This document shows positions 1 to 64,000 of a stretch of 64,000 nt of DNA, one piece after another (position 1 is the first letter of the stretch; every line of letters starts with the position of its first letter). Source of the stretch: Nitrospirillum viridazoti CBAmc. Its GTDB lineage: Bacteria; Pseudomonadota; Alphaproteobacteria; Azospirillales; Azospirillaceae. The stretch lies in NCBI RefSeq assembly GCF_000730165.1, contig NZ_CP022110.1, positions 2,301,501 through 2,365,500 of the forward strand, in the 5' to 3' direction. A model generated the notes under the pieces. The model saw only the letters and a list, made by a program, of their open reading frames with translations. It was not told the DNA's origin and ran no database searches. Position numbers and translations under genes: made by a program.

Positions 1-315
1 TTCGTGCTGCACAGCACCGACTACCAGCGCGAAGGCACGCTGAAGGTGGAGGATGAGGTGGCACTGACCGCCACGGTGGACATCCTGCGCGCCATCACCG
101 AGGGGCGCGGGCCCCGCCAGTGCCTGCTGGCCCTGGGCTACGCCGGGTGGGCCGCCGGCCAGCTGGACCAGGAGATGCAGGCCAACGGGTGGCTGCATGT
201 CCCGGCCGATTCCACCCTGCTGTTCGATGACGACATGGACACCAAGTGGGAGCGGGCCATCGCCAAGCTGGGCGTCAGCCTGCCCATGCTGTCGGCGGAG
301 GTGGGGCACGCCTGA
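1..315 (+). CDS. YqgE/AlgH family protein (UPF0301), C-terminal part
   Basis: The frame is open from the first base, so the start lies outside the window; the visible 104 residues are the C-terminal half or more of a protein usually about 185-200 residues long. The run HSTDY, then [27 protein letters not shown] and GQLDQEM, matches the conserved core of the YqgE/AlgH family. AlgH was linked to alginate regulation in Pseudomonas, but the molecular function of the family is unknown. The next gene on the same strand starts 58 bases downstream, so the two may be cotranscribed. Family assignment is strong; function is not known. Confidence 0.9.
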
Positions 316-373
316 TCAGGCACCCCAGTCGGCCGCCTTGCCGCTGCCATCTTCCGACCAGAGGATGGGCGTC

Positions 374-1231
374 ATGAAACCCTCCACCCACCCGCTGAGC
401 CTGCACGCCTCCCTCCTGACACTGCTGCTGGCGTTGCCGGCCAGCGCCGGCGCGGCGGAGGCCCCCCAGCATCTGCGGCTGGGCTACGACGTCTATGTCG
501 GTGGCCTGAAGCTGGGCCGCATGACCCTGGAGACGGACATCAAAGGCGAGGACTATCGCGTCAGCGTGGCGGCGGAGGCCGGCGATATGCTGGCCCGCCT
601 GATCAAATGGTCCTACACCGCCGAGGCGGAGGGCGCGTTCGGCGGCGTTCACGGCGTGGCGCCCCTCCACTTCCACAGCCTGCGCACGCTACGTGACAAA
701 AGCTGGGACGCCACGCTGAGCTACACCGCCCCCTACGGCGCCCGCGACACCGCGGTCAGCTTCACCCAGACGCCACCGCCCTCCCCCGAGGACGCTGGCG
801 CCGTGCCCCTGGACCAGCGCCCCGGCACCGTCGACCTGCTGAGCGCCGCGGCCGCCATCAGCCGCCATGCGGAGGGGGGTGACTGCGCCAGCCGCCTGCC
901 CGTCTATGACGGCCGCCGACGTTATGACGTGGTGATGGAAAGCCGGCCCGGCCGGCATATCGAAAAGTCGGACTATACGGTGTTCGAGGGCGACGCCATC
1001 GGTTGCCATGTCGCCATCGTGCCGGTGGCGGGCTTCAGGCCGGCCGGCCGTGGCAGCCAGAACTTCTGGACGGCGGCGCCGGACGGCAAGCCGCGCGGCT
1101 TCGACCTGTGGGTCGGACGGCCGATGCCGGGCGGACCGGTGGTGCCCGTGCGGCTGGAGGCGGGGGAGCTGTTCTTCACCCACGTCGTGGGCCATTTGGC
1201 CCAGGTTGAGGTGGTGCCGCAGCAGCCCTGA
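374..1231 (+). CDS. DUF3108 domain-containing periplasmic protein
   Basis: The 285-residue product starts with a positively charged segment, a hydrophobic core (LLTLLLALPASAGA) and a likely signal peptidase site near residue 26, so it is probably periplasmic. The mature part opens with LGYDVYVGGLKLGRMTLE and contains W-S-Y-T-A-E-A-EG, the pattern of DUF3108 proteins, which are predicted beta-rich envelope proteins of unknown role. I chose ATG 374 because GAGG sits 9 bases upstream and the signal peptide begins there; an in-frame ATG lies at 365, and the frame is open further upstream without a signal sequence. Function cannot be stated beyond an envelope location. Confidence 0.8.
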   Translation: MKPSTHPLSLHASLLTLLLALPASAGAAEAPQHLRLGYDVYVGGLKLGRMTLETDIKGEDYRVSVAAEAGDMLARLIKWSYTAEAEGAFGGVHGVAPLHFHSLRTLRDKSWDATLSYTAPYGARDTAVSFTQTPPPSPEDAGAVPLDQRPGTVDLLSAAAAISRHAEGGDCASRLPVYDGRRRYDVVMESRPGRHIEKSDYTVFEGDAIGCHVAIVPVAGFRPAGRGSQNFWTAAPDGKPRGFDLWVGRPMPGGPVVPVRLEAGELFFTHVVGHLAQVEVVPQQP

Positions 1232-1444
1232 CCCGCAAAGTCTCGAGTCGCCGCCTTCCCCCAGTGCCCAGCGCAAACGGCCTGGGCTGCCATGCCGCAA
1301 CCCGCCTCGGTTTCCAGTGTTTTGATTGACCATCTGGTCAGGATAGGTCGAACGACGCCGCATCGGCCATATAGGCCGGCACACCAGGTTATTCGGTGTA
1401 GGGGACTGAAAACGTTTACGGCTTGGCAACCGTTCGGGGATTAT

Positions 1445-2035
1445 ATGAAACAAGGCCGCTGGTGTACGATGGGGAGCCATCTTATATCCAGCGATGCCCT
1501 GGCAACGCCGCCCGATATCTCTTTGGATCAACCCCGTTCGACAAGGTGTCATCCCCTGCCCCACGCCGCCCCCATCCTCGTTTCGGAACCGCCGAGCACA
1601 TCCTGCGAGGCCACGGAACGCCAATACGCCGCCATTCCCGTCCGCATTCGCGACGGGCACCTGCAGGTGATGCTGATCACCTCGCGGGAGACGCGGCGCT
1701 GGGTGGTGCCCAAGGGCTGGCCGGAAAAGAAGCTGAACGCGCGCGGTGTCGCGGCGAACGAGGCATTCGAAGAGGCGGGCCTGATCGGCACCATCCATAA
1801 GAAGCCACTGGGCACCTTCCACTATTTCAAGGTCATGCCCTCCGGCAAGCGCCTGCCCTGCGCCGTGGACGCCTATCTGTTCGAGGTGGAGCGGGAGTTG
1901 GAGGATTGGCCGGAAAAGCACCAGCGTGAACGCCGCTGGGTCAGCCCCTCGCAAGCGGCCCTCATGGTGGCCGAGGGCGGCTTGGTCAGCATCCTGCTGT
2001 CGCTGGCCAGCATGGCGGTGGACGAGGAAGGCTGA
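1445..2035 (+). CDS. Nudix hydrolase
   Basis: The C-terminal 140 residues form a Nudix fold: AIPVRIRDGHLQVMLIT, then WVVPKGWPEKK and NEAFEEAGLIG. The Nudix box is degenerate: the first Glu is Leu and the Arg of the REx2EE core is Asn, while the EE metal-binding pair is kept. Alphaproteobacterial Nudix proteins related to diphosphoinositol-polyphosphate phosphohydrolases have a similar WVIPKGWP start to the box, so a nucleoside diphosphate-linked or polyphosphate substrate is possible. The start is uncertain: ATG 1445 has GGGGA upstream, ATG 1469 is an alternative, and the frame is open back to 1292. The 50-60 residues before the domain look unconserved. Confidence 0.75.
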   Translation: MKQGRWCTMGSHLISSDALATPPDISLDQPRSTRCHPLPHAAPILVSEPPSTSCEATERQYAAIPVRIRDGHLQVMLITSRETRRWVVPKGWPEKKLNARGVAANEAFEEAGLIGTIHKKPLGTFHYFKVMPSGKRLPCAVDAYLFEVERELEDWPEKHQRERRWVSPSQAALMVAEGGLVSILLSLASMAVDEEG

Positions 2036-2043
2036 CGCCGAGT

Positions 2044-2059
2044 CCCCGCCAGCGCGGGG
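2044..2059 (+). terminator. Candidate terminator hairpin after the Nudix gene
   Basis: CCCCGC pairs perfectly with GCGGGG around a CAGC loop, 8 bases after the stop codon. It is followed by CTGCGTTT, a poor U-tract, so termination would be weak or helped by the next hairpin at 2101-2129. Confidence 0.4.
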
Positions 2060-2218
2060 CTGCGTTTCCCGCCTAAGCGGCGACGGACGGCCGCCAAGCG
2101 CCCCACTCGCTACAAACGTAGCGCCGGGGTGCCCTTGGTCAGCCGGAGTACCCCTTTGGCTAAGGGCGCGGTCAGAAATTTACAAAAATGAATTAACAAA
2201 TTACCCACCCTCCCGATA

Positions 2219-2334
2219 AGCTAGATCAAAATGCATAGGGAATGGTGTGACAGTCCATGGTTGATGCCGGCTACTACCCAGCGGGAAAGCCATCTCGCGC
2301 GGCGTCGCGCACCTTGTCACGTTACCGCCTAGCT
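2219..2334 (+). promoter_or_regulatory. Structured RNA leader with resemblance to a cobalamin riboswitch core
   Basis: AGCTAG (2219-2224) can pair perfectly with CTAGCT (2329-2334), closing a 116-base element. Inside it are ATAGGGAAT, a stem ATGG/CCAT (2242-2245 with 2255-2258) whose loop is TGTGACAGT, then TTGATGCC and AGCGG. That order resembles the AGGGAA, P4 (loop UGnGAAU) and downstream CCGC...AGCGG parts of cobalamin riboswitches. The B12 box is not canonical: the candidate is CGCCTAGCTGCC near 2326-2337. I take the closing helix as real structure and the ligand as unproven. It lies 117 bases upstream of the autotransporter start codon. Confidence 0.3.
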
Positions 2335-2450
2335 GCCCCCCGCACGGGGCCGAAATTATTCCTCACCCTTTAAAACACGACCGTCCCGGCGCGCCATCGG
2401 CCCCGGGCCCTCTCTTTACGCCAAATCCATATTGCCAGGAGCTTTCCCGC

Positions 2451-5400
2451 ATGCGCGCCTCTGCCCCGAACCGTACCAAAGCCCTGCTGCTGGGCGCGTC
2501 CGTCCTGGCGCTCGCCACGTCGTGGCAGTACCCCGCGCGGGCAGACATCAACGTTACGGGCACGTCTGCGGCCGTGACCATCACTTCGGGCAATCTGGCG
2601 AACAGCGGCACCATCAGCAGCAGCACGTTCGTCCCCGCAGTCAACGCCTCCGGCTCCATAGGAACAATTTCCAACACCGGCACCATCAAGCTGACAGGTC
2701 CTTATTACGGGGCCTCCGACGTCGGCATGACCATCCATGGCGCCACCATCAATGGCACCTATCAACCCGCCACGATTGGACTGCTGAGCAACGCCGCAGG
2801 CGCTGTCATCCAAGGCGGCTCCTCAAGCCTTCGCATCCAGGGGGCCACCATCGGTACCATTGAGAACAATGGCACCATCAGACCCTTCCCAACTCCCTAC
2901 TTCTTATTGGGGATTGGCCTCGACGGCACCGCCCGGATGGCGAGCAACTCGACCCTGGAAACAGTAAACGTCGGCACCCTGACAAATGCCGGCGTTATCA
3001 TCTCATCCGTCAGCTTCGCCGGCAGCACGATCGGCACCCTCATTAATTCAGGCACCATCGACCCGGGCAGCTCTTTTTATAACGCGGCGATCACCCTTGG
3101 AAACACGACCTCCGGTTCTTATTATTATAATGGATCGACTTATGTCTATCAATCTTCAGTAGTTTCCCAGGGCCAGGCGGGGACCGTTATTAACACTTCC
3201 AGCGGAACTATTCTCGGCAGTGTGCTGATCAATGGCGGCACCGTAGGAATGTTCGACAATGCCGGCAAGATCACCGGCTCCATCACGGGAGCGCAAGCCA
3301 CGATCGGCAGCCTTCATAATGAGGCGGGCGGAAGTCTGGTGGGGGTCAGCCTGACCGGCGGAAGCATCGGCAGCTTCGTTAACAGCGGCACGATCGCGCC
3401 TGATCCCAACAGCTATTATTTCTACAACACCCTCGTCAACTTGGGGGCGAGCATCTTTTACACCGGGTCCGCCACGGCCATAACGCCCAGCACTATCGGC
3501 ACGATCGACAACCAGGCCGGCGGCACCATCGCCGGGGGCTTGTACGCGGAAGGCTCGACGATCGGGACGTTCAACAACGCCGGCGGCATTGGCGGGGGTG
3601 CCAATCTCGGCGCCTACATCAATTACGGGTCCAACACGACCGTCGTGTCCAGCAGCATCGGCACCATCAACAACCAGGCCGGCGGCACCATCTCGGGGGG
3701 CTTGGCCGCCGTGGCGTCCACCATCGGCACGTTCAACAACGCCGGCCTGATCAGCGGCGGCGTCAACCTGGGCGTCGCGACCCCCTACACCTATTCCAGC
3801 ACCGGGACGGGCTACCGCTATGTCTACGGTGCGGTGACCTCCACCATCGGCCAGCTGACCAACGCGGCCGGCGCCACGATCACCGGCGGCAGCGGCCTGA
3901 CGGCGACCGGCGCCTCCATCGGCACCCTTACCAACGCCGGCATGATCCAGGGCAGCGTGAACCTCGGCGGGGCCAGCACTTCCACCTTCAGTTCCAACGG
4001 GACGACGTACAGCAGCACGTATTCCAGCGTGGACTCCACCATCGGTACGCTGATCAACAAGGCCAACGCCAGCATCACCGGTGGCGTCTACATCGGCGGC
4101 ACGCTGGGAACGTTCGACAATGCGGGCATGATCGGCTCCATCGGCACCTACATCTACAACTCCTATGGCCTGAGCTTAATCGGCAACTCCAAGGCCAGCG
4201 TCATCAGGAACGAGACGGGTGCCACCCTCGGCGGTCTGAGCCTGGACGGTACGGACGTCGGGACGCTGAGCAACAGCGGTCTCATCGAGAGCCTGAACAA
4301 CGCCGCCATCACCGGCGGCCCCAAGTCCTCTTACAACTATGCGACGTCGTCCTATGAGTATTCGGCGGCCAGCATCGGTACACTGTCCAATGCGGCCGGC
4401 GGCACCATCCAGGGTTACTATGGCGGCATCCTGTATCAGGGCACCATCGGAACGCTGATCAATGATGGCCTGATCGCCGCCACTCTAGGCAGCGGCGTTA
4501 CGGTGTCCGGCAATTTATATTATAATTACAGCGCGGTGCAGAACGTCTACAGCGTTACCTATGTCAGCGGACAGATCGATACCCTGACCAATAGCGCTTC
4601 CGGAACGATCACGGGCGCCACGGGGGTCCAGCTGACAGGCGCCAGCCACATTGGCACCCTTAGCAACGATGGCTTGATCCAAGGATCGACCAACGGCGGC
4701 GTCGAGATTGGGTATTACTATTATGGTGCCGGTTCCATCACACCGGCGCTTGATACCCTGGTCAACGGGACCACGGGCACCATCGCCGGGGGCTACGCAG
4801 GCGTCTTTGTCTCGTCGGGCACGCTGGCGACTTTGGTGAACCGCGGCCTGGTCACGGGCACGCAGGGGGCCATCGTAGCCAGCAACCTGAATGCCTACGC
4901 CACCATTACCCCCTCTATTAGCCAAATCATCAACCTCGGAACCCTGACCGCCACCGGTGCTGCGCAAGCCTCCTCGACTTCCGGGACGGCCGTCATCTTA
5001 AGCAGTGTCAACGTCGGCACCCTTTCCAATAGCGGCCTGATTTCTGGGGCGATGGCCCTTTACACGTCCGCCATGACGCTGAACAACAGCGTGGCGGTGG
5101 GCACCGTCGGCCTGATTGACAATCTGGCGGGTGGCTCGCTTATCGGCACCGGCTCTCAAGCGGCCGTCATGCTTAACGGGCCGGTGGGGACCCTGCGGAA
5201 CGCTGGGCTGATCGCCGACCAAAGCACCTCCCCCCTCGCCTCCGCGGTCGCCGTGCTCGGCGGCACCCTGGGCACCCTGCTCAATCTGGCGGCTGGCACC
5301 ATCACCGCGCCGGGGGCCGGCCTGAGGGTTTCGGGCACCATCGGCGCCGTTGACAACCAGGGCGTGATCCGGGGGGGCGCCGCCGCGGTCAGCCTGGGCC

Positions 5401-8400
5401 AAACGTCCACCTATTCCAGCACAGCGGCCACCCATTCCGGCAGCATTGGGACGCTGAACAACAGCGGGGTCCTTGGGGGCGGCGTGAATGGCGTTCAGGT
5501 GGCGGGCCGGATCGACGCGCTGGCCAACAGCGGCACCATCACCGGCGGAACAGGGGACGGCGTCCACAACATCGGCTCGGTAACGTCCTCCACCATCCTT
5601 TATAACTATCTGCCCAACAGCTTCTATTGGGGCTACACCACCATCAGCACGGTGAGCAGCCGAGGCGGCACCATCGGGACGCTGACCAATGTTGGGCTGG
5701 TCACCGGTGGCCAAAGCGGCATTGTCAATGGCATGACGGGGACAAGCACCCTGTCCACCGTGACATCCACCTATTATAGCGGCCCGCAGACGGTGGCCAG
5801 TTCGGTGGTCAGCACCATCGGCCCCATTGGCGGCACCATCGGCACGCTGCTCAACGCTGGCACCATCCTGGGCACGGCGGCCGCCGGCATCGACAATGGC
5901 GCCGCCGCCGCCGTCATCGGCACCCTGGTCAACAGCGGCCTGATCCAGGGCAGCCAGACGGGCCTCATCAACGCCGGCACCGTCGGCACCCTGATCAACA
6001 GCGGCACCATCACCGGCGCCGTGGCGGCCATCCGTGACAGCGGCACGCTGGGCCCGGTCAGCAACACCGGCGTTATCGCCGGCAACATCATCCACACCGC
6101 CGCCACGGACCTGGCCATCACCGGCGGCAGCGGCACCACGTTCGGCACCCTGACGGGCGTCGGCGGCGCCCGTGGTACCTTGTCCAGCACGGCCAGCAAT
6201 GTGACCCTGGCCGGCAACATCGTGCTGAACGACAGTGTCAGCATCGCCGGCCACACCTTGGTGGAGAATGGCGGCAGCCTGGTGCTGACGGCCCCCACCA
6301 CCATCACCGGCAACTATGCCCAGACGGGCGGCACGCTGACGGCTGTGGGGACCGGCAGCACGGTGGGCAACCTGCAGGTCAGCGGCGGCGCCAGCATCAG
6401 CGGCGCCACCGTGGTGCTGACCTCGCAATACGCCTACGGCCTGACCAGCGGCGCCAGCTACACCATCGTGGCGGCCGGCGACGCCGCCTCCAGCTACACC
6501 AGCGTGACCGCGCTGGCCCCGGGCTACAACTCCACCACCGTCACCAGCACGGTGGTGGGCGGCCAGACCGACCTGATCGTGAGCATCGGCGCCAGCAGCC
6601 TGACGGCCGGCGGCACGGCCACCATCGCCGGCGGCGCCGGCGTGCTGGACCAGATGACGGGCGGCACCCTGGCCATCACCGGCGGCACGCCCACGGTCGG
6701 ATCCATCGCCGGTGGCACGCTGACCCAGACCAGCGGTTCCGCCAGCCTGGGCACCGTCACGGGCGGCACCATCGCGCTGGCCGGCGGCAGCGCCACCCTG
6801 GGCACCATCAGTGGCGGCACCCTGACACAAAGCGCCGGGTCAACCATCACCGGCACCACGGCGGTGCAGGTCCAGGGCGGCAGCCTGAACCTGGGCGGTA
6901 CAGTGCAGGCGCCCCTGGCCGTCAACGGCGGCCTGGTGGCCCTGAACGGCACGGCCTCCGGCCCCGTCACCGTGGGCAGCGGCGGTACCCTGCGCGGGTC
7001 CGGCGTCATCACCGGGGCGGCCACCGTGGCCGGTGTGCTGCGCCCCGGCAACTCGCCCGGCACCCTGACCTTCACCAATGGCCTGACCCAGGCCGCGAAG
7101 TCGGTGCTGTCCATCGACATCGACGGCACAGGCACCGGGGCCGGCTACGGCAACTACTCCCGCGTCCTGGTCACGGGCGGCAGCTACGTCATCGGCTCCG
7201 GCGCCACGCTTCAGCCCAACCTGCGCGGCATGACGGGCAAGGCCTCCAACACCTACACCCCCGGCCTGGGCACGGACTTCACCATCGTGCAGGCCGCCGG
7301 CGGCGTGTCCGGCACCTTCGCCGGCATCACCCAGCCCAGCAGCGGCTTGCTGGCTGGCACGCAGTTCACAGCGCTGTACGGCAGCAACGCCATCGACCTG
7401 TTCGTCACCCCCACCTACGGCTCCCTGGCCAGCCTGGGCGCCAACGCCAACCAACAGACCATGGGCCGCGTGGTGGCGGGGCTGAGCAGCACCGGCAACG
7501 CTGACCTCGGCACCGTGCTGAAGGCCCTCTACGGCCTGCCCACGGTGGGCGCGTCGCTGGACGCCCTGGCCCAGATCGGCGGCAGCAGCCAGGCCAACAT
7601 CGTCGCCTACAGCCTGAACCGGGGCCTGGCGGTGACGCAGGTGCTGGGCCAGCGCCTGGCGGCGGTGCGCGACGGCGTGGCCGGTGGCATGCAGGGCACG
7701 ATGCAGGCCCAGCTGGTGGGCCGCACCCTCTACACCAGCGTCGCCAGCGGCGGCGATGGCGCCCCGGTGGGCGATGAGCGGGGCGCGGCGGCCGGCTCGG
7801 CACCGCAGGAGGGCTGGCACTTCTGGGCCCAGGGCCTGGGGGCGTTCACCCGGGTGGACAGCGACGGCAACGCCGCCGGCGGCCACAGCAACACCGGCGG
7901 CGGCCTGTTCGGCGGCGACCGGGCGGTGGCGCCGGGCGTGACCGTGGGCCTGGCCGGCGCGCTGCTGCAAAGCACCTCCGGCGGCGCCAACGAGACCAGC
8001 AGCTATGGCCTGTCGGCCTACGGCAACGTCGACCTGGGGGATGGCCTGTTCGTCACCGGCAACGCCGGCTACACCTACGACCAGTACGACACGGCGCGGA
8101 CCATGGGCTTCGGCGGCCTCAGCCGCACGGCCTTCGGCCACACCACCGGGGACGAGCTGTCAGCGGGTGTCACGGCCGGCTACCGGGTGCGGGTGTCCAA
8201 CCTGACCTTGGAGCCCCAGGCCGGCATCCAGTGGCTGAAGGTGGCCCGCGACGGCTTCACCGAGACGGGCGCCGGCGCCCTGAACCTGGTGCTGCAGGAC
8301 CTGGACGCCACCGCGCTGCAGAGCAGCGTGGGCGGCCGCGCCTCGGCCAGCTGGAAGACGGACGGCGGCACGGTCATCACCCCGGTCCTGCGGGCAGCCT

Positions 8401-8624
8401 GGCTGCACGACTTCCGCGACCGGGCGCTGACCAGCCAGGCCGCGCTGGCGGGCACCGCCTTCGCCGTGACCGGCCCCGACACCGGCGCCAACGCGCTGGG
8501 CATCGGCGGCGGGCTGACCCTGCAGGAAGGCAACAACCTGAACCTCTACGCCAACTATGACGGCACGCTCCGCCGGCACGAGACCGACCACGTCTTCACC
8601 GCCGGCTTCCGCCTCAGCTGGTAA
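2451..8624 (+). CDS. Large autotransporter adhesin (type Va secretion) with IGTL repeats
   Basis: The 2,057-residue product has a signal peptide ending near Ala31 (YPARA), a very long passenger and a C-terminal beta-barrel. The passenger (about 33-1500) is built from repeats of the type IGTLxNxxGxIxG, as in right-handed beta-helix adhesins, interrupted by Tyr/Ser/Thr-rich segments at fairly regular intervals. Around residues 1525-1640 is the stem before the barrel, including RPGNSPGTLT. The barrel begins near residue 1786 (HFWAQGLGAF) and ends in FRLSW, an aromatic C-terminus expected for recognition by BAM. ATG 2451 follows AGGAG by ten bases. A surface adhesion or biofilm role is inferred from the family; the ligand is unknown. 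No protease or lipase active site is visible. Confidence 0.92.
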   Translation: MRASAPNRTKALLLGASVLALATSWQYPARADINVTGTSAAVTITSGNLANSGTISSSTFVPAVNASGSIGTISNTGTIKLTGPYYGASDVGMTIHGATINGTYQPATIGLLSNAAGAVIQGGSSSLRIQGATIGTIENNGTIRPFPTPYFLLGIGLDGTARMASNSTLETVNVGTLTNAGVIISSVSFAGSTIGTLINSGTIDPGSSFYNAAITLGNTTSGSYYYNGSTYVYQSSVVSQGQAGTVINTSSGTILGSVLINGGTVGMFDNAGKITGSITGAQATIGSLHNEAGGSLVGVSLTGGSIGSFVNSGTIAPDPNSYYFYNTLVNLGASIFYTGSATAITPSTIGTIDNQAGGTIAGGLYAEGSTIGTFNNAGGIGGGANLGAYINYGSNTTVVSSSIGTINNQAGGTISGGLAAVASTIGTFNNAGLISGGVNLGVATPYTYSSTGTGYRYVYGAVTSTIGQLTNAAGATITGGSGLTATGASIGTLTNAGMIQGSVNLGGASTSTFSSNGTTYSSTYSSVDSTIGTLINKANASITGGVYIGGTLGTFDNAGMIGSIGTYIYNSYGLSLIGNSKASVIRNETGATLGGLSLDGTDVGTLSNSGLIESLNNAAITGGPKSSYNYATSSYEYSAASIGTLSNAAGGTIQGYYGGILYQGTIGTLINDGLIAATLGSGVTVSGNLYYNYSAVQNVYSVTYVSGQIDTLTNSASGTITGATGVQLTGASHIGTLSNDGLIQGSTNGGVEIGYYYYGAGSITPALDTLVNGTTGTIAGGYAGVFVSSGTLATLVNRGLVTGTQGAIVASNLNAYATITPSISQIINLGTLTATGAAQASSTSGTAVILSSVNVGTLSNSGLISGAMALYTSAMTLNNSVAVGTVGLIDNLAGGSLIGTGSQAAVMLNGPVGTLRNAGLIADQSTSPLASAVAVLGGTLGTLLNLAAGTITAPGAGLRVSGTIGAVDNQGVIRGGAAAVSLGQTSTYSSTAATHSGSIGTLNNSGVLGGGVNGVQVAGRIDALANSGTITGGTGDGVHNIGSVTSSTILYNYLPNSFYWGYTTISTVSSRGGTIGTLTNVGLVTGGQSGIVNGMTGTSTLSTVTSTYYSGPQTVASSVVSTIGPIGGTIGTLLNAGTILGTAAAGIDNGAAAAVIGTLVNSGLIQGSQTGLINAGTVGTLINSGTITGAVAAIRDSGTLGPVSNTGVIAGNIIHTAATDLAITGGSGTTFGTLTGVGGARGTLSSTASNVTLAGNIVLNDSVSIAGHTLVENGGSLVLTAPTTITGNYAQTGGTLTAVGTGSTVGNLQVSGGASISGATVVLTSQYAYGLTSGASYTIVAAGDAASSYTSVTALAPGYNSTTVTSTVVGGQTDLIVSIGASSLTAGGTATIAGGAGVLDQMTGGTLAITGGTPTVGSIAGGTLTQTSGSASLGTVTGGTIALAGGSATLGTISGGTLTQSAGSTITGTTAVQVQGGSLNLGGTVQAPLAVNGGLVALNGTASGPVTVGSGGTLRGSGVITGAATVAGVLRPGNSPGTLTFTNGLTQAAKSVLSIDIDGTGTGAGYGNYSRVLVTGGSYVIGSGATLQPNLRGMTGKASNTYTPGLGTDFTIVQAAGGVSGTFAGITQPSSGLLAGTQFTALYGSNAIDLFVTPTYGSLASLGANANQQTMGRVVAGLSSTGNADLGTVLKALYGLPTVGASLDALAQIGGSSQANIVAYSLNRGLAVTQVLGQRLAAVRDGVAGGMQGTMQAQLVGRTLYTSVASGGDGAPVGDERGAAAGSAPQEGWHFWAQGLGAFTRVDSDGNAAGGHSNTGGGLFGGDRAVAPGVTVGLAGALLQSTSGGANETSSYGLSAYGNVDLGDGLFVTGNAGYTYDQYDTARTMGFGGLSRTAFGHTTGDELSAGVTAGYRVRVSNLTLEPQAGIQWLKVARDGFTETGAGALNLVLQDLDATALQSSVGGRASASWKTDGGTVITPVLRAAWLHDFRDRALTSQAALAGTAFAVTGPDTGANALGIGGGLTLQEGNNLNLYANYDGTLRRHETDHVFTAGFRLSW

Positions 8625-8648
8625 GGCGGAAACAGGCGCGCTCGTGAC

Positions 8649-8679
8649 AACGGCCCGGGTGGCATCCACCCGGGCCGTT
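8649..8679 (+). terminator. Terminator after the autotransporter gene
   Basis: A perfect 14-base inverted repeat (AACGGCCCGGGTGG and its complement) with a three-base CAT loop starts 24 bases after the stop codon. No long U-tract follows, but the stem is very stable, and it separates the adhesin from the next gene. Confidence 0.7.
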
Positions 8680-8716
8680 GCCATATCCTGAGGGCACAAC
8701 GGCGAGGGAAACGGGC

Positions 8717-9217
8717 ATGAGCGAGGCGTTCGTCTGCAGTGTTTGCGGTCAGACCCATGAGGGCTTGCCCACCCAGTGGGCCTGGAAGCTGCCCGATCTG
8801 GTCTGGGCCATTCCCGAGGGCGACCGCGAGAGCGCCGCCGATTTCACCGAGGACGTCTGCGCCTACGACGGGCGCTTCTTCATCCGCTGCGTCCTGCCCA
8901 TCCCCTTCACCCACCAGGCGGACTTCTTCGGCTGGGGCGTATGGGCGGAGGTGGGGCGTTCGACCTTCCTGCGCTATCTGGATTTATACGAGGCGGACGG
9001 TAGTACGGAACCGCCGCTGCCCGGCACGCTGGCCAACGTCATCAGCCTCTACGGCGCGCCACTGGGACAGCCGGTGCTGATCCAGTTCGGCACCGCCAGC
9101 GAGCGGCCCATGCTGCGCCTCACCAACGACGACATGTCGCCGCTGGCGCGGGAACAGCGAGCAGGCATGGGTGCCGACCGGCACCATGAGATCCTGAAGG
9201 CGCTGGGGGCCCTCTAG
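8717..9217 (+). CDS. DUF2199 domain-containing protein
   Basis: The 166-residue protein carries an N-terminal CSVCGQTHEGLP segment, one CxxC pair that could bind metal, followed by the DUF2199 pattern: W-A-W-K-L-P, FFIRCVLPIPF, FFGWGVWAEV and LPGTLANVISLYG. No signal peptide or membrane segment is present, so it should be cytoplasmic. ATG 8717 is preceded by GAGGGA at 8704-8709. The gene follows the adhesin terminator and runs towards the acetyltransferase gene on the other strand. The domain has no established function. Confidence 0.85.
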   Translation: MSEAFVCSVCGQTHEGLPTQWAWKLPDLVWAIPEGDRESAADFTEDVCAYDGRFFIRCVLPIPFTHQADFFGWGVWAEVGRSTFLRYLDLYEADGSTEPPLPGTLANVISLYGAPLGQPVLIQFGTASERPMLRLTNDDMSPLAREQRAGMGADRHHEILKALGAL

Positions 9218-9227
9218 CTGGAAAGCG

Positions 9228-9818
9228 CTAACCGCGCCAGTCGTCGCGCAGGATGCCGTACAGCACATGGTCGGCCCAGCGGCCGTCGATGCGCAGATAG
9301 CCCCGGGCATAGCCCTCGCGCACGAAGCCCACCTTTTCCAGCAGGCCCTGGCTGGGCTGGTTGGTGGGCAGGCAGGCGGCCTCTACCCGGTGCAGGCCCA
9401 GTTGGCCGAAGGCGAAGCCCAGGCTGGCCTTGGCCGCCTCGCTGGTATAGCCGCGCCGGGCGTAGGGCTTACCCACCCAATAGCCCATGGTGGCCATCTG
9501 GGCCACGCCCCGGCGGACGTTGGACAGGCCGATGCCGCCCACCAGCCGGTCGCTGGAGCGCTCGAAGATCAGGAAGCTGTAGGCCTCGTCATTGCGCCAT
9601 TCCGCCGTGTGCCGGCGCACCCGGCGCAGAAAGGAAGAGCGCAGCAGGGCGTCGGCCGGCCAGGTGGGTTCCCACGGGGCCAGGAAGTCCCGGCTGCGTT
9701 CGCGCAGATCGGCCCATTCCCGCCAATCCTTGACCTGGGCCGGGCGCAGGTACACCTGCGGCCCGTCCAGGCGGATGGCCGGTGTGCTCAGGATATCGGC
9801 ATGTAACAGCCGTATCAC
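9228..9818 (-). CDS. GNAT family N-acetyltransferase, RimJ/RimL-like
   Basis: The 196-residue protein has the layout of RimJ/RimL-type acetyltransferases: VYLRPAQVKDWREW near the N-terminus, GGIGLSNVRRG, then GYWVGKPYARRGYTSEA as the acetyl-CoA-binding motif A, and the C-terminal HRVEAACLPTNQPSQGLLEKVGF. The family acetylates N-terminal amino groups (for example ribosomal protein S5) or small molecules; the substrate here is unknown. The only plausible start is GTG 9818. It lies 66 bases after the M16 protease gene on the same strand, so it is probably the last gene of the thrC-M16-GNAT operon. Confidence 0.88.
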   Translation of the reverse strand: MIRLLHADILSTPAIRLDGPQVYLRPAQVKDWREWADLRERSRDFLAPWEPTWPADALLRSSFLRRVRRHTAEWRNDEAYSFLIFERSSDRLVGGIGLSNVRRGVAQMATMGYWVGKPYARRGYTSEAAKASLGFAFGQLGLHRVEAACLPTNQPSQGLLEKVGFVREGYARGYLRIDGRWADHVLYGILRDDWRG

Positions 9819-9884
9819 CGCCTCAAGCCCCTCCCTACCCCCATCGCCGCCGCCCCCACCGTTACCGGCCCCATCGTTATCGGT

Positions 9885-11156
9885 TCAGTGGCCCAGCCGG
9901 GCCCGGATGCGGTCATACGATTCCAAGCCGGCCAGCGGCCCCAAGGCCGTCACCACCGGCACACTCTCCAACAGCCGGCGGGCGCACCGTTCCACGGCGT
10001 CCACATCCACCGCGTTCACCCGGGCCAGCATCTCCGCCACCGGGATGGGGCGGCCGTGGATCAGCATCTGCTGCCCTACCTGCTCGCACCGCGCCATGCT
10101 GCTTTCCAAGGCCATGACCAGGCTGGACTTCAGTTGGGCGCGGGCGCGCGCCACCTCATCCTCGCGGATGCTGCCCACCAGGTTGGCGACCTCGCCACAG
10201 ACCACGGGCACCAGTTCCGCCACCTGCTCCGGCCCCGTGCCGGCATAGATGCCGAACAGGCCCGTCTCGGCGAAATGGCTGGCGAAGCTGTAGATGCTGT
10301 AGACCAGCCCGCGCTTCTCCCGCACCTCCTGGAACAGGCGGGACGACATGCCGCCACCCAGGAGGGTGGACAGCACCTGCGTCGCGTAGTTGTCCTCGTG
10401 GTGGACGCCCACCGCCTCGAATCCCAGCACGACGTGGGTCTGTTCCAGGTCGCGCTCGTCACGGAAATCGCCGCCGTGATAGCTGGCCTTTTCCTGCGGC
10501 CAGTCCCGATGCTCCGGCAGGGCGCCGAACATCTCGGCCGCCATGTCCACCATGCGGGCATGCTCAATTCGGCCGGACGCCGCCACCACCATGGCCGGGC
10601 CGGAATAATGACCCTGCACATAGGCGTTCAGGTCATCGCGGCTGAGCCTCTCCACGATTTCCGGCAGGCCCAGCACCGGGCGGCCCAGCGCCTGGCCGGG
10701 AAAGGCCGTCGCCTGGAAATGGTCGAAGATGATGTCGTCGGGCGTATCCTCGGCCTGGCCGATTTCCTGCAGGACGACCGTGCGCTCCTTGGCCAGCTCG
10801 TCGGCGTCCAGGCTGGCGTGCTGCACCATGTCCGCCACGATGTCCAGGGCCAGGCCCGCATCCTCCTTCAGCACCTTGCCGTAATAGGCCGTGTGCTCCC
10901 GCGTGGTGTAGGCGTTCAGGTGGCCGCCCACATCCTCGATCTGCTGGCTGATCTGATAGGCGTCGCGCTTGGGCGTGCCCTTGAACAGCATGTGCTCCAC
11001 CAGGTGGGCGACGCCGTTGACCTCGGGCGCCTCGTCCCGGGTGCCGACGCCCACCCAGACGCCCAGCGACACCGTCTCCACCCCGGCCATGCTGTCGGTG
11101 ACGACGCGCAGGCCGTTGTCCAGCGTGGTGACCTGGATTCCGCCCCCGTCGCTCAT
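9885..11156 (-). CDS. M16 family zinc metallopeptidase (mitochondrial processing peptidase-like)
   Basis: The 423-residue protein is a single-chain M16B-type peptidase. The inverted zinc motif is intact: H51-L-V-E54-H55, with the third zinc ligand Glu131 exactly 76 residues after His55 (VVLQEI). The C-terminal half has the usual inactive repeat with the R-E-V-R-E-K-R-G-L-V-Y motif. Bacterial members are close to the beta subunit of mitochondrial processing peptidase and degrade unfolded peptides. No signal peptide is visible, so it is probably cytoplasmic. Its ATG overlaps the thrC stop codon by four bases (ATGA), so the two are translationally coupled. Confidence 0.93.
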   Translation of the reverse strand: MSDGGGIQVTTLDNGLRVVTDSMAGVETVSLGVWVGVGTRDEAPEVNGVAHLVEHMLFKGTPKRDAYQISQQIEDVGGHLNAYTTREHTAYYGKVLKEDAGLALDIVADMVQHASLDADELAKERTVVLQEIGQAEDTPDDIIFDHFQATAFPGQALGRPVLGLPEIVERLSRDDLNAYVQGHYSGPAMVVAASGRIEHARMVDMAAEMFGALPEHRDWPQEKASYHGGDFRDERDLEQTHVVLGFEAVGVHHEDNYATQVLSTLLGGGMSSRLFQEVREKRGLVYSIYSFASHFAETGLFGIYAGTGPEQVAELVPVVCGEVANLVGSIREDEVARARAQLKSSLVMALESSMARCEQVGQQMLIHGRPIPVAEMLARVNAVDVDAVERCARRLLESVPVVTALGPLAGLESYDRIRARLGH

Positions 11157-12583
11157 CGGGCGGCTCCCGTAACGCGAGATTTGGAGCGCACGAAGGCTTT
11201 CACCGCCTCGACGTCGTTGGGCAGCACGGACACCCGCTCCTCCCGTTCATAAAGGTCGGCCAGATGGCGGGGCAGCGGCGGGTGCATACCGGTGGCGGCC
11301 TTGACCGCGTCCGGGAACTTGGCCGGGTGGGCGCAGGCCAGCGACACCAGCGGCACCTCGGCGGGCACGGTGCCAGCGGCGCGGGCCTGGGCGGCGGCGT
11401 GCACGCCCACCGCCGTGTGCGGGTCCAGCAGATAGCCTGTGGTCTGGAACACCCGGCGCATGGTTTCCGCCGTCTCATGCTCATCGGCGCGGAAGCCGTC
11501 GAACAGGCCCCGCGCCTCGGCCAACTGGCGCTCATCCACCGTGAAGTGGCCGCTGGCGGCGAAGCCGTCCATAACGTTCGTCACGGCGGCACCGTCGCGG
11601 CCCAGCAGGTCGAACAGCAGGCGCTCGAAGTTGCTGGACACCTGGATGTCCATGCTGGGGCTGATGGTGGGAACCACGCCGTTGGTGGCCATGGTGCCGG
11701 ACTGGAAGAAGCGGGTCAGGATGTCGTTGCTGTTGGTGCCCACCACCAGGCGCTGGATGGGCAGGCCGATGGCCCGGGCGCCATAAGCGGCGTAGACGTT
11801 GCCGAAGTTGCCGGTGGGAACGGAGAAGGCCACCGGCCGGTCCGGCGCGCCCAGAGCCACGCCCGCCGCCACGTAGTACACCACCTGGGCCAGGATGCGG
11901 GCCCAGTTGATGGAGTTGACGGCGGAGATGTTCAGCTCATCCCGGTAGGCCTGGTCATTGAACAGGGCCTTCACGATGGCCTGGCAGTCGTCGAAGGTCC
12001 CTTCCAACGCCACGTTGTGCACGTTGGGCGACAGCACGGTGGTCATCTGCCGGCGCTGCACCTCGGACGTGCGGCCCTTGGGGTGCAGGATGACGATGTC
12101 CACCAGCTCACGATCCCGGCAGGCCTCGATGGCGGCTGAACCGGTGTCGCCCGAGGTGGCGCCCACCACGGTGATACGACGGCCGCGCTTGGCCAGCACA
12201 TGGTCGAACAGGCGGCCCAGCAGTTGCAGCGCCACATCCTTGAAGGCCAGGGTGGGGCCGTGGAACAGCTCCAGCACCCATTCCTCCTGCCCCAGCTGGG
12301 TCAGGGGGGTGACGGCGGCGTGGGCGAAGCTGCCATAGGCGTCATGCACCAGGGCACGCAACTCATCCTCGGAAATGGCGCCGCCCATGAAGGGGGCCAT
12401 CACGCGGGTGGCCAGCTCGCCATAGCTGAGGCCACGCAGGGCGCGCAAGGCGCTGGCGTCGAAGGCCGGCCAGGCCGCCGGCACATACAGGCCGCCGTCA
12501 CGGGCCAAGCCCGCCAGCAGCGCATCCTCAAAGCCCAAGGCCGGCGCCCGGCCCCGCGTGCTGATATAATCCACCCTAGGCAT
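11153..12583 (-). CDS. thrC: Threonine synthase
   Basis: Threonine synthase is a PLP enzyme that converts O-phosphohomoserine to threonine. The 476-residue length fits the longer bacterial class. The N-terminus MPRVDYISTRGRAP is typical; Lys115 in LFHGPTLAFKDVA is the PLP Schiff-base lysine; VVGATSGDTGSAA is the phosphate-binding loop; and INWARILAQVVYY is a conserved family segment. ATG 12583 follows a non-coding gap of over 300 bases. The M16 protease gene overlaps its end, a pairing common in alphaproteobacteria. Confidence 0.96.
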   Translation of the reverse strand: MPRVDYISTRGRAPALGFEDALLAGLARDGGLYVPAAWPAFDASALRALRGLSYGELATRVMAPFMGGAISEDELRALVHDAYGSFAHAAVTPLTQLGQEEWVLELFHGPTLAFKDVALQLLGRLFDHVLAKRGRRITVVGATSGDTGSAAIEACRDRELVDIVILHPKGRTSEVQRRQMTTVLSPNVHNVALEGTFDDCQAIVKALFNDQAYRDELNISAVNSINWARILAQVVYYVAAGVALGAPDRPVAFSVPTGNFGNVYAAYGARAIGLPIQRLVVGTNSNDILTRFFQSGTMATNGVVPTISPSMDIQVSSNFERLLFDLLGRDGAAVTNVMDGFAASGHFTVDERQLAEARGLFDGFRADEHETAETMRRVFQTTGYLLDPHTAVGVHAAAQARAAGTVPAEVPLVSLACAHPAKFPDAVKAATGMHPPLPRHLADLYEREERVSVLPNDVEAVKAFVRSKSRVTGAAR

Positions 12584-12898
12584 CCATCCCTTGGCTCAAC
12601 TCGAACCCCTACAGTAGCCAGTGGCGCCAAGGTCCCGCAAGCCCGCCAGCCCCCCATGGAAACATGGGTGATTCGCACGGGAAGACCAGCGGCGTGTCAA
12701 GGCCCCGGCGCGGCGTTCCAGGACATCCAATTTTCCCGGAAATGACACTTGGAAACCGCCTCCGGTTGCGCTGCAATAGAACCGACGGCCGGGGCTTGCC
12801 CCCGCCGTTCAATAGCAACATTCCCCGCCAGGATGGACCGGACGAGGCATCGTTCCGGAACGCCGTGGGGTCTTCGAGATGGGGCGGTCCGCGGCACC
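12584..12898. other. Divergent spacer between thrC and the membrane-protein gene pair
   Basis: This 315-base gap lies between thrC (minus) and the gene at 12899 (plus) and must hold both promoters. I see no convincing -35/-10 pair, operator or RNA hairpin. The plus frame is open from 12749, but that stretch is Arg/Pro-rich and looks non-coding. Confidence 0.5.
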
Positions 12899-13471
12899 AT
12901 GGGGCTGATGCACGCGATCACGCTGGCCGGCACCCTGGCGGTGGTGGCGGGCCTGATCATCCTGGTTCTGGGCAAGTTGGGCGAGGCGGCGGTGGAACGC
13001 CAGCCGGACTTTCGCCGTGCCCTCAGCCGCCTGCCCCTGGGTGCCCAGATCGAGAATCGGCTGGAGGGGCGCGAGGCGGAGCTGCGCACCGAGCTGACGG
13101 CCCTGCAAGCCGCCCTGGGCGAGGCGCGCCGCCGCCGCTACGCCCTGGACAAGGACCTGGAGGACGCGCGCCGCAGCGCCCAGGCCCCCGTGCGCGTGGT
13201 GGGGCGTGAGGATGCCGGCCTGAACCGCTTCGTCGCCTGGATGGTCAACCGCCTGGTGCAGCAGGCCCAAGGCGACACCAAGACCGCCGTGGCGCTGGAC
13301 CCGGAATGGGCCGGCCCGCAGATGATCGAGGTATGGTCGGAAAACCTGGCCGACGCCCGCCGCGACCTGCAGCGCTATTTTCCCGCACCCTTGGGCTATG
13401 TGCTGTTGAGCATCCAGCTGGCCAACAGCGGCAAGGCCGACGCGGCCGCGCAAAAGGAGAGCACGGCATGA
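12899..13471 (+). CDS. Unrecognised membrane-anchored coiled-coil protein (first of a pair)
   Basis: I do not recognise this 190-residue protein. It begins with one hydrophobic helix (ITLAGTLAVVAGLIILVLG, about 7-25), then a long charged helix rich in Ala, Leu, Glu and Arg (about 45-110) that should form a coiled coil, and a C-terminal part containing VAWMVNRLVQQ and EVWSENLADARRDLQRYF. ATG 12899 is chosen; ATG 12908 is equally possible and neither has a strong ribosome binding site. Its stop codon overlaps the start of the next gene (ATGA), and both products share the same layout of one membrane helix plus coiled coil, so they may form a complex in the inner membrane. No function can be assigned. 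Confidence 0.7.
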   Translation: MGLMHAITLAGTLAVVAGLIILVLGKLGEAAVERQPDFRRALSRLPLGAQIENRLEGREAELRTELTALQAALGEARRRRYALDKDLEDARRSAQAPVRVVGREDAGLNRFVAWMVNRLVQQAQGDTKTAVALDPEWAGPQMIEVWSENLADARRDLQRYFPAPLGYVLLSIQLANSGKADAAAQKESTA

Positions 13472-14043
13472 TCGCCTTGATGCTGACCCTGCTGGCTGTG
13501 ACGGTCACGGCAGGCCTGACCGGGGAACGCGCCTGGACCCGCGTCAGCGAGGCCAAGGCCCGCCGCCGCCAAGCCCTGAACCGGCAGCGTGAACAAAGCC
13601 AGCGCATCCGCCGCCTGGCGCGCGCCACCTACAGCCTGAAGCAGCAACGCCGCCACATCCAGCTGACCATGGAGACATTGCAGGACGAATGCGCGCGGCT
13701 GGAGCAGGACATCAAGCGCATCGCCCGCCCGGAAAACCGCATCTTCGTGCTGGAGGAACGCCGCAACCCCGCCGACGCCGCCTGGATCGCCACGGTGGAA
13801 GTGGGCGGCACCGTCGCCGACAACGCCCTGCCCGCCGCCGTGCCGTGGCAGCGCCGCCGCTTCCTGCTGTGGGCCGGCGATGATGAGGGCGCGCGGGCCC
13901 GGCTGGAGCGGCGCTTTCCCCATGGCAGTGGCTTCCGCGTCAGCCAGCTGATGCTGCGCCCCAACCACGCCGCCCCGCCGGCCGCCACCAGCGGCGGGCT
14001 GGAAACGCGGGCGGCGAAGGCGGCTCGCATTGCGGCGAGTTAG
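13468..14043 (+). CDS. Unrecognised membrane-anchored coiled-coil protein (second of a pair)
   Basis: The 191-residue product has an N-terminal hydrophobic helix (about 2-17), a basic Gln/Arg-rich coiled coil (about 25-90) and a small C-terminal domain with the segments NRIFVLEER, WIATVEVGG and PWQRRRFLLWAGDD. AAGGAG lies 8-9 bases before ATG 13468, a strong site, and the start overlaps the stop of the preceding gene by four bases. The topology (short cytoplasmic tail, helix, coiled coil) resembles division proteins such as FtsL/FtsB in outline only; I see no family motif. The C-terminal end is Ala/Pro-rich. Function is unknown. Confidence 0.7.
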   Translation: MIALMLTLLAVTVTAGLTGERAWTRVSEAKARRRQALNRQREQSQRIRRLARATYSLKQQRRHIQLTMETLQDECARLEQDIKRIARPENRIFVLEERRNPADAAWIATVEVGGTVADNALPAAVPWQRRRFLLWAGDDEGARARLERRFPHGSGFRVSQLMLRPNHAAPPAATSGGLETRAAKAARIAAS

Positions 14044-14047
14044 CCGA

Positions 14048-14362
14048 TCAATCCTCTTTCAAATAGTAATCCGTTATCGTGCAACTGGAAGAATCATAGG
14101 TTACGCCTATCTTCTTCCCTGTAACTTTAGCAGTCATAACGGTCGACCAAAATCTTTCTATCAAATCAGCGGATGCGGTGCTGGGCAGGTTGAGCTGACC
14201 ATTTGGGCATTGACTAGCGGACGTGAACCAGACGACCACGTGGGGTATGTAATCTTGCAGCCGCCATTTTGTGGGTACTTCCTCGACAAAACCCGACGCC
14301 GCATAAGATGCAGCAGGGAAAAATAAGAAAGACACGGCTAATAGGCCGACAATTTTCTTCAT
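14048..14362 (-). CDS. Small secreted protein of unknown function, AT-rich gene
   Basis: The 104-residue product starts MKKIVGLLAVSFLFFPAASYA, a clear signal peptide, and leaves a mature protein of about 83 residues with two cysteines (SQCPNGQ and SSCTITDYY) that could form a disulfide. GGGGGG lies six bases upstream of the ATG. The frame extends upstream to 14479 but that part lacks a signal sequence. The gene is visibly poorer in G+C than everything around it and uses codons such as AAA, ATA and TTT that are rare nearby, which suggests recent acquisition. It sits 52 bases downstream of the SURF1 gene on the same strand. I do not recognise the family. Confidence 0.7.
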   Translation of the reverse strand: MKKIVGLLAVSFLFFPAASYAASGFVEEVPTKWRLQDYIPHVVVWFTSASQCPNGQLNLPSTASADLIERFWSTVMTAKVTGKKIGVTYDSSSCTITDYYLKED

Positions 14363-14414
14363 AAAGCCCCCCAATGAATGCGCCCGCCCCCCCGCGCCCG
14401 CAGGGTCCTTGATA

Positions 14415-15194
14415 TCACGGCGCTCCCCGCTCCCTCTCCACCCGGCTGAAGCGCAGGTAGGCGATGACCGCCAGGGCAACGGCCAGGCAGTACCAGGTGA
14501 TGGCGTACTGCAGATGATCGTTGGGGATGGTGACGCGGGTCTGGCCGCCCACGGGGAAGCCGCCGGGGTTGGGGGTGGCGCCGGCCTCCACCACCACCGG
14601 CTCCGGCACCTCGGTCCCCGCCTTGGCCGCCATGGCCGGCAGGTCGTACCACAGCCAGAAATTGTCGTTCACCAGATTGTCCGGCTGCATCCAGCCGCGG
14701 GGCGGCGGCACGCGGGCCACCCCGTCCACCGTCACCTCGCCTTCCAACTGGCCCTCGGGCCGGCGCGCCGGGTCCTTGCCCTGGGTGGGAACCCAGCCGC
14801 GGTCGACCAGCACCACGCCGCCGCCGTCCGCCCGCACGAAGGGCGTGACGACGTCGTAGCCGGGGGCGCCCTTCAGGGAACGGGCCCCCAGGTACAGCTC
14901 ATGATCATTCAGGAAATGGCCGGTGATGCGCACCCGGCGGTAATCCCAGGCCTTGGGATCATCGATCTTGGCCGGCAGCTCGGCCGGGGCGGCCGCCATC
15001 TGCTGCTGGATGTGATCCAGGATGCCCTGTTTCCAGAACAGGCGTTGCACCTGCCAAGTGCCCAGGCCCGCCATGAACAGGATGGCGCCGCCAGCCACCA
15101 AGCCGCCCCAGAAGGTCGGGCGGAAGCGCCGGCGCCCCTTCGCGACGGGGCCGGGGGTGGCGCCGGTAGGGGACGCGGTGGACGAAGAAGTCAT
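14415..15194 (-). CDS. SURF1 family cytochrome c oxidase assembly protein
   Basis: SURF1 proteins help insert heme a into subunit I of cytochrome c oxidase. The 259-residue product has the family layout: an N-terminal membrane helix (FWGGLVAGGAILFMAGLGTW, about 28-47), a periplasmic domain with YRRVRITGHF, GYDVVTPF and VLVDRGWVP, and a second C-terminal membrane helix (ITWYCLAVALAVIAYL) after NDHLQYA. Its ATG overlaps the stop codon of the DUF983 gene by four bases, so it is translationally coupled as the last recognised member of the cox operon. Confidence 0.94.
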   Translation of the reverse strand: MTSSSTASPTGATPGPVAKGRRRFRPTFWGGLVAGGAILFMAGLGTWQVQRLFWKQGILDHIQQQMAAAPAELPAKIDDPKAWDYRRVRITGHFLNDHELYLGARSLKGAPGYDVVTPFVRADGGGVVLVDRGWVPTQGKDPARRPEGQLEGEVTVDGVARVPPPRGWMQPDNLVNDNFWLWYDLPAMAAKAGTEVPEPVVVEAGATPNPGGFPVGGQTRVTIPNDHLQYAITWYCLAVALAVIAYLRFSRVERERGAP

Positions 15195-15625
15195 GCACCA
15201 GGATTCCTATCGCTATCACGATCGCCATGCCCGGCGCCATGTCCAGGCGTGTCTTCGGAGGGCTCCTCGAATTCGGCCCGGCGGTAGCGGTATTGCAGGG
15301 CGAACACCACGCCCTTGGCCGGGCGCAGCAGGCCCAGCGTGCCGCCCAGGATGACCACGCCCCAGACCAGGGCGGTCAGCCATAGAGGCCAGTCCACCCG
15401 CATGGACACCATCAACGCGACGGGCACGATGACGAAGCCCAGGATGAAGATCAGGAAGACGGCGGGGCCATCGCCGCTGTCGCCCCGGGCCAGTTCCAGG
15501 CCGCAGACGGGGCAACGCTCCGCCACGGTGAGGAAGCCCACGAACAAATCGCCCCGACCGCAGCGGGGACACTTGCAGCGCAAGCCCGCCAAGATCGGGG
15601 CGACGGAGGAGGCATCAGGTTCCAA
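15191..15625 (-). CDS. DUF983 family membrane protein of the cox operon
   Basis: The 144-residue protein has two CxxC pairs near the N-terminus (LRCKCPRCGRG and ERCPVCGLEL) that could bind zinc or copper, then two membrane helices (VFLIFILGFVIVPVALMV and LTALVWGVVILGGTLGLL). DUF983 proteins are regularly encoded beside cytochrome oxidase genes in alphaproteobacteria, which suggests an assembly role, but none is proved. The start is TTG 15625: a stop codon lies two codons upstream and there is no nearby ATG. It follows ctaE by 38 bases. Confidence 0.85.
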   Translation of the reverse strand: MEPDASSVAPILAGLRCKCPRCGRGDLFVGFLTVAERCPVCGLELARGDSGDGPAVFLIFILGFVIVPVALMVSMRVDWPLWLTALVWGVVILGGTLGLLRPAKGVVFALQYRYRRAEFEEPSEDTPGHGAGHGDRDSDRNPGA

Positions 15626-15663
15626 GGTTTATGTCCGTCAGGAACAGAACGACGGTCCTGGCG

Positions 15664-16533
15664 TCAGTGCGGAATCACGCCGCGCGGCGTGGAACCCCAC
15701 CAGTAGATGCTGACGAACAGGAACAGCCAGACCACGTCCACGAAGTGCCAGTACCAGGCCGCGGCCTCGAAGCCGAAGTGGCTCTTGGGCGTGAAGTGGC
15801 CGGCGCGGGTGCGGAAGAAACAGACGATCAGGAAGATCGTTCCGACGATGACATGGAAACCGTGGAAGCCGGTCGCCATGAAGAAGGCCGAGGTGTAAGC
15901 GTTCTGGGCGAAGCCGAACTCGGCGTGCATGTACTCGTAAGCCTGGAAGCAGGTGAACAGCAGGCCCAGCAGGATGGTGAAGCCCAGGGCCCGGGCGGCT
16001 TCCTTGTTGCGGCCCTCCACCAGCGCATGGTGCGCCCAGGTGACCGTGGTGCCCGACAGCAGCAGGATGACGGTCATCAGGATGGGCATGTCGAAGGGGT
16101 TGACCGGTTCGATCCCCTTGGGCGGCCAGACGCCGCCATTGGCGGCGACGCGGCCGATCTGCTGCGCCTCGTTGAAGTAGATGCTGGTGTCGAAGAAGGC
16201 CCAGAAGAAGGCGACGAAGAACATGACCTCGGAGGCAATGAACAGCGTCATGCCGTAGCGCAGGCCGATCTTCACGACGGGGGAGTGCAGCTTGCGCACC
16301 ACCGATTCGCCGATGACGTCGCGCCACCAGGCGAACATGACACCCAGCACGCCCAGGAAGCCGACGATGGCCAGGATCCAGCCATGGCCATGCATGCCCA
16401 GCACGGCACCGCTGGTCAGCAGGCCCGCCGCGACGGAGGCGACCAAGGGCCACGGGCTGGGGTCCACCAGGTGGTAGGGCTGCTTTATGCCCTCAGAATT
16501 TCCGGGCGCGGAGTTAGCCTGGACATCAGCCAT
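15664..16533 (-). CDS. ctaE: Cytochrome c oxidase subunit III
   Basis: The 289-residue product is a multi-helix inner membrane protein of the COX3 family. Conserved pieces are YHLVDPSPWPL at the N-terminus, WWRDV, GMTLFIASEVMFFVAFFWAFF with the conserved acidic residue in the membrane, TAYEYM-like QAYEYM, FFMATGFHGFHVIVGTIFL and the C-terminal WHFVDVVWLFLFVSIYWWG. Subunit III keeps the proton uptake path of subunit I working. The 186-base gap to ctaG upstream contains two short hairpins (16581-16596 and 16624-16638). Confidence 0.97.
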   Translation of the reverse strand: MADVQANSAPGNSEGIKQPYHLVDPSPWPLVASVAAGLLTSGAVLGMHGHGWILAIVGFLGVLGVMFAWWRDVIGESVVRKLHSPVVKIGLRYGMTLFIASEVMFFVAFFWAFFDTSIYFNEAQQIGRVAANGGVWPPKGIEPVNPFDMPILMTVILLLSGTTVTWAHHALVEGRNKEAARALGFTILLGLLFTCFQAYEYMHAEFGFAQNAYTSAFFMATGFHGFHVIVGTIFLIVCFFRTRAGHFTPKSHFGFEAAAWYWHFVDVVWLFLFVSIYWWGSTPRGVIPH

Positions 16534-16719
16534 GTTCTTGTTTCCCTCGGATCAAAACAACGCGGTGGTCGTCAGATAACGGCGGACATTGCCGCCCCGG
16601 TCCTTATTCGTGCCCTCCCTGATCCCCCGCGCTGGGGGGACTGGACACTCCCTTGGTAAACGTTCCTGCCGCGCCCGTCCAGAGGTTGTGCGGCTTTGAG
16701 GCCATTGCCCGGCTACGCT

Positions 16720-17349
16720 TCAGCCGCCAGGACGCGCTTTGGCGGCCTGATCCTGCACGGCCGCCGTCGTCTGGTCGGCTGCCAGGAAGAAGGTGTAGGA
16801 CAGGGTGATGGTGGCCACGTCCTTCATGTGCGGGTCGTCGGCCAGCGCAGGATCGACGAAGAAAGTCACGGGCATGTCCAGTTCCTGCCCCGGCTCCAGC
16901 CGCTGGCGGGTGAAGCAGAAGCACTGGATTTTGTTGAAATAAATGCCGGCCTTGTCGGGCGTGACGTTGAAGGTGGCGGTGCCCACCAGCGCCTTGTCCG
17001 ACAGGTTCTTGGCGTGGTAGCGGATCTCCCGCACCTCCCCCAGCTTGACCTGCACGGCATTCTGAAGGGGACGGAATTGCCAAGGCAATTCGCGGTTCAC
17101 TTCGGCATCGAAACGAACGGTGACCGTGCGGTCGACCACGCGGTCGGCGCCCCTCTCCGCCACCTGCGTCGTGCCGCCGAAGCCGGTGGCCTTGCAGAAC
17201 ACCCGGTAGAGCGGCACGGCGGCGAAGCTGAGCCCCACCATACCGGCCACGATGGTCAGCGCCCCCACCAGCATGCGCCGGTTGCGCCGGGCCAGCTCGG
17301 GCCGCGCGGGCGGAATCTGCGGGGAAACGGGACCTGGGGTGTCAGCCAA
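16720..17349 (-). CDS. ctaG: Cytochrome c oxidase assembly protein CtaG (Cox11)
   Basis: CtaG delivers copper to the CuB site of subunit I. The 209-residue protein has a short cytoplasmic tail, one membrane helix (about 27-45), the conserved Cys52 in YRVFCKATGFGG, and the copper-binding C143-F-C145-F in KIQCFCFTRQRL. The end of the domain reads FFVDP and ITLSYTFF, as in Cox11. The start is TTG 17349, with GGGAGG eight to ten bases upstream; there is no better ATG before the membrane helix. It follows the small membrane gene by 99 bases. Confidence 0.96.
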   Translation of the reverse strand: MADTPGPVSPQIPPARPELARRNRRMLVGALTIVAGMVGLSFAAVPLYRVFCKATGFGGTTQVAERGADRVVDRTVTVRFDAEVNRELPWQFRPLQNAVQVKLGEVREIRYHAKNLSDKALVGTATFNVTPDKAGIYFNKIQCFCFTRQRLEPGQELDMPVTFFVDPALADDPHMKDVATITLSYTFFLAADQTTAAVQDQAAKARPGG

Positions 17350-17448
17350 CCTGTCGCCTCCCTGGCTTTGACGACGGCCTTCCCGGTGGGCGGCCGTCTT
17401 TGCGCGCCGATGGCGGGTTCGCCCGCCGAATTCTTATTGGGCAAGGGG

Positions 17449-17643
17449 TTATTGGCCTTGCGCGTGCAGCCCCATGCGCACGATGGCCACGACATAGATC
17501 AATGCCACGAAGCCCAGCAGCGAGAAGAATAGCGCTAGGTTCTTGCCACGCTGGCGGCGCGCCCGCTCGGCCGCGTCGAGGACCGGCTCAGGCGCGGAGG
17601 AGGTGCCAGCAGGGGTACCAGTGGGATTGATGGTATTGGCCAT
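17449..17643 (-). CDS. Small single-helix membrane protein of the cox operon
   Basis: The 64-residue product has a Pro/Thr-rich N-terminus, a basic stretch ERARRQRGKN and one membrane helix (LALFFSLLGFVALIYVVAIV, about 36-55) ending in RMGLHAQGQ. Alphaproteobacterial cox operons often carry a small gene of this kind between ctaB and ctaG, called coxF in Bradyrhizobium as far as I recall. It is probably an oxidase assembly or accessory subunit, by position only. ATG 17643 is 44 bases after ctaB. Confidence 0.8.
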   Translation of the reverse strand: MANTINPTGTPAGTSSAPEPVLDAAERARRQRGKNLALFFSLLGFVALIYVVAIVRMGLHAQGQ

Positions 17644-17687
17644 GCGGTCAGGGTTCCTATGCGGAGGGGCCCTCTCAGGCGAGGGCG

Positions 17688-18599
17688 TCAGGCCACCAGC
17701 TTCTCACCGATCAGGATGGCGAGCAGCAGGAAAAGGTAGAGGATGGAATAGGCGAACATCTGCTTGGCGGCGCGATGGGTCTTGTCCAGCATGACCCGCA
17801 CGGCGCAGAGGATGAACAGCAGGCTGAGCACCGTGGCGCCCACCAGATAAGCGATACCGCCCACACCGAACCAGTGGGGGGCGATGGCGATGGGCAGCAG
17901 CAGCAGGGTGTAGACCAGCATCTGGCGCTTGGTGGCGGCCTCGCCCGCCACCACGGGCAGCATGGGCACGCCGGCACGGCTGTAATCGCCGCTGCGGAAC
18001 AGGGCCAGCGCCCAGAAATGCGGCGGCGTCCAGAAGAAGATGAGGCAGAACAGCAGCACCGGGCCGATGCTGACGTCGCCCGTCACCGCCGCCCAGCCGA
18101 TCATGGGCGGGAAGGCGCCGGCGGCCCCGCCGATGACAATGTTCTGCGGCGTGCGGCGCTTCAGCCACATGGTGTAGACGAAAACGTAGAAGGCGTTGGC
18201 CACGCCCAGGATGGCGGCGGCCACCCAGTTGACCGCCAAGCCCATCAACAGGACCGACGCCACGGACAGCACGACGCCGAAGGCCAGCGCCTCATCCGGG
18301 TTGACCTTGCCCTGGGGGATGGGCCGGCCGCGGGTGCGCTCCATGACGGCGTCGATGTCGCGGTCGTACCACATGTTGATGGCGCCGGCGGCGCCGGCGC
18401 CCACGGCGATGCAGAGCAGGGCCACCACCGCCAGGACCGGGTGCAGGGTGCCGGGCGCCACCACCAGGCCGGCCAGGCCGCTGAACACCACGAGCGACAT
18501 GACCCGGGGCTTCAGCAGGGCGATGTAGTCGGCCACACTGCCCGGCAGGCTGGCGGCCTGGGCGGGGACAGTCTGGCTTTCGAAGGCGGTATCGGTCAT
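17688..18599 (-). CDS. ctaB: Protoheme IX farnesyltransferase (heme O synthase)
   Basis: CtaB transfers a farnesyl group to heme b to make heme O, the precursor of heme A. The product from ATG 18599 is 303 residues with eight or nine membrane helices. The UbiA-superfamily prenyl-diphosphate motifs are present: NMWYDRDIDAVMERTRGRP, and the second loop with TPPHFWALALFRSGDYSRAGVPMLP, which is specific to heme O synthases. Alternative starts at 18611 (ATG) and further upstream would add 4 or more residues. A strong terminator separates it from ctaD upstream, so it may be transcribed partly from its own promoter. Confidence 0.96.
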   Translation of the reverse strand: MTDTAFESQTVPAQAASLPGSVADYIALLKPRVMSLVVFSGLAGLVVAPGTLHPVLAVVALLCIAVGAGAAGAINMWYDRDIDAVMERTRGRPIPQGKVNPDEALAFGVVLSVASVLLMGLAVNWVAAAILGVANAFYVFVYTMWLKRRTPQNIVIGGAAGAFPPMIGWAAVTGDVSIGPVLLFCLIFFWTPPHFWALALFRSGDYSRAGVPMLPVVAGEAATKRQMLVYTLLLLPIAIAPHWFGVGGIAYLVGATVLSLLFILCAVRVMLDKTHRAAKQMFAYSILYLFLLLAILIGEKLVA

Positions 18600-18668
18600 C
18601 TGTCTTCGCATCTCATCCGACGTCGTCGGCCCCATGCGGGGAGCCGATGGCGTCTTTAATCAGGCAAA

Positions 18669-18699
18669 ACCGCGCGGGAAGCCACCCCTCCCGCGCGGT
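18669..18699 (-). terminator. Intrinsic terminator between ctaD and ctaB
   Basis: ACCGCGCGGGA and its exact complement form an 11-base stem with a nine-base loop. Read on the minus strand the stem is followed by TTTTGCC. It should stop or reduce transcription after ctaD, so the oxidase structural genes and the assembly genes may be expressed at different levels. Confidence 0.8.
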
Positions 18700-18733
18700 C
18701 GTCGCCTATGCAGCCGGTGCCACCCTCAGCACC

Positions 18734-20365
<1,632 letters not shown>

Positions 20366-20403
20366 TTAATCTCAGGCGGGGTTAAATGTCAGACGGGGCC
20401 AAC

Positions 20404-21309
20404 TCAGCGCGCGGCGCCATTGTCCGTCGCCAGGGCGGTCTTGGTGGCCCCTGCCTTGGCAATCCCCTGGGCCGCTTCGAGCGACGCGAGGAACTCGCGG
20501 CCCGCGTCGATGCCGGCGGTCTTGGTCTTCTCGGCCCAGGCCTTGTAGTCCTCCTTGCTGACGGCATGGACGACGATAGGCATGAAGCCATGGTTGGTGC
20601 CGCAGATTAGGGTGCACTGGCCGTAGAAGGTGCCTTCGGTGCTGGCCTGCAGCCAGGTCTCGTTGATGCGGCCGGGCACGGCGTGCAGCTGCACGCCCAG
20701 CGAGGGCACGTACCAGGAATGGATGACGTCGGCGCCGGTCAGCAGCAGGCGGACCGGCGTGCCCACGGGCACCACCATCTCGTTGTCCACCGTCAGCAGG
20801 CGGGGCTGGCCCGGCTTCAGGTCGCCGTCGGAGACGATGTTGCTGTCGAAGGAGATGTCATTGTTATCCGGATATTCGTACGACCAATACCACTGGTGGC
20901 CGGTGATCTTCACCGTCATCTCAGGATTGGGCGTGCGGTCGCCGTAGTAGAGGACGCGGAAGGACGGCACGGCCACGATCACCAGGATCAGCACCGGCAC
21001 CACGGTCCACGCCACCTCCAGCAGGGTGTGGTGGCTGGTCTTGGACGGGACGGGGTTCGCGCGCCTGTTGAAGCGCACCATGACCGTCAGCAGCAGCAGC
21101 GATACGAAGGCGACGATGCCGATGATGATGTAGAGCAGCAGGGTGTGGAAGTTCTCCAGCTGCACCGCCACGGGCGAGTAGGCATGCTGCATGCCCAGCT
21201 TGCCCGCCTCGGGCATGCTCACCACCGGGTCGGCCAGCGCCACCGAAGCGCGCCCCGCCAGGGCCGTCAAAAGGGCCGCGAAGGCGGCGGCGTTCTTGCG
21301 TACGGACAT
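20404..21309 (-). CDS. ctaC: Cytochrome c oxidase subunit II, with an unusual CuA motif
   Basis: The 301-residue product has a signal peptide ending near Ala26, two membrane helices (about 56-78 and 98-116) and a periplasmic cupredoxin domain. The docking and electron-entry segment GHQWYWSYEYPD is normal. The CuA ligands His197, Cys232, Cys236, His240 and Met243 are present. However, the loop between the cysteines reads C-T-L-I-C instead of C-S-E-L/I-C: Leu234 replaces the Glu whose backbone carbonyl binds CuA and whose side chain binds the Mg/Mn ion at the interface with subunit I. The codon is CTA, rare in this DNA. The C-terminus carries an extra Ala/Thr-rich tail. It is the first gene of the cox operon. 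Confidence 0.95.
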   Translation of the reverse strand: MSVRKNAAAFAALLTALAGRASVALADPVVSMPEAGKLGMQHAYSPVAVQLENFHTLLLYIIIGIVAFVSLLLLTVMVRFNRRANPVPSKTSHHTLLEVAWTVVPVLILVIVAVPSFRVLYYGDRTPNPEMTVKITGHQWYWSYEYPDNNDISFDSNIVSDGDLKPGQPRLLTVDNEMVVPVGTPVRLLLTGADVIHSWYVPSLGVQLHAVPGRINETWLQASTEGTFYGQCTLICGTNHGFMPIVVHAVSKEDYKAWAEKTKTAGIDAGREFLASLEAAQGIAKAGATKTALATDNGAAR

Positions 21310-21893
21310 CCCTTACCACTCTCTCGTTGCCGGGGACGCGCGACACGTCCCACCCGAAGATTGTCCTGGTGACCCACGCCGGCCCCGCACGCCCCCTGTT
21401 CAGGCGCCGCACCAAACGCGGGATGCCGTCCCATCCTCCCGTTTATTATGGGGGCCCGTCCTTGATCGACCTGCCCCCACCCCCACCTCCCGTTGCGGCG
21501 GGACGAAGCGGCGACGGCGTCGGCTATCGGGGCACCTGTCCGGGAGTTTAGACCCAGCATCGCAAGCGCCCCCGATGGTTAAGGGACACCTGCATCGTGG
21601 CAGACCATAACGTTCCCGATCCTTGACGTAAAGCGGACAACGCGTCCCAGCGCATACCGTTGGGCGCACTGCCCCGCCCGCCGGACCCGCCAGGGTGGCG
21701 CAAAAGCGGGCCGACGCTACAGCCTTGGCGTGCTTGAGGATTCCCGGTCCCGTCCATCTCCGCCTTCGAAGGGCGGCCTTTCCCCTGGCGATGGCGGCAC
21801 CGACACGCCATGTTATGAAGGTCACGCCCCACCCGGGTGGCCGGCCCTGCCGCCGCCCCGGCTTTTCGGCCCGTTCCTTGGAGTTTCGCGACC
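21310..21893. other. Divergent promoter region between ctaC and tldD
   Basis: These 584 bases contain no gene I can support. The region must hold the cox operon promoter (minus) and the tldD promoter (plus). I do not see a clear promoter box pair or operator; a TTGACG at 21624 has no matching -10 element. The tldD ribosome binding site TTGGAG is at about 21880-21885. Confidence 0.5.
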
Positions 21894-23327
21894 ATGAGCC
21901 TGCTCGCCCAGACCGACGATCTGTTTTTCACCCGGGCCGGACTGGACCGCGCGCGCACCGAATCGATCGTCGCCGACGCGCTGAAGGGCGGCGACGATGG
22001 CGAGCTGTTCCTGGAGTACGCCCAGTCCGAAGGCGTGTTCTGGGATGACGGCAAGCTGAAGAGCGCGTCCTTCGACACCACCCAGGGCTTCGGCCTGCGC
22101 TCCGTCGCTGGGGAGACCACGGGCTTCGCCCATGCCTCCACCCTGACGGAGGAGGCGCTGAAGCGCGCGGCCGCCACCGTGCGCACCGTACAGGCCGGCC
22201 ATGGCGGCACCTATGCCGAGCCGCCGGTGGGCACCAACCGCGCCCTCTACGCCGCCGACAACCCCTTGGCCATCGTGCCGTTCGAAGCCAAGGTGAAGCT
22301 GCTGGCCGACATCGACGCCTACGCCCGGGGCCGCGACCCGCGCGTGCGCCAGGTCAGCGCCAGCCTGACCGGCGAGTGGCAGGCCGTGCAGATCATCCGC
22401 GCCGACGGCCACCGCGTGGCCGACATCCGCCCCCTGGTGCGCCTGAACGTCTCCGTCGTCGTCGGCGAGGGCGACCGCATGGAGGCCGGCAGCTTCGGCG
22501 CCGGCGGCCGCCTGGCCTATGAGCGCTACATGCAGCCGGAAACCTGGCGCCACCATGTCGACGAGGCCCTGCGCCAGGCCCTGGTCAACCTGGCCGCTGT
22601 CCCGGCGCCGGCGGGCGAGATGCCGGTGGTCCTGGGGCCGGGCTGGTGCGGCGTGCTGCTGCACGAGGCCATCGGCCACGGGCTGGAGGGCGACTTCAAC
22701 CGCAAGGCCACCTCCGCCTTCTCCTCTCTCATCGGACAGCGGGTGGCCGCCCCCGGCGTCACCGTGGTGGACGACGGCACGCTGGAAGGGCGCCGCGGTT
22801 CCATCACCGTGGATGACGAGGGCACGCCCAGCCAGTGCAACACCCTGATCGAAGACGGCGTCCTGGTCGGCTATATGCAGGACCGCATGAACGCCCGCCT
22901 GATGGGGGTGAAGCCCACCGGCAACGGCCGCCGTCAGGGTTTCAGCAGCGTGCCCATGCCGCGCATGACCAACACCATGATGCGCTCTGGCGACCGCACC
23001 AAGGAAGAGATCCTGGCCTCGGTGAAGCGCGGGCTGTACGCCGTGAACTTCGGCGGCGGCCAAGTGGACATCGTGTCCGGCAAGTTCGTCTTCTCCGCCT
23101 CGGAAGCGTACCTGATCGAGGACGGCAAGATCGGCCCGTCGGTGAAGGGCGCCACACTGATCGGCAACGGCCCGGACGCCCTGACCAAGGTCACCATGAT
23201 CGGCAATGACAGCTGCCTGGACGAGGGCATCGGCGTCTGCGGCAAGCAGGGGCAGAGCGTGCCGGTGGGCGTTGGCCAGCCCACGCTGCGCATCGACGGC
23301 CTGACCGTCGGCGGCACCGCGGCCTGA
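21894..23327 (+). CDS. tldD: Metalloprotease TldD
   Basis: TldD is the zinc-protease half of the TldD/TldE heterodimer, which degrades peptides and matures microcins or antitoxins (for example CcdA) in enterobacteria. The 477-residue length is normal. The zinc motif HEAIGH (in GVLLHEAIGHGLEGDF) is intact, and the family segments GFGLRSVAGE, FSSVPMPRMTNTMM and CLDEGIGVCGKQGQSVPVGVGQPTLRIDGLTVGG are present. ATG 21894 follows TTGGAG; the frame is open upstream to 21837. The partner gene lies 14 kb away at 37634. Confidence 0.96.
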   Translation: MSLLAQTDDLFFTRAGLDRARTESIVADALKGGDDGELFLEYAQSEGVFWDDGKLKSASFDTTQGFGLRSVAGETTGFAHASTLTEEALKRAAATVRTVQAGHGGTYAEPPVGTNRALYAADNPLAIVPFEAKVKLLADIDAYARGRDPRVRQVSASLTGEWQAVQIIRADGHRVADIRPLVRLNVSVVVGEGDRMEAGSFGAGGRLAYERYMQPETWRHHVDEALRQALVNLAAVPAPAGEMPVVLGPGWCGVLLHEAIGHGLEGDFNRKATSAFSSLIGQRVAAPGVTVVDDGTLEGRRGSITVDDEGTPSQCNTLIEDGVLVGYMQDRMNARLMGVKPTGNGRRQGFSSVPMPRMTNTMMRSGDRTKEEILASVKRGLYAVNFGGGQVDIVSGKFVFSASEAYLIEDGKIGPSVKGATLIGNGPDALTKVTMIGNDSCLDEGIGVCGKQGQSVPVGVGQPTLRIDGLTVGGTAA

Positions 23328-23364
23328 CCGGGACGGCCTGAACCGGACGAGAGGGAGGGCGGCC

Positions 23365-23949
23365 ATGGGCAAGAGCCCGGACGAGATGATGGCCGCCATC
23401 CTGCGCAACCTGCCGGCCAAGACCGGCCGGGACGCGGGGGGATGGGCGGCCCTGATCAAGGCGGAGGGGCCGGCCGAGCCCAAGGCCTGCGCCCGCTGGC
23501 TGAAGCAGGCCCACGGCCTGGGCGGCGCCACGGCACAGGTCCTGGCGGCCCACGCCCTGGGCGGCATCCATGACCTGACACCGGAACAACGGCTGGACAA
23601 GCTGTATGAGGGGCGGGAGGACCTGCGCCCCATTGGCGACCGGCTGACCGCCCTGGCCCGGGGCCTGGGCGCCGATGTCACCAGCACCGTGCTGTCCACC
23701 ATGGTCTCCTTCAGCGCGGGATTGAAGTTCGCGGAAGCCAAGCCGGCAGGTAAGGGCCGAATCGACCTGGGACTGGCCTTGGGCCGCGAGCCCCTACCCC
23801 CAAGCGCCGTTCCCCTGACGCCGGTCAAGACCGCCGACGCCAGCGACCGCATCACCTACCGAATCCCATTGGCCTCGATGGACGCGATCACCGAGGAGGT
23901 CGCCGCCTGGCTGGCGCGCGCCCATGCCCGTGTCACGACACGCGACTGA
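23365..23949 (+). CDS. DUF4287/DUF5655 domain protein
   Basis: The 194-residue protein has an N-terminal DUF4287-like part (SPDEMMAAILRNLPAKTGRD, then CARWLKQAHGLGGATAQVLAAHALGG) and a C-terminal DUF5655-like part (LYEGREDLRPIGDRLTALARGLGADV, then a substrate-like beta region GRIDLGLALG). The N-terminal part resembles small helical DNA- or protein-binding modules; the function of either domain is unknown. It starts 37 bases after tldD with GAGGGAGG upstream, so it is probably cotranscribed with tldD. Confidence 0.8.
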   Translation: MGKSPDEMMAAILRNLPAKTGRDAGGWAALIKAEGPAEPKACARWLKQAHGLGGATAQVLAAHALGGIHDLTPEQRLDKLYEGREDLRPIGDRLTALARGLGADVTSTVLSTMVSFSAGLKFAEAKPAGKGRIDLGLALGREPLPPSAVPLTPVKTADASDRITYRIPLASMDAITEEVAAWLARAHARVTTRD

Positions 23950-24273
23950 ATTTCCGCCGCGTCGCCCCAGGCGTCCCCGCCATCGCCGAAGCCGGCCGGG
24001 AAGCGGCGCGCGACCACCGGCGGCCGGCTGGGCAGCGACTGTCCCGGCCGGCCCCCGACTCTGGAGAACCGTATCAACCCCGCCCGGAACGCCGCCGGGC
24101 TAGGGGATCTTTGCGTGTTTTTGGTTATTCCTGCGGCCCGGATGCGTCAGACGCGGGGCTGGATGGAAACCGGTATCAATTTCGCAACGCTTCCGGTCAA
24201 AAGACCGGTTGCCCACATCGCCGCAGTACGCATAAATCAATTCGTTGCGTCATTGACATCAAAAGGAGTTTTT
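23950..24273 (+). other. Intergenic region with hairpins before the lipoprotein gene
   Basis: In these 324 bases I see three hairpins and no gene. GGCCGG/CCGGCC arms near 24023-24056 enclose a second stem GGGCAG/CTG-CCC. GCCCGG/CCGGGC at 24082-24100 is followed at some distance by GTTTTTGG, which could end the tldD transcript. CCGGTC-AAAA-GACCGG at 24193-24208 is a short perfect stem 66 bases upstream of the lipoprotein ATG. The last 60 bases are AT-rich. Confidence 0.45.
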
Positions 24274-24507
24274 ATGCGTCACTATCAGTTATTGGCAGCA
24301 ACTTTTGGTCTTGCCTTGCTCACAGCCGGTTGCCAGACCCAGACGGACAACGCCCAGACGGCCAGTGCGGCCGCACCCAAGGCCGCCGCCCAGCAGCGGT
24401 GCGTGAACACGGGCAGCCGCCTGGCCGGCAATTGCAACGACGTCGGCCACGCCGACCCCAAGGATCTGCTGAACCGCCCATCGGGCACCAGGGTCCCTGG
24501 GTCGTAA
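24274..24507 (+). CDS. Small lipoprotein of unknown function
   Basis: The 77-residue precursor begins MRHYQLLAATFGLALLTAGC, a lipoprotein signal with lipobox L-T-A-G-C20, so it should be lipidated and held in the cell envelope. The mature part is short (about 58 residues), Ala/Gln-rich, with two more cysteines in RCVNTGSRLAGNCND, followed by DPKDLLNRPSG. AAGGAG lies six bases before ATG 24274, an unusually good site that decides this start over the open frame extending to 24115. Ala at -2 and Gln after Cys give no inner membrane retention signal, so the outer membrane is likely. No family recognised. Confidence 0.75.
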   Translation: MRHYQLLAATFGLALLTAGCQTQTDNAQTASAAAPKAAAQQRCVNTGSRLAGNCNDVGHADPKDLLNRPSGTRVPGS

Positions 24508-24663
24508 GACTCGGACCAGCCGATAGACCCGACCAACCGGGAGAAATGACGCCACCGGCCTCCGGGGGGGGGAAGCCCGATGGCGTCGATAGGGAGGAAT
24601 CCCCGGCCATAGCCGGGGCAAATAAGGCAGGTGAGGCACCAAAGGTCCGTTGAACGGCCGGCC

Positions 24664-26031
24664 TCAGTACGCGTATTCCGCGTAGACGCGATCAATATCG
24701 CCGCCCCATTCCCCATTGAACTTGTTCAGCAGTTCCGTGGCCGGCGAAACGCCGCTGTCCACGATGGCCTGCAGCGCGTCCAGGAAGTGGCTTTCGTTGT
24801 CGCCCATGCCGGCCAGGCGCGCGCGGTTGTCCAGGCCGTTGCGCGAAATGGCCACCGTCTGGCGTGCAAGGTCCAGGACGGTGCCCTTGCGGAAGGGCGT
24901 GTCGAGGCCCAGGCGGGGCACGTTGTTGCGCAGCTGCGCCCGCTCCTCCTCCGTCCAGTCCTTGATCATGTCCCATGCGGCGTCCAGCGCCGTGGTGTCG
25001 TACAGCAGGCCCACCCACAGGGCCGGCAGAGCGCACAGGCGGGCCCACGGGCCGCCGTCGGCGCCGCGCATCTCCAGGAAGCGCTTCAGCCGCACCTCCG
25101 GGAACAGGGTGGTCAGGTGGTCCACCCAATCGGTGATCAGCGGCCGCTCACCCGGCAGGGCGGGCAGTTCCCCCCTGAGGAAGGCGCGGAAGTCCTGGCC
25201 CGAGGCGTCGATGTACTGGCCGTCGCGATAGACGAAGTACATGGGCACACCCAGCGCGTGGTCGGCGTAGCGTTCGAAGCCGAAGCCGTCCTCGAACACG
25301 AAGGGCAGGTCGCCGCAGCGGTCGGGATCGGTGTCCGTCCACACATGGCTGCGCAGGCTCTGGAAGCCGTTGGGCTTGCCTTCCTTGAAGGGGCTGTTGG
25401 CGAACAGGGCCGTGGCGATGGGTTGCAGCGCCAGGCTGACCCGGAACTTCTTCACCATGTCGGCTTCAGAGCTGAAGTCCAGGTTGACCTGCACCGTGGA
25501 GGTGCGGGTCATCATGTCCAGGCCCATGGTGCCCTTCTTGGGCATGTAGTCGCGCATGATGCGGTAGCGGCCCTTGGGCATCCAGGGAATATCTTCCCGC
25601 TTCCACTTGGGATTGAAGCCCAGGCCGATCATGCCGATGCCGAGGTCGGCGCCGATGGCGCGCACCTGGGCCAGATGCTCCGACACCTCGCCGCATGTCT
25701 GGTGGATGGTGCTGAGCGGCGCGCCCGACAGTTCGAACTGTCCACCCGGTTCCAGCGTGATGCTGGCCTGGCCCTTGGTCAGGGCGATGATGTTCTCGCC
25801 CTCCTTCACCGGGGCCCAGTCGTAGCGGGTCGCCATCTCGGACAGGATGCGGCCGATGCCCTGCTCGCCCTCATAGGGCAGCGGGCGGTTGTCGCCCAGG
25901 CGGAAGGCGAACTTCTCGTGTTCCGTGCCGATGCGCCAGGCATCCGCCGGCTTGTTGCCCTGTTCCAGATATTCGACCAGCTCACGGCGGTCGGTGATGG
26001 GGGCACCCGGGCTCTTCGGCGGCGCAGACAT
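24664..26031 (-). CDS. gshA: Glutamate-cysteine ligase
   Basis: This enzyme joins glutamate and cysteine with ATP in the first step of glutathione synthesis. The 455-residue length and sequence fit the proteobacterial/plant class of glutamate-cysteine ligase (GCS2 fold), not the E. coli class: [13 protein letters not shown] near the N-terminus, [43 protein letters not shown] (read as two parts) and [30 protein letters not shown] 26031 has GAAGGA about eight bases upstream. The rsmE gene lies 93 bases upstream on the same strand, so an rsmE-gshA operon is likely, as in other alphaproteobacteria. Confidence 0.95.
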
Positions 26032-26124
26032 CAGGTCGGTCCTTCTTTACAAAGCTTGGCTTCACAAGGCTTGGGTATCAAAGCGCGGCTGGGGGCCAGG
26101 AACAGGGAACAGGAAACGGCAGAC

Positions 26125-26916
26125 TCAACGGAACGGCGGGCGCGCGTCCTGCCCTGGGGCGGCGGTCCAGTCGCCCGCCAGCGCCTGCCACAGGGCAAGC
26201 ACAGCGAAAGCGGCCGTGTCCGCCCGCAGAATGCGTGGACCCAGTCCTACCGGGACAACAAAGGGTGTTTTGGCAAGCTGGTCAAGCTCACCGGGATGGA
26301 GGCCCCCCTCCGGTCCCACAAGGAACGCCGCTGGACGCCCCGACGCAGTAGCCGCCGTCACAGCCGTGGCCAGGGGTTGGGCCGCGCCCGTCTCCGCCGC
26401 CACGAACAAGGTGCGATCCCGGGTCAGGGGGTTCGCGGGCCAGCCGGCCAACAGGGACGAGAGGTCGGTCAGAGGGTCGACCACGGGCACCGACAGCCGC
26501 TCGCACTGTTCCGCCGCCTCCACCGCGTTGGCGCGCAGGCGGTCCAGGTTCACCCGCGGCACGTCGCCCCGGCGGGTCAGCACGGGGCAGAGGCGGGCCA
26601 CGCCCAGCTCCGTCGCCTTTTCCACCACGTACTCGGTGCGGCCCCCCTTCAGCGGCGCGAACAGCAGCCAGGCGTCCGGCACCGCCACCGGCGGCCGGGT
26701 CTGTTCCAGCAGGGTGATGGTGCCGCCCGACTTGCTCAGCGCCGATATCTCCCCCAGCCATTCGCCGCCGGCCTCGTTGAAGGCCAGCAGCCGGTCGCCG
26801 GGCGCCTGGCGCAGCACGCCGCGCAAATAGTGCGCCTGGTCGCCCGACAGCGGCGCCGACTGGCCAGCGGCCAGGGGCGTGTCGACATGCAGGCGGGTGC
26901 GGGGGCGGTCGGCCAT
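26125..26916 (-). CDS. rsmE: 16S rRNA (uracil1498-N3)-methyltransferase
   Basis: RsmE methylates U1498 of 16S rRNA in the assembled small subunit. The 263-residue product has an N-terminal PUA-like domain (LHVDTPLAAGQSAPLSGDQAHYLRGVLRQAPGD, in two runs) and a C-terminal SPOUT domain with the trefoil-knot motifs: KATELGVARLCPVLTRRGD, RANAVEAAEQCERLSVPVV, FLVGPEGGLHPGELDQL and VPVGLGPRILRADTAA. The last motif and GPEGG bind S-adenosylmethionine. ATG 26916 was taken. It precedes gshA on the same strand. Confidence 0.94.
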   Translation of the reverse strand: MADRPRTRLHVDTPLAAGQSAPLSGDQAHYLRGVLRQAPGDRLLAFNEAGGEWLGEISALSKSGGTITLLEQTRPPVAVPDAWLLFAPLKGGRTEYVVEKATELGVARLCPVLTRRGDVPRVNLDRLRANAVEAAEQCERLSVPVVDPLTDLSSLLAGWPANPLTRDRTLFVAAETGAAQPLATAVTAATASGRPAAFLVGPEGGLHPGELDQLAKTPFVVPVGLGPRILRADTAAFAVLALWQALAGDWTAAPGQDARPPFR

Positions 26917-27113
26917 GGGATCAGTCGTGGAGAAAAGAGACGGAACGGGAGAGGTCTAGATGCGGAACAATCATTCCTTTGTCCATTCTACCATTGAACA
27001 CTCGAGCATTTTTCAAGGGTCAGCCCGTCCGTCCGAAGGGTGACCGGCCGCCCTTTCTTGGCGGCCAGGTTCCCGCTAAGGTCCCCGCAAACACCCGAAC
27101 AAGGCTTCCCAGC

Positions 27114-28046
27114 ATGCCCAGCGAGACCATAGGCGCCGGCCATACCGACATCCGCCAGGGCGACTGGATCGACCGGCATGTGCCGCCCCGCGCCCGCCCC
27201 TACGCCCGGCTGGCGCGGCTGGACCGACCCATCGGCACCTGGCTGCTGTTGCTGCCGGGGCTTTGGTCCATCGCCCTGGCCGCGGAACCCGGCCACCTGC
27301 CCAGGCTGTGGCTCATGTTGCTGTTCGCCGTGGGCTCGGTCGTCATGCGGGGCGCCGGCTGCACCATCAACGACATCATCGACCGCAAGTTCGACGCCCT
27401 GGTGGAACGCACCCGCGTGCGCCCCATCCCCAGTGGCGCCGTCAGCGTGCCCCAGGCCATCGCCTTTCTGATCGCCCAGTGCCTGGTGGGCCTGGCCGTG
27501 CTGGTGCAGATGAACCGGCCCACCATCGTCATGGGCGCCACCAGCCTGGTGCTGGTGGCCGCATATCCCTTGATGAAGCGCATCACCTGGTGGCCCCAGG
27601 CCTTCCTGGGCCTGACGTTCAATTGGGGCGCCCTGCTGGGCTGGGTGGCGGTGCGGGGCGACCTTGCCTGGCCGCCGGTGCTGCTCTACGCCGGCGGCAT
27701 CCTGTGGACCCTGGGCTACGACACCATCTATGCCCACCAGGATCGCGAGGACGACGTGAAGGTGGGCGTGAAGTCCACCGCCCTGCGCTTGGGCGCCGCC
27801 TCCAAGCGTTGGATCCTCGGCTTCTACGCCGGCGCCACGGCGCTGTGGACGCTGGCTCTGATGGCCGCCGGTATCCACCCGCTGGCCTACCTGGGCGTGG
27901 CCCTGACCGGCGGCATGCTGCTGCGCCAGGCCTGGCAGTGGCGCCCCGAGGATCCGGCCGACAGCCTGGCCGCCTTCCGCGCCGCCCGCGTCGCCGGCTG
28001 GGTGTTCCTGGCCAGCATCATCCTGGGCATGGCGGCCGCGTCTTGA
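27114..28046 (+). CDS. ubiA: 4-hydroxybenzoate octaprenyltransferase
   Basis: UbiA attaches the polyprenyl tail to 4-hydroxybenzoate in ubiquinone synthesis. The 310-residue membrane protein carries both Asp-rich motifs: NDIIDRKFDALVERTRVRPIPSG and YDTIYAHQDREDDVKVGVKST. Other family segments are RLDRPIGTWLLLLPGLWS and AFLGLTFNWGALLGW. ATG 27114 gives the usual length; the frame runs open upstream to 26979. The next gene starts with TTG inside the stop codon of ubiA, and ubiD follows, so ubiA, the methyltransferase and ubiD probably form an operon. Confidence 0.95.
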   Translation: MPSETIGAGHTDIRQGDWIDRHVPPRARPYARLARLDRPIGTWLLLLPGLWSIALAAEPGHLPRLWLMLLFAVGSVVMRGAGCTINDIIDRKFDALVERTRVRPIPSGAVSVPQAIAFLIAQCLVGLAVLVQMNRPTIVMGATSLVLVAAYPLMKRITWWPQAFLGLTFNWGALLGWVAVRGDLAWPPVLLYAGGILWTLGYDTIYAHQDREDDVKVGVKSTALRLGAASKRWILGFYAGATALWTLALMAAGIHPLAYLGVALTGGMLLRQAWQWRPEDPADSLAAFRAARVAGWVFLASIILGMAAAS

Positions 28047-28696
28047 GCGACATCGATCGCGCCGCCTTCATCCGCGCCAACACCGCCCCCGAGGCGCCGG
28101 CCCTGGTGCCGGAACTGACGCTGCTGACCGCCAGCGAGATCACGCCCCTGTGGCAGGCGACGGAGGCGACGCTGGCGGCCAAGGATCTGCCACCCCCCTT
28201 CTGGGCCTTCCCCTGGGCCGGCGGCCAGGCTGTCGCCCGCCACGTGCTGGACCATCCGGAGCTGGTGCGGGGCGCCCGCGTGCTGGACTTCGCCGCTGGA
28301 AGCGGCCTGATCGCCATCGCCGCCGCCAAGGCGGGCGCGGCCGCCGTCATGGCGGTGGAGATCGACGCCTACGCCATCGCCGCCATAGGCCTCAACGCCC
28401 GGCTGAACGGCGTGGCCGTGACGGCGGTGGAGCGCGACGTGGTGGGCCAGCCCCTGACGGACATCGACGTCGTGCTGGTGGGCGACGTCTGCTACGAGAA
28501 GCCGATGGCGGAGCGGGTCATGGCCTGGCTGCGCGCCCTGGCCGGTGACGGACTGGTGATCCTGATGGGGGATCCCGGCCGTACATACCTGCCAAAGGAC
28601 GGGCTGGTTCCCCTGGCCACCTACCGCGTGCCGACGACGCTGGAGCTGGAGGACCGCACTCACCGCGACAGCGTCGTCTGGCGGGTGGAGGCTTGA
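28043..28696 (+). CDS. Class I SAM-dependent methyltransferase (ETFB lysine methyltransferase-like)
   Basis: The 217-residue protein has the SAM-binding motif I VLDFAAGSGLIAIAAAKAGA, motif II VMAVEIDAYAIAAI and motif IV DVVLVGDVCYEKPMA. The stretch PFWAFPWAGGQAVARHVLDH just before motif I is typical of the METTL20/ETFB-KMT group, whose bacterial members methylate lysines of the electron transfer flavoprotein beta subunit or related proteins; L11 methyltransferase (PrmA) is a more distant relative. The start is TTG 28043, whose bases overlap the ubiA stop codon, so translation is coupled. Group assignment is moderately secure; the substrate is an inference. Confidence 0.8.
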   Translation: MSDIDRAAFIRANTAPEAPALVPELTLLTASEITPLWQATEATLAAKDLPPPFWAFPWAGGQAVARHVLDHPELVRGARVLDFAAGSGLIAIAAAKAGAAAVMAVEIDAYAIAAIGLNARLNGVAVTAVERDVVGQPLTDIDVVLVGDVCYEKPMAERVMAWLRALAGDGLVILMGDPGRTYLPKDGLVPLATYRVPTTLELEDRTHRDSVVWRVEA

Positions 28697-28753
28697 CCTG
28701 GCGGGGCCCCATCCGCTCCTTTACCGCCTGATTCCCTACCCTGGATATTTCCC

Positions 28754-30283
28754 ATGCCCTACGCCTCCTTGCGTGAGTTCATCGACCGGCTGGAACAGTC
28801 GGGCCGCCTGGTGCGGGTCAAGACCCCGGTGTCCACTGTGCTGGAGATGACCGAGATCCAGACCCGCCTGCTGGCCGAGGGCGGCCCCGCCGTCATTTTC
28901 GAGAACGTCATCAAGGCCGACGGCACCCGGTCGGAAATGCCGGTACTGATCAACCTGTTCGGCACGGTGGAACGGGTGGCCTGGGGCATGGACCGGGAGC
29001 CGCATGAGCTGCGCGACGTGGGGGAGACGCTGGCCTTCCTGAAGCAGCCGGAGCCGCCGCGCGGCCTGCGCGACGCATGGGAGATGCTGCCCCTGGTGAA
29101 GACCGTCATGGCGATGCGCCCACGCACGGTGGGCAGCGCCCCGTGCCAGGAGGTGGTGCTGACCGGCGACCAGATCGACCTTGGCCGCCTGCCCATCCAG
29201 AGCTGCTGGCCGGGTGAGCCAGCGCCCCTGATCACCTGGCCCCTGGTGGTGACGCAAGGTCCCACGGCCAACGACAGGGATGGCATGGCGGAGGACCGCT
29301 TCAACCTGGGTATCTACCGCATGCAGGTGCTGGGGCGCGACCGCACCATCATGCGCTGGCTGAAGCACCGCGGCGGGGCCCAGCACCATCATCGCTGGAA
29401 AGCCGCGGGCAAGCGCGAGCCCCTGCCCGCCGCCGTGGTGCTGGGCGCCGATCCCGGCACCATCCTGGCCGCCGTGACCCCGGTACCCGAGACGCTGTCG
29501 GAATACCAGTTCGCCGGCATGCTGCGCGGCAAGAAGGTGGACCTGGTCGACTGCAAGACCGTGCCGCTGAAGGTGCCGGCCCAGGCGGAGATCGTCCTGG
29601 AAGGCTACGTCTCGCTGGACGAGTACGCGGACGAGGGCCCCTATGGCGACCACACCGGCTATTACAATTCGGTGGAGAAGTTCCCCGTCTTCCAGGTCAC
29701 CGCCATCACCATGCGCCGCGACCCCATCTACCTCTCCACCTTCACCGGCCGGCCGCCGGACGAACCCTCGGTCCTGGGCGAATCCCTGAACGAGGTCTTC
29801 ATTCCCCTGCTGCGCCAGCAGTTTCCGGAGATTATCGATTTCTGGCTGCCGCCGGAGGGCTGTTCCTACCGCATCGCCGTCGTCTCGATGCGCAAGGCCT
29901 ACCCGGGCCACGCCAAGCGGGTGATGATGGGCGTCTGGTCCTTCCTGCGGCAGTTCATGTACACCAAGTGGGTCATCGTCGTGGACGACGACATCAACGC
30001 CCGGGACTGGAAGGACGTGATGTGGGCGGTGTCGACCCGCATGGACCCCGCGCGCGACATCACCGTCATCGAGGGCACGCCCATCGATTACCTGGACTTC
30101 GCCAGCCCCGAATCGGGCCTGGGCGGCAAGGTCGGCCTGGACGCCACCAACAAGCTGCCCCCCGAAACCCACCGCGAATGGGGCGAGAAGATCGCCATGG
30201 ACCAGGGCGTGGTGGACGAGGTCAGCCGCAAATGGGCCAGCTACGGCCTGCCGGGCAGTGGCAAGCCGATCTGGCGGAAATGA
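28754..30283 (+). CDS. ubiD: UbiD family decarboxylase (3-octaprenyl-4-hydroxybenzoate decarboxylase)
   Basis: UbiD removes the carboxyl group of the prenylated benzoate in ubiquinone synthesis, using prenylated FMN made by UbiX. The 509-residue product matches the classical Ubi[93 protein letters not shown] with the catalytic glutamates, and [18 protein letters not shown] 28754. It follows ubiA by one gene, which supports the ubiquinone role over other aromatic decarboxylases. No ubiX is seen here. Confidence 0.94.
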
Positions 30284-30296
30284 GGCTCCGCCAAGC

Positions 30297-31055
30297 TCAG
30301 GGCCACTGATCGGCCTCGATGTCCCGGATCGCTGCCGCCAGCCACATGACCGTCGCCGCGTCCGTCTCCCGGGCGCCGGGCTGGACGAAGCCGAAGTGCA
30401 GCAGGTGCTGGTCCACCACCGCCGGGGCCATGCCGCAGGAGGCGTGGACCTCGGTCACGCCGGTCTGGCGGATGAGGTCGACGGCGTTGTCGGGGGTGAC
30501 GCCGCTGCCGGCCATGATGCTGATGCGGCCCTGGGCATGGTCCACCAGCTCGGCGATGGTCTCCGCCCCCTCGACCGCCGTGCGGGCGCAGCCGGAGGTC
30601 AACACGCGTTCGAAGCCCAGCTCGATGGCGATGTCCAGCGCCTCGATGGGGTCGGGGGTCAGGTCGATGGCCCGGTGCAGGGTCAGGCCCAGGCCGCCGG
30701 CACGGTCCACCAGGATGGACAGGGCGGCCGCGTCCAGTTCGCCGCTGGGCAGGCTGGCGCCCAGCACCACGCCGGGCAGGCCCAAGGCCCGCACCGTGTC
30801 GATATCGTCGCCCATGACGTCCAGGTCGGCGGGGCCATAGACGAAGTCGCCCGGGCGAGGGCGGATCATGGCGTAGGCGGGCCGTCCGCTGGCCGCCGCC
30901 AGCGCCATCAGGCCGCGCGACGGCGTCAGGCCGCCCACCACCAGGGCGGCGCACAGCTCCAGCCGGTCGGCCCCCCCCTTGATGGCGGCGGCCACCCCCG
31001 CCGGGCTGTCCACGCACACCTCAAGCCGCACGCGATTCGTTTCCGCCCGGGTCAT
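30297..31055 (-). CDS. cutC: CutC family protein (TIM barrel)
   Basis: The 252-residue product has the CutC pattern: RVRLEVCVDSPAGVAAAI, GADRLELCAALVVGGLTPS, IRPRPGDFVYG, GVVLGASLPSGELD, TLHRAIDLTPDPIEALD, FERVLTSG, ISIMAGSGVTPDNAVDLI and EVHASCG. CutC was named for copper tolerance in E. coli, but later work questioned this and the biochemical role is open. Here it lies 29 bases downstream of the sugar kinase gene on the same strand, in a locus with a glycosylasparaginase and an amino-acid-type transporter, so a role in amino-sugar metabolism is a fair hypothesis. It converges with ubiD, whose stop codon is 14 bases away. Confidence 0.92.
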   Translation of the reverse strand: MTRAETNRVRLEVCVDSPAGVAAAIKGGADRLELCAALVVGGLTPSRGLMALAAASGRPAYAMIRPRPGDFVYGPADLDVMGDDIDTVRALGLPGVVLGASLPSGELDAAALSILVDRAGGLGLTLHRAIDLTPDPIEALDIAIELGFERVLTSGCARTAVEGAETIAELVDHAQGRISIMAGSGVTPDNAVDLIRQTGVTEVHASCGMAPAVVDQHLLHFGFVQPGARETDAATVMWLAAAIRDIEADQWP

Positions 31056-31084
31056 GCCCGCACTCCCCCTCAAGCCTTGTTCCG

Positions 31085-32005
31085 TTACCGGTTCCGTTCC
31101 AGCCACCGGGCGCCCAGGATGGCAGCCCCCAGCATGCCGGCCGCCCCGCCCAGCGCCGTGGGCACCAGCAGCGCCCCCCGGGTTCGGCGCAGGATACGGG
31201 TCCGCACCGCCTGGTCCAATGCCGAAACGAGGGCGGCGTCGGATGACAGGCCGCCCCCCACCGGCACCAGGCCGGCACCCACGGCGTTCACCACCACCGC
31301 CAGGGGATCGGCCACGAGGTCGACATAGATGTCCATCGTGCGGGCGGCGTCGCGGTCGCCGGCATGCCACGCTGCCGTCAGCGCCTGGCTGTCCAGCCGC
31401 ACGCCGTACAGGGCGTGATGCAGGCGCTCCAGCCCCCGGGCGCCACCAATGGTGTCGACGCAGCCCGCCTGGCCGCAGCCGCAAGGCAGGCGGGCCAGGG
31501 TGACGCTGGGATCGCCCGCCACCTGCTTCACCACCGGCCCGTGGCCCCATTCCCCGGCCCCCGGCACCAGGCGGCCGTCCACCACCAGGCCGCCGCCCAC
31601 GCCCGTGCCCAGGATGATGCCGAAAACCGTGTCCTGGCCGCGCGCCGCCCCCACCGTCGCCTCCGCCAGGACGAAGCAGGCGGCGTCGTTGCCCACCACC
31701 ACGGGGCGGCCGAGCGCCGCCGTCAGGTCGGCCACCAGGGGCGTGCCCGTCAGGCAGGGGATGTTGGCGCAGCTGGCCAGCCCCGTCGCGGGATCGATGT
31801 CGCCGGCCAGCGCCAGGGCCACCGGCGCGTCCTCGGGCCCTGGCGCCTGATCGATCAGACCGGCCAGCGCCTGGACGAAGGCGGCGCGGTCGCGGGCCGG
31901 CGTCGGCACCCGCCCGACACGGGTCAGCGCCCCTGTCACCGCGACATCTGTACTGGCTGTCCCCAGGGAAATGTATGACCCGCCGATATCGAAACAGTAT
32001 ATCAA
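31085..32005 (-). CDS. ROK family sugar kinase, probably N-acetylglucosamine kinase
   Basis: The 306-residue protein has the ROK signature: FDIGGSYISLGTA as the phosphate loop, GND107 with the catalytic Asp, ILGTGVGGGLVVDGRLVPGAGEWGH with Glu152 and His155, and the zinc knuckle C175-G-C177-G-Q-A-G-C182. ROK kinases with Glu and His at these places phosphorylate glucose, GlcNAc or N-acetylmannosamine. The linked glycosylasparaginase makes GlcNAc the likeliest substrate here, giving GlcNAc-6-phosphate for NagA, which is not in the window. The start is TTG 32005 with AAGAAGA about 11 bases upstream. It is divergent from the LacI-type regulator. Confidence 0.85.
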   Translation of the reverse strand: MIYCFDIGGSYISLGTASTDVAVTGALTRVGRVPTPARDRAAFVQALAGLIDQAPGPEDAPVALALAGDIDPATGLASCANIPCLTGTPLVADLTAALGRPVVVGNDAACFVLAEATVGAARGQDTVFGIILGTGVGGGLVVDGRLVPGAGEWGHGPVVKQVAGDPSVTLARLPCGCGQAGCVDTIGGARGLERLHHALYGVRLDSQALTAAWHAGDRDAARTMDIYVDLVADPLAVVVNAVGAGLVPVGGGLSSDAALVSALDQAVRTRILRRTRGALLVPTALGGAAGMLGAAILGARWLERNR

Positions 32006-32008
32006 GAT

Positions 32009-32051
32009 TGAAATCTTCTTTCGTTAATGTGCCCGGTTTTATAGGAAACCG
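32009..32051. promoter_or_regulatory. Divergent kinase/regulator promoter region with candidate LacI-type operators
   Basis: The 80-base gap between the kinase (minus) and the regulator (plus) is AT-rich and must hold both promoters. CGGTTT (32034-32039) and AAACCG (32046-32051) form a perfect inverted repeat with a six-base spacer. TGAAATC (32009-32015) followed by TTTC (32019-32022) resembles the palindrome TGAAATCGGTTTCA found in front of the transporter operon. Both are candidate binding sites for the adjacent regulator. Confidence 0.5.
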
Positions 32052-32085
32052 CCGGCACCTTATCGGCGTTGGGAAAGAATAGGGA

Positions 32086-33105
32086 ATGGCTGGGATGGAC
32101 GGGAACGGAACCGACAAGCTGTGCGCACCCCTTCCGGCCAACCCCACCATAAGCGACGTGGCCGAACGGGCCGGCGTGTCGCGGGCGGTGGCGTCCCGGG
32201 CGCTGTCCGACGAACAGCGGCCCGTCTCGGCGGAGAAAAAGGCGCGCGTGCTGCAGGCGGCGCAGGAGCTGGGATTCCGCCCCAACCTGCTGGCCCGCAG
32301 CCTGACCACCAAAAGCGTCAACTTGGTGGCCGTCGTCGTCAACCACATCCATGACCTGAGCGACCTGGATCTGTTCGATCCCCTGCTGGCCGCCGTGCAG
32401 AACATGGGCAAGCAGGTGATTTTCATCCGGGTGGGCTCCAGCGACCGGGTGGAGTCCTTCCTGCGCACCGGCGTCGCCTATCACGTCGACGCCGCCATCG
32501 TCTTTTCCGATTTCGCCGACGCCGCCACCGCCCGCACGCTGTTCCGCAGCGACCAGGTGCTGATGCTGAATGGCCGGCACGATGACGACTCCCCCGCCGT
32601 CATCCCGGATGAGCGGGTGGGCATCACCGAGGCCGTGACCCACGCGGCGCGCCAGGGGGTGAAAAGCGCCGCCCTGGTCACAGGCCGCCTCACGTCCGTC
32701 CTGGAGCAGGCGCGCATTCGTTTGTACCAGGATGCCCTGGCAGCCCAGGGCATCCGGCTGACGGCCAGCCTGCAGGGCGACTATTCCTACGCCAGCGGCC
32801 ACAAGGCGGGAGAGGAGCTGGCGCTCACGCCCCGGCCGGACGCCATCTTCTGCACCTCCGACGCCATGGCCATGGGCGTGCTCGACCGCCTGCGGGCGGA
32901 CTTCCCCCAGGGCCGCGCCACCACCACGCGCCTGTACGGCTTCGACAACCTGTCGCTGACGGATTTCGACGCCTATCCCATTTCCTCCATCGGCTATGAC
33001 AAGCAGGCCTATGTGGCGGCGGTCATCGCCGTGCTGACCGGTGCGGCCACCGGCCCCTGGCCCCTGACCCTGCCCACGCGCTTCCATCCCCGGCTAACCG
33101 GCTGA
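32086..33105 (+). CDS. LacI-type transcriptional regulator
   Basis: The 339-residue protein has an N-terminal helix-turn-helix (TISDVAERAGVSRAVASRAL) and hinge helix (LGFRPNLLARSLTT), then a periplasmic-binding-protein-like sensor domain (VNLVAVVVNHIHDL to the C-terminus) with FCTSDAMAMGVLDRL and LYGFDN. It should repress sugar-uptake genes until its ligand binds. It lies between the kinase gene (divergent) and the transporter operon (convergent; the last 12 bases overlap the end of the binding-protein gene), so it is the probable local regulator, possibly with GlcNAc-Asn or a derivative as inducer. ATG 32086 is used; ATG 32095 is possible. Confidence 0.93.
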   Translation: MAGMDGNGTDKLCAPLPANPTISDVAERAGVSRAVASRALSDEQRPVSAEKKARVLQAAQELGFRPNLLARSLTTKSVNLVAVVVNHIHDLSDLDLFDPLLAAVQNMGKQVIFIRVGSSDRVESFLRTGVAYHVDAAIVFSDFADAATARTLFRSDQVLMLNGRHDDDSPAVIPDERVGITEAVTHAARQGVKSAALVTGRLTSVLEQARIRLYQDALAAQGIRLTASLQGDYSYASGHKAGEELALTPRPDAIFCTSDAMAMGVLDRLRADFPQGRATTTRLYGFDNLSLTDFDAYPISSIGYDKQAYVAAVIAVLTGAATGPWPLTLPTRFHPRLTG

Positions 33106-33873
33106 CAGCGCCGGAACGGCCGCGTCCCGGCCCCACCATTTGCGGTAGTTCGCCTCATACGCCCCGGACTTGATGTAGTCAGCGACGAAGCCGTTCAGCC
33201 AGTGCAGGAATTCCGGATCGCCCTGGGCCAGGCCGATGGCGATGGGTGCATTGGAATAAAGGTCGGGCAGGATCTTCAGGGTGGGATAGACGCTGGCCAG
33301 ATAGTCCATCATGGATGAATCCTCGATGCCGGCATCCACCCGCCGCTGCACCAGCAGCAGCACGCCATCGGGCGCGAAGGTATCGGTGTGGACCAGCTTC
33401 GCCCCCGGCACCGCCTGGCGCAGGAAGGCCTCCCCCGTCGTGCTGCGGCCCACCACCACCCTCTTGCCCGCCAGATCCGACAGCTGGTCGATACCGGCGC
33501 TTTTCTGGACGATGACGCGCAGGCCCGCGCGGTTGTAGGGGATGGTGAAGGCGATGGTCTTGGCGCGTTCCGCCGTGGCCGTCAGGTTGGCCACCGCCAC
33601 GTCGATCTGGCCCGACACCAGCATGCTGACCCGGGCGTCGCCGGAGACGTCGGTGTATTCCACCCGCACCCCCAGCTTGTCCGCCAGACGCTTGGCCACG
33701 TCGACGTCATAGCCGGCGGGCGCGTTGCGGTCGTCGCGGAAGCCCACCGGTTCCCCACCCAGCGACACCCCCACGCGCAGCACGCCGCGCTGGCGGATAT
33801 CCTCCAGCTTGCCGGCCCAGGCGGGCGTCACGAGCAGGAGGGCGGCGAGCATGGGCAACAGCTTGCGCAGCAT
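33094..33873 (-). CDS. Amino-acid-type ABC transporter substrate-binding protein
   Basis: The 259-residue precursor has a signal peptide ending near Ala20 (LLLVTPAWA) and a type II binding-protein fold: LEDIRQRGVLRVGVS, PAGYDVDVAKRLADKLGVRVEYTDVS, VSMLVSGQIDVAVANLTATAERAKTIAF and GKRVVVGRSTTGEAF. It belongs to the polar amino acid transporter group and should bind its ligand through the alpha-amino and carboxyl groups. It is the last gene of the permease-permease-ATPase-glycosylasparaginase operon, separated from it by a hairpin and a repeat element (33874-34020), which may let it be made in larger amounts than the membrane parts. Confidence 0.92.
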   Translation of the reverse strand: MLRKLLPMLAALLLVTPAWAGKLEDIRQRGVLRVGVSLGGEPVGFRDDRNAPAGYDVDVAKRLADKLGVRVEYTDVSGDARVSMLVSGQIDVAVANLTATAERAKTIAFTIPYNRAGLRVIVQKSAGIDQLSDLAGKRVVVGRSTTGEAFLRQAVPGAKLVHTDTFAPDGVLLLVQRRVDAGIEDSSMMDYLASVYPTLKILPDLYSNAPIAIGLAQGDPEFLHWLNGFVADYIKSGAYEANYRKWWGRDAAVPALSAG

Positions 33874-33890
33874 GGGAATTCCTTATGCGA

Positions 33891-33986
33891 CCCTCAGACG
33901 CCGGACACCGCCATCCGGCGGCTTGGCTTTCTCAGTTTCCAGTCCACTGCGTTCCCCGAAAACCTCCGGCGGACACAGTCGTGTCC
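33891..33986 (+). repeat. Dispersed intergenic repeat, copy C
   Basis: This copy starts CCCTCAGACGCCGG. Hairpin 1 is CCGCC-ATCC-GGCGG (33908-33921) and hairpin 2 is GGACAC-AGTC-GTGTCC (33971-33986). The middle (CTTGGCTTTCTCAGTTTCCAG and on to CTCCGGCGG) aligns with copy A at 44991-45104 base for base over much of its length. The stems differ from copies A and B but pairing is kept. It lies between the glycosylasparaginase and binding-protein genes. Confidence 0.75.
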
Positions 33987-33990
33987 GACA

Positions 33991-34016
33991 GCGGCATGAG
34001 CCGCGTCTCATGCCGC
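33991..34016 (-). terminator. Hairpin just after the glycosylasparaginase gene
   Basis: GCGGCATGAG and its exact complement pair around a six-base loop, beginning five bases after the stop codon. There is no U-tract, so it is more likely an attenuator or mRNA stabiliser between the enzyme and binding-protein genes than a full terminator. Confidence 0.5.
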
Positions 34017-34020
34017 TGGG

Positions 34021-34938
34021 CTAAACCGTACGGGCGATGCGTTCCTCAGGGGCGGACAGCAACGGATCCCAATACCAATAGCGAATGGCAGGGCCACAGC
34101 GGAAGCTGACCACCTCATGGTTGCCGTGGGCGTCCAGCGCGTGGATGACCACGCCGGCCAGGAAGCCCTCGCGCAACTCCGCCAGGTCCGCCACCGCCAG
34201 GTCCACCGCCTCGCGCAGGGATTTGCCCAGCTGCAAGGCCAGGACGATGGCGCGGGCGGTGCCGCAGCGCACCGTCATCTCCCCCGTATGGGTGCAGGCG
34301 GCGGCACCGAAACGGCTGTCGGCGTAGAAGCCGGCGCCGGCGATGGGCGAGTCGCCCAGACGACCGGGGTACTTCCACGCCCAGCCGGAGGTGCTGGTGG
34401 CCGCGTGCAGGTCGCCTCCGGCGTCCTGTCCCAGGAACACCGTGGTGTCGCGCACCCGCTCGGGATCGGTGATGGCGCGGCTGAGCGGCGCCAGCGGGAT
34501 GTTGGGGAAGGCGGCAAGGTCAGCGGGCGGCAGCTCCTTCTGCAGCCGCTCCCACCACACCCGGCGCGAATCCTCCAGCAGCGTCGGTTCCACGTCGAAC
34601 CCGCACTCCAAGGCGAAGCGGCGGGCCCCGTCACCGGTCAGCAGGGTGTGCGGCAGGCGGCGCATGACCTGCAGGGCCACCGCACTGGCCGGGATGACGT
34701 CGCGCAACGCCCCGACCGCCCCCACCTGGCGGGTGCCGCCGTCCATGACGCCGGCGTCGAACTCCATCTCCCCCAGCATGTTGGGCCAGCCGCCGTAGCC
34801 GACGCTGCGCACCGTCGCCTCACGCTCCACCCGCGCGATGCCGGCCACCAGGGGGTCGGGTCCCCGCTCCCCCGCCCTCAGGCGATCAATGGTGGTCTGG
34901 AACCCGGGCCAAGCCTCGGAATTTGCGATCAAAATCAT
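34021..34938 (-). CDS. Glycosylasparaginase (N4-(beta-N-acetylglucosaminyl)-L-asparaginase), cytoplasmic
   Basis: The 305-residue protein is an N-terminal nucleophile hydrolase of the asparaginase-2 family. Autocleavage should occur before Thr165 in RDTTVFLGQD, leaving it as the nucleophile. The residues that bind GlcNAc-Asn in characterised enzymes are matched: Trp10 (NSEAW), Thr183 region (TSTSG), Arg193 and Asp196 in PGRLGDSPIAGAGF, and Thr218-Gly219 (THTGEM). These point to glycosylasparaginase rather than isoaspartyl peptidase. There is no signal peptide, unlike the Elizabethkingia and lysosomal enzymes, so the substrate must be imported. Its ATG overlaps the ATPase stop codon by four bases. 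Confidence 0.88.
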   Translation of the reverse strand: MILIANSEAWPGFQTTIDRLRAGERGPDPLVAGIARVEREATVRSVGYGGWPNMLGEMEFDAGVMDGGTRQVGAVGALRDVIPASAVALQVMRRLPHTLLTGDGARRFALECGFDVEPTLLEDSRRVWWERLQKELPPADLAAFPNIPLAPLSRAITDPERVRDTTVFLGQDAGGDLHAATSTSGWAWKYPGRLGDSPIAGAGFYADSRFGAAACTHTGEMTVRCGTARAIVLALQLGKSLREAVDLAVADLAELREGFLAGVVIHALDAHGNHEVVSFRCGPAIRYWYWDPLLSAPEERIARTV

Positions 34939-35708
34939 GCGGGGATCTCGGCAAGGGGGGCGGCGGGCGCCATCTTGGACAGGAATTGACGAATGCGCGG
35001 ATGGGCCAAACCACCATCCGCGGCGAAGAACTGGTCCGTGGGCAGGTCGACGATCAGGCGCCCCTGGTCCAGGAAGACGATGCGGGTGGAGATGCGCCGG
35101 GCGAATTCCACCTCATGCGTCACGAACAGCATGGTGGTGCCGCCCCCTCCGGATTGACGGGCCGCCAGTTTACCCAGGATGGCCAACACCTCCGCCGTCA
35201 TCTCGGGATCCAGCGCGCTGGTCACCTCATCCAGCAGCAGGTAGCGCGGATTCATGGCCAGTGCCCGGCAGATGCCCACGCGCTGGCGCTGCCCGCCCGA
35301 CAGCTGGCCGGGATAGGAGTCGGCCTTGCCCGCCAGCCCCACGCTGGCCAGCAGGGCGTGGGCCTGCGCCTCCACCTCATCCCTGGGGCGCCTCAGCACC
35401 AGTTCCGGCGCCAGGGTGATGTTTCGCAGCACCGTCATGTGGGGGTAGAGGTTGAACATCTGGAACACGGTGGCCGACAGGCGGCGCGCCCGGGCCAGCT
35501 GGCGCGGGTCGGACACGTCCAGCCCATCCACGGTGATGCGGCCGCCGTCCAGCGCCTCCAGCCCGTTGATGCAACGGATCAGCGTGCTTTTGCCCGAGCC
35601 GCTGGACCCCAGGATGGTCACCACCTCCCCCGGCGCCACCGTCAGGCTGACCCCGTCCAGCACCGTGTGGGCGCCAAAGCGCTTGACCACGCCCTCCACC
35701 GCCATCAT
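34935..35708 (-). CDS. Amino-acid-type ABC transporter ATP-binding protein
   Basis: The 257-residue ATPase has Walker A GSSGSGKST (34-42), the Q-loop in VFQMFNLYPHMTVL, the signature LSGGQRQRVGICRAL, Walker B YLLLDEVTSALDPE and the switch His in FVTHEVEFA. The pattern NLYPHMTVL and DEVTSALDPE are usual for GlnQ-type polar amino acid importers. Two adjacent ATG codons (35708 and 35705) are possible starts. It follows the second permease by 18 bases and is coupled to the glycosylasparaginase by a four-base overlap, so transport and cleavage are made together. Confidence 0.94.
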   Translation of the reverse strand: MMAVEGVVKRFGAHTVLDGVSLTVAPGEVVTILGSSGSGKSTLIRCINGLEALDGGRITVDGLDVSDPRQLARARRLSATVFQMFNLYPHMTVLRNITLAPELVLRRPRDEVEAQAHALLASVGLAGKADSYPGQLSGGQRQRVGICRALAMNPRYLLLDEVTSALDPEMTAEVLAILGKLAARQSGGGGTTMLFVTHEVEFARRISTRIVFLDQGRLIVDLPTDQFFAADGGLAHPRIRQFLSKMAPAAPLAEIPA

Positions 35709-35726
35709 GCCGTCATCTCCAGCCCC

Positions 35727-36398
35727 CTAAAGCCCCAGCGGAGCGGCATGGGCGCGCAGCCGCCGCTCCCATCGATTGCCCAGCAGCGTCAACGTCTTGG
35801 CCGCCGCGAAATACAGCACGCCCACCATGGCCCACACGGCGAAGGGACGCAGGGTGCGCAGGTTCAGGATGTCACCGGCCTTGGTCAGGTCCACCACCCC
35901 GATGACGGAGACCAGGGAGGTCACCTGCAACTGGTTGACCGCCAGGCCCACCAGCGGCGCCACCGCGAAGGCGAGCGCCTGGGGCCCCAGAATGTGGCGC
36001 ACCAGCTGGACCCGGCTGAGGCCGAAGGCGCGCGCCGCCTCCACCTGGTCCCGCCCCACCGCGTCCAGGCCGGCAACGGCGATGAAATAGACGAAGGCCG
36101 CCGTGTTGGCCGACAGGGTCAGGCCCGCGGCGAAGACGGGCGTCAGCGGCTGGTGGATCAAGGCCGGCACCCCGAAGAAGACCAGGAACAGCTGCACCAG
36201 CACGGGGGAATTGCGCAGCAGTTCCAGGCCGGTGTGCAGCAGGGTGCCCAGTGCCGGCACACGGAAGTGGCGCACCACGGCCGCGCCCGATCCCAGGACC
36301 AGCCCGATGAGGAAGGTGCCGGCGAACAGGCCCAGGCTGACGGCCAAGCCCTGGGCCAGCAAAGCGCCGTCATGCCATGTGAAGCCGGCGTGCCGCAT
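35727..36398 (-). CDS. Amino-acid-type ABC transporter permease (second)
   Basis: The 223-residue membrane protein is a HisM/GlnP-type permease: GLAVSLGLFAGTFLIGLVLG and LELLRNSPVLVQLFLVFFGVP in the N-terminal half, and the EAA loop QVEAARAFGLSRVQLVRHILGPQAL that docks on the ATPase. The ATG shares one base with the stop codon of the first permease (TGATG), so translation is coupled. The reading frame is open further upstream but that part has no membrane character. Confidence 0.92.
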   Translation of the reverse strand: MRHAGFTWHDGALLAQGLAVSLGLFAGTFLIGLVLGSGAAVVRHFRVPALGTLLHTGLELLRNSPVLVQLFLVFFGVPALIHQPLTPVFAAGLTLSANTAAFVYFIAVAGLDAVGRDQVEAARAFGLSRVQLVRHILGPQALAFAVAPLVGLAVNQLQVTSLVSVIGVVDLTKAGDILNLRTLRPFAVWAMVGVLYFAAAKTLTLLGNRWERRLRAHAAPLGL

Positions 36399-37105
36399 CA
36401 GGCCGTCCTCCCCATCACCCCATGAGTTGCCCCAGGGGCCGCCCCGTTCTCCGCCATGTGCCGGTTCAGGCGCCGGTGCAGGGCGTCGATTCCCAGTGAC
36501 ACGGCATAGGTCAGGCCGGCGTAGGCGGCCAGCAGGAAGGCGTAGACCTCGAACGGGCGGTAGGTTTCCGACGCCACGCCCCGGGCCGTCCCCGTCACCT
36601 CGTCCAGCGTGATCATGGACAGGATGGAGGAGCTGAGCACCAGGTTCACGAAAACGGAACCCAGGGGCCGGATGGCGGTGCGCAGGGCGATGGGCAGGAC
36701 GACGCGGCGGATGATGGCGAGCCGGGACAGGCCGCTGACCTTCGCGGCCTCGACCACGCCGGGCTCGATCGCCAGGATGCCGCTGCGCACCACATCGCTG
36801 CCATAGGCGCCACCCACCAGGCCGAGCGCCAGCACGCCGGTCCAGAAGGCGTCGATATACACGCCCACCTCGGGCAGGCCGTAGAACAGGAAGAAGACCT
36901 GCACCACGAAGGGCACATTGCGGAAGACGTCGACATACAGCCGCGCCAGTCGGCCCGCCCAGCCCCTGCCAACCGCCAGCAGCCCCAGCGCCGTGGCCAG
37001 CGTGAACGCGCCGACGATGCCCAGCGCGCACACCTCCGCCGTCAGCAGGGCACCCGCCAACAGCGTGTCCAGATGGGGCGTCAGCACCGTGAGGTCGAAG
37101 GGCAA
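36398..37105 (-). CDS. Amino-acid-type ABC transporter permease (first)
   Basis: The 235-residue permease has the same family layout as its neighbour: LLAGALLTAEVCALGIVGAF, VDVFRNVPFVVQVFFLFYGLP and the EAA loop VVEAAKVSGLSRLAIIRRVVLPIAL. Two different permeases suggest a heterodimeric channel. The start is TTG 37105 with AGGGA about six bases upstream; the first in-frame ATG is far downstream. It is the first gene of the operon, and a LacI-type palindrome lies 18 bases before its start codon. Confidence 0.92.
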   Translation of the reverse strand: MPFDLTVLTPHLDTLLAGALLTAEVCALGIVGAFTLATALGLLAVGRGWAGRLARLYVDVFRNVPFVVQVFFLFYGLPEVGVYIDAFWTGVLALGLVGGAYGSDVVRSGILAIEPGVVEAAKVSGLSRLAIIRRVVLPIALRTAIRPLGSVFVNLVLSSSILSMITLDEVTGTARGVASETYRPFEVYAFLLAAYAGLTYAVSLGIDALHRRLNRHMAENGAAPGATHGVMGRTA

Positions 37106-37122
37106 GGGCGATCCCTGTTTGG

Positions 37123-37136
37123 TGAAATCGGTTTCA
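37123..37136. promoter_or_regulatory. Candidate operator of the transporter-glycosylasparaginase operon
   Basis: TGAAATCGGTTTCA matches its reverse complement at 12 of 14 positions and has the central CG and flanking GAAA/TTTC typical of LacI-family operators. It sits 18 bases before the TTG start of the first permease, where a bound repressor would block transcription. The half-site CGGTTT also occurs as a perfect inverted repeat in the regulator promoter. Confidence 0.6.
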
Positions 37137-37200
37137 ATTTCGGGAGCGTATCACCCGCACCGTCCTCAGCACCATGGGGAATCCACGTCGCCGATGCCAG

Positions 37201-37240
37201 AAAAGAAAACAGGGCCGCGGGGTTGGCGCCCGGGCCCTGT
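37201..37240 (-). terminator. Intrinsic terminator with no protein gene upstream
   Basis: Read on the minus strand, ACAGGGCC pairs with GGCCCTGT and is followed at once by TTTTCTTTT, a textbook terminator. No protein gene lies upstream of it on this strand for more than 390 bases (pmbA is on the other strand), which is the main evidence for the RNA at 37201-37403. Confidence 0.75.
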
Positions 37241-37403
37241 AAGGTTGATGGACTACTTCCGGGAAGAAACCCGAAAGGTTGACCGAACGAACCGGGGCGG
37301 CAGATCCCCGTAGTGGTCCATTCGACCGACCGAATGCGTCAGGCGGGGCAGCCTTCGCGCATTGGCCAGGGGAACCTAGCCCCAGTCGGTAACAAACGGA
37401 TGT
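37201..37403 (-). ncRNA. Candidate small RNA or long structured leader, about 200 nt
   Basis: A promoter-like pair upstream (37410-37438) and a classical terminator at the end (37201-37240) delimit about 200 bases with no convincing reading frame. On the minus strand the transcript can form several hairpins: GGGG/CCCC arms around 37367-37381, AATGCG/CGCATT enclosing AGGC/GCCT around 37333-37363, and a long-range helix in which TGGACCACTAC pairs largely with GTAGTCCA. I cannot match it to a known RNA family. It could be a free small RNA or a leader with an attenuator for the transporter operon that starts at 37105. Confidence 0.45.
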
Positions 37404-37409
37404 CACTTG

Positions 37410-37438
37410 TTGATAGGCTAAGAAACAAATCGTTGCAA
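37410..37438 (-). promoter_or_regulatory. Promoter-like -35/-10 pair
   Basis: On the minus strand TTGCAA (37433-37438) and TATCAA (37410-37415) are 17 bases apart, each matching four of six bases of the sigma-70 consensus, within an AT-rich stretch. Transcription would start near 37403 and run into the terminator at 37201-37240. Confidence 0.4.
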
Positions 37439-37633
37439 TTGTGCTTTCAGTTACCCTTCAGAAACATTTCCGGCAACCGGTGCCCTTTCCTTATCGCGCC
37501 AACGCCTTCACCCAAGGTCAGGCTTCCCCCGGGGCCCCGCTACCTGGCAAGCTGGCGCCGAATGCCCACATGTGGCCTTGCCCCTTCGGTTCGCCCTGGG
37601 GGACCGTGATCTAAGCCTGGAGCTTGCGCACCC

Positions 37634-38986
37634 ATGCCCCCCCTGCCCCCCGACGCCACCGCCGCCGGCATCCTGGACGACCTGCTGACCCTGGCGCGCA
37701 AGGCCGGCGCGGATGCCGCCGACGCCTTGCTGGTGGATAGCGCCGCCATGTCCATGAGCCAGCGCCTGGGCAAGCCGGAGGAGGTGCAGCGCGCCGAATC
37801 GGGCGACCTGGGCTTGCGGGTGTTCGTCGGCAAGCGGCAGGCCATCGTTTCCTCCACCGACCGTAGCCCGGCGCTGCTGAAGGAATTGGCGGAGCGGGCG
37901 GTGGCCATGGCCCGCCTGGTGCCGGAGGATGATTTCTGCGGCCTGGCCGATCCCGACAGCTTGGCCCGCGATTGGCCGGACCTGGACCTGTGCGACCCAT
38001 CCGAGCCGGTGGCCGAGGACCTGCTGGCCCAGATCGCGGAGCTGGAGGAGACGGCGCTGGCCGTGCCCGGTGTCAGCAATTCCGAAGGGGCCGACGCCGG
38101 CTGGTCGCGCTCCACCGTCACGCTGGCGGCCAGCAACGGCTTTTCCGGCGGCTACAGCGTCAGCCGCCGCAGCCTGTCCGTCTCTGTCCTGGCGGGCAGC
38201 GGCACAGGCATGGAACGGGACTACGACTATCATTCGGCCATTTATGCCGGTGATCTGGAGTCGCCCGTCACCATCGGCCGCCGCGCCGGTGAGCGGGTGG
38301 TGGCCCGCCTGAACCCGCGCAAGGTGGCGACCCAGGCCGTACCCGTGGTGTTCGACCCGCGTGTGGCCGGCGGCTTGGTCAGTCATCTGACGGGCGCCAT
38401 CTCCGGCGCCGCCATCGCGCGCGGCACCAGCTTCCTGAAGGACAAGATGGGCCAGGCGGTGTTCGCGCCCGGCATCACCATCGTGGACGACCCGCACATC
38501 CGCCGTGGCCTGCGCTCCAAACCCTTCGACGCCGAGGGGCAGGCCAACAGCCGTCGCAACCTGATCGACGGCGGCGTGCTGACCACCTGGCTGCTGGATT
38601 GCCGCTCCGCCCGCCAGCTGGGCCTGGCCTCCACCGGCCACGCATCGCGCGGCACCGGCGGCCCGCCCGGCCCCAGCGCCACCAACGTCTATCTGGCGCC
38701 GGGCGAGGAAACGCCGGAGCAGCTGCTGGCCGACATCAGACAGGGCTTCTACGTCACCTCGCTGATGGGCAGCGGCGTCAACGGCATTACCGGCGACTAC
38801 AGCCGGGGCGCCTCGGGCTTCTGGATCGAGGACGGCAAGATCGCCTTCCCGGTGGCCGAGGTCACCATCGCCGGCAACCTGAAGGACATGTACCTGACCC
38901 TGCGGCCGGCCAACGACCTGGAATTCCGCCATGGCGTGGACAGCCCCACCCTGCGGCTGGAAGGCATGACCGTGGCCGGCACCTGA
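37634..38986 (+). CDS. pmbA: TldD/PmbA family protein (TldE)
   Basis: PmbA (TldE) is the non-catalytic partner of TldD. The 450-residue product lacks the HExxxH zinc motif, as expected, and has the family segments ESGDLGLRVFVGKRQAIVSSTD, VVFDPRVAGGLVSHL, GTSFLKDKMGQAVF, TGHASRGTGGPPGPSATNVYL and GDYSRGASGFWIEDGKIAFPVAEVTIAG (in two runs). The start ATG 37634 is preceded only by GGAGC, a modest site. It is unlinked to tldD (21894), unlike a two-gene operon, and is followed by an unrelated esterase gene. Confidence 0.94.
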   Translation: MPPLPPDATAAGILDDLLTLARKAGADAADALLVDSAAMSMSQRLGKPEEVQRAESGDLGLRVFVGKRQAIVSSTDRSPALLKELAERAVAMARLVPEDDFCGLADPDSLARDWPDLDLCDPSEPVAEDLLAQIAELEETALAVPGVSNSEGADAGWSRSTVTLAASNGFSGGYSVSRRSLSVSVLAGSGTGMERDYDYHSAIYAGDLESPVTIGRRAGERVVARLNPRKVATQAVPVVFDPRVAGGLVSHLTGAISGAAIARGTSFLKDKMGQAVFAPGITIVDDPHIRRGLRSKPFDAEGQANSRRNLIDGGVLTTWLLDCRSARQLGLASTGHASRGTGGPPGPSATNVYLAPGEETPEQLLADIRQGFYVTSLMGSGVNGITGDYSRGASGFWIEDGKIAFPVAEVTIAGNLKDMYLTLRPANDLEFRHGVDSPTLRLEGMTVAGT

Positions 38987-39065
38987 CGCGGGCTGGCATT
39001 TCCGTCACGCTCTCGGCTAAGTTACCGGTAACAGAAACGGAACAGCCTTGAGGGAGGCAGCCCCC

Positions 39066-40073
39066 ATGACCTTCACCCTGAACCGCCGCGGCCTGGCCCT
39101 GGCCGCCGTGGCCGGCACCGTCCTGGCGCGGTCCGCGAAAGCCGATGGCTCACCCGCCACCGACCTGGTGCAGCTTTCGCGTCAGCGCCGCGACCCGGAC
39201 GGGGTGCTGCCGCTGTGGCCCGGCACCCCACCGGGCGGCGAGGGCGTGGCCGTCAAGGACGTCGTCACCGACCATGGCCCCGTGGGCGGCCCGCCCGACC
39301 GCTCGGCGGATGGCGTGTCCACCCCCACCCTGGCCTTTTTCCGCAGCGCCAGCCCCGGCCCCCGCGCCACCATCCTGGTCATCCCGGGCGGCGGCTATTC
39401 CAGCGTGTGGTTCGACAAGGAGGGCGATGAGATCGCCCGCTGGCTGAACACCACCGGTTTGCACGCCGCCGTCCTGACCTACCGCCTGCCGGCGGAAGGC
39501 TGGAAGAACGGGGCGGACGTGCCGCTGCAGGATGCGCAGCGCGCCATGCGCCTGCTGCGCGCCAAGGCCAAGGCCTGGGCGGTGGATGGCGGCCGCATCG
39601 GCATCATCGGCTTCTCCGCCGGCGGTCACCTGGCCGCCAGCCTGCTCACCCGCCATGACGCCGCCGTGTACACGGCGGTGGACGAGGCCGACAAGCTGCC
39701 GGCCGGCCCCCAGCTGGCCTGCCTGGCCTACCCCGTCATCTCGATGGACGAGTCGCTGACTCATCCCGGCTCGCGCCAGCATCTGCTGGGCAACAGCCCG
39801 TCGGCCGAGCAGGTGAGGGCCTATTCGCCGGACCAGATCGTGCGGACGGGCGCCTGCCCCACCTTCCTGTTCCACGCCGCCGATGACGACGCCGTCCCGG
39901 TGGGCAACAGCCTGGCCATGTTCCAGGCCCTGCGCCGCCAGAACGTGGCGACGGAAATGCACATCTTCGAATCCGGCGGCCACGGCTTCGCCATCCGCGA
40001 CACGCCGGGCCGTCCCGCCGAACCCTGGCCGGATCTGTACCGCCGTTGGTTGAGCCGGCATGGGTTTGTGTGA
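39066..40073 (+). CDS. Exported alpha/beta hydrolase (carbohydrate esterase-like)
   Basis: The 335-residue precursor starts MTFTLNRRGLALAAVAGTVLARSAKA, a probable Tat signal with the twin Arg followed by a weakly hydrophobic segment. The mature enzyme has the oxyanion loop IPGGGYSSVWFDKEG, the nucleophile elbow GFSAGG, the acid in HAADDDAVPV and the catalytic His in ESGGHGFAI. This order fits acetyl xylan esterase-like enzymes of the BD-FAE/esterase_phb type that deacetylate plant polysaccharides. GGGAGG lies nine bases before ATG 39066. It would act in the periplasm; the substrate is inferred from the family. Confidence 0.85.
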   Translation: MTFTLNRRGLALAAVAGTVLARSAKADGSPATDLVQLSRQRRDPDGVLPLWPGTPPGGEGVAVKDVVTDHGPVGGPPDRSADGVSTPTLAFFRSASPGPRATILVIPGGGYSSVWFDKEGDEIARWLNTTGLHAAVLTYRLPAEGWKNGADVPLQDAQRAMRLLRAKAKAWAVDGGRIGIIGFSAGGHLAASLLTRHDAAVYTAVDEADKLPAGPQLACLAYPVISMDESLTHPGSRQHLLGNSPSAEQVRAYSPDQIVRTGACPTFLFHAADDDAVPVGNSLAMFQALRRQNVATEMHIFESGGHGFAIRDTPGRPAEPWPDLYRRWLSRHGFV

Positions 40074-40086
40074 GGTTCGCGGCCAC

Positions 40087-40110
40087 GGCGGCAGGAGAAG
40101 TCCTGCCGCC
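40087..40110. terminator. Bidirectional terminator hairpin
   Basis: GGCGGCAGGA and its exact complement pair around a GAAG loop, 13 bases after the esterase stop codon and 30 bases after the end of the convergent glycine-zipper gene. There is no U-tract on either side; stability and position support a terminator. Confidence 0.6.
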
Positions 40111-40140
40111 GGTTACGCTGGCCGGTTACGCTGATGGTGT

Positions 40141-40866
40141 TTAATTCACAATCTTCCACTGGCCATCGGGCTGGCGGCAGGCGGTGCCGGTGACTGTCTG
40201 CTTGCGGCCGCCCACGGTGGCCACGCTCTGGTATTCGCGGCAGTAGTTGTCAGCCGATTCCTGCCAGGTCTTGACCGGGGTCATCTGGTAGCGCGCGCCA
40301 TTGTCGGGGTTGTTCCAGACGATCTGCTGGCCGTCCGGCGCCTTTTCCATGGCCTGGGCGAAGCAGCCCTCGTCACTCTGGTCCATGCTGTTGAAGGCGG
40401 CGTTGCCGGCCAGGGCGCCCAGCAGCACGCCGGCACCGGTCATGGCGGCCTTCCCGCCGCCGTGGCCGAACTGCGAACCGGCCAGGCCGCCCAGCAGCGC
40501 GCCCACCACCGTGCCCACGTTCAGGCCAACGGCGCCACGATCGCAGCGGCCTTCATCGATGCCCACGTCGGCGGCGTAGAACTCCCGGTAGTGGGGGGAG
40601 CGGTGGTCGACATAGCGGGGCGGCGGGCCCCGGCGGTCATCGCGCCAATGATCATCGCCGCGGTGATCGTCCCGCCAGCGGTCGTCATCCCGCCGGTCGT
40701 CGCCACGGTGGTCATCCCCACGGTGGTCGTCATGCCAATCCCGGTCCCGGTAGCGATAGCCGGACGCCTCGGCCCAGGGCGGCGGGTCGGCCCAGGCCGG
40801 CAGGGTAGCGCCCAGGGCCACGACGGCGGTCGCGGCGGCGGCGATGAGACGGGAAGAGCGCTTCAT
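40141..40866 (-). CDS. Glycine-zipper surface-antigen-like protein with a His/Asp/Arg-rich segment
   Basis: The 241-residue precursor has a signal peptide (LIAAAATAVVALGATLPAWA, cleaved near residue 26), then a low-complexity segment of about 40 residues made of HDD, HRGDD and WRDD units, then a glycine-zipper region (VGALLGGLAGSQFG and AGVLLGALAGNAAF) as in 17-kDa rickettsial antigens, and a C-terminal domain with WNNPDNGARYQMTPVKTW and YCREYQSVATVGGRKQTVTGTACRQPDGQWKIV, typical of that family. It is probably anchored in the outer membrane or periplasm. The His/Asp-rich part may bind metal; this is only an inference. Confidence 0.85.
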   Translation of the reverse strand: MKRSSRLIAAAATAVVALGATLPAWADPPPWAEASGYRYRDRDWHDDHRGDDHRGDDRRDDDRWRDDHRGDDHWRDDRRGPPPRYVDHRSPHYREFYAADVGIDEGRCDRGAVGLNVGTVVGALLGGLAGSQFGHGGGKAAMTGAGVLLGALAGNAAFNSMDQSDEGCFAQAMEKAPDGQQIVWNNPDNGARYQMTPVKTWQESADNYCREYQSVATVGGRKQTVTGTACRQPDGQWKIVN

Positions 40867-41036
40867 GATGGCCTTCGTTTCTTCCGATGCTTGGGTGACG
40901 GCAAGTCACCGATAGTGGTCGTACCAGCGACATTATGACGCCGATCGTGGCGACCATGGGGCACCGACGACCGCCCCGCCATCTGGCTTTCCGGATTACG
41001 CGGAAAAGCCAGGTAAGCCGCCCGAGACGCCGCGCC

Positions 41037-43277
41037 TTACATGAAGCTATACGGGTCGACATCCACCTGCACCCGCACGGCCGCGGGGATGGGCACGGAC
41101 CCCAGCCAGGACTGCAGCAGCGGCTGCACCGCCACCCCGCGCGCCGTCTTGAGCAGCAGGCGCCGGCGGTGGCGGCCGCGCAGCAGGGCCAAGGGGGCGG
41201 GTGCCGGACCCAGCACCTGCAGGTCGTCGCCCTGCGGCGCCGCGCGGGCCAGGTCGCGGGCCAGCTTGTCCACCTGGCGCTCATCCTCGCCGGAGATGAT
41301 CAGGGCCGCCAGCCGGCCGTAGGGCGGCAGATCCATGGCCCGGCGCTGGTCCGCCTCCGCCGCCAGGAAGGCGTCGCGGTCATGGGCGGCCAGCGCCTGC
41401 ATCACCGGATGTTCCGGCATGTGGGTTTGCAGGAATACACGGCCCGGCCGGCTCTCGCGGCCCGCGCGGCCCGCGACCTGGTGCAGCATCTGGAAGGTGC
41501 GCTCCGCCGCGCGCAGGTCGCCGCCGCCCAGGCCCAGGTCGCCGTCCACCACCCCCACCAGGGTCAGCATGGGGAAATGGTGGCCCTTGGCCATGACCTG
41601 GGTGCCGATCAGGATGTCGACCTTGTGGGCCCGCACTTCCTCGATCACCGTCTGGATGGCCTGGGGGCCGATCAGCGTGTCGCTGGTCATCAGCGCCACC
41701 CGCGCATCCGGGAACAGCTGCGCCACCTCCTCCGCCACCCGCTCCACCCCCGGGCCGCAGGCGACGAAGGAATGCTCCGCCTCGCACGACGGGCAGGTTT
41801 CGGGCAGGCGGTCGGTGTAGCCGCAGTGGTGGCATTGCAGCCGGCGGCTGAGACGATGTTCCACCAGCCAGGCGGTGCAGTTGGGACATTGCAGGCGGAA
41901 GCCACAGCTGCGGCACAGGGTCAGCGGCGCGTAACCCCGGCGGTTCAGGAACAACATCGCCTGCTCCCCCGCCGCCAGCGTCTCGGCCATCGCCTGCGTC
42001 AGGATGGGGGACAGCCAATGGCGTGCCGGCGGCCGGCTGTCGGGCCGGCGCAGGTCAATCAGCGTGACCTCGGGCAGGCTGGCGCCGCCGTGGCGGGCCG
42101 GCAGGTCGATGCGGCCGTAGCGCCCCGTCTCCGCGTTGGTCAGCGTTTCCAGGGACGGCGTGGCGGAAACCAGGGCCACCGGGATGCCGCCGAGGAAGGC
42201 GCGCGCCACCGCCATGTCGCGGGCATGATAGATGACGCCATCCTCCTGCTTGAAGGCGGCCTCATGCTCCTCATCCACCACGATCAGGCCCAGGTCGGGA
42301 TAGGGCAGGAACAGGGCGGAGCGGGCGCCCACCACCACCGGCGCCTCGCCGTTGGCGATGGAGCGCCAGGCAGCGCGGCGATGGGCGCCGGCCAGATCCG
42401 AATGCCATTCCACCGGCCGCACCCCGAATCGCCGGGCGAAGCGGTCCAGCCACTGGCTGGACAGGGCGATTTCCGGCAGCAGCACCAGGGCCTGGCGTCC
42501 CTGGCGCAGGCAGGCGGCGATGGCCTCGAAATACACCTCGGTCTTGCCGGAGCCGGTGACCCCGTCCACCAGGGTGGCGGAATAGGCGCGGGCATCCACG
42601 GCGGCGCGCAGCGCGCCGGCCGCCGCCGCCTGGTCGGGTGACAGCTCCGGCCCCGCCCTATTGGCGTCGGGGATGGGCGGGCGCGGCTGGGCACGCAGGG
42701 CAACGGGTGTCAGCAGGCCCGATTCGGCCAGGCCCCGGATCACGCCGATACCGCAGGCGGCGTCGCGCGCCAGGTCGGCCGGGGTCCGGGGCGGCCCGTC
42801 CTCCTCCATCAGCGCCAGCACCCGGCGGCGCGCATCCGTCATCTTGAAGCCCGGCGGTGGCGATTCGCCCGACGGCAGATAAGCCAGCAGCTGCTTGGGA
42901 TCCTCCAGCGCCGCCGACACGCTGACCGCCATGCGCAGTACCGATCCGGGTGCCGACAGGGTGTAGGCCGCCACCCAATCGACGAAGCGCCGCGACACCT
43001 CGGGCATGGGCGGCAGGTCGAAGCGGCGGATGACGGGCTTCAGGCGGCTGGCCGCCACGCCCGCCTCCCAATTGTCCCCTGGACCGCCCACGGCCCAGAC
43101 AACGCCGAAGACATGGCGCGGGCCCAGCGGCACCTCGACATAGGCGCCGGCCTCCAGCTCCATGTCGTCGGGGACGCGATAGTCATAGGGGCTGGCCAGG
43201 GGCAGGGGCAGCAGGACGCGCACCCGCCGCACCGGTGGGGCCGCCGTCTCCATCCCGCTTGCCGTCAACAAATCCAT
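41037..43277 (-). CDS. priA: Primosomal protein N' (replication restart helicase PriA)
   Basis: PriA recognises stalled forks and loads DnaB to restart replication. The 746-residue product has the N-terminal 3'-DNA-end binding domain ([18 protein letters not shown]), Walker [13 protein letters not shown], the DEEH box in [15 protein letters not shown], the paired zinc knuckles [13 protein letters not shown] and [17 protein letters not shown], and the helicase motifs [21 protein letters not shown] and [16 protein letters not shown] 43277. The order priA, transaldolase, DUF484, xerC, with priA divergent, is familiar from related genomes. Confidence 0.96.
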
Positions 43278-43480
43278 GGCCTGCTGTTACCACCAGGTGG
43301 CCCTGGGGCGCCACCGTTCCCTATATGGTCTTATATAGCGAACGCGCCTCCAAGCGCGCATGCCCCCCATCCCCTGGCCCACCATTTCAGCCCGTGCACC
43401 CCGGTGCGGCCTCCGCTAGAGTGCCGGCCAACCCGGGGGCGGGCCCCGGTCCTTGATCCAGATCTTGAGGGCATTCCCCC

Positions 43481-44161
43481 ATGAAGTTCTTCGTCGATAC
43501 CGCCGACATCAACGACATTCGCGAGCTGGCCTCCACCGGCTTGCTGGACGGCGTCACCACCAACCCGTCGCTGGTCGCCAAGTCCGGTCACAGCAGCTTC
43601 ATCGACCTGATCGCCGAGATCTGCGACGTGGTGAAGGGCCCCGTCAGCGCCGAAGTCGCCTCGACCGATTTCGAGACCATGCTGAAGGAAGGCAAGCACC
43701 TGGCCAAGATCGCCCCCAACGTGGCGGTGAAGGTGCCCCTGACCCCGGCCGGCCTGAAGGTCTGCCACCACCTGTCGCAGGAAGGCACCATGGTCAACGT
43801 GACCCTGTGCTTCTCCGCAGCACAGGCCATCCTGGCCGCCAAGGCCGGCGCCACCTTCGTGTCGCCCTTCGTCGGCCGCCTGGACGACATGGGCCAGGAC
43901 GGCCTGAGCCTGATCGAAGAGATCGTCACCATCTATGACAACTATCCGGACTTCACCACCGAGGTCCTGGTCGCCTCCATCCGCAACCCCATCCACGTCA
44001 CCCAATCGGCCAAGATGGGCGCCCACGTGGCCACCATGCCGCCCTCGGTCATCCGTCAGCTGTTCAACCATGTGCTGACCGACAAGGGCCTGGCGCAGTT
44101 CGTTGCGGACTGGGCCAAGACCGGGCAGACTATCCTGGATCAGCCGCTGCCGACCCGCTGA
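43481..44161 (+). CDS. tal: Transaldolase, small (TalC/fructose-6-phosphate aldolase) type
   Basis: The 226-residue TIM barrel is of the short TalC/MipB type. Lys84 in [11 protein letters not shown] is the Schiff-base lysine; other motifs are [63 protein letters not shown] and EVLVASIRN. Members are either transaldolases of the pentose phosphate pathway or fructose-6-phosphate aldolases; LCFSAAQA with Phe rather than Tyr does not settle it with certainty. ATG 43481 has GAGG about eleven bases upstream. A terminator follows. Confidence 0.92.
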
Positions 44162-44189
44162 TCCCTGTCGCGTTCCAGCGGATGCCTGA

Positions 44190-44217
44190 CCGGTCCGCCC
44201 AGCGATGGGCGGGCCGG
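44190..44217 (+). terminator. Terminator after the transaldolase gene
   Basis: CCGGTCCGCCC pairs with GGGCGGGCCGG (one G-U pair) around a six-base loop and is followed by TTTGCGTTT. It begins 28 bases after the stop codon. Confidence 0.75.
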
Positions 44218-44275
44218 TTTGCGTTTGAACCTATGGGACCGCCGGGCGAGCCGGCCTGAAGGGAAGAACCAGCAT

Positions 44276-44986
44276 ATGGGCGGCAAGACACCGCACAGCG
44301 CCTTGGGCGATGCCCTGACCGCGGAGGATGTGGCGACATACCTGCGCGAGACCCCGGATTTCCTGCAGCAGCACCCCGACGTGGTTCACCACCTGATCCC
44401 ACCGCCCGAGAACCGGGGCAACGGGGTCGCCGACCTGCAGCACTTCATGCTGCTGAAGCTGCGGCGCGAGGTGGCCGAGCTGACGGCCCAGCAGGAAGAG
44501 CTGATCGCCACCGCCCGCGCCAACATCAACAATCAAAACCGGGTGCACGCCGCGGCCCTCTACCTGATGGACGCGCAGAGCTTCGAGCACCTGATCCAGA
44601 CCATCACCACCGACCTGGCGGTCCTTCTGGACCTGGACCTGGCCTGCCTGGTCATGGAACAGCCGGAGGACAACCGCCTGGTCCTGCATGCCGAGCGCAA
44701 CGGCCTGCAGCTGGCCGAGACCGGCGCCATCAGCCAATGGATGAGCAAGCGCGACATCATCCTGCGCGGCAACATCCAGGGCATGGCCGAAATCTACGGC
44801 CCCGCCGCCCCCATCGTGCGATCGGAAGCGCTGGTGCGCCTGCAGATCGCCCCCGACGCGCCCGCGGGCCTGCTGGCCTTCGCCTCGCGCGACGCCGACC
44901 TGTTCCACCCCGGCCAGGGTACCGAACTGCTGAGCTTCCTGGCTCGGGTGGTGGAGCGGTGTATCAAGGGTTGGTTGGCTCTTTGA
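44276..44986 (+). CDS. DUF484 family protein
   Basis: The 236-residue protein matches DUF484: VATYLRETPDFLQQHPDVVHHLIPPPE at the N-terminus, a helical linker (LLKLRREVAELTAQQEELI) and a GAF-like C-terminal domain (DLAVLLDLDLACLVME, then PAGLLAFASRDADLFHPGQGTELLSFLARVVERCI in two runs). It has no membrane segment. Genes of this family commonly stand just before xerC, as here, but no function is established. GAAGGGA precedes ATG 44276. A repeat element separates it from xerC. Confidence 0.9.
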   Translation: MGGKTPHSALGDALTAEDVATYLRETPDFLQQHPDVVHHLIPPPENRGNGVADLQHFMLLKLRREVAELTAQQEELIATARANINNQNRVHAAALYLMDAQSFEHLIQTITTDLAVLLDLDLACLVMEQPEDNRLVLHAERNGLQLAETGAISQWMSKRDIILRGNIQGMAEIYGPAAPIVRSEALVRLQIAPDAPAGLLAFASRDADLFHPGQGTELLSFLARVVERCIKGWLAL

Positions 44987-44990
44987 GTTG

Positions 44991-45104
44991 CCTCAAGCGC
45001 CGGCGGGGCATCCGCCCCTTTGCTTTTCCTCGCTTTCCAGTGCGCTGACGCTCCCCGGAAAGCTCCGGCGGCCCCAGTCGGGGCCTATATAAGGTGCGCT
45101 AGAG
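44991..45104 (+). repeat. Dispersed intergenic repeat, copy A
   Basis: The element starts CCTCAAGCGCC, five bases after the DUF484 stop codon, and ends GCGCTAGAG, six bases before the xerC start codon, so it fills the gap. Hairpin 1 is GGGGC-ATCC-GCCCC (45005-45018); hairpin 2 is GGCCCC-AGTC-GGGGCC (45070-45085). It shares the loops, the spacer and the order of parts with copies at 33891 and 48476. It leaves xerC without a clear ribosome binding site of its own except AGAGA. Confidence 0.8.
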
Positions 45105-45110
45105 ATCATC

Positions 45111-46073
45111 ATGACCAAGCCCCCCGCCCTGGGATATTCCTGCGCACCGGATGTGGCCGCGGCGCTGGAGGATTGGCGGCGCTGGCTGACGTCGGAGAAG
45201 ACGGCCTCGCCCCATACGCTGCGCGCTTATCAGGGTGATGTCGCCGCCTTCCTGTCCTTCCTGACGGAGCATCTGGGCCGGGCGCCCAGCCTGAACGACC
45301 TGGGCGGGGCGAAGCTGGGCGACTTCCGCGCCTGGCTGGCCGCCCGCGCGGGTGAGGGCGCCATCGCCGCCAGCCGGGCCCGCGCCGTTTCCGGCGTGCG
45401 CAACCTGTTCCGCTGGCTGGACCGGTCGGGCCGGCTGCACAACCCCGCCATCGGCCTGTTGAACGCGCCCAAGGTGAGGCGCCCCATCCCACGCCCCCTG
45501 ACGGTGGACGACGCCGGCATCCTGCTGGAGGAATCGTCCGACATCCCCCTGGCACCTTGGGTCGGCCTGCGCGACCGCGCCCTGTTCACCCTGCTGTACG
45601 GCTGCGGTCTGCGCATGGACGAGGCCTTGCGCCTGACGCGGGGGGAGGCGCCGCTGGACAGCGACACCCTGCGGGTCACCGGCAAGGGATCGAAACAGCG
45701 CGACGTGCCCGTCCTCCCGGCCGTGCGCCAAGCGTTGGCCGCCTATATCGAGGCCTGCCCCCATCCCCTGCCCGCCAGCGGGCCGCTGTTCGTGGGCGTG
45801 CGCGGCGACCGGCTGAACGACCGGGTGGCGCGCCTGGCCATGCAGACCCTGCGGCAGCTGTTGGGCCTGCCCGACACCGCCACCCCGCACGCCCTGCGCC
45901 ACAGCTTCGCCACCCATCTGCTGGGCGGCGGCGCCGATTTGCGCGCCATCCAGGATCTGCTGGGCCATGCCAGCCTATCCACCACCCAGCGCTACACCGA
46001 CGTGGACGCCGAGCAGCTGCTGTCGGTCTATGAGACGGCGCACCCCCGGGCCCGACGCGGCAACCGCTCTTGA
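45111..46073 (+). CDS. xerC: Tyrosine recombinase XerC
   Basis: XerC acts with XerD at dif to resolve chromosome dimers. The 320-residue product has the N-terminal SAM-like domain (SEKTASPHTLRAYQGDVAAFLSFL, in two runs) and a complete catalytic set: Arg168 (GCGLRMDEAL), Lys192 (GKGSKQR), His260 and Arg263 (PHALRHSFATHLL), His286 (LLGHASLSTTQRYT) and the nucleophile Tyr295. Position after priA and DUF484 supports XerC rather than an integrase of a mobile element. The following gene starts 11 bases downstream. Confidence 0.95.
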   Translation: MTKPPALGYSCAPDVAAALEDWRRWLTSEKTASPHTLRAYQGDVAAFLSFLTEHLGRAPSLNDLGGAKLGDFRAWLAARAGEGAIAASRARAVSGVRNLFRWLDRSGRLHNPAIGLLNAPKVRRPIPRPLTVDDAGILLEESSDIPLAPWVGLRDRALFTLLYGCGLRMDEALRLTRGEAPLDSDTLRVTGKGSKQRDVPVLPAVRQALAAYIEACPHPLPASGPLFVGVRGDRLNDRVARLAMQTLRQLLGLPDTATPHALRHSFATHLLGGGADLRAIQDLLGHASLSTTQRYTDVDAEQLLSVYETAHPRARRGNRS

Positions 46074-46084
46074 GGACTGGCCCC

Positions 46085-46978
46085 ATGCGGCTGATGAGAT
46101 TGCTGGCCCCGCTGCTGTGCGCCGCTCTTTTGAGCGTCGCCCCGCCGGCCGCCGCCACGGATGAGACCCCGATCTCGCTGGCGGACAAGGCCATCACCCT
46201 AACCCCCAGCCCCGCCTTCCAATACGTGGCCGGTGCCGACACCCAGGATTTCCTCAGCCGGCACTGGCAGGGACGCCCCCTGGCCGGCGGTGCCGGGCTG
46301 GGCCTGCTGGTGCCGGTGGGCTCAGCCCCCGACCCCGCCTGGCTGGTGGCCCTGAGCTATGACGGCAGCGGCCACGTCAGCGACCTGGATGCCGGCCGGC
46401 TGGACGCCGACGCCCTGCTGTCGGCGTTGAAATCCGCCGACAGTGGCGGACCGCGCCTGACGGGCTGGGCCCAGCCCCCCGTCTACGACAGCGCCAGCCA
46501 CACGCTGATCTGGGCCACGCGGCGCCAAGCCGACGGCGGGGCCGTCGATGGACTCGATTACCACGCCCGCCTGCTGGGCCGGCGCGGCGTGCTGGGCCTG
46601 GACATCGCCGCCCGCATGAGCGACCTGCCGGCCATCGAGGGCCAGATGCCGGCGCTGCTGTCCATGGTGCGCTTCACCCCCGGCAACGGCTATCGCGACT
46701 ATGTGCCCGTGGCCGACCAATCCGTCACCCTGGGCCTCAGCGGCCTGGTCGCCGGCGACGCCCTGGTGAAGGGCGGCCTGCTGGACCATCTGTGGAATGG
46801 CATCCGCAGCCAGAACTTCATCTATCTGGTTGCCGTGCTGATCATGATGCTGGGGGCACCGCGCCTGCGCCGCTATTGGGGGCCGAAGCCGCCGCCGACG
46901 CGGGATCAGGAGCCGCCCGTCCCGCCCCCACCGCCCAAGCGCGAGGATCATGCCGGCCCCAAGGGGCCCTGGTCGTGA
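46085..46978 (+). CDS. DUF2167 family membrane protein
   Basis: The 297-residue product has a signal peptide (LLAPLLCAALLSVAPPAAA), a soluble domain matching DUF2167 in outline (LLVPVGSAPDPAWLVALSYDGSGHV, SDLPAIEGQMPALLSMVRFTPGNGYRDY, LGLSGLVAGDALVKGG, in separate runs) and one C-terminal membrane helix (FIYLVAVLIMMLGAPRL, about 252-268) followed by a Pro-rich cytoplasmic tail. The domain would face the periplasm. TGAGGA lies nine bases before ATG 46085, which decides this start. Function is unknown. It converges with lpd across a terminator. Confidence 0.75.
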   Translation: MRLMRLLAPLLCAALLSVAPPAAATDETPISLADKAITLTPSPAFQYVAGADTQDFLSRHWQGRPLAGGAGLGLLVPVGSAPDPAWLVALSYDGSGHVSDLDAGRLDADALLSALKSADSGGPRLTGWAQPPVYDSASHTLIWATRRQADGGAVDGLDYHARLLGRRGVLGLDIAARMSDLPAIEGQMPALLSMVRFTPGNGYRDYVPVADQSVTLGLSGLVAGDALVKGGLLDHLWNGIRSQNFIYLVAVLIMMLGAPRLRRYWGPKPPPTRDQEPPVPPPPPKREDHAGPKGPWS

Positions 46979-46999
46979 ACAAAGAGGGCCCAGAATGCA

Positions 47000-47029
47000 A
47001 AACGGCGCCAGGGTGACCCGGCGCCGTTT
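47000..47029. terminator. Bidirectional terminator between the DUF2167 gene and lpd
   Basis: AAACGGCGCC pairs with GGCGCCGTTT, with a further inner stem GGGT/ACCC; outside it GAATGC and GCATTC can extend the helix. T-runs flank both sides, so it should work for both convergent genes. Confidence 0.8.
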
Positions 47030-47051
47030 CCGCATTCCCGGACGGGAAGGC

Positions 47052-48464
47052 TTACATGTGGATGGTGCGGCCCAGCACGCCCAGGGCCGCTTCCTTGATG
47101 GCCTCGGTCAGCGTGGGGTGGGCGTGGCTGGTGCGGGCGATGTCTTCGGACGAGGCGCCGAATTCCAGGGCCAGGGCCAGCTCCTCGATCATCTCACCGG
47201 CCGAGGCGCCGATGATGTGGGCGCCCAGCAGCTTGTCGGAGTGGGCGTCGGCCAGCAGCTTCACGAAGCCCTCGGTGGCCTGCATGGAGCGGGCGCGGCC
47301 GTTGGCGGTGAAGGGGAACTTGCCGACCTTGTAAGCAACGCCCTCGGCCTTCAGCTGCTCCTCCGTCTTGCCGACGGCGGCGATTTCCGGCCAGGTGTAG
47401 ACCACGCCCGGGATGGCGTCGTAGTTGATGTGGCCGGACTGGCCCGCCATCACCTCGGCGCAGACCACACCCTCTTCCTCGGCCTTGTGGGCCAGCATGG
47501 CGCCGGCGATCACGTCGCCGATGGCCCAGATGCCGGGCACGTTGGTGCGGAAGTGGTGGTCGGTTTTGACGCGCTTGCGCTCATCCAGCTCGACGCCGAC
47601 CTTGTCCAGGCCCAGGCCCTCGGTGTAGGGGCGGCGGCCGATGGCCACCAGCACCACGTCGGCCTCGATGGTCTCGGCCGTGCCGCCGGCGGCGGGCTCC
47701 ACCGTCAGGGTGACGCCGGTGTCGGCGGCCACGGCCGAGGTGACCTTGGTCGACAGCTTGAAGGTCAGGCCCTGCTTGCCCAGGATGCGCTGGGACTGCT
47801 TGGAGACCTCACCATCCATGCCGGGCAGGATGCGGTCCAGGAACTCCACAACCGTGACCTGCGCGCCCAGGCGCTGCCAGACGGAGCCCAGCTCCAGCCC
47901 GATGACGCCACCGCCGATGACCACCAGGCGCTTCGGCACTTCGGTCAGGTCCAGGGCGCCGGTGGAGGAGACGATGCGCTTCTCGTCGATGGTCACGCCC
48001 GGCAGGGGCATGACGTCGGAGCCGGTGGCGATCAGGATGTTCTTGGCGGTGACGGTCTCGGTGGAGCCGTCCTCCTTGGTCACCGTCACCTGGCCCGGGG
48101 CGGCGATGCTGCCCTTGCCGGTAAAGCGGGTGATCTTGTTCTTCTTGAACAGGAATTCCACGCCGGTGACGTTGGATTCGACCGTCTTTTCCTTGTGCTT
48201 CATCATCGTGGGCAGGTCGAGCTCGACGCCCGAGACCTTCACGCCGAAGTTGCCCAGGGAGTGGGACGCTTCCTCGAACTTCTCGCTGGCCACCAGCAGG
48301 GCCTTGGAGGGGATGCAGCCCACGTTCAGGCAGGTGCCGCCCAGGGTCTTGCGCATCTCGACGCAGGCGACCTTCATGCCCAGCTGGGCCGCGCGGATGG
48401 CCGCGACATAGCCGCCGGGGCCGCTGCCGATGACGACGAGGTCGAATTGGGTTTCGGTGGTCAT
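47052..48464 (-). CDS. lpd: Dihydrolipoyl dehydrogenase (E3)
   Basis: E3 reoxidises the lipoyl group of E2 with NAD. The 470-residue product has the FAD-binding VVIGSGPGGYVAAIRAAQLG, the redox disulfide Cys45-Cys50 in GGTCLNVGCIPSKALL, the NAD-binding VVIGGGVIGLELGSVWQRLG, GIWAIGDV and the catalytic His in HIIGASAGEMIEE followed by HAHPTLTEA. Position after sucA and sucB marks it as the E3 of the 2-oxoglutarate dehydrogenase complex. The 237-base gap to sucB contains a terminator-like hairpin and a repeat element, so lpd may have its own promoter. Confidence 0.97.
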   Translation of the reverse strand: MTTETQFDLVVIGSGPGGYVAAIRAAQLGMKVACVEMRKTLGGTCLNVGCIPSKALLVASEKFEEASHSLGNFGVKVSGVELDLPTMMKHKEKTVESNVTGVEFLFKKNKITRFTGKGSIAAPGQVTVTKEDGSTETVTAKNILIATGSDVMPLPGVTIDEKRIVSSTGALDLTEVPKRLVVIGGGVIGLELGSVWQRLGAQVTVVEFLDRILPGMDGEVSKQSQRILGKQGLTFKLSTKVTSAVAADTGVTLTVEPAAGGTAETIEADVVLVAIGRRPYTEGLGLDKVGVELDERKRVKTDHHFRTNVPGIWAIGDVIAGAMLAHKAEEEGVVCAEVMAGQSGHINYDAIPGVVYTWPEIAAVGKTEEQLKAEGVAYKVGKFPFTANGRARSMQATEGFVKLLADAHSDKLLGAHIIGASAGEMIEELALALEFGASSEDIARTSHAHPTLTEAIKEAALGVLGRTIHM

Positions 48465-48475
48465 GTCTTCTGTTC

Positions 48476-48626
48476 CCTCAAGCGCCGGGCGGAGGTCTTG
48501 GTTGGCCTCAAACGCCGGCGGGCTATCCGGCCCTTGGCTTATCCTCGCTGCGCCCTTCCGGTGCTCGCTGCGGCGGCCGCGGTCGCGGCCTAGTCGCTGC
48601 GCTCCGGAATATATGGGCGCTTGAGG
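48476..48626 (+). repeat. Dispersed intergenic repeat, copy B
   Basis: The element is bounded by a perfect 11-base inverted repeat: CCTCAAGCGCC (48476-48486) and GGCGCTTGAGG (48616-48626). A second start, CCTCAAACGCCGG, lies at 48506. Hairpin 1 is GGGCT-ATCC-GGCCC (48520-48533); hairpin 2 is GGCCGC-GGTC-GCGGCC (48575-48590). Loops and order match copies A and C while the stem bases differ. It lies in the sucB-lpd gap, 11 bases before the lpd start codon. Confidence 0.8.
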
Positions 48627-48669
48627 CGTCGGCGCTCATTGTTGGATTAAGCGATCAGGCAGTCAGCAA

Positions 48670-48693
48670 ACGGGGGGCCGTGGGGCCCCCCGT
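48670..48693 (-). terminator. Hairpin after sucB
   Basis: ACGGGGGGCC and GGCCCCCCGT form a perfect ten-base stem with a four-base loop, starting nine bases after the sucB stop codon. On the minus strand it is followed by TTGCTGAC, a weak U-tract, so partial termination before lpd is likely. Confidence 0.65.
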
Positions 48694-48701
48694 CCGTCGG
48701 A

Positions 48702-49937
48702 TCAGACATCCAGCAGGATGCGTTCCGGGTTCTCCAGGCATTCCTTGACCCGCACCAGGAAGGTCACGGCCTCGCGGCCGTCGATGATGCGATGGTCATA
48801 GGACAGGGCCAGGTACATCATCGGGCGGATGACGATCTGGCCACCGACGACCATCGGACGCTCCTGGATCTTGTGCATGCCCAGGATGCCCGACTGCGGG
48901 GCGTTCAGGATGGGCGAGCTCATCAGCGAGCCGTACACGCCACCGTTGGAGATGGTGAAGGTGCCGCCGGTCATGTCGGCGATGGACAGCTTGCCGTCGC
49001 GGGCCTTCTTGCCCAGCTCATTGATGCTCTGCTCGATCTTGGCGAAGCCCATCTGGTCGGCGTCGCGCACCACCGGAACCACCAGACCCGTGGGCGTGCC
49101 AACGGCGACGCCGATGTCGTAGTAGTTCTTGTAGATGATGTCGGTGCCCTCGATCTCGGCGTTGACGGCCGGGATTTCCTTCAGGGCGACCAGGCAGGCC
49201 TTCACGAAGAAGGACATGAAGCCCAGCTTCACGCCGTGCTTCTTCTCGAACTGGTCCTTCAGTTCGTTGCGCAGCTTCATCACATTGGTCATGTCCACCT
49301 CATTGTAGGTGGTCAGCATGGCCGCGGTGTTCTGGGCGTCCTTCAGGCGGGCGGCGACGGTCTGCCGCAGGCGGGTCATGCGCACCCGCTCTTCCAGGTC
49401 GGCGCGGGCACGCGGGCCGGCCGGGGCCTTCGCCACCGGGGCCGGAGCGGCGACGGGGGCCGGGGCGGCCTTCGGCGCGGCCAGGTGGTCGATCACGTCG
49501 CCCTTGGTGACGCGGCCGTCCTTGCCGGTGCCGGCGATGGCGGCCGGGTTGACGCCGGCGTCGGCGGCGATCTTGGCGGCGGCGGGCATCACGCCGGCGG
49601 AACCGTTGGCGGCCGGGGCGGCGGCGGGGGCCGGCGCCGGCGCGGCGGTCTTGGCCGGGGCCGGAGCAGCGGCAGCGGGGGCGGCCGCAGCGGCGGCGCC
49701 ACCCTCGGTGATCACGCCCAGGACGGCGCTCACGCCCACGTTGGCGCCCTCGGCGGCGCGGATTTCGCCCAGCGTGCCGGCAGCCGGGGCGTTGACTTCC
49801 AAGGTGACCTTGTCGGTCTCCAGCTCCACCAGCGTTTCATCCGCCTTGACGCTGTCGCCAACCTTCTTCAGCCACCGCGCGACCGTCGCTTCCGACACGG
49901 ACTCGCCGAGGGTGGGCACCAGGATTTCCGTCGCCAT
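48702..49937 (-). CDS. sucB: 2-oxoglutarate dehydrogenase E2 (dihydrolipoyl succinyltransferase)
   Basis: The 411-residue E2 has one lipoyl domain with Lys43 in [11 protein letters not shown], an Ala/Pro linker (about 90-120), the peripheral-subunit-binding domain ([22 protein letters not shown]), a second Ala/Pro linker, and the catalytic domain ending [13 protein letters not shown] with the active-site His and Asp. The variant NNEVDM-type TYNEVDM at the catalytic core is characteristic of succinyltransferases. ATG 49937 starts the usual [13 protein letters not shown]; the frame extends ten codons upstream. It is 86 bases after sucA with a hairpin between. Confidence 0.97.
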
Positions 49938-49987
49938 GTTTTTGGGACCTTGGTTCGTTTCTAACAAAGGGTTTCAGAATAAAATCA

Positions 49988-50013
49988 TTCCGGGGCCGCA
50001 ACGGGCCCCGGAA
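49988..50013 (-). terminator. Hairpin between sucA and sucB
   Basis: TTCCGGGGCC and its exact complement pair around a six-base loop, ten bases after the sucA stop codon. On the minus strand it is followed by TGATTTTATTC. It could partly terminate after sucA or protect its 3' end; sucB is still needed from the same transcript or another promoter. Confidence 0.6.
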
Positions 50014-50023
50014 CGTCATCGGA

Positions 50024-52963
50024 TCAAGCGATGGTCAGCGCCTCGTCCAGGAACTTGGCCAGTTCCTGGTTGTGGCGCTTCAGCTGGCCGGCGGCCGGCG
50101 AGGCGGCCTCGGCGCGGCCAACGTAGGACGGACGGCCCGCCTTGTGGTTCAGTTCCTTGAGCACGCCCTCGATGCGGCGGTCGACGAAGCTCCAGGCGCC
50201 CATGTTGGCCGGCTCTTCCTGGCACCACACCACGTCGGCGTTGGGATACTTGGCCAGCTCTACCTTCAGGGCATCGCCCGGGAAGGGGTACAGCTGCTCA
50301 AGGCGCAGGAAGGCCACGTCCTTCACACCCCGGTTCTCACGCTCCTGGAACAGGTCATAGTAGACCTTGCCCGAGCAGAGGACGACGCGGCGGATCTTCG
50401 CCGGCTCGACCAGGTCCACGCCGGTTTCATACAGGACGCGGTGGAACGACTCGTTGCCGGTGAACATGGACAGCTCGCTGACGCACAGCTTGTGGCGCAG
50501 CAGCGACTTGGGGCTGAAGACCACCAGCGGCTTGCGGAACTCGCGGTTCACCTGGCGGCGCAACACGTGGAAGTAATTGGCCGGGGTGGTGCAGTTCACG
50601 ATTTGCCAGTTGTCCTCGCCGGACAGCTGCAGGAAGCGCTCCAGACGGGCGGAGCTGTGCTCCGGCCCCTGGCCCTCATAGCCGTGCGGCAGCAGCATGG
50701 TCAGGCCGGACATGCGCAGCCACTTGCTCTCGCCCGAGCTGATGAACTGGTCGATGATGGACTGGGCGCCGTTGGCGAAATCACCGAACTGGGCTTCCCA
50801 CAGGACCAGGGCATGCGGCTCGGCCAGGGTGAAACCGTATTCGAAGCCCAGCACGGCCGCTTCGGACAGCGGGCTGTCGTGCACCTCGAACCGGGCCTGG
50901 CCCTCTTTGTGGTCCGGGGCACGGATGTGGTCCAGCGGCACGTACTTGGCCTCGGTGGTCTGGTCGACCAGCACGCAATGGCGGTGCGAGAAGGTGCCGC
51001 GGCCCACGTCCTGGCCGGACAGGCGCACGGGCACGCCTTCCACCAGCAGGGTGCCGAAGGCCAGCGCCTCGGCCGTGGCCCAGTCCAGGTCCTTGCCGGT
51101 GGCGAACATCTCCTGCTTGGCCTTGAGCTGACGCACCACCTTGGCGTTCACGTCCACGCCTTCCGGCACGGCGGAGATGGCCTTGCCCACTTCCTGCAGC
51201 AGATCCATGGGGGCGGCGGTCTTGCCCTTGCGGTCGTCGTTCTTGGCGGCGCTCAGGCCCTGCCACTTGCCTTCCAGCCAGTCGGCCTTGTTCGGCTTGT
51301 AGGTGGTCGACGCCTCGAACTCCGCTTCCATGGCCTTATGGAAGTCCTTGACGAAGCCGTCGGCTTCCTCGGCGGTGATCACGCCCTCGGCGATCAGCTG
51401 CTTGGCGTACAGCTCGCGCGTGGTCGGGTGGTTGCGGATCGCCTTGTACATCAGCGGCTGGGTGAACGCCGGCTCGTCGCCTTCGTTGTGGCCCTGGCGG
51501 CGATAGCAGACGATGTCCAGCACCACGTCCTTCAGGAACTTCTGACGGAACTCCACGGCGATGCGCGTCACGTGGATCACGGCCTCGGGATCGTCGCCGT
51601 TGACGTGGAAGATCGGCGCCTGGATGGCCTTGGCCACTTCCGTCGGGTACGGGCCGGAACGGGCGTACTGCGGCGCGGTGGTGAAGCCGATCTGGTTGTT
51701 GGTGATGATGTGGATGATGCCGCCGGTGCGGTAGCCCTTCAGCTCGGACAGCAGCAGCGTCTCGGGCACCAGGCCCTGGCCGGCAAAGGCGGCGTCGCCG
51801 TGCAGCAGCAGGCCGATGACCTCGGCGCGCGCCTCATCCGTCGGCGGCATGGTGGAGCGCTGCACCTGCTTGGCGCGAACCTTGCCGCACACGACCGGGT
51901 TCACCACTTCCAGGTGCGACGGGTTGGCCGTCAGCGACAGATGGATGGAGTTGCCGTCGAACTCGCGGTCGGCCGAGGTGCCCAGGTGATACTTCACGTC
52001 GCCCGAGCCCTGCACGTCCTCGGGATTGGCGGCGTTGCCCTGGAACTCGGAGAAGATGGCCTTGTACGGCTTGTTCATCACGTTGGCCAGCACGTTCAGG
52101 CGGCCGCGGTGCGCCATGCCGATGACCAGTTCCTTCAGGCCCAGCTGACCGCCGCGCTTCAGGATCTGCTCGATGGCCGGGACCCAGACCTCGCCGCCCT
52201 CCAGGCCGAAGCGCTTGGTGCCGGTGTACTTCAGCTGCAGGAAGCGCTCGAAGCCCTCGGCGGCCGTCAGGCGCTGCAGGATGGCCTTCTTGCCCTGGAC
52301 CGTGAAGTCGGTCTGATTGCGGATGCCCTCGATACGCTCCTGGATCCAGGCCTTCTGCTCGGGATCCTGGATGTGCATGAACTCCACGCCGATGTGGCCG
52401 CAATAGGTGCGCTGCACCGCGTCCACGATCTGGCGCAGGGTGGCGGTCTCCATCCCCAGCACGTTGTTGATGAAGATCGGGCGGTCCAGGTCGGCGTCGG
52501 TGAAGCCGTAGGTCTTGGGGTCCAGCTCCGGATGCTCGCTGCGCTTTTCCAGACCCAGCGGGTCCAGCTTGGCCATCAGGTGGCCACGGACGCGGTAGGC
52601 GCGGATGAGCATCAGGGCACGGATGCTGTCCAGCTGCGCCTGGCGCAGCTGCTCGGGCGTGATGCCACCCACCACGGAGCCATTGGCGGCCGGGGCAGCG
52701 GCGCCATTGGCACCCTTCGCACCCTTGGCGGGAGCGGCCGGCTTGGCATCGGGATCGGGCACGCCGATGACGGCGGCCTTGTTGGGCGCCCAGCTCGCCC
52801 CCTTGATTTCGCCCAGCACGACGCGGGCATCGTCATCCAGCCCGGCGAAGAAGCTGCTCCACGAAGGATCGACGGAGGCCGGATCCTGCAGGTAGCGGGC
52901 GTAAAGCTCGGCGACGAAGGTCGCGTTGCCGGCGAAAAACAGGGAGCTTTGATCGGTTACCAT
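50024..52963 (-). CDS. sucA: 2-oxoglutarate dehydrogenase E1
   Basis: The thiamine-dependent E1 oxidatively decarboxylates 2-oxoglutarate. The 979-residue length is normal. The N-terminal segment FFAGNATFVAELYARYLQDPASVDPSW is the E2-binding part; GMAHRGRLNVLANV, DVVLDIVCYRRQGHNEGDEPAFTQP (thiamine diphosphate and Mg site, in two runs), SEAAVLGFEYGFTLAEPHALVLWEAQFGDFANGAQ and MLLPHGYEGQGPEHSSARLERFLQL are the conserved domains. ATG 52963. Its promoter must be in the 467-base gap upstream. Confidence 0.98.
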   Translation of the reverse strand: MVTDQSSLFFAGNATFVAELYARYLQDPASVDPSWSSFFAGLDDDARVVLGEIKGASWAPNKAAVIGVPDPDAKPAAPAKGAKGANGAAAPAANGSVVGGITPEQLRQAQLDSIRALMLIRAYRVRGHLMAKLDPLGLEKRSEHPELDPKTYGFTDADLDRPIFINNVLGMETATLRQIVDAVQRTYCGHIGVEFMHIQDPEQKAWIQERIEGIRNQTDFTVQGKKAILQRLTAAEGFERFLQLKYTGTKRFGLEGGEVWVPAIEQILKRGGQLGLKELVIGMAHRGRLNVLANVMNKPYKAIFSEFQGNAANPEDVQGSGDVKYHLGTSADREFDGNSIHLSLTANPSHLEVVNPVVCGKVRAKQVQRSTMPPTDEARAEVIGLLLHGDAAFAGQGLVPETLLLSELKGYRTGGIIHIITNNQIGFTTAPQYARSGPYPTEVAKAIQAPIFHVNGDDPEAVIHVTRIAVEFRQKFLKDVVLDIVCYRRQGHNEGDEPAFTQPLMYKAIRNHPTTRELYAKQLIAEGVITAEEADGFVKDFHKAMEAEFEASTTYKPNKADWLEGKWQGLSAAKNDDRKGKTAAPMDLLQEVGKAISAVPEGVDVNAKVVRQLKAKQEMFATGKDLDWATAEALAFGTLLVEGVPVRLSGQDVGRGTFSHRHCVLVDQTTEAKYVPLDHIRAPDHKEGQARFEVHDSPLSEAAVLGFEYGFTLAEPHALVLWEAQFGDFANGAQSIIDQFISSGESKWLRMSGLTMLLPHGYEGQGPEHSSARLERFLQLSGEDNWQIVNCTTPANYFHVLRRQVNREFRKPLVVFSPKSLLRHKLCVSELSMFTGNESFHRVLYETGVDLVEPAKIRRVVLCSGKVYYDLFQERENRGVKDVAFLRLEQLYPFPGDALKVELAKYPNADVVWCQEEPANMGAWSFVDRRIEGVLKELNHKAGRPSYVGRAEAASPAAGQLKRHNQELAKFLDEALTIA

Positions 52964-53430
52964 GGCGCTCTGCGCTTGATCTGGGAGGGATAGGGCGCCC
53001 GCGTCTACGTGGCAGGCGTCCCGATGGGACCGAAATTCGCGTTCTTTTACGCCATGATACCTGCGCCTTCAATATGCGACGGCGGTGGGGCCGTTGCCAC
53101 GAAAACGCCTACCACGCATGAGAAACGCCCAGTTTCCGCAACAAAATCATCAAGACCGAAAGGAACCCGACCTCTTTGTTGCGCAAGCTGGACGAGGTGA
53201 TCATCACGGCGTCGGCGCGTGCCCATCAAAATTGTAAATGTGCACGCTAACAATGAGGTGGCACCAGCATCCCACCGGGTCAAGCGACGCAGGGGAGGCG
53301 ATGCCTCATGCCAGCCATGGAAAAACGGCGGCCCCGGGTACCAGACATGTGCTGGGGCGGGTGCCGCCGTTCCTCCTCGGGCCGGCCCGGTGATCCGGGC
53401 CGACCCGTCATTTCAACCGAAAGGCCGGTA
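52964..53430. other. Intergenic region upstream of sucA
   Basis: The gap contains the end of the sucCD transcript (terminator at 53321-53371) and the sucA promoter. The stretch 53090-53270 is relatively AT-rich with several TTGT and AAAATC motifs, and is the likely promoter zone, but I cannot define -35 and -10 boxes. No gene is convincing. Confidence 0.5.
53321..53371 (-). terminator. Intrinsic terminator after sucD
   Basis: On the minus strand AACGGCGGC pairs with GCCGCCGTT, enclosing further complementary CCC/GGG segments, and the stem runs straight into TTTTT. It begins 59 bases after the sucD stop codon and should end the mdh-sucC-sucD transcript. Confidence 0.8.
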
Positions 53431-54306
53431 TCAGCCCTTCAGCGCCTTCAGCATGGTGGAACCCAGGCTGGCGGGGCTGTCGGCGACATGGATGCCGGCG
53501 GCGCGCAGGGCCTCGACCTTGAAGTCGGCCGTGTCGTTGCCGCCGGAGATCACGGCGCCCGCGTGGCCCATGCGGCGGCCCGGGGGGGCCGTGCGGCCGG
53601 CGATGAAACCGACGACCGGCTTCTTCGTCTTGCTGTCGCGGATGAACTCGGCACCGTCGACTTCCGCCGAACCGCCGATCTCACCGATCATGATGATGCC
53701 CTCGGTCTCCGGATCGTCGAGGAACAGCTGCAGGCTGTCCACGAAGTTGGTGCCGTTGACCGGGTCGCCGCCGATGCCGATGCAGGTGGTCTGGCCCAGG
53801 CCGGCCGCGGTGGTCTGCGCCACGGCCTCATAGGTCAGGGTGCCGGAGCGGCTGACGATGCCGATCTTGCCACGCTTGTGGATGTGGCCCGGCATGATGC
53901 CGATCTTGCACTCGTCCGGAGTGATGACGCCGGGGCAGTTCGGGCCGATCAGGCGGGTCTTGGACCCGGCCAGGGCGCGCTTCACCGTCACCATGTCCAG
54001 CACCGGGATGCCTTCGGTGATGCAGACCACCAGCGGGATCTGGGCGTCGATGGCTTCCAGGATGGCGTCCGCGGCGAAGGGCGGCGGCACGTAGATCACC
54101 GAGGCGTTGGCGCCGGTGGTGTGCACGGCCTCGGCCACGGTGTCGAACACCGGCAGGTCGAGGTGGGTGGTGCCGCCCTTGCCGGGGGTCACGCCGCCGA
54201 CCATCTTGGTGCCGTAGGCGATGGCCTGTTCGGAGTGGAAGGTGCCCTGCGCGCCGGTGAAGCCCTGGCAGATCACCTTGGTGTTCTTGTCAACCAACAC
54301 GGCCAT
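53431..54306 (-). CDS. sucD: Succinyl-CoA synthetase alpha subunit
   Basis: The 291-residue subunit carries CoA binding ([31 protein letters not shown], in two runs) and the phosphohistidine His248 in [37 protein letters not shown] and [14 protein letters not shown] are family signatures. It starts two bases after the sucC stop codon, giving equal synthesis of the two subunits of this ADP-forming enzyme. The terminator after it ends the operon. Confidence 0.98.
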
Positions 54307-54308
54307 GA

Positions 54309-55505
54309 TTACGCGGCCTCCTTCACGGCCTTGACGATCTTTTCAGCGGCGTCGGCCAGGTTGTCGGCGGACAGGATCGGCAGGCCGGACTCGGCCAGGA
54401 TCTTCTTGCCCAGCTCGACGTTGGTGCCTTCCAGGCGGACGACCAGCGGAACGTGCAGGCTGACCTCACGGGCCGCCGCCACCACGCCCTCGGCGATGAC
54501 GTCGCAGCGCATGATGCCGCCGAAGATGTTGACCAGAATGCCTTCGACATTCGGATCGGACAGGATGAGCTTGAACGCGGTGGTCACGCGCTCGCGGGTG
54601 GCGCCGCCGCCCACATCCAGGAAGTTGGCCGGCTCGCCGCCGTACAACTTGATGATGTCCATGGTGGCCATGGCCAGGCCGGCACCGTTGACCATGCAGC
54701 CGATGTTGCCATCCAGCTTCACATAGTTCAGGCCGTGCTTCGTGGCCTCGGTCTCCGACGCCTCTTCCTCGCTCTCGTCACGGAGCTCTTCGATGTCCTT
54801 GTGACGGTAGAGGGCGTTGTCGTCGAAGTTCATCTTGGCGTCGAGGGCGATGACCTCACCGGCGCCGGTCACGACCAGCGGGTTGATCTCGACCTGCGAG
54901 GCGTCCAGTTCCACGAACGCCTTGTACATGGCAGACAGGAACTTCACGGCGGCGCCGACCTGCTTGCCTTCCAGCTTCAGGCCGAAGGCGATCTGGCGGG
55001 CGTGGTAGCCCTGCAGGCCGCCGACCGGGTCGATGGCGACCTTGACGATCTTCTCGGGGTGGCTGTGGGCCACTTCCTCGATCTCCATGCCGCCCTCGGT
55101 CGAGGCGATCACGGTGACGCGGGAGGTGGCGCGGTCCAGCAGCAGGGACAGGTACAGCTCGCGCTTGATGTCGCAGCCTTCCTCGACATAGAGGCGCTTG
55201 ACCTCCTTGCCTTCCGGACCGGTCTGCTTGGTCACCAGCGTGTGGCCCAGCATTTCCTTGGCGTTGGACACGACGTCGTCGATCGACTTCACGACGCGGA
55301 CGCCGCCCTTGCCCTCGGGGTTCTCCTTGAACCGCCCGGCGCCACGGCCGCCGGCGTGGATCTGGGACTTCACGACCCAAACCGGGCCGCCCAGGTCCGT
55401 GGCCACGGTCTTGGCCTCTTCGGGGGTATAGGCAACGCCGCCGCGGGGAACCGCGACACCGTATTTCTTCAGCAGGCCCTTGGCCTGGTATTCATGAATA
55501 TTCAT
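54309..55505 (-). CDS. sucC: Succinyl-CoA synthetase beta subunit
   Basis: The 398-residue subunit has the ATP-grasp domain ([71 protein letters not shown] in separate runs) and the CoA-ligase domain ([31 protein letters not shown], in two runs, and [20 protein letters not shown]). ATG 55505. It follows mdh by 225 bases with a hairpin at 55669-55703, so it may be cotranscribed with mdh or have its own promoter in the gap. Confidence 0.98.
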
Positions 55506-55668
55506 TCGGGGATCGCCCGCTTCCGGTTGGGAAACGGCCTCGCAAAGTTTGCGGCCGATCGCGGGGCCAACCCCGCGCCGCGGGCACTGTAGAGAGCAAT
55601 GCCGGGGCGATCAACCGCGTAAGTGACGGAAGGGTGGCTTTGAACGCTATTCCGGTATCTCTTTGCCA

Positions 55669-55703
55669 AATGGCCCCGCCGGCGCGAAGCGAGCGGGGCC
55701 ATT
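55669..55703 (-). terminator. Hairpin between mdh and sucC
   Basis: AATGGCCCCGC and its exact complement form an 11-base stem around a 13-base loop, beginning 27 bases after the mdh stop codon. The minus-strand sequence after it has only three Ts, so it is an attenuator or weak terminator. Confidence 0.55.
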
Positions 55704-55730
55704 CAGAACGTCATACCGGAACCCGAACGA

Positions 55731-57063
<1,333 letters not shown>

Positions 57064-58317
57064 TCACTTCGGCGCGATATCGAACAGCTCCAGATGCCAG
57101 TGCATCTCGACGTCGGTCATGGGGTAGTCCGTCCCCAGCCGCGCGTTCAGCAGCTTGCGCGGGGCGATTCCAGCGCCCCGGGCCTGCAGGGTGCGGGCGC
57201 CGCGCATGGAAAAGCCCGCCCGCCAGGCCAGCGCCGTCACCGCCTTGGGGCTTTGCGTCGCCAGGATGCGGCGCACGGCGTCCACCGGCACCCGCGCCAT
57301 CAGCGCCACCGCCGCCTGGGCGAAGTCCCGGTCGCCCCAGCTGAGGGCGTCGCACACCACATCCTCGTTCAGGCCGCCGGAGGCCGCCAAGCGCGCCGCC
57401 TTATCCGCCGCGCCCTCCGGCTTGCCGTAGCCGGCCGCCCAGTCCAGCCGGCGGGAAGCGGCGGCCACCACCGCCTCCACCCCCGCCTTGTCCAGCCCCT
57501 GCCCCGCCAAGCCGTCGCGCAGGGCATCCTCCACCGCGCTGGCCAGGCGCTGCGACACCTCCGCCGGACCGGCGGGCGGGGGTGGGGGCGCATTTGGATC
57601 AGGTACCTCTTCGGGGGGCACGCCACCAATGGGCATGTGGCCCCGCTCCGCCAGCAGGCGACGGGCCTTGGGCGACAGGTCGGCGCCGGGGTTGCCGGCC
57701 AGGGTGGCCCAGGAGCCGTGGTCGCCCATCGCCACCACGGCGTCGCCCACCGGCCGGGACACGGTGCGCCGGCCGGCCACCGCCTCCACCACCCAGGGCT
57801 CGGGCCGGCGGGACAGGATGTCCAGCAGTTCCTCATCCGACAGGGCCATGCACCAGCGCAGCACCGGGCCCGCCACGTCGCTGGCCACGTCGCGGGCCAG
57901 GGTCACCGCCAGCTTGGGCGGGGCGCATTCCACATCGGCCAGGGCGCTGGACAGCGCTGTGCGCACGCGGATGACCTGGTCGGCGGCCAGCAGTTCCAGG
58001 GCCGCGAAGGCAACGTCGCGCATGGCCCCCACCTCGGGACGGGACAGGTCGGGCAGAAGACGGGTCAGCTTGTCCGCCAGCAGGGTCCGCACCCGCTCGC
58101 TGGGGTCGCGCGCCAGGCGGCCGAAGGCGCGCACCGGCGTCATGGCGTTGGTCACGACGGCGCCGCGCACCCGCTCATCATCGTCGTCGGCCAGGTAATA
58201 GAGCAGTTCGGGCCGGGTGTCGGGACTGTTCGCCAACTCGATCCGCGCCGCCACGTCGCCCCTGGCAGCCACCGTCTTGGCGGTCTCATAGTCGATGGAC
58301 GGCTGGGACGGCGACAC
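57064..58317 (-). CDS. DUF2336 domain-containing protein (helical repeat)
   Basis: The 417-residue protein is almost wholly alpha-helical with repeats that look HEAT-like: IELANSPDTRPELLYYLADDDDERVRGAVV and AFGRLARDPSERVRTLLADKLTRLLPDL (each in two runs). DUF2336 proteins are common in alphaproteobacteria and have no settled function; some lie near chemotaxis or cell-cycle genes. A Pro-rich linker (PNAPPPPPAGPAE, about 242-254) joins an N-terminal and a C-terminal helical half. The start is GTG 58317 with GGAGG about six bases upstream. It follows zapE on the same strand by 82 bases. Confidence 0.8.
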   Translation of the reverse strand: MSPSQPSIDYETAKTVAARGDVAARIELANSPDTRPELLYYLADDDDERVRGAVVTNAMTPVRAFGRLARDPSERVRTLLADKLTRLLPDLSRPEVGAMRDVAFAALELLAADQVIRVRTALSSALADVECAPPKLAVTLARDVASDVAGPVLRWCMALSDEELLDILSRRPEPWVVEAVAGRRTVSRPVGDAVVAMGDHGSWATLAGNPGADLSPKARRLLAERGHMPIGGVPPEEVPDPNAPPPPPAGPAEVSQRLASAVEDALRDGLAGQGLDKAGVEAVVAAASRRLDWAAGYGKPEGAADKAARLAASGGLNEDVVCDALSWGDRDFAQAAVALMARVPVDAVRRILATQSPKAVTALAWRAGFSMRGARTLQARGAGIAPRKLLNARLGTDYPMTDVEMHWHLELFDIAPK

Positions 58318-58399
58318 AAGCTGCCTCCGGCTGGATCACGGGCTAACATTCCCACCTTACCATGTCGGCGGGCGAACCGTCAGTTCCAGAGGCCAGACC

Positions 58400-59524
58400 T
58401 TAAGTAAGATGCCCCGCCGCCAGATAATCCTCCGACTGCATTTCCATGAGGCGGCTGACGGTGCGCTGGAATTCGAAGGCGTGCTGACCCTCGGGGTAGA
58501 GCTGCCCGGGGGCGGCCTCGGCCGCCATGATCAGGTGCACCTTGTGCTCATAAAGGGCGTCGATGAAGGTCATCAGGCGCTTGGCCTCATTGCGTAAGGA
58601 CGGGTCCAGCATGGGCACGCCGTCCAGCAGCACCGTGTGATAGTGCGTGGCGATGGCCAGGTAATCGCCGGGGCCCAGGGGCTGGCGGCACAACTCGTCA
58701 AAGGTGAACCAGGCGACACCCTTGGCCTGGCGCGGCACCGGCAGGGTGCGCCCCTGCACCATCAGGTGGGTGGCGGTGGGCTGGGCGTCCGTCAGCTCGC
58801 CGAAGGTCTTTTCCAGCGCCGCCGTGGCGGCAGCACCCAGCGGATCGAAATAGACCTGGCGGCCGCGGATGCGGGCCAAGCGGTAGTCACGGGCCCCTTC
58901 CAGGTGCAGGACGTCCAGCTTTTCCTTCAGCAGGGCGATGAAGGGCAGGAACAGGTCGCGCTGCAGGCCGTCCTTGTATAGGTCGTCGGGCGCCCAGTTG
59001 CTGGTCGCCACCACCACCACGCCCAGCTCGAACAGGTGGGTGAACAACCGGCCCAGGATCATGGCGTCGGCGATGTCGGTGACATGGAATTCGTCGAAGC
59101 ACAGCAGCCAGGCTTGGTCGGCGATGGTGCGCGCCAGTTCCGGCAGCGACTCGTCCGCCCCGTTCCGGCGCAGATCAGGGCGCTGCCGCAGGCTATGCAG
59201 GGACTGGTGAACCTCCTGCATGAAGGCGTGGAAGTGGACGCGGCGGCGGCGCAGCACCGGCGCCGTCTCAAAGAACAGATCCATCAGCATGGACTTGCCC
59301 CGGCCCACGTCGCCGTAGATGTACAGGCCCTGCGGCGCCGGATCCGGCCGCCGCGCCAGGCCGAAACGGGCGCGCCAGCCAGACTGGCCCTGCGCCGGGC
59401 GGTAATCCCGCAACGCCTGGTACAGGCTCTGCAGCTTCTCCGCCGCCAATTCCTGGGCAGGGTCGTCCTTCAGCGTGCCGGTGCCGCGCCGGGCGCGGTA
59501 GACGGACAATGGGCCTTCAGTCAT
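58400..59524 (-). CDS. zapE: Cell division protein ZapE (AFG1-like ATPase)
   Basis: ZapE is a P-loop ATPase of the AFG1/LACE1 family that binds FtsZ and acts at the division ring under stress in E. coli; the mitochondrial relative helps degrade oxidase subunits. The 374-residue product has Walker A GDVGRGKS (71-78), Walker B LLCFDEFHVTDIADAMIL, GVVVVATSNWAPDDLYKDGLQRDLFLPFI (in two runs) and FDELCRQPLGPGDYLAI. ATG 59524 is used; GTG 59533 lies three codons upstream. The nearby mdh and oxidase genes are functionally suggestive but probably coincidental. Confidence 0.94.
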   Translation of the reverse strand: MTEGPLSVYRARRGTGTLKDDPAQELAAEKLQSLYQALRDYRPAQGQSGWRARFGLARRPDPAPQGLYIYGDVGRGKSMLMDLFFETAPVLRRRRVHFHAFMQEVHQSLHSLRQRPDLRRNGADESLPELARTIADQAWLLCFDEFHVTDIADAMILGRLFTHLFELGVVVVATSNWAPDDLYKDGLQRDLFLPFIALLKEKLDVLHLEGARDYRLARIRGRQVYFDPLGAAATAALEKTFGELTDAQPTATHLMVQGRTLPVPRQAKGVAWFTFDELCRQPLGPGDYLAIATHYHTVLLDGVPMLDPSLRNEAKRLMTFIDALYEHKVHLIMAAEAAPGQLYPEGQHAFEFQRTVSRLMEMQSEDYLAAGHLT

Positions 59525-59821
59525 ACGGACCACCGGATTGCTGGGACAAGGGGCGGTTCCTCATATCGAAACGGCCCGTTTCCAGCAACCCGTGGGGCAT
59601 CAACGCACCCTTGCACCGTGCCGCCCTGGTGGTCGGTTACCTGGCCCCATAGGTCTGGCGACGCAATATAAGTTCGCAAAGCGACCCATCCCCGTACTTC
59701 CCTTGCGTTTCGGTGGGGGCTGTCGCGCGTTGGCGCATCATCGCGGATGGTTGTTGGCCTCGTCCGCCTTGTGGCAGAAAGGGACAGCGTCACCCGTATT
59801 GTAGTCACCGGACGAGAGCCC
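59525..59821. other. Divergent spacer between zapE and leuD
   Basis: Nearly 300 bases without a supported gene. The leuD frame is open upstream to 59747 with poor coding character. I see no leader peptide rich in leucine codons and no attenuator hairpin of the kind that controls leu operons in enterobacteria, and no clear promoter boxes. Confidence 0.45.
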
Positions 59822-60436
59822 ATGGACAAGTTCACCATCCTGACCGGCGTCGCCGCCCCCCTGCCGATCCAGAACATCGACACGGACATGATCATTCCGG
59901 CGCGGTATCTGAAGACCATCAAGCGCACCGGTCTGGGCAGCGGGCTTTTCTCCTCCCTCCGCTTCAACGAGGACGGCAGCGACCGGGCGGACTTCATCCT
60001 GAACCAGCCGGCCTACCGCAAGGCCAGCATCCTGGTGGCGGGCGACAATTTCGGCTGCGGCTCGTCACGCGAGCATGCGCCCTGGGCCCTGCTGGACTAC
60101 GGCATCCGCTGCGTCATCGCCCCCAGCTTCGCCGACATCTTCTTCAACAACTGCTTCAAGAACGGCATCCTGCCCATCGCCCTGCCCCAGGACGTGGTGG
60201 ACCGGCTGATGGATGAGGCGGCCAAGGGCGCCAACGCCACCTTCACCGTGGATCTGGAGAAGCAGACCATCACCACCCCGGATGGCGAGAGCGTCGGCTT
60301 CGATGTGGAGCCCTTCCGCCGCCACTGCCTGCTGAACGGCCTGGACGACATCGGCCTGACCCTGCAGCAGGTCAGCGCCATCGACGCGTTCGAGGCGCAG
60401 CAGCAGACCGGGCAGCCGTGGCGCTGGGCGCGCTGA
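59822..60436 (+). CDS. leuD: 3-isopropylmalate dehydratase small subunit
   Basis: LeuD is the swivelling domain partner of LeuC in the isomerisation of 2- to 3-isopropylmalate. The 204-residue product has [56 protein letters not shown] (in two runs) and [16 protein letters not shown] 59822. LeuB follows 213 bases downstream, but LeuC is not adjacent, so the large subunit must come from elsewhere on the chromosome, probably just beyond other genes. Confidence 0.96.
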
Positions 60437-60649
60437 CCACCCGCCCCCGTGACCATCCTGTGACGGCCCGGTGACCTGCTCCCTGGCGCGGTTGCCGGCC
60501 GAAACAGGGGGTTGGCAGGATGCCGGCCCACCCGTATTTTCGCTAACCAATATCTAAAGGCCGCACGCCCGGCCGGCCGCACATCAATTCCGAACAGGGA
60601 AGCCGGCGGCCGCGGCGACGCCACACCATCCGACAAAAAGGGTTCATCC

Positions 60650-61759
60650 ATGGCCGCTTACTCTCTTCTCATGCTGCCGGGCGACGGTATCGGGCCGGAA
60701 GTCATGCGCCAGGTTCGCCGCGTCATCGACTGGATGGGCCGTCGCCGCGACCTGGAGTTCACCGTGTCGGAAGGCCTGGTCGGCGGCTGCGCCATCGATG
60801 CCTACGGCGTGCCCCTGTCCGATGAGACCATGGCCCAGGCGCTGGCCGCCGACGCCGTGCTGTTGGGCGCCGTGGGCGGCCCGAAGTGGGACGGCGTCAG
60901 CTTCGACAAGCGGCCCGAGGCCGGCCTGCTGCGCCTGCGCAAGGAGATGGAGCTGTTCGCCAACCTGCGCCCGGCCGTGGTGTTCGACGCCCTGGTCGAT
61001 GCCTCGACGCTGAAGCCCGAGGTGGTGCGCGGCCTGGACATCATGATCGTCCGCGAGCTGACGGGCGGCGTCTATTTCGGTGAGCCGCGCGGCATCGAGG
61101 ATCTGGGCAACGGCGTCCGCCGGGGCGTGAACACCCAGGTCTACACCACGCCGGAGATCCAGCGCGTGGCCCGCGTCGCCTTTGAGCTGGCGCGCAAGCG
61201 CGGCAACAAGGTCTGCTCCTGCGAGAAGCGCAACGTCATGGAGTCCGGCCTGCTGTGGAACCAGGACGTCACCGCCCTGCACGCCGCGGAATACAAGGAC
61301 GTGGAGCTGAGCCACATGCTGGCTGACGCCGCCGCCATGCAGCTGGTGCGCAACCCCAAGCAGTTCGACGTCATCGTCACCGACAACCTGTTCGGCGACA
61401 TCCTGTCGGACGAGGCCGCCATGCTGACCGGTTCCATCGGCATGCTGCCCTCGGCCTCATTGGGCGCCGCTGACGCCAGCGGCCGCCGCAAGGCGCTGTA
61501 TGAGCCGGTGCACGGCTCCGCCCCCGACATCGCCGGCCGCGACATCGCCAACCCCATCGCCTCGCTGCTGAGCTTCGGCATGGCGCTGCGCTACTCCTTC
61601 GACCGGGGTGAGGAAGCCGATCTGCTGGACCGGGCGGTGCAGAACGTCCTGAAGGGTGGCATGCGCACCGCCGACATCATGTCCCCGGGGATGGCCCGCT
61701 GCTCCACCTCCGTGATGGGCGACAGCATCCTGCGCGAGCTGGACAAACTGGTGGGCTAA
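60650..61759 (+). CDS. leuB: 3-isopropylmalate dehydrogenase
   Basis: LeuB oxidatively decarboxylates 3-isopropylmalate with NAD in leucine synthesis. The 369-residue product has [11 protein letters not shown], the substrate-binding [10 protein letters not shown] and [55 protein letters not shown] (in two runs) and the NAD motif [23 protein letters not shown] 60650. The 213-base gap from leuD is GC-rich without a clear promoter; a strong terminator follows. Confidence 0.97.
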
Positions 61760-61773
61760 GCCCGCTTGAAACC

Positions 61774-61808
61774 AAAAAAGGCCCGGAGCAGCGATGCCCG
61801 GGCCTTTT
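61774..61808 (+). terminator. Intrinsic terminator after leuB
   Basis: AAAAGGCCCGG pairs with CCGGGCCTTTT around an 11-base loop, 15 bases after the stop codon, with a U-tract at the 3' end and an A-tract at the 5' end. It may also act on minus-strand transcripts. Confidence 0.88.
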
Positions 61809-61892
61809 ACATGTCAGGTTCTGTTCCGTCCGCCGGGCCCTCGCTTACCAAGATGGGGGCTATAGGATCACGGCACCTGGCAGATGGAGAAG

Positions 61893-63185
61893 TTACCGCG
61901 ACCTCACCTGCGTGGTGTTCGCGCCGTCCAGGACGATGCCGTCCACCTGGGCGTCGCGCATGTCGGCGCCGCTCAGGTCGGCCTCGCGCAGCACGGCGCC
62001 GCGCAGGTTCGCCCCCCGCAGGTTGGCGCTGCGCAGGCGGGCGCGGGTGAGACGGGCCGGCCATTTGCGGTCCGGCTGCTCGGCGCTTTCCAGCAGGCCC
62101 AGGTTGGCGTTCTGCAGGTCGGCGCCGTTCAGGTGGGCGCGCTCGAAATTGGCGCCCCGGGCGTCCACACCCACCAGCACCGCGTCCTGCAAGTCCACGC
62201 ACTCCAGATCGGCCATGACCAGGGACGACCCCGTCAGCACCAGGCGGCGGGCCACGGCATAGGCCATCTTAGCCGCCGTCAGGTTACGGCCCGAGAGGGT
62301 GAGGCCGCTCAGGTCGCGGCCCGACAGGTCGGCACGGGCACCGGAGCGGCCGGCGGCGGCCACCCAGACGGCATGGTCTTCGACCAGTTCCATCACGGGC
62401 CGGGCGCTTTCCCCGCCTTCACCCGGCAGGACGGCACCCTTGCCGCGCAGCCGGCCGATAAGGCTGGATTCCATGATGGCGCCACGGAAGTTGGCGTCTT
62501 CGAGGATGGCGTCGTTGAAGATGGCGTCGGTCAAGAGCGCCCCGGCAAAGGAAGTGCCGTGCAGCCTGGTTTCCGACAGGTTGGCGCCCTGCATGTTGGC
62601 CCCCTTGAACACGGCGCCGCGCAGGTCGGCGCCCCGAAAATCCACCCCCGCCAGGTTGGCATCGGTGAAGTCGGCGTTCAGGGTCCAGGCGCCACTCATG
62701 CGGCTTTCACCCATGTCGGCGCCAACGGCGATGGCGGAGGTCAGATCGGGGATGCGGCCGTCGAAGGTTTCCGGCAGGGGCTTTCCGCCGCGGTAGACGG
62801 CCAGCACCGCCTCGCGCACGTCCGCCTCCCGCATGCGGGCCTTGGTCAGGTCGGCGCCGCGCATGCTGACGCCGCGCAGGTCGGATTTCGACAGGTCGGC
62901 CTGACGCAGGCAGGCCAGGCGGAAATCGCAGGCGAAAAGGGACGCGTTGCGCAGCCGCGTGCCCACCAGCTGGGCCTGGTCCAGGCGGCTGCCCGTCAGG
63001 TCCGCGTCGGTCAGGTTCAGGGTGGACAGGACGGCGCCCCGCAGGTCGTGCAGGATGAAGGCGAAACGGGCGCCACCGATGCGGCCCTCAATCAGCCGTT
63101 CATGCTTGCGGGCCGCCTCGATGACCTCGGCCGAGGTCACCCGCCGAAATTCGAACCCGTCCTGGTACTGACGTTCAGGATGCAT
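61893..63185 (-). CDS. Pentapeptide-repeat protein
   Basis: The 430-residue protein is built largely of A(D/N)LxX pentapeptides, for example ADLTGSRLDQAQL, ADLRGAVFKGANMQGANL and ANLRGANLRGAVLREADL, which fold as a right-handed quadrilateral beta-helix. Two runs of repeats (about 45-125 and 165-240) are followed by a non-repeat insert (about 250-280) and a third run (about 285-430). The N-terminal segment (EFRRVTSAEVIEAARKHERLI) resembles the PilZ-linked or other alphaproteobacterial pentapeptide proteins. No transmembrane segment or signal is seen. Function is unknown; fluoroquinolone protection is not indicated. Confidence 0.88.
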   Translation of the reverse strand: MHPERQYQDGFEFRRVTSAEVIEAARKHERLIEGRIGGARFAFILHDLRGAVLSTLNLTDADLTGSRLDQAQLVGTRLRNASLFACDFRLACLRQADLSKSDLRGVSMRGADLTKARMREADVREAVLAVYRGGKPLPETFDGRIPDLTSAIAVGADMGESRMSGAWTLNADFTDANLAGVDFRGADLRGAVFKGANMQGANLSETRLHGTSFAGALLTDAIFNDAILEDANFRGAIMESSLIGRLRGKGAVLPGEGGESARPVMELVEDHAVWVAAAGRSGARADLSGRDLSGLTLSGRNLTAAKMAYAVARRLVLTGSSLVMADLECVDLQDAVLVGVDARGANFERAHLNGADLQNANLGLLESAEQPDRKWPARLTRARLRSANLRGANLRGAVLREADLSGADMRDAQVDGIVLDGANTTQVRSR

Positions 63186-63309
63186 GCAGCCTAGCCACCC
63201 GACTTACCACCATCGCCCTGAAATCAGGGGCGCTGACTACATTGTTGCACCGGGGCCGCGCATTTTAGAAGCGGATTCACCCGGCATTCTGGGAAACAAA
63301 CTATCGTTC

Positions 63310-63570
63310 CTAGGATACAAACTTACGGCAATTCTCAACCATTGTACCGTACAGGGCACGGATCAACTCTGACGGGCGCAGTCGGCCAAAGGGGATGTTT
63401 TCAACCGCGTACTCCACCAGTACTTCCGGGGGCTTGACCGGGACGATCTCAAAACCCGCCTTGCGCAGGCCGTCGACTACAGCTTGGGCCTGCTTGGTAT
63501 AATTTTCGTTAAAGAAGGTTTTGTCCGCGCGCTTGATGGCTTGGGCGATGGTGTCGACGATCTGAGCCAA
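63310..63570 (-). CDS. Small conserved-looking protein of unknown function
   Basis: The 86-residue product has no signal or membrane segment. It consists of a helical N-terminal half (VDTIAQAIKRADKTFFNENYTKQAQAVVDGLRKAGFEIV, in two runs), then VPVKPPEVLVEYAVENIPFGRLRPSELIRALYGTMV (two runs), with the look of a compact alpha/beta domain. TTG 63570 is the first possible start after an in-frame stop. AAGGAT lies about eleven bases upstream. It follows the DUF962 gene by 44 bases on the same strand. I do not recognise the family. Confidence 0.65.
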   Translation of the reverse strand: MAQIVDTIAQAIKRADKTFFNENYTKQAQAVVDGLRKAGFEIVPVKPPEVLVEYAVENIPFGRLRPSELIRALYGTMVENCRKFVS

Positions 63571-63614
63571 GGCGGCTTATCCTTTGGTGGCAGGCTTTAA
63601 ACGGCAATGGTCCA

Positions 63615-63956
63615 TCAGCGGCTGACGCCGTGGCGGCGCAACTCGGCCCTCAGCCGGCCGGCCACGAACAGGAAGAACATGCGGAAGTCGCTGATCAGCG
63701 ACCACAGCGGATAGGTGAAGGTTGCGGGCCGGTTGTGTTCCACGAAGAAGTGGCTGATCCAGGCGAAGAGGTAGCCGCATACCGGGGCGGCGGCGAAGTA
63801 GCGCCAATTCCCCGTGACCAAGCCGGCGGCCAGCGCCAGCAGCACAAGGCCGGTGCCCACGAAGTGCCAGGCCCGCGTGGCCGGAAGGGCGTGTTCGCCC
63901 AGATAGAAGGGCCAGAACGCGTCATAGGTGGCGATGCGCGGTTCGTGTGCCGTCAT
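63615..63956 (-). CDS. DUF962 (Mpo1-like) membrane protein
   Basis: The 113-residue membrane protein has the DUF962 pattern: FWPFYLGEHALPATRAWHFVGTGLVL, then GYLFAWISHFFVEHNRPATFTYPLWSLISDFRMFFLFVAG (both in two runs), with His residues in H..WH and HFFVEHN. Yeast Mpo1 of this family is an iron-dependent dioxygenase that shortens 2-hydroxy fatty acids (phytosphingosine catabolism); the conserved His pattern fits such a role, which remains an inference here. Three or four helices are predicted. ATG 63956. Confidence 0.88.
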   Translation of the reverse strand: MTAHEPRIATYDAFWPFYLGEHALPATRAWHFVGTGLVLLALAAGLVTGNWRYFAAAPVCGYLFAWISHFFVEHNRPATFTYPLWSLISDFRMFFLFVAGRLRAELRRHGVSR

Positions 63957-64000
63957 GGTCTTCCCTCCCAGTCTAGACGCCGCCGGCCCGTTCGCGGGGC

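Follow-up and report, generated by a model that had tools for sequence, protein, structure and literature searches.

The window, a stretch of 64,000 nucleotides from a bacterium of soil and plants, contains a minus-strand operon with three further genes alongside. Profile searches of the window recover all genes named in a preliminary description of this DNA, each in its expected family. The features are as follows.

37123..37136, no strand assigned: predicted LacI operator TGAAATCGGTTTCA, a near-perfect palindrome with a CG centre, about 30 bp 5' of permease A
36398..37105, minus strand: permease A, polar-amino-acid type, TTG start (PF00528; TIGR01726, 85.9 bits against a cut-off of 42.2)
35727..36398, minus strand: permease B, polar-amino-acid type (PF00528; TIGR01726, 53.1 bits against 42.2, scanned on the open frame 35727-36500)
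34935..35708, minus strand: ABC ATPase, GlnQ/TcyN-like (PF00005; top NCBIfam match GlnQ at 250.1 bits, below the equivalog cut-off of 379)
34021..34938, minus strand: AGA, cytoplasmic glycosylasparaginase-type Ntn-hydrolase, Asparaginase_2, DTTV/THTG subfamily (PF01112, 162.7 bits)
33989..34018, minus strand: hairpin with a 12-bp stem, directly 3' of the AGA stop codon (folding against shuffles)
33094..33873, minus strand: periplasmic binding protein (SBP; SBP_bac_3) with leader peptide (PF00497, 114.8 bits)
32086..33105, plus strand: LacI-family regulator (PF00356, PF13377)
31085..32005, minus strand: ROK sugar kinase, NagK-like, TTG start (PF00480, 151 bits)
30297..31055, minus strand: CutC-family protein (PF03932, 251.1 bits against a cut-off of 23.3)

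The operon runs from the permeases through the ATPase and AGA to the SBP, with LacI, ROK and CutC alongside, as had been described. The LacI gene is convergent with the SBP gene (12-base overlap) and divergent from ROK, and CutC directly follows ROK on the same minus strand. The 5' end of AGA overlaps the ATPase gene by four bases (ATGA), a detail that the preliminary description had also reported. Inspection by eye indicates a Sec-type leader on the SBP and none on AGA, whose protein starts MILIANSEAWPGF, in agreement with its earlier designation as an enzyme lacking a signal peptide. The hairpin sits in the 147-nt gap between AGA and the SBP gene. A 56-nt stretch has a folding energy of -29.4 kcal/mol (z -4.32), which none of 200 shuffled versions equalled, and the hairpin may act as an mRNA stabiliser or attenuator.

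The preliminary reading had been made to depend, among other things, on co-occurrence of the gene set in other genomes. Among the 80 best orthologous loci, the five-gene core (two permeases, ATPase, AGA and SBP) is present in 77, and the gene association exceeds chance. LacI accompanies the core in 72 of these 77 loci. ROK and CutC are found together with it in 44, the pair being placed beyond LacI in 28 and 5' of the permeases in 16, and are missing from the other 33. That they are mere neighbours is judged unlikely, as they stay with the operon in two gene arrangements. Tight packing of the ATPase and AGA genes is general but the exact overlap is not: with starts mapped from the window's protein, the four-base overlap is seen in 5 of the 77 core loci, and the distance in the remaining 72 is -1 to +16 nt.

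The transporter has the attributes of a polar amino acid ABC importer, in that both permeases exceed the TIGR01726 cut-off, the SBP belongs to PF00497 and the top match of the ATPase is GlnQ. All 80 distinct rows keep the SBP anchors (Thr, Arg and Asp) and have Gly in place of the first aromatic clamp; the protein retains the residues that should grip an amino acid and is without the usual aromatic clamps. This clamp loss is not unique, with L/G at this place in another SBP of the genome. A transporter of this type would also suit an ordinary amino-acid or beta-aspartyl importer, with the AGA homologue serving as an isoaspartyl peptidase or asparaginase and ROK and CutC as unrelated neighbours, and in L166 a distant AGA homologue does lie beside an ordinary-looking amino-acid binding protein (by eye). 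We consider this explanation very improbable: the retention of ROK and CutC in 44 of 77 loci, in two gene orders, argues against it, as do the sequence affinities and gene contexts of AGA.

AGA is a member of Asparaginase_2 (PF01112, 162.7 bits against a cut-off of 27), and its top PDB matches are the Elizabethkingia glycosylasparaginase, at 118 bits, with the best other entry at 95 bits. Across 88 aligned rows (83 distinct; Elizabethkingia numbering), D151, T170, R180, D183 and T203 are kept in all 88 and T152 in 87, with L077 as the exception, and the Asp-Thr autocleavage site with its catalytic Thr is therefore retained. R180 and D183 are presumably the Arg and Asp that bind the alpha-carboxyl and alpha-amino groups. 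The DTIG and TGHG signatures of the Elizabethkingia enzyme are absent, and DTTV and THTG are present in 88 of 88 rows. Because three departures from the solved enzyme near the active site (I153T, G154V and G204H) occur in every row, the preference of AGA could differ, and we claim it only as a glycosylasparaginase subfamily with a putative activity of that kind. The N-terminal Trp motif is variable: E-x-WPGF is missing in 7 of the 88 rows, and the Trp itself is missing in two of those seven and in NagA-linked AGA copies.

Elsewhere, AGA orthologues are found in GlcNAc contexts. In L082 an orthologue (DTTV, THTG) overlaps a GH20 hexosaminidase gene by four bases, and in L157 and L158 AGA (DTTV, THTG) is tail to tail with NagA, close to matches for NagK, GH20 and ROK. 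The contig of L159 is 3.4 kb long and shows NagA alone beside AGA. The more distant homologues in L044-L048 and L166-L170 gave no match to nagA, nagK, SIS or GH20 queries. The GH20 and NagA contexts, together with a separate isoaspartyl-type paralogue (GTVG) already present in the window's genome, lower the probability that AGA is an isoaspartyl peptidase.

A different alternative is that the imported compound is another sugar-asparagine or sugar-amino-acid conjugate, such as a fucosylated or extended GlcNAc-Asn, a short glycopeptide or an Amadori compound, on which AGA would act after trimming. Peptidase-like genes do recur near AGA, with an M17 aminopeptidase and an Opp-type importer in L153 and, in 14 of 80 loci, a distant M24-like protein adjoining LacI, CutC or the permeases. 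At the first cut-offs this M24-like protein (c8) matched nothing in Pfam or NCBIfam; it had no PDB match, and a laxer profile scan gave only weak matches, for one copy. Linkage of pepV to asnA2 in lactobacilli (PMC6960285, in the text available) points the same way, as do a GH29 fucosidase gene near the genome's own nag locus and the existence of a family-3 SBP for deoxyfructosyl amino acids (5l9o), which is far from being the best match (E 2e-14). Against this, the eight genes scanned in the window locus include no glycosidase, deglycase or peptidase, and the linkage to GH20 and NagA indicates GlcNAc, such that we regard import of another conjugate as unlikely.

The top NCBIfam match of the ROK protein is PRK13310, N-acetylglucosamine kinase, at 180.9 bits, which is below the equivalog cut-off of 380, and its best PDB matches are 2ap1, 7p7i and 4db3. 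Its GEWGH and CGCGQAGC sequences align with 2ap1 and 7p7i, and correspond to the E-x-G-H and Cys-rich zinc motifs that we take to be marks of NagK/ROK proteins. The suggestion that nagA and nagB might be found elsewhere in the genome holds in part: there are two nagA copies, whereas classic nagB (TIGR00502) has no match in this genome and exceeds the cut-off in none of 40 genomes. SIS and BadFG-kinase genes adjoin both nagA genes (confirmed by Pfam in L150, by eye in L151). The genome also encodes a GH85 endoglycosidase whose gene adjoins a TonB-receptor gene.

The regulator carries a LacI HTH domain (PF00356), and the palindromic, CG-centred sequence TGAAANCGNTTTCA lies 5' of the first permease gene in 71 of the 72 core loci with LacI and in none of the five without it. 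The 7.38-Mb genome of the window contains just one exact match, the site at 37123..37136. Given this co-occurrence, LacI is the predicted repressor of the import-AGA operon. L136 has LacI, ROK and CutC but no transporter, and there the operator is instead 38 bp before AGA. No operator is present 5' of ROK in the window. L082 lacks a LacI orthologue and has an operator-like site (14025) that is not before AGA. In 20 of 80 loci the AGA gene itself contains an operator-like sequence, exact in 2 and altered at one terminal base in 18; as coding constraint may account for it, this sequence was given no weight. The window also has an inverted repeat in the LacI-ROK interval, which was rejected, being common, by eye, to only two of six genus relatives (L054 and L055). 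We note that the operator was not foreseen in the preliminary description, and nor was the wider association of CutC.

This association is seen in 9 of 30 sampled CutC genes, which lie no more than 6 kb from glycosylasparaginase, ROK or amino-sugar genes, compared with 0 of 20 control stretches; CutC genes elsewhere overlap glycosylasparaginase-type or GH85 genes by four bases, and also show linkage to NagA. The best PDB match of the window CutC is the human homologue 3iwp. Its two conserved cysteines, which we take to be the proposed copper site, are both present. Among 34 aligned proteins C14 occurs in 31 and C35 in 32, and the two that lack both are the CutC proteins of L194 and L197, whose genes overlap a glycosylasparaginase-type gene. 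Glu, Arg, Glu, His, Arg, Asp and His form an invariant set. A possible, if doubtful, interpretation is that CutC is an enzyme of N-acetylhexosamine catabolism and not primarily a copper protein, with the processing (for example hydrolysis) of AGA-released 1-amino-GlcNAc as its most specific candidate job. This compound is described as unstable in acid and might therefore survive at a neutral cytoplasmic pH, and such a job would explain the operon membership, the overlaps with AGA and GH85 genes, the NagA linkage and the invariant residues. By eye, the AGA proteins whose genes overlap CutC in L197, L207 and L212 look exported, so that a leaderless CutC there would need an imported product, which counts against this job. 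If correct, the proposal would assign a testable function to a protein that the minimal cell Syn3.0 has retained. The Syn3.0 CutC has been deemed an unlikely copper binder, with another metal, possibly zinc, proposed (PMC4993169, available text). Within the literature searched, to which subscription journals were largely external, the nearest approach to this CutC association is in Xanthomonas, where database-predicted interactions connect VirK to CutC, nixI and an asparaginase (PMC5700972, available text). The operon offers a concrete lead on a conserved protein annotated for copper.

Glycoasparagines are the final stub of decaying N-glycoproteins, and we think it likely that this operon serves to scavenge them, with GlcNAc-Asn or a close relative as the best-supported substrate. 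The exported SBP would capture GlcNAc-beta-N-Asn, or a close relative, through its free alpha-amino and carboxyl groups, and the ABC importer would carry it into the cell, where AGA would cut the N4 amide to give aspartate and 1-amino-GlcNAc. The latter would yield GlcNAc and ammonia, the ROK kinase would convert GlcNAc to GlcNAc-6-P, and NagA and an SIS-type deaminase, encoded elsewhere in the genome, would route this to glycolysis, with LacI repressing the import-AGA operon from a single palindromic site. Import and cleavage of GlcNAc-Asn had been proposed in the preliminary description, and the gene co-occurrence, the AGA-GH20 overlap, the AGA-NagA linkage and the genome's own nagA genes lend support to it at the level of sequence. 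The locus predicts that many bacteria of soil and plants have an ABC route dedicated to glycoasparagines, and it yields a sharp regulatory prediction.

We found no description of this operon in the literature searched, subscription journals being largely outside its scope, and the sole bacterial glycoasparagine uptake route found there is that of lactobacilli, for the fucosylated form. The alf-2 pathway of L. casei is proven for fucosyl-alpha-1,6-GlcNAc-Asn and shares with the window locus a leaderless glycosylasparaginase (AsnA2), a sugar kinase (SugK), a local regulator and the conversion of GlcNAc-Asn to Asp and GlcNAc, the last being only proposed for the window (PMC6960285, as for the following statements from the text available). 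It differs in its uptake by the MFS permease AlfH, its intracellular fucosidase AlfC and its aspartate decarboxylase AsdA; L. casei does not grow on GlcNAc-Asn itself, and its authors infer that AlfH requires fucose (PMC6960285). The window locus has an ABC importer, LacI, ROK and CutC instead, and neither an MFS permease nor a fucosidase is among its eight genes. The Elizabethkingia meningoseptica glycosylasparaginase (9gaf, 1p4k and others) carries a signal peptide (PMC6960285, available text). It shares with AGA its family, the D-T cleavage and nucleophile site and T170, R180, D183 and T203, whereas AGA has DTTV for DTIG, THTG for TGHG, no leader and a place in an import operon. The deoxyfructosyl-amino-acid SBP 5l9o, presumably of Agrobacterium origin, is likewise a family-3 protein with a sugar-amino-acid ligand, as proposed for the window SBP, but is distant in sequence and concerns Amadori chemistry and not an N-glycosidic amide. 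The Salmonella fra locus uses fructose-asparagine as food, a sugar-asparagine conjugate as proposed here, by a phosphorylation and deglycase route that the eight window genes do not show. The concept of glycoasparagine use is known from L. casei, and its ABC-transporter version appears to be new.

The operon is real and widely conserved. The genes and strands set out in the preliminary description are all present as stated, apart from refinements, and each of the eight proteins of the locus matches a Pfam family above curated cut-offs. That the gene set recurs in related genomes is also borne out. When genome contigs were searched with the protein of the glycosylasparaginase-type gene (AGA) and the best 80 of 406 relatives were retained, both permeases, the ATPase, AGA and the binding protein (SBP) occur together in 77 of the 80 loci; this five-gene core is incomplete in L077, L082 and L136 (L-numbers are fetched loci). 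Among the 77 core loci from these best 80 of 406, LacI is found in 72, and ROK and CutC in 44, never one without the other. In 28 loci the ROK-CutC pair lies past LacI, in the other 16 it is upstream of the permeases, and the same partners therefore occur in two arrangements. In four of the 80 loci, all from Aureimonas (L081, L088, L089 and L091), the place of ROK-CutC beside LacI is taken by a GlmS-like SIS protein and another ROK kinase (L089:12833-13972 and 14010-14954). A protein of ~450-470 aa is encoded beside LacI, CutC or the permeases at L113:12900-14288 and in 13 other loci of the best 80 of 406; there is no significant match to it in Pfam (three copies), NCBIfam or PDB (one copy each). 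Its most divergent copy, in L128, weakly resembles Creatinase_N and Peptidase_M24, and it is possibly a peptidase that trims glycopeptides.

Going by record titles, five of the loci in the best 80 of 406 are from Nitrospirillum/Azospirillum. The rest are from Rhizobiales (among them Phyllobacterium, Mesorhizobium, Aminobacter, Rhizobium, Devosia and Labrys), from Burkholderiales (Duganella, Massilia and Herbaspirillum) and from Jeongeupia (Neisseriales). An AGA orthologue is present in 7/7 genomes of the genus, including the window's own, and the best match in 28 other genomes of the family (E 4.8e-26) is at the level of a paralogue. Matches were seen in 11 of 385 genomes of a class sample (E<=1e-28; seven with at least 44% identity, the window's included), in 3/398 of a phylum sample (E<=1e-45), and in 18/297 and 2/295 of two order samples (E<=1e-60). 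The distribution is patchy, and the system has likely spread by horizontal transfer.

The operon is apparently regulated. In the window TGAAATCGGTTTCA lies upstream of permease A, and TGAAANCGNTTTCA has no other exact match in the genome. An operator-type site precedes permease A in 71 of the 72 core loci with LacI, the sole exception (L134) being truncated by its contig end, versus none of the five core loci lacking a LacI match, one of which lies on a short contig (L098). The transporter-less locus L136 has AGA, LacI, ROK and CutC, and its site lies 38 bp upstream of AGA; in L154, an additional fetched locus, the site precedes permease A with a LacI of just 37% identity. One operator-type site occurs in L082, which lacks a LacI orthologue, and it does not precede AGA; there is no such site upstream of ROK in the window. 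Because the site tracks the presence of LacI across loci, there is strong comparative evidence for the predicted control of the import and cleavage genes by the LacI protein. At 33989-34018 a strong hairpin separates the AGA gene from that of the SBP; it may keep SBP expression apart from the rest. In L136, AGA is followed by three successive genes (11078-12887) with no Pfam or NCBIfam match at the cut-offs applied.

The closest PDB matches of AGA are Elizabethkingia glycosylasparaginase entries. In an alignment of 88 rows (the window, L043, and L053-L139 minus L059; 83 distinct sequences) D151, T170, R180, D183 and T203 are conserved throughout and T152 in 87, the exception being the orphan L077. 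All 88 rows have the subfamily signatures DTTV in place of DTIG and THTG in place of TGHG. The other family member in the window's genome has the motif GTVG and resembles isoaspartyl peptidases. The AGA at L077:10001-10915 (Gellertiella) stands without this operon, has Asn at the expected nucleophile Thr position, and may be inactive. No leader is seen on the window's AGA by eye, and its substrate is therefore expected to be imported. The SBP retains, in 80/80 distinct rows (85 with duplicates), the Thr, Arg and Asp at the positions which hold the alpha-carboxyl and alpha-amino groups in family-3 binding proteins. The first aromatic clamp position is Gly in all 80; at the second, 66 rows have Gly, 13 Ser and one Ala. 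Of the genome's other SBPs, three align across both positions and have Y/W or F/W (two) and L/G (one). A ligand carrying a bulky side group would be compatible with this.

Other contexts of AGA provide clues to the substrate. The L082 locus of Mesorhizobium albiziae has an AGA of 72% identity to that of the window, and there is a four-base overlap between this gene and the end of a GH20 hexosaminidase gene; the same run includes a sugar importer of MalK type and a regulator of RpiR type. In L157 an AGA of 63% identity is tail to tail with NagA, near a BadFG-type kinase, GntR/UTRA, GH3 and ROK (Pfam) and a GH20 match by query; L158, of the same genus, has matches to NagA, NagK, ROK and GH20, and the short L159 to NagA. 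The AGA copies in these GH20/NagA contexts share the DTTV and THTG signatures, and the NagA-linked ones lack the N-terminal Trp. Elsewhere AGA is downstream of an Opp-type importer and M17 aminopeptidase (L153) or divergent from CutC (L165). Queries with nagA, nagK, SIS and GH20 gave no match around the distant homologues L044-L048 and L166-L170, which argues against extending the pattern to the entire family. Similar small proteins are encoded near AGA at L082:11322-11798 and L157:4913-5386, two distinct GlcNAc contexts; the latter is a GNAT acetyltransferase by Pfam, and the likeness of the former was judged by eye.

The 7.38 Mb genome (four contigs) was searched for the nagA and nagB genes that the preliminary description had proposed to look for; two nagA genes score above the TIGR00221 cut-off, and classic nagB was not found. 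SIS and BadFG-kinase genes adjoin each nagA (confirmed by Pfam at L150, read by eye at L151), and a GH29 fucosidase gene is ~5 kb from the first. A single GH85 endoglycosidase gene (74.8 bits against a cut-off of 22.2, a partial match; leader by eye) adjoins a TonB-dependent receptor gene at L234:8026-13366 (C3), with symporter-like and LacI-like genes close by (by eye); GH85 is present in 1/14 control genomes. This region perhaps serves glycoprotein glycan foraging. The genome thus appears equipped both for exposing GlcNAc-Asn stubs and for using GlcNAc.

CutC was sampled across the phylum because it travels with ROK and AGA, and was found in 31 of 239 genomes. Thirty 12.6 kb neighbourhoods, excluding the window's own locus, were searched with queries taken initially from elsewhere. 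Nine contain an AGA, ROK, NagA, NagK or SIS homologue, a ROK gene being the sole match in two (L193 and L210), and the other 21 gave nothing; adding queries from CutC loci revealed a GH2 mannosidase-type gene in L191, giving 10/30. None of 20 arbitrary 12.6 kb stretches, one each from 20 of these genomes, matched even the larger set (9/30 vs 0/20, Fisher p = 0.007, with a small control and several congeneric genomes). L194, L197 and L207 show a four-base overlap between CutC and a glycosylasparaginase-type gene, and in L212, ordered GH2 mannosidase-type gene, CutC, GH85, AGA and NagK-like gene, four-base overlaps join CutC, GH85 and AGA. The AGA proteins of these loci have HDTIG or HDTLG, as in the characterised enzyme; judged by eye, the copies in L197, L207 and L212 appear to be exported, in contrast to the window's. 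Across 34 aligned CutC proteins (the window's, 14 from AGA loci and 19 of the 30 sampled) E12, R31, E33, H127, R128, D131 and H204 are invariant, and two cysteines vary. In L209 and L211 CutC ends amino-sugar runs with SIS, ROK and NagA, and L209 also has a GatZ/KbaZ-like gene, and this suggests an additional, GalNAc-type route. Of all parts of the finding, the CutC link is the greatest surprise and the one that most deserves testing; the nearest hint of it in the literature searched is a group of interactions predicted by a database for Xanthomonas (PMC5700972).

The best explanation of the operon, and a probable one, is glycoasparagine import and cleavage. A literature search found no description of it. 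The closest precedent is the Lactobacillus casei alf-2 cluster (PMC6960285): an MFS transporter takes up fucosyl-GlcNAc-Asn, a fucosidase inside the cell, a glycosylasparaginase without leader and a kinase follow, and the pathway was shown by mutants and assays. That bacterium did not grow on GlcNAc-Asn itself, 1-amino-GlcNAc was described as unstable under acidic conditions, and asnA2 was linked to a peptidase gene (PMC6960285). The window's locus would work in a similar way and is not a member of the alf-2 type, because its transporter, regulator and partner genes differ. The kind of pathway is already known, and the operon is a new version of it.
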